From Clostridia bacterium (lineage in GTDB: Bacteria > Bacillota_A > Clostridia > Oscillospirales > Acutalibacteraceae), in contig JAFSAK010000053.1 of NCBI GenBank assembly GCA_017441045.1, forward strand, positions 1 through 7,881: DNA of 7,881 nt. The letters are read 5' to 3'. Position numbers and translations under genes: made by a program. Each line of letters opens with the position of its first letter. Positions within the stretch are counted from its first letter, which is position 1. This document shows, piece by piece, positions 1 through 7,881 of the stretch. The notes beneath the pieces were generated by a model, which was not told the origin of the DNA, searched no databases, and saw only the letters and a list, made by a program, of their open reading frames with translations.

Positions 1-132
1 GCAGACCATATAATTGATTTAGGTCCCGAGGGCGGCGACAGAGGCGGTTACATTGTCTGCGAAGGCACTCCCGAAAAGGTTGCCGAATGCAAGGAATCAT
101 ATACAGGCAAGTTCCTTAAAAAACTTCTTTAA
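1..132 (+). CDS. uvrA: UvrA C-terminus (excinuclease ABC subunit A), partial
   Basis: Only the last 43 codons and the TAA stop are present; the gene begins left of the window. UvrA is the ATPase that, with UvrB, finds bulky DNA lesions in nucleotide excision repair. The visible peptide starts [16 protein letters not shown] and ends in a [14 protein letters not shown] tail. This matches the end of the second ABC ATPase domain of UvrA: the family has a conserved D-x-x-x-DLGPEGG segment after the switch histidine, then a GTPE-x-VAEC segment and a short basic tail. No catalytic Walker motifs lie inside the window. The 65 nt between its stop and the next start holds a promoter-like sequence but no convincing terminator, so some read-through into the next unit is possible. 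The identification is firm despite the short length, because this tail is highly conserved. Confidence 0.93.
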
Positions 133-144
133 ATTCATATATTA

Positions 145-174
145 TTCACCAAAGAATAAAATTTATGATATAAA
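145..174 (+). promoter_or_regulatory. Putative sigma-A promoter for the DUF5685 / J-protein unit
   Basis: A -35-like TTCACC (145-150) is followed after 18 nt by TATAAA (169-174), which matches TATAAT at five of six positions. It has an extended -10 TG at 166-167. An overlapping TAAAAT (171-176) is an alternative -10. The site falls in the short gap after uvrA and just upstream of the ribosome binding site at 183-190. The -35 is weak (four of six), so the extended -10 would carry most of the strength. This is by eye only. Confidence 0.45.
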
Positions 175-197
175 ATGATAAAAGGGGAGGGACAGGT

Positions 198-1037
198 ATG
201 TTCGGTTATATTAAAGCGGATAAGCCCGAACTCAAAATTAAAGAGTTTGAGGCGTATAAAGCGGTGTATTGCACCCTTTGTAAGAAACTCGGTAAAAATT
301 ACGGGTTTATATCCCGCCTGACTTTAAGTTATGATTTCACTTTTTTGGCTATGCTGAATATGTCCCTTAAGGACGGTTGTCCCGTTTATGAGCAAAAGCG
401 TTGCGCTTTTAATCCCCTTAAAAAGTGTAACTATTGCAAGGAAGCCGAAGATTTAGAAATGCCTTGCGCCGCGGCAATGATACTGTTATACTATAAGATA
501 TTGGATAATATATCCGATGAAAAGGGCTTTAAAAAGCTCGGATTCAAAATTTTAAAGCCGATATTTTCGGGGGCTCATAAAAAGGCGTCAAAGGCATATC
601 CTCAGATAGAGGAGTGGGTGAAAGAATATATCGAAACCCAAAACAAACTCGAAAAGAGAAATTGCGATAGTTTGGATATGGCCGCCGATCCTTCGGCTTT
701 GATGCTTTCGAAACTTTTTACCCTTTGTAGCAGTGACCAAAAGCAGAAACGAGTTTTAGAGCGGCTTGGGTATTGCCTCGGAAGATATATCTATATTCTT
801 GATGCCGTAAATGATTTGCCGAAGGATATTAAAACGGGCAACTATAATGTTTTTAAAAATACACAAGAAAATGAGACCTTTGATAAAGCCAAAGCCCAGC
901 TATATTTTTGTATAAGCGAAGCTGCTAAAGCATTTGAACTGCTTGAAATAAAAAAATATGAAACTATTCTCGGTAATATTATATATTTAGGTTTGGAACG
1001 AAATTTGGAGGAACTGAAAAATGAAAGATCCGTATGA
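198..1037 (+). CDS. DUF5685-like family protein, cysteine- and aspartate-rich, function unknown
   Basis: This is a 279-residue, mostly helical soluble protein that I recognise as a DUF5685-type family seen in Clostridia; its function is not established. The start is set by a strong GGGGAGG site (184-190) 7 nt upstream. Family-like landmarks are the MFGYI opening, YCTLC (24-28), RLTLSYDFTFL (40-50), a cysteine run at C61, C69, C77, C80 and C90, then YYKILDNISDEKG (98-110) and GRYIYILDAVNDLPKD (195-210). D103/D107 and D202/D206/D210 form two spaced Asp motifs, the second followed by K212 and GNYN. These resemble the metal-diphosphate motifs of class I isoprenoid or squalene/phytoene synthases; that is my inference, not known biology. 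There is no signal peptide or membrane segment. The 3' end overlaps the J-protein gene by 17 nt, so the two are translationally linked. Confidence is high that it is a gene and moderate for the family name. Confidence 0.8.
   Translation: MFGYIKADKPELKIKEFEAYKAVYCTLCKKLGKNYGFISRLTLSYDFTFLAMLNMSLKDGCPVYEQKRCAFNPLKKCNYCKEAEDLEMPCAAAMILLYYKILDNISDEKGFKKLGFKILKPIFSGAHKKASKAYPQIEEWVKEYIETQNKLEKRNCDSLDMAADPSALMLSKLFTLCSSDQKQKRVLERLGYCLGRYIYILDAVNDLPKDIKTGNYNVFKNTQENETFDKAKAQLYFCISEAAKAFELLEIKKYETILGNIIYLGLERNLEELKNERSV
1005..1012 (+). promoter_or_regulatory. Ribosome binding site of the J-protein gene, inside the upstream gene
   Basis: TTGGAGGA sits 8 nt before ATG 1021 and lies within the last codons of the DUF5685-like gene. 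It fixes the J-protein start at 1021, which places the J domain at the extreme N-terminus as expected, and it explains the 17-nt gene overlap. Confidence 0.7.
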
Positions 1038-1632
1038 AGTTTTAGGCATCGGCAGAAATGCTACTGATGAACAGGTAAAAGATGCCTATAGAAATCTTGC
1101 AAGAAAATATCATCCCGATAATTATGGCGATAACCCTCTTTCAGATTTGGCGCAAGAAAAGATGAAGGAGATTAACGAGGCCTACGATTCTATAATGAAC
1201 GAGCGTAAAAATGGCTCGTCAAATAGAAAAAATGGCGGCAGTTATCAGTCATCTGGACCTTCGGCATTTCCTGAAGTTCGTTCGCTTATAAATCAAGGTC
1301 GACTTGAACAAGCCCAAGAATTATTGGATGGAGTTCCGCCTCAGTCAAGAAATGCCGAGTGGTACTTCTTAAACGGAACCGTTCTATATAGGAGAGGTTG
1401 GTTTGACCAAGCGTATACAAGTTTCGTAACCGCCTCCAGAATGGACCCTTATAATACAGAGTATCAAAATGCAGTTCGTAATGCTCAAAGACAGAGCGCA
1501 GGACAGTATAATAACCCATACCGTTCATACGGCGGAGCAAGTAGTTGCACAGGTTGTGATGTTTGTCAAGGACTAATCTGCGCTGACTGTTGCTGTGAGT
1601 GTATGGGCGGGGACCTGATTCGTTGTTGCTAA
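1021..1632 (+). CDS. J-domain (DnaJ-like) co-chaperone with TPR-like repeats and cysteine-rich tail
   Basis: This 203-residue protein opens with a J domain (about 2-62) containing the diagnostic HPD at 31-33, in YHPDNYGD between helices II and III. Such a domain stimulates the ATPase of DnaK-type Hsp70s. A Gly/Ser/Asn-rich linker (63-82) follows, then TPR-like helices: a half repeat at about 84-104 and a full repeat at about 112-145, with the typical W-x-L-G-x-x-x-x-x-x-x-x-x-A pattern and an N-terminal-capped ASRMDPYN end. The last 28 residues (176-203) hold ten cysteines, including CADCCCECMGGDL and a terminal CC. The protein lacks the G/F region, CxxCxGxG zinc fingers and client-binding domains of DnaJ proper, so it is not the housekeeping dnaJ. 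It is encoded directly after, and overlapping, the DUF5685-like gene, a pairing I recall as common in Clostridia. The cysteine tail could bind metal, be lipidated or be redox active; the sequence alone does not decide this. Confidence 0.88.
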   Translation: MKDPYEVLGIGRNATDEQVKDAYRNLARKYHPDNYGDNPLSDLAQEKMKEINEAYDSIMNERKNGSSNRKNGGSYQSSGPSAFPEVRSLINQGRLEQAQELLDGVPPQSRNAEWYFLNGTVLYRRGWFDQAYTSFVTASRMDPYNTEYQNAVRNAQRQSAGQYNNPYRSYGGASSCTGCDVCQGLICADCCCECMGGDLIRCC

Positions 1633-1633
1633 T

Positions 1634-2164
1634 ATGAAAAATACGGCTAAATTAACACTTTCCGCCATATGTGCGGCTCTTGCCACCGTTATAATGTTAA
1701 CAGGATATTTCCCATATCTTACCTATGCCATCCCCGCGGTAGCAGGTCTTGCGGTTATGGTGGTTTGCATAGAAATCGGAATTAAATACGCGGTGGGAAC
1801 ATATATTGCAAGCGCTTTCCTCGTTTTATTAACTGCCGAACCCGAAACCAAAATTTTATACGTTTTGCTTTTTGGGTTCTATCCGATAGTGAAGGCATTG
1901 GTGGAAAAAATCGGAAAATCGCCAATTGAATGGCTTATCAAATTTGCGGTTTTTAATATTTGCATAGTGGCATATTATAAACTTTCTGTGTCGATTTTAG
2001 GGATTTCCTTTGATGATTTCGGCGCTGTAGGCGAATGGGGTACATATGTCTTCTGGGCGGCTGCAAATGTAGTTTTTGTTTTATATGATATCGCAGTTTC
2101 CCGTATAGCTATGTTTTATATTTCCCGTCTACATCCTAAAATTTCTAAAATTTTCAAAATTTAA
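1634..2164 (+). CDS. Six-helix integral membrane protein, possibly ECF S-component-like
   Basis: This 176-residue protein is very hydrophobic, with about six membrane segments (roughly 8-24, 30-48, 53-68, 73-90, 100-118 and 136-158) and a basic C-terminal tail (HPKISKIFKI). Size, helix number and the N-terminal S-A-I-C-A-A-L-A small-residue pattern are like the substrate-binding S components of energy-coupling factor transporters. No substrate motif is recognisable, and no EcfA or EcfT gene is nearby. It starts one base after the J-protein stop. The only nearby purine-rich stretch, GGGCGGGGA (1605-1613), is 20 nt away, so translation probably depends on coupling to the J-protein gene. A terminator overlaps its stop codon, marking it as the last gene of the unit. 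The membrane nature is certain; the S-component reading is tentative, and a generic Clostridia membrane protein of unknown role is the main alternative. Confidence 0.75.
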   Translation: MKNTAKLTLSAICAALATVIMLTGYFPYLTYAIPAVAGLAVMVVCIEIGIKYAVGTYIASAFLVLLTAEPETKILYVLLFGFYPIVKALVEKIGKSPIEWLIKFAVFNICIVAYYKLSVSILGISFDDFGAVGEWGTYVFWAAANVVFVLYDIAVSRIAMFYISRLHPKISKIFKI

Positions 2165-2187
2165 ACCGAGTTTTACTCGGTTTTTTT
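2163..2187 (+). terminator. Rho-independent terminator after the membrane-protein gene
   Basis: AAACCGAG (2163-2170) pairs with CTCGGTTT (2176-2183) around a TTTTA loop. The right arm runs into a seven-T tract (2181-2187). The left arm overlaps the TAA stop of the membrane-protein gene. It separates the first unit from the flavoprotein operon. Confidence 0.88.
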
Positions 2188-2188
2188 G

Positions 2189-2217
2189 TTTACTTTTAGC
2201 TTTGTTTGTAGTAAAAT
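2189..2217 (+). promoter_or_regulatory. Putative sigma-A promoter of the flavoprotein-cmk-ispH/rpsA operon
   Basis: TTTACT (2189-2194, four of six to TTGACA) and TAAAAT (2212-2217, five of six to TATAAT) are separated by exactly 17 nt. They lie just after the upstream terminator. Transcription would start near 2224, giving a leader of about 20 nt before the ATG at 2245. The ATG at 2227 would then sit almost at the 5' end of the mRNA, which argues against it as the start. Confidence 0.6.
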
Positions 2218-2244
2218 AGATTTGTTATGAAAGGCGGTGGGGTA

Positions 2245-3495
2245 ATGAGCAAACTAATTATAATCGGCGGCGGAGCCGCAGGTCTTATGGCGGCAATAAG
2301 TGCTGCCAAGGCGGATAATATGGCCGAAATTACGGTTATAGAAAGAAACTCCCGCCCCGCAAGAAAGGTTATGATAACGGGTAAGGGAAGATGTAATGTT
2401 ACGAATAATTGTGATATTGATACCCTTATTTCCAATGTTTCTCATAATGGAAAATTTTTATATTCCGCCTTTAATTCTCTTTCCGCAAAAGATACTTATG
2501 ATATGTTTGAAGAGTGGGGAGTACCCCTCAAAACCGAAAGGGGTAATAGAGTTTTTCCCGTTTCGGATAAAGCGGTAGATATTGTTGACGCCCTTGTAAA
2601 GAACGCAAAGAAAAACTGCAAAATCATAGAAGGCAGAGCCCGAAGTATAGAAGTAAATGATGGAAAAGTTTGCGGCGTTCGTTTGGAAAACGGGGAGTTT
2701 CATAGTGGAGATAGCGTTATTTTAGCAACGGGCGGTATGTCCTATTCGGTAACGGGCTCCAGCGGTGATGGATATAAAATGGCCGAAAACATAGGCCATA
2801 CCGTAACCGATATTAAGCCATCTTTAATTCCCCTTGAGTGTCACGAAGGATTTTGCTCAAGGTTGTCGGGTTTAACTCTTAAAAATGTTGCCCTGTCCGT
2901 ATATGAAGAGGGGAGAAAGAAACCAATTTTTTGCGAAATGGGCGAAATGCTTTTTACCCATTTCGGCATATCGGGGCCTTTGGTGTTAAGCGCATCGGCG
3001 CATATTAAAGATTTTAATAATAAGGCATATAAAGCGGTTATCGATTTAAAACCCGCCTTGACTATGGAACAACTTGATAAGCGAATTTTAAGGGATTTTT
3101 CCGAAGAACTTAATAAGGATTTTTCAAACTCCTTAGATGCGCTTCTTCCAAAAAGTTTAATTCCCATAATTGTTTCCTTATCGGGCATATCACCAAGTGT
3201 AAAGGTTAACCAGATAAGCCGCGAAGAACGGCTTAAACTTGCAGAATTAATTAAGGGTTTTACCCTTAAAATAACGGGGACAAGACCTATTGATGAAGCA
3301 ATTATAACAAGGGGCGGTATCCCCATTAAAGAAATTAATTCATCAACTATGGAATCAAAACTTGTAGATGGCCTTTATTTTGCAGGTGAAATTATAGATG
3401 TAGATGCCTATACGGGCGGATTTAATCTGCAGATCGCCTTTTCTACGGGATACCTTGCGGGTAAAAATTCAGTTTTAAGAGGAGAAAATATATGA
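2245..3495 (+). CDS. HI0933/BaiN-type NAD(P)/FAD-dependent oxidoreductase (flavoprotein)
   Basis: I place the start at ATG 2245 (416 residues), not at the in-frame ATG at 2227. AAGGCGGTG (2231-2239) is well spaced only for 2245, and the resulting MSKLIIIGGGAAGL start puts the dinucleotide fold right at the N-terminus. The FAD ADP-binding motif is GGGAAG (8-13), with the acidic end of beta-2 in VIERN (31-35). The family signature ARKVMITGKGRCNVTN is at 39-54, and the C-terminal FAD contact region YFAGEIIDVDAYTGG is at about 378-392, followed by FNLQIAFSTG. These match the HI0933-like family (TIGR00275), which includes proteins annotated as BaiN or aminoacetone oxidase; the physiological substrate of most members is unknown. 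The length is normal for the family. The protein is cytosolic, with no signal peptide. Its stop overlaps the cmk start in ATGA, so it is the first gene of a coupled operon. The family is sure, the substrate is not. Confidence 0.92.
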   Translation: MSKLIIIGGGAAGLMAAISAAKADNMAEITVIERNSRPARKVMITGKGRCNVTNNCDIDTLISNVSHNGKFLYSAFNSLSAKDTYDMFEEWGVPLKTERGNRVFPVSDKAVDIVDALVKNAKKNCKIIEGRARSIEVNDGKVCGVRLENGEFHSGDSVILATGGMSYSVTGSSGDGYKMAENIGHTVTDIKPSLIPLECHEGFCSRLSGLTLKNVALSVYEEGRKKPIFCEMGEMLFTHFGISGPLVLSASAHIKDFNNKAYKAVIDLKPALTMEQLDKRILRDFSEELNKDFSNSLDALLPKSLIPIIVSLSGISPSVKVNQISREERLKLAELIKGFTLKITGTRPIDEAIITRGGIPIKEINSSTMESKLVDGLYFAGEIIDVDAYTGGFNLQIAFSTGYLAGKNSVLRGENI

Positions 3496-4163
3496 TTTCT
3501 GTTGCTATTGACGGGCCTGCCGGTGCAGGTAAAAGTACAATTGCTAAAACCGTTTCAAAGAAACTTGGTTTTATATATGTTGATACGGGCGCACTTTACA
3601 GAACCATCGGCCTTAAATTTATGAACGAGGGTTACGATGAGGATTTAAATTGTGATATTGGCAAAATCCTTGAAGGCACCAAGGTCGATATTAAATTCAT
3701 TAACGGTGAGCAAAGGGTATTTTTGAACGGTGAAGATGTATCCGAACTTATCCGCACCCCTAAAGCATCATTAATGGCTTCTGCGGTTTCTGCAAAACCT
3801 GAGGTTAGAGCGTTTTTACTCGAAATGCAGCGCCGACTGGCAAGAGAAAATAATGTTATTATGGATGGCAGAGATATAGGCACAGTTGTCCTTCCCGATG
3901 CAACAGTTAAAATCTTTCTGACCGCTTCTGCCGAAGAAAGAGCAAAACGCAGATATAAAGAACTGACCGCAAAGGGTATGGAAGTTAATTATGATGAAGT
4001 CCTTGCCGATATCGAAAAAAGGGATTATAACGATTCTCATAGAGAAATTGCTCCCTTAAAACCCGCAGAGGATTCGGTACTTGCAGATACTTCAAAATGC
4101 GATTTGGAGCAGTCGGTAGATTTGATTCTTTCCATAATTAATGAAAGGTTAGATAATAAGTGA
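3492..4163 (+). CDS. cmk: Cytidylate kinase (CMP/dCMP kinase)
   Basis: This 223-residue enzyme transfers phosphate from ATP to CMP or dCMP in pyrimidine salvage and nucleotide supply, in the cytosol. The P-loop GPAGAGKST is at 8-16. The NMP-binding region begins with VDTGALYR (30-37). MDGRDIGTVV (124-133) is the conserved CMP-contacting segment, RRYKEL (153-158) belongs to the lid, and RDYNDSHREIAPLKPA (177-192) with DSVLADTS (194-201) is the typical C-terminal signature. Length is normal for the bacterial family. The ATG overlaps the flavoprotein stop by 4 nt and is served by AGGAG (3480-3484), 7 nt upstream. The stop overlaps the GTG start of the ispH fusion (GTGA). The cmk-then-S1 order is a known conserved neighbourhood in many bacteria, which supports the assignment. 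Confidence 0.97.
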   Translation: MISVAIDGPAGAGKSTIAKTVSKKLGFIYVDTGALYRTIGLKFMNEGYDEDLNCDIGKILEGTKVDIKFINGEQRVFLNGEDVSELIRTPKASLMASAVSAKPEVRAFLLEMQRRLARENNVIMDGRDIGTVVLPDATVKIFLTASAEERAKRRYKELTAKGMEVNYDEVLADIEKRDYNDSHREIAPLKPAEDSVLADTSKCDLEQSVDLILSIINERLDNK

Positions 4164-6232
4164 AAATAACATTAGCCAAAACCGCGGGCTTTTGCTTTGG
4201 TGTAAACCGAGCGGTGCAAATGGTTTACGATTTGGTGGATGAGGGAAAAAAGGTTTGTTCTTTAGGTCCCATTATTCATAATAGCCAGATGGTAGAAGAA
4301 TTGGCTGAAAAGGGCGTAAAAATCGTTGATGCGCCCGAAGAGGCGGAGAAGGATAGTATCCTTGTTATCCGTTCTCACGGAGTTGATTTGGCTACCTATG
4401 AAAGAGCCGAAAAATCGGGAGTGGCAGTTGCAGATGCCACCTGTCCCTTTGTTGCCAAAATCCATAAAATCGTTGCCGAAGAAAGCGAAAAAGGCAATTT
4501 GATTTTTATTGCAGGCGATAAAAATCATCAAGAAGTTATGGGTATTGTTGGCCATAGCAAAGGTGAAACCATCGTGTTTTCTTCTGAGGAAGAACTGGAA
4601 AAACTCGTGGTGGATAACCCCGAAATTCTAAAAAAACAGGTTTCTGCCGTTGCTCAAACCACTTTTAACGCAAAAAAGTGGGAAAAAGTTCAAAAAAAAT
4701 TAAAAAAACTCTATACAAACCCAAAAATTTTTGATACAATATGTAATGCTACTTCGATGCGTCAAAGTGAAGCAAGAACCCTTGCCGAGAGTAATGATGT
4801 TATGATTGTTATAGGCGGCAGGCATAGTTCTAACACTTCAAAACTTTTTGATGTGTGCGCTTCTCTTTGCGAAAAAACATATCTTATAGAAACTGCGAAG
4901 GAACTTGATTTTTCTTGGTTTTCTGATTGTGAAAAAATCGGAGTGGTTGCAGGCGCATCTACGCCCGCAGGTATAATTAAGGAGGTTATTAGAACCATGT
5001 CGGAAAATTTACAACCGGTTGAAGAACAGGTGGAGGTAAAAGAACCTGTTCAGAAAAGCTTCGAGGAAATGACAGATGAAGAAGCTTTTGAAGCATCGCT
5101 CAGCAATTTAACAGGCGATCAAAAGGTAAGCGGAACTGTACTTGCAGTTAACGCTACCGAAATACAAGTTGATATTGGAAGAGGTCTTGCAGGATATATT
5201 TCTGCTGATGAATATTCCCTCGATCCCAATGTTGATCTTGTAAAGGAAGTTAAGGTCGGAGATACTCTTGATCTTATCATTATGAAGATAAACGATCAGG
5301 AAGGAACCGCAATGCTTTCAAAGCGCCGTTATGATGCTATCGCCGGTTGGGATAAGATAGTAGCCGCTAAAGATTCTGCTGAAGTGTTAACAGGCGTAGT
5401 TAAGGATGTAGTTAAGGGCGGCGTAGTTGTTTATTCAAATAATATTCGCATATTTATCCCTGCTTCTCAGGCAACTGCTTCCAGAAATGAAGCTCTTGAA
5501 GATCTTAAGGGTAAGGAAGTTTCCTTCCGCATTATCGAAATTGGCAGAGGCCGTAAGGCAGTAGGCTCTGTTCGCAGTGTTCTCCGTGAAGAGCGCAAGG
5601 CAGCAGAAGCTAAGATTTGGGAATCCATCGCTGTTGGTGACCGTTTCACAGGCGTTGTTAAATCCCTTACCACTTATGGCGCATTCGTCGATATCGGCGG
5701 CGTTGATGGTATGGTACATATATCTGAACTCTCTTGGCAGAGAATTAAGAATCCCGCAGAGATTCTCGCAGTTGGCGATACTGTAGATGTATATGTTAAG
5801 GATCTTGATACCGAGAAGAAGAAAATTTCTCTCGGATATAAGAAAGAAGAGGATAATCCTTGGAATATCTTCACCTCTAACTATAATGTTGATGATGTTG
5901 TTACCGTTAAGGTAGTTAGCATCACTTCTTACGGTGCATTTGCACGTATAGTTCCCGGTGTTGATGGCCTTATCCATATTTCTCAGATTGCTAAAAAGCA
6001 TATTGCTAAGCCCCAGGATGAACTTAGCGTTGGCGATGAAATCGAGGTTAAGATTATTGCCGTTGATGCAGATAAAAAGCGCGTAAGTCTTTCAAGAAGC
6101 GTTCTTCTTCCCGATGAAGCTCCCGAAGAAGCAGCAGAGGTTGAAGAAGTTGTAGAAGAAGTTCCCGTAGAGGAAACAGCACCTGCAATAGAAGAAGCAG
6201 CCCCCGAAGTAACCGAAGAGGCGGCAGAATAA
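4160..6232 (+). CDS. ispH-rpsA: Bifunctional fusion: IspH (HMBPP reductase) - ribosomal protein S1
   Basis: This is a 690-residue, in-frame fusion without an internal stop. Residues 1-280 are IspH/LytB, the [4Fe-4S] enzyme that reduces HMBPP to IPP and DMAPP in the last MEP step. Cluster ligands are C12 (AGFCFGV), C95 (ATCPFV) and C195 (FDTIC); substrate residues H40, H73, H123, E125, T167/T168, the SSN at 223-225 and S267 are present, so it should be active. Residues 281-320 are an acidic linker. Four S1 (OB-fold) RNA-binding domains follow at about 322-390, 407-475, 491-560 and 577-646; the last two are the most canonical (YGAFVDIGGVDGMVHISEL). A Glu/Ala-rich tail covers 651-690. The GTG start overlaps the cmk stop and has only a weak AAAGG (4144-4148) 11 nt upstream. 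Such fusions are known in Clostridia. The codon bias change and the strong internal start at 4997 are odd and may give a separate S1. Confidence 0.96.
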   Translation: MKITLAKTAGFCFGVNRAVQMVYDLVDEGKKVCSLGPIIHNSQMVEELAEKGVKIVDAPEEAEKDSILVIRSHGVDLATYERAEKSGVAVADATCPFVAKIHKIVAEESEKGNLIFIAGDKNHQEVMGIVGHSKGETIVFSSEEELEKLVVDNPEILKKQVSAVAQTTFNAKKWEKVQKKLKKLYTNPKIFDTICNATSMRQSEARTLAESNDVMIVIGGRHSSNTSKLFDVCASLCEKTYLIETAKELDFSWFSDCEKIGVVAGASTPAGIIKEVIRTMSENLQPVEEQVEVKEPVQKSFEEMTDEEAFEASLSNLTGDQKVSGTVLAVNATEIQVDIGRGLAGYISADEYSLDPNVDLVKEVKVGDTLDLIIMKINDQEGTAMLSKRRYDAIAGWDKIVAAKDSAEVLTGVVKDVVKGGVVVYSNNIRIFIPASQATASRNEALEDLKGKEVSFRIIEIGRGRKAVGSVRSVLREERKAAEAKIWESIAVGDRFTGVVKSLTTYGAFVDIGGVDGMVHISELSWQRIKNPAEILAVGDTVDVYVKDLDTEKKKISLGYKKEEDNPWNIFTSNYNVDDVVTVKVVSITSYGAFARIVPGVDGLIHISQIAKKHIAKPQDELSVGDEIEVKIIAVDADKKRVSLSRSVLLPDEAPEEAAEVEEVVEEVPVEETAPAIEEAAPEVTEEAAE
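4712..4740 (+). promoter_or_regulatory. Possible internal promoter within the ispH part
   Basis: TATACA (4712-4717) and TACAAT (4735-4740) are 17 nt apart, with an extended -10 TG at 4732-4733 and A-rich sequence just upstream (4683-4708). It could start a shorter transcript carrying only S1. The -10 overlaps codons of the conserved FDTIC motif, so the match may simply reflect protein constraint and AT richness. Confidence 0.28.
4978..4999 (+). promoter_or_regulatory. Internal Shine-Dalgarno and in-frame ATG for a free S1 protein
   Basis: TAAGGAGGT (4978-4986) is a nine-base perfect match to the anti-Shine-Dalgarno complement. The ATG at 4997-4999 follows 11 nt after GGAGG and is in frame (Met280 of the fusion). 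A product starting here would begin MSENLQPVEEQ and have 411 residues with all four S1 domains and the acidic tail, which is normal size for a Gram-positive S1. The site is far stronger than the one serving the upstream GTG. Activity is inferred, not shown. Confidence 0.6.
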
Positions 6233-6240
6233 AATTATTA

Positions 6241-6269
6241 AAACCCTTCACAAATTGTGAAGGGTTTTT
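6241..6269 (+). terminator. Rho-independent terminator after ispH-rpsA
   Basis: AAACCCTTCAC (6241-6251) pairs perfectly with GTGAAGGGTTT (6257-6267) around an AAATT loop, and two more A-U pairs could close the loop further. The right arm ends in a five-T tract (6265-6269), with more Ts at 6273-6277. It closes the operon 8 nt after the fusion stop codon. Confidence 0.93.
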
Positions 6270-6287
6270 AAATTTTTGCATAAGATA

Positions 6288-6316
6288 TTGAAAATAGATT
6301 AAAAATATGGTAAAAT
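6288..6316 (+). promoter_or_regulatory. Extended -10 sigma-A promoter of the cardiolipin synthase gene
   Basis: TTGAAA (6288-6293, five of six to TTGACA) is 17 nt from TAAAAT (6311-6316, five of six to TATAAT), with an extended -10 TG at 6308-6309. It lies between the upstream terminator and the ribosome binding site at 6334-6343. This is the best promoter match in the window, so the gene is likely transcribed on its own. Confidence 0.72.
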
Positions 6317-6348
6317 AATCCTAATAATCAAGAAAGGAGAAGGATATT

Positions 6349-7881
6349 ATGAAAAATGTTAAAGTTAAAAATAAACGTGGTATTCCGTTTCCCGCTCATG
6401 TAGTTTTTTCGGCCTTCTTCTTACTGTTGCAGATAGGATTTCTCATAGGCCTTGCATATAATTTTTCTACTAAATCCATTGCGGTTTTTTGGATTTTTGA
6501 AATTATCGCTATAGTTACCGTAGCTGTAATAATAAACCGCCGCGGTAATCCAAATTATAAAATTGCTTGGATAATATTTATTTTTGCATTTCCCATTTTT
6601 GGTATTTCGCTCTTTATTCTTTTCGGCGGAGGCCGTGTACTTCCTCACCTTAAAAACAGAATGAAAAAATGCGAAAATTATTATTTATCGCAACTTCCTG
6701 ATGATAGCGCAGTTCACGAAACATTGAGATATGATGATTTACCCCATTCCAGACAGGCGGATTACCTAACCGCCGCATCGGGATATCCGCTATATAAAAA
6801 TACGAGCGTTGAGTATCTGGCTCCCGGCGAGGTATTCTTACCTCGTTTTTTAGAAGAACTTGAAGCGGCTGAAAAATACATATTTATTGAATTTTTCATT
6901 ATCGCCGAAGGTAAAATGTGGGATAGCGTTTTTAAGATACTTGAAAAAAAGGTTAAGCAAGGGGTGGAAGTCAAGGTACTTTTTGATGATTTCGGCTCTA
7001 TAAAACGCCAGAATAAGAATTTTATTTATCGCTTGCGCTCTAAAGGAATAAAGGTGGCAGTTTTTAATAAAATCAAACCTTCTTTAGATGTGTTTATGAA
7101 TAACCGTAATCACCGAAAGATTGTTGTTATTGATGGTAAAGTTGCAGTAACGGGCGGAATAAATCTTGCCGATGAGTATATAAATGAATATGAGCGTTTT
7201 GGTTATTGGATGGATTGCGCGGTGATACTTAAAGGGGAAGCTGTAAAGAGCTTTCTTGCTATGTTTTGCAGTATCTGGAAGTTTACCACAAATGAAGAAA
7301 TTAATATGCAATCCCATCTCGCAGATTTCAGCGTAAAAAGCAGTGCCTTTGTTTTGCCGTATAGCGATGACCCGTTGGATGAGGAAACACCTGCCGAGGG
7401 CATTTATTTGCAGATGCTTAATACGGCGCAAAGATATGTTTATATTACAACGCCGTATCTAATTATTGATGATACTATGATAGGTACGCTTAAAATGGCG
7501 GCCAATGCGGGTGTTGATGTAAAAATCATTACACCTTATATACCTGATAAATGGTATGTACATCCCGTAACCCAGTATAATTATCTTGAACTTTTAGAAG
7601 CGGGTGTTAAAATTTACGAATATACTCCCGGATTTATCCATTCAAAAATTTTTGTTTCCGATGACCGCGTTTCTACCGTTGGCACCGTAAATATGGATTA
7701 TAGAAGTTTTGCTCTGCATTTTGAGTGCGGTGTTTGGTTTTCCGATAATGATACGGTTATGGATATTAAAGCGCATTTTAATGAGATGCTTAAATGTTCA
7801 AAGGAAATTGAACTTAAAAAATGGAAGAAAAACTCTTGGTACAAGCGGCTTAAAATGGCAGTTTTGCATCTTTTTTCGCCA
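6349..7881 (+). CDS. cls: Cardiolipin synthase (PLD superfamily), 3' end beyond the window
   Basis: The reading frame is open from ATG 6349 to the last base (511 codons, no stop). GAAAGGAGAAGG (6332-6343) supplies the ribosome binding site. Cardiolipin synthases join two phosphatidylglycerol molecules, releasing glycerol, at the cytoplasmic membrane. Three hydrophobic segments (about 18-39, 43-63 and 71-94) form the membrane anchor; the NPNYKIAWIIF segment (67-77) and G-rich end match the PLDc_N region. Two phospholipase D catalytic HKD motifs are intact: H255-x-K257-x4-D262, in NHRKIVVIDGKVAVTGG, and H431-x-K433-x4-D438, in HSKIFVSDDRVSTVG, each followed by the expected G-x-x-N (G270/N272 and G445/N448). 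The family is usually about 480-520 residues and often ends in FSPLL or similar; the window stops at LHLFSP, so few residues should be missing. No sign of frameshift. Phosphatidylserine synthase-type PLD enzymes are less likely given the anchor and the spacing of the motifs. Confidence 0.93.
   Translation, partial: MKNVKVKNKRGIPFPAHVVFSAFFLLLQIGFLIGLAYNFSTKSIAVFWIFEIIAIVTVAVIINRRGNPNYKIAWIIFIFAFPIFGISLFILFGGGRVLPHLKNRMKKCENYYLSQLPDDSAVHETLRYDDLPHSRQADYLTAASGYPLYKNTSVEYLAPGEVFLPRFLEELEAAEKYIFIEFFIIAEGKMWDSVFKILEKKVKQGVEVKVLFDDFGSIKRQNKNFIYRLRSKGIKVAVFNKIKPSLDVFMNNRNHRKIVVIDGKVAVTGGINLADEYINEYERFGYWMDCAVILKGEAVKSFLAMFCSIWKFTTNEEINMQSHLADFSVKSSAFVLPYSDDPLDEETPAEGIYLQMLNTAQRYVYITTPYLIIDDTMIGTLKMAANAGVDVKIITPYIPDKWYVHPVTQYNYLELLEAGVKIYEYTPGFIHSKIFVSDDRVSTVGTVNMDYRSFALHFECGVWFSDNDTVMDIKAHFNEMLKCSKEIELKKWKKNSWYKRLKMAVLHLFSP

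Follow-up and report, generated by a model that had tools for sequence, protein, structure and literature searches.

A single reading frame in the window (the whole stretch of 7,881 nucleotides that we analysed) joins IspH, a metabolic Fe-S enzyme, to S1, an abundant ribosomal protein. Is the joined protein the only product, or does the gene also yield an ordinary S1? Proteins of this type, known as IspH-RPS1, were described and purified by Rao et al. 2015 (PMC4746011), and IspH activity was demonstrated for the C. thermocellum protein. According to the main text of that paper, organisms with IspH-RPS1 have no other ispH or rps1 genes, and a ribosome-linked sensor role was proposed for the fusion. 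This published reading ties the S1 of these organisms to IspH. The main text of PMC4746011 does not contain the terms start codon, Shine-Dalgarno, internal, or operon; as in the annotation, one polypeptide is described there, and a second start for free S1 goes unmentioned. A literature search that covered few subscription papers found no report of a second start in IspH-RPS1. Within their accessible text, PMC12605070 contains "IspH-RPS1" once, the matches in PMC6495232 and PMC8336468 concerned other proteins, and the main texts of PMC8407422, PMC10684804, and PMC6260860 mention neither rpsA nor ispH.

From the comparisons below, we think it highly likely that this one gene has two products, the IspH-S1 fusion and a free S1. 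Ribosomes that start at the GTG, which overlaps the stop codon of cmk, would make the fusion, which would supply the cell with IspH. Ribosomes loading at a Shine-Dalgarno sequence at the IspH/S1 border would instead start at an internal ATG and make an ordinary four-repeat S1, which would probably be the larger share of the S1 pool. The embedded site would be the S1 gene's own ribosome binding site, lying within the last codons of ispH and retained there because the ispH and S1 genes overlap. Where the two genes overlap in the same frame and ispH lacks a stop codon, ispH would read through into S1. More broadly, it is very probable that the fusion and a normal S1 on its own are both produced in many anaerobic bacteria. 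If so, the annotation as a "bifunctional protein" conceals the ordinary S1 of a large anaerobic group, and there is no longer a mismatch between an enzyme of metabolism and an abundant protein of the ribosome. We infer initiation at the internal ATG, the ratio of the two products, and any function of the fusion as such from the sequences.

The IspH-S1 gene and the site within it

Table 1. Features of the cmk-ispH-S1 region, in window positions.
Feature	Position	Strand	Evidence or remark
cmk, cytidylate kinase	3492..4163	+	stop overlaps fusion start by four bases
AAAGG, weak Shine-Dalgarno for fusion GTG, 11 nt upstream	4144..4148	+	pairing -3.8 kcal/mol
IspH-S1 fusion frame, 690 aa, GTG start	4160..6232	+	ORF and profile/domain matches
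TAAGGAGGT, Shine-Dalgarno in last ispH codons (ATT AAG GAG GTT)	4978..4986	+	sequence, pairing, conservation
Internal in-frame ATG (Met280), proposed S1 start	4997..4999	+	sequence and conservation
Proposed free S1, 411 aa, four S1 repeats	4997..6232	+	domain matches; initiation predicted
Terminator-like hairpin 3' of S1, 13 pairs then T-rich tail	6240..6268	+	consensus scan only

The window protein belongs to the IspH-RPS1 fusions (NF000907; PMC4746011). It matches NF000907, the "bifunctional" IspH/S1 family, at 704 bits (the cut-off is 624), and a domain search found LYTB at residues 3-280 and then four S1 stretches in the same frame. The whole fusion has a mass of 75.3 kDa. The initial annotation had claimed a four-domain S1 of 411 residues beginning at the internal ATG, and this is what we found (44.8 kDa, with all four S1 stretches). 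In PMC4746011, a 46 kDa protein that was purified along with C. thermocellum IspH-RPS1 expressed from genomic DNA was identified as E. coli Rho, at 69% coverage; a free S1 would have a similar mass. The 411-aa product resembles the stand-alone four-repeat S1 proteins of NF005208, with an alignment that is nearly complete (9-364 of the 391 profile positions), yet it is not filed as NF005208 because its score is just under the cut-off (360.4 vs. 368 bits). Elsewhere in the window, positions 1021-1632 encode a protein that has a DnaJ domain, weak matches to TPR, and a tail rich in Cys, adjoining a DUF5685 protein at 198-1037.

Fusions of this kind are widespread: 235 of the 299 genomes sampled from the phylum of the nearest relative exceed the NF000907 cut-off. 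In all 35 of the genomes of fused relatives (the window's genome was not among them), the fusion is the sole match to NF005208 at 1e-30, and none of the eight genomes of fused relatives that we searched for another frame with several S1 matches has one. Among seven unfused genomes, two (G251 and G121) have a second, weaker match to NF005208 that lies below the cut-off.

The nine-base Shine-Dalgarno and the in-frame ATG are indeed located at the IspH/S1 border, and the fusion's GTG has just AAAGG upstream, as first annotated. The window thus has a Shine-Dalgarno and a start codon inside a longer frame. The nine-mer TAAGGAGGT is unique on both strands of the window, and neither AAGGAGG nor AGGAGG has a further copy on either strand. 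Pairing energies favour the claim that the internal site should be the stronger of the two: the predicted energy of pairing with the 16S tail is -12.3 kcal/mol for the internal ATG and -3.8 kcal/mol for the fusion's GTG, and the next best of the fusion's 25 in-frame start codons pairs at -8.5 kcal/mol.

It had also been argued that the codons within the site look chosen to build it, since AAG is used for 6 of the 29 Lys and GAG for 6 of the 27 Glu in the IspH half. The counts are right, but the argument is weak when it stands alone: when the IspH half was shuffled synonymously 20,000 times, with no change to the protein or its codon usage, 4.7% of the shuffles contained AAGGAGG and 2.3% the exact nine-mer. 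By itself, the motif in the window is only marginally unusual and is weak evidence. We judge it to be non-random because of the comparison with relatives, not because of the window alone.

The spacing in the window is ten bases from the nine-mer to the ATG, or 11 bases after GGAGG. At AGGAGG sites of other ORFs in these loci, the spacing is 6-10 in 34 of 45 cases and 11 in just one, and 9 is the most common. A spacing of 11 nt is long for a Shine-Dalgarno, which counts against strong internal initiation. We considered it as a fault and dropped that view, since 11 lies between the spacings of 9 and 13 that are seen in relatives whose S1 is out of frame (see below).

In-frame internal starts that give a shorter C-terminal product are well known. 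Examples are the long and short forms of CheA, the forms of IF2 from infB, C and Nu3 of phage lambda, and Cas8 and Cas11. As in those genes, there would be one frame with two starts, the second with its own Shine-Dalgarno, and the short product would be a complete functional part. What differs is that the two proteins joined here, a metabolic Fe-S enzyme and a ribosomal protein, have no relation to each other, and that most of the sampled genomes of a phylum have this pair. It is this spread, and the unlikeness of the two products, that makes the IspH-S1 case notable.

Conservation of the site in fused relatives

We compared three sets of loci. Among the window and the best 80 of 178 relatives (L001-L080), AAG GAG and ATG are at identical codons in 81 of 81 loci, which extend down to about 50% protein identity. 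The class-wide set drew on 110 of the 262 genomes with a match (30 by score and 80 by hand among the matches listed, with 15 of the 80 hand-picked loci chosen for a short frame). With this set included, all 171 fused loci have GAG-G with an in-frame ATG, at a spacing of 11 in 167 loci and of 8 in the other four. The phylum-level set added 70 of 289 genomes (30 by score and 40 by hand), of which 69 were fused. At this level, GGAGG and an in-frame ATG are present in 236 of 240 fused loci, at a spacing of 11 in 224 and of 8 in 12. Because loci were selected by score or by hand, the shares of fused and unfused loci in these samples are not estimates. Four loci that repeat genes already included (L081-L084) were left out of the counts; some relatives are cut by contig ends, and L041, which has one in-frame stop, was still counted.

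The 240 fused loci have 237 distinct junctions. The start codon at the junction is ATG in 239 of them and GTG in one, and it lies in a linker where the residues beside it vary. The four exceptions to the usual arrangement are all variations on it. L257 has GAGGGGG with the ATG in place (pairing at -11.9 kcal/mol), and L259 has the motif with GTG as the start. In L260, the usual codons do not form the motif, and the motif and ATG have jointly shifted downstream by nine bases. L263, which does not have the usual peptide, carries AGGAGGT read in a different register (as ACA GGA GGT) and, at a spacing of 13, an in-frame ATG. In L260 and L263, the putative RNA signal is retained where the peptide is not.

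Named records have the same arrangement. In both Pusillibacter faecalis (whose gene is annotated solely as a bifunctional protein) and Subdoligranulum variabile, the motif and ATG are present at a spacing of 11. The record for Fusobacterium vincentii, which belongs to another phylum, has an 831-aa frame of the same kind. Its strongest in-frame start (AAGGGGG, spacing 9, -10.2 kcal/mol) is at the same border, with a different peptide; this gene has no clear shift in codon usage. The records for F. vincentii (L265) and Acetoanaerobium noterae (L268) come from a plasmid collection, although at 2.1 and 2.6 Mb, and with ispH in both, they look like chromosomes that were labelled as plasmids.

The initial annotation had proposed to ask whether the motif is conserved beyond the constraint on the protein. 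Of 267 alignable columns in IspH, just three have a single codon for the commonest residue: Glu275 (GAG in 169/169), Lys274 (AAG in 152/152), and Thr186 (ACA in 84/84). (These counts are 171 and 154 for Glu and Lys elsewhere, as two rows of the alignment are out of register.) Thr186, at codon 4715-4717, is Thr in only half of the rows, which may be close kin. Other Lys columns favour AAA in 33 of 35 cases, and other Glu columns favour GAA in 24 of 28. The residue at the Lys position varies (163 Lys, 68 Glu, 3 Arg, and 2 Gly among 236 loci), but the codon there is always AAG, GAG, AGG, or GGG, followed by GAG (236/236). So, the changes among these four residues keep the pairing motif. Our tree requires at least 11 changes of residue at this position among the fused and overlapping genes. 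(The tree has 130 rows, namely the window, 19 of L001-L080, and all 110 of L085-L194; it was built with a quick method, excludes the last ten residues, and is unrooted.) The putative signal is conserved beyond what the protein needs, and the motif is kept in fused relatives even where the amino acid differs. Loss of the Shine-Dalgarno in close relatives with the same amino acids, which the initial annotation had named as an outcome that would refute it, was therefore not what we observed in the fused genes.

Relatives in which S1 is out of frame

Nine unfused relatives (L092, L096, L104, L109, L116-L119, and L121) have an S1 frame that is out of register with ispH; it begins inside the 3' end of that gene and is preceded by the same motif. 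No fusion is possible in these relatives because S1 is out of frame and ispH ends at its own stop codon. The motif is GAG GAG G in eight of them and AAG GAG G in L117. As in the window, the motif is embedded in ispH and S1 starts in the 3' end of that gene; unlike in the fusions, S1 is in another frame, and the spacing is 9 (seven relatives), 10 (L116), or 13 (L117) instead of 11 or 8. In the tree, these relatives fall on at least two lineages. They strongly support the view that S1 would start at the embedded site.

As a control, we considered IspH genes without an overlapping S1 start, two of which (L268 and L269) were taken from named records. The motif is absent from 12 of these 14 genes, which is the other side of the test of conservation. 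Among the frames listed within 400 bases of ten control genes, none was S1-like and had a ribosome binding site. In L115, S1 lies 44 bases further on and has a site of its own, and in L254, a stop codon separates IspH from S1. The two controls with the motif, which count against our reading, are L126, which has CAG GAG GTC without an overlapping S1 start, and L269, from the Geosporobacter ferrireducens plasmid NZ_CP017270.1. The ispH of L269 (2486-3346, next to a plasmid cmk) has the motif, the ATG, a short tail, and a stop codon, and it looks like a fusion that has lost its S1 part. Another control, L131 (1575-3110, reverse strand), is a fusion of IspH with cytidylate kinase (LYTB at 19-294, Cytidylate_kin at 303-510) and has no Shine-Dalgarno, so the motif is not tied to IspH fusions as such.

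Predicted expression of the two proposed products and other explanations

The initial annotation had predicted little fusion and much free S1. We compared the two starts in 166 of the 171 fused loci. In 164 of the 166, pairing is more favourable at the internal site than at the fusion start (medians of -12.6 vs. -7.7), although 47 of the 166 have an upstream site that is strong too (-9 or better). The internal and fusion starts scarcely differ in predicted accessibility (0.53 vs. 0.45).

Codon usage also differs between the two halves. The mean fraction of AAG among Lys codons is 0.57 in S1 halves and 0.31 in IspH halves (higher in S1 in 147 of 171 loci and lower in 23). For TTC among Phe codons, the means are 0.41 and 0.17 (140 loci higher, 29 lower). 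There was no shift for GAG among Glu codons (0.34 in S1, 0.37 in IspH). When codons from 240 loci are binned by position, Ile ATC/(ATC+ATA) rises from 0.28 to 0.52 at the ATG, and Phe TTC rises from 0.17 to 0.37 there. For Lys, AAG is at 0.18-0.45 in the bins of IspH, 0.30 in the first bin of S1, and 0.48-0.59 for codons 30 to 389, so the rise comes only after codon 30 and not at the ATG. Across 77 loci, AAG averages 0.45 for cmk, 0.29 for ispH, and 0.66 for S1; because cmk exceeds ispH, part of the Lys contrast reflects a low value for ispH. Codon bias could also have causes other than expression. Overall, the prediction is only partly supported: the pairing energies and the shifts for Lys, Phe, and Ile agree with an excess of free S1, while the strong upstream sites, the lack of a shift for Glu, and the long spacing do not.

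How else might these patterns be explained? Perhaps only the full fusion is made, every S1 bears an IspH domain on the ribosome as a sensor, and the internal motif is incidental. The fusion's spread across the phylum (235 of 299 genomes over the NF000907 cut-off) and the retention of the frame fit with this, and the full protein can be produced in E. coli and is active, as reported in the main text of PMC4746011. We nevertheless consider it very unlikely: an incidental motif would not survive changes of residue or be rebuilt elsewhere together with its ATG, and it would not serve as the S1 start in the out-of-frame relatives. Pairing with the anti-Shine-Dalgarno has been linked to ribosome pausing, and the motif sits between two domains, where it might slow elongating ribosomes and aid the folding of IspH without being a start. 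We give this idea even less credence, as pausing needs no ATG, yet a start codon is present at a fixed spacing (ATG in 239 of 240 loci, GTG in one), and the ATG moves along with the motif in L260 and L263. That the codons are dictated by the C-terminal peptide of IspH alone is almost certainly wrong. Conservation of this peptide is high (in 171 loci, Ile 0.98, Lys 0.88, Glu 0.98, and Val 0.89), but other synonymous codons are not used there in any of 236 loci, and L129 (AAG GAA GTA) and L131 (AAA GAA GTA) encode the same KEV without the motif, which already contradicts this explanation.

Alternatively, free S1 might come from a separate transcript, with a promoter inside ispH, and the internal site would be its ordinary ribosome binding site. 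There is a promoter-like match with an extended -10 at 4712-4740 (9/12), but such matches are near the number expected by chance (11 found vs. a mean of 7.1 in shuffled sequences, standard deviation 3.0), and we think that such a promoter is improbable. If present, it would supplement the internal start, not replace it.

If both the fusion and free S1 are made, then why is the frame kept? This is compatible with the fusion having its own function, but it is no proof. We rejected the kept frame as proof of selection because a spacing of 8 is also in frame and is within the common range, yet it is used by only 12 of 240 loci. A more elaborate possibility is that the frame is under selection and that a fixed minority of ribosomes bears S1 in the form linked to the Fe-S enzyme. 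The internal site would determine how much plain S1 there is relative to S1 with IspH, S1 itself might repress that site, and translation would thus sense the state of iron, oxygen, or isoprenoids. We view this as speculative and rather unlikely. If free S1 is made, the fusion's own function could be tested by removing single starts. Bearing on selection for the frame, 236 of 240 fused loci have one of the two in-frame spacings, 8 or 11, although a spacing of 9, the most common at other AGGAGG sites nearby and the one in seven of the nine out-of-frame relatives, would break the frame.
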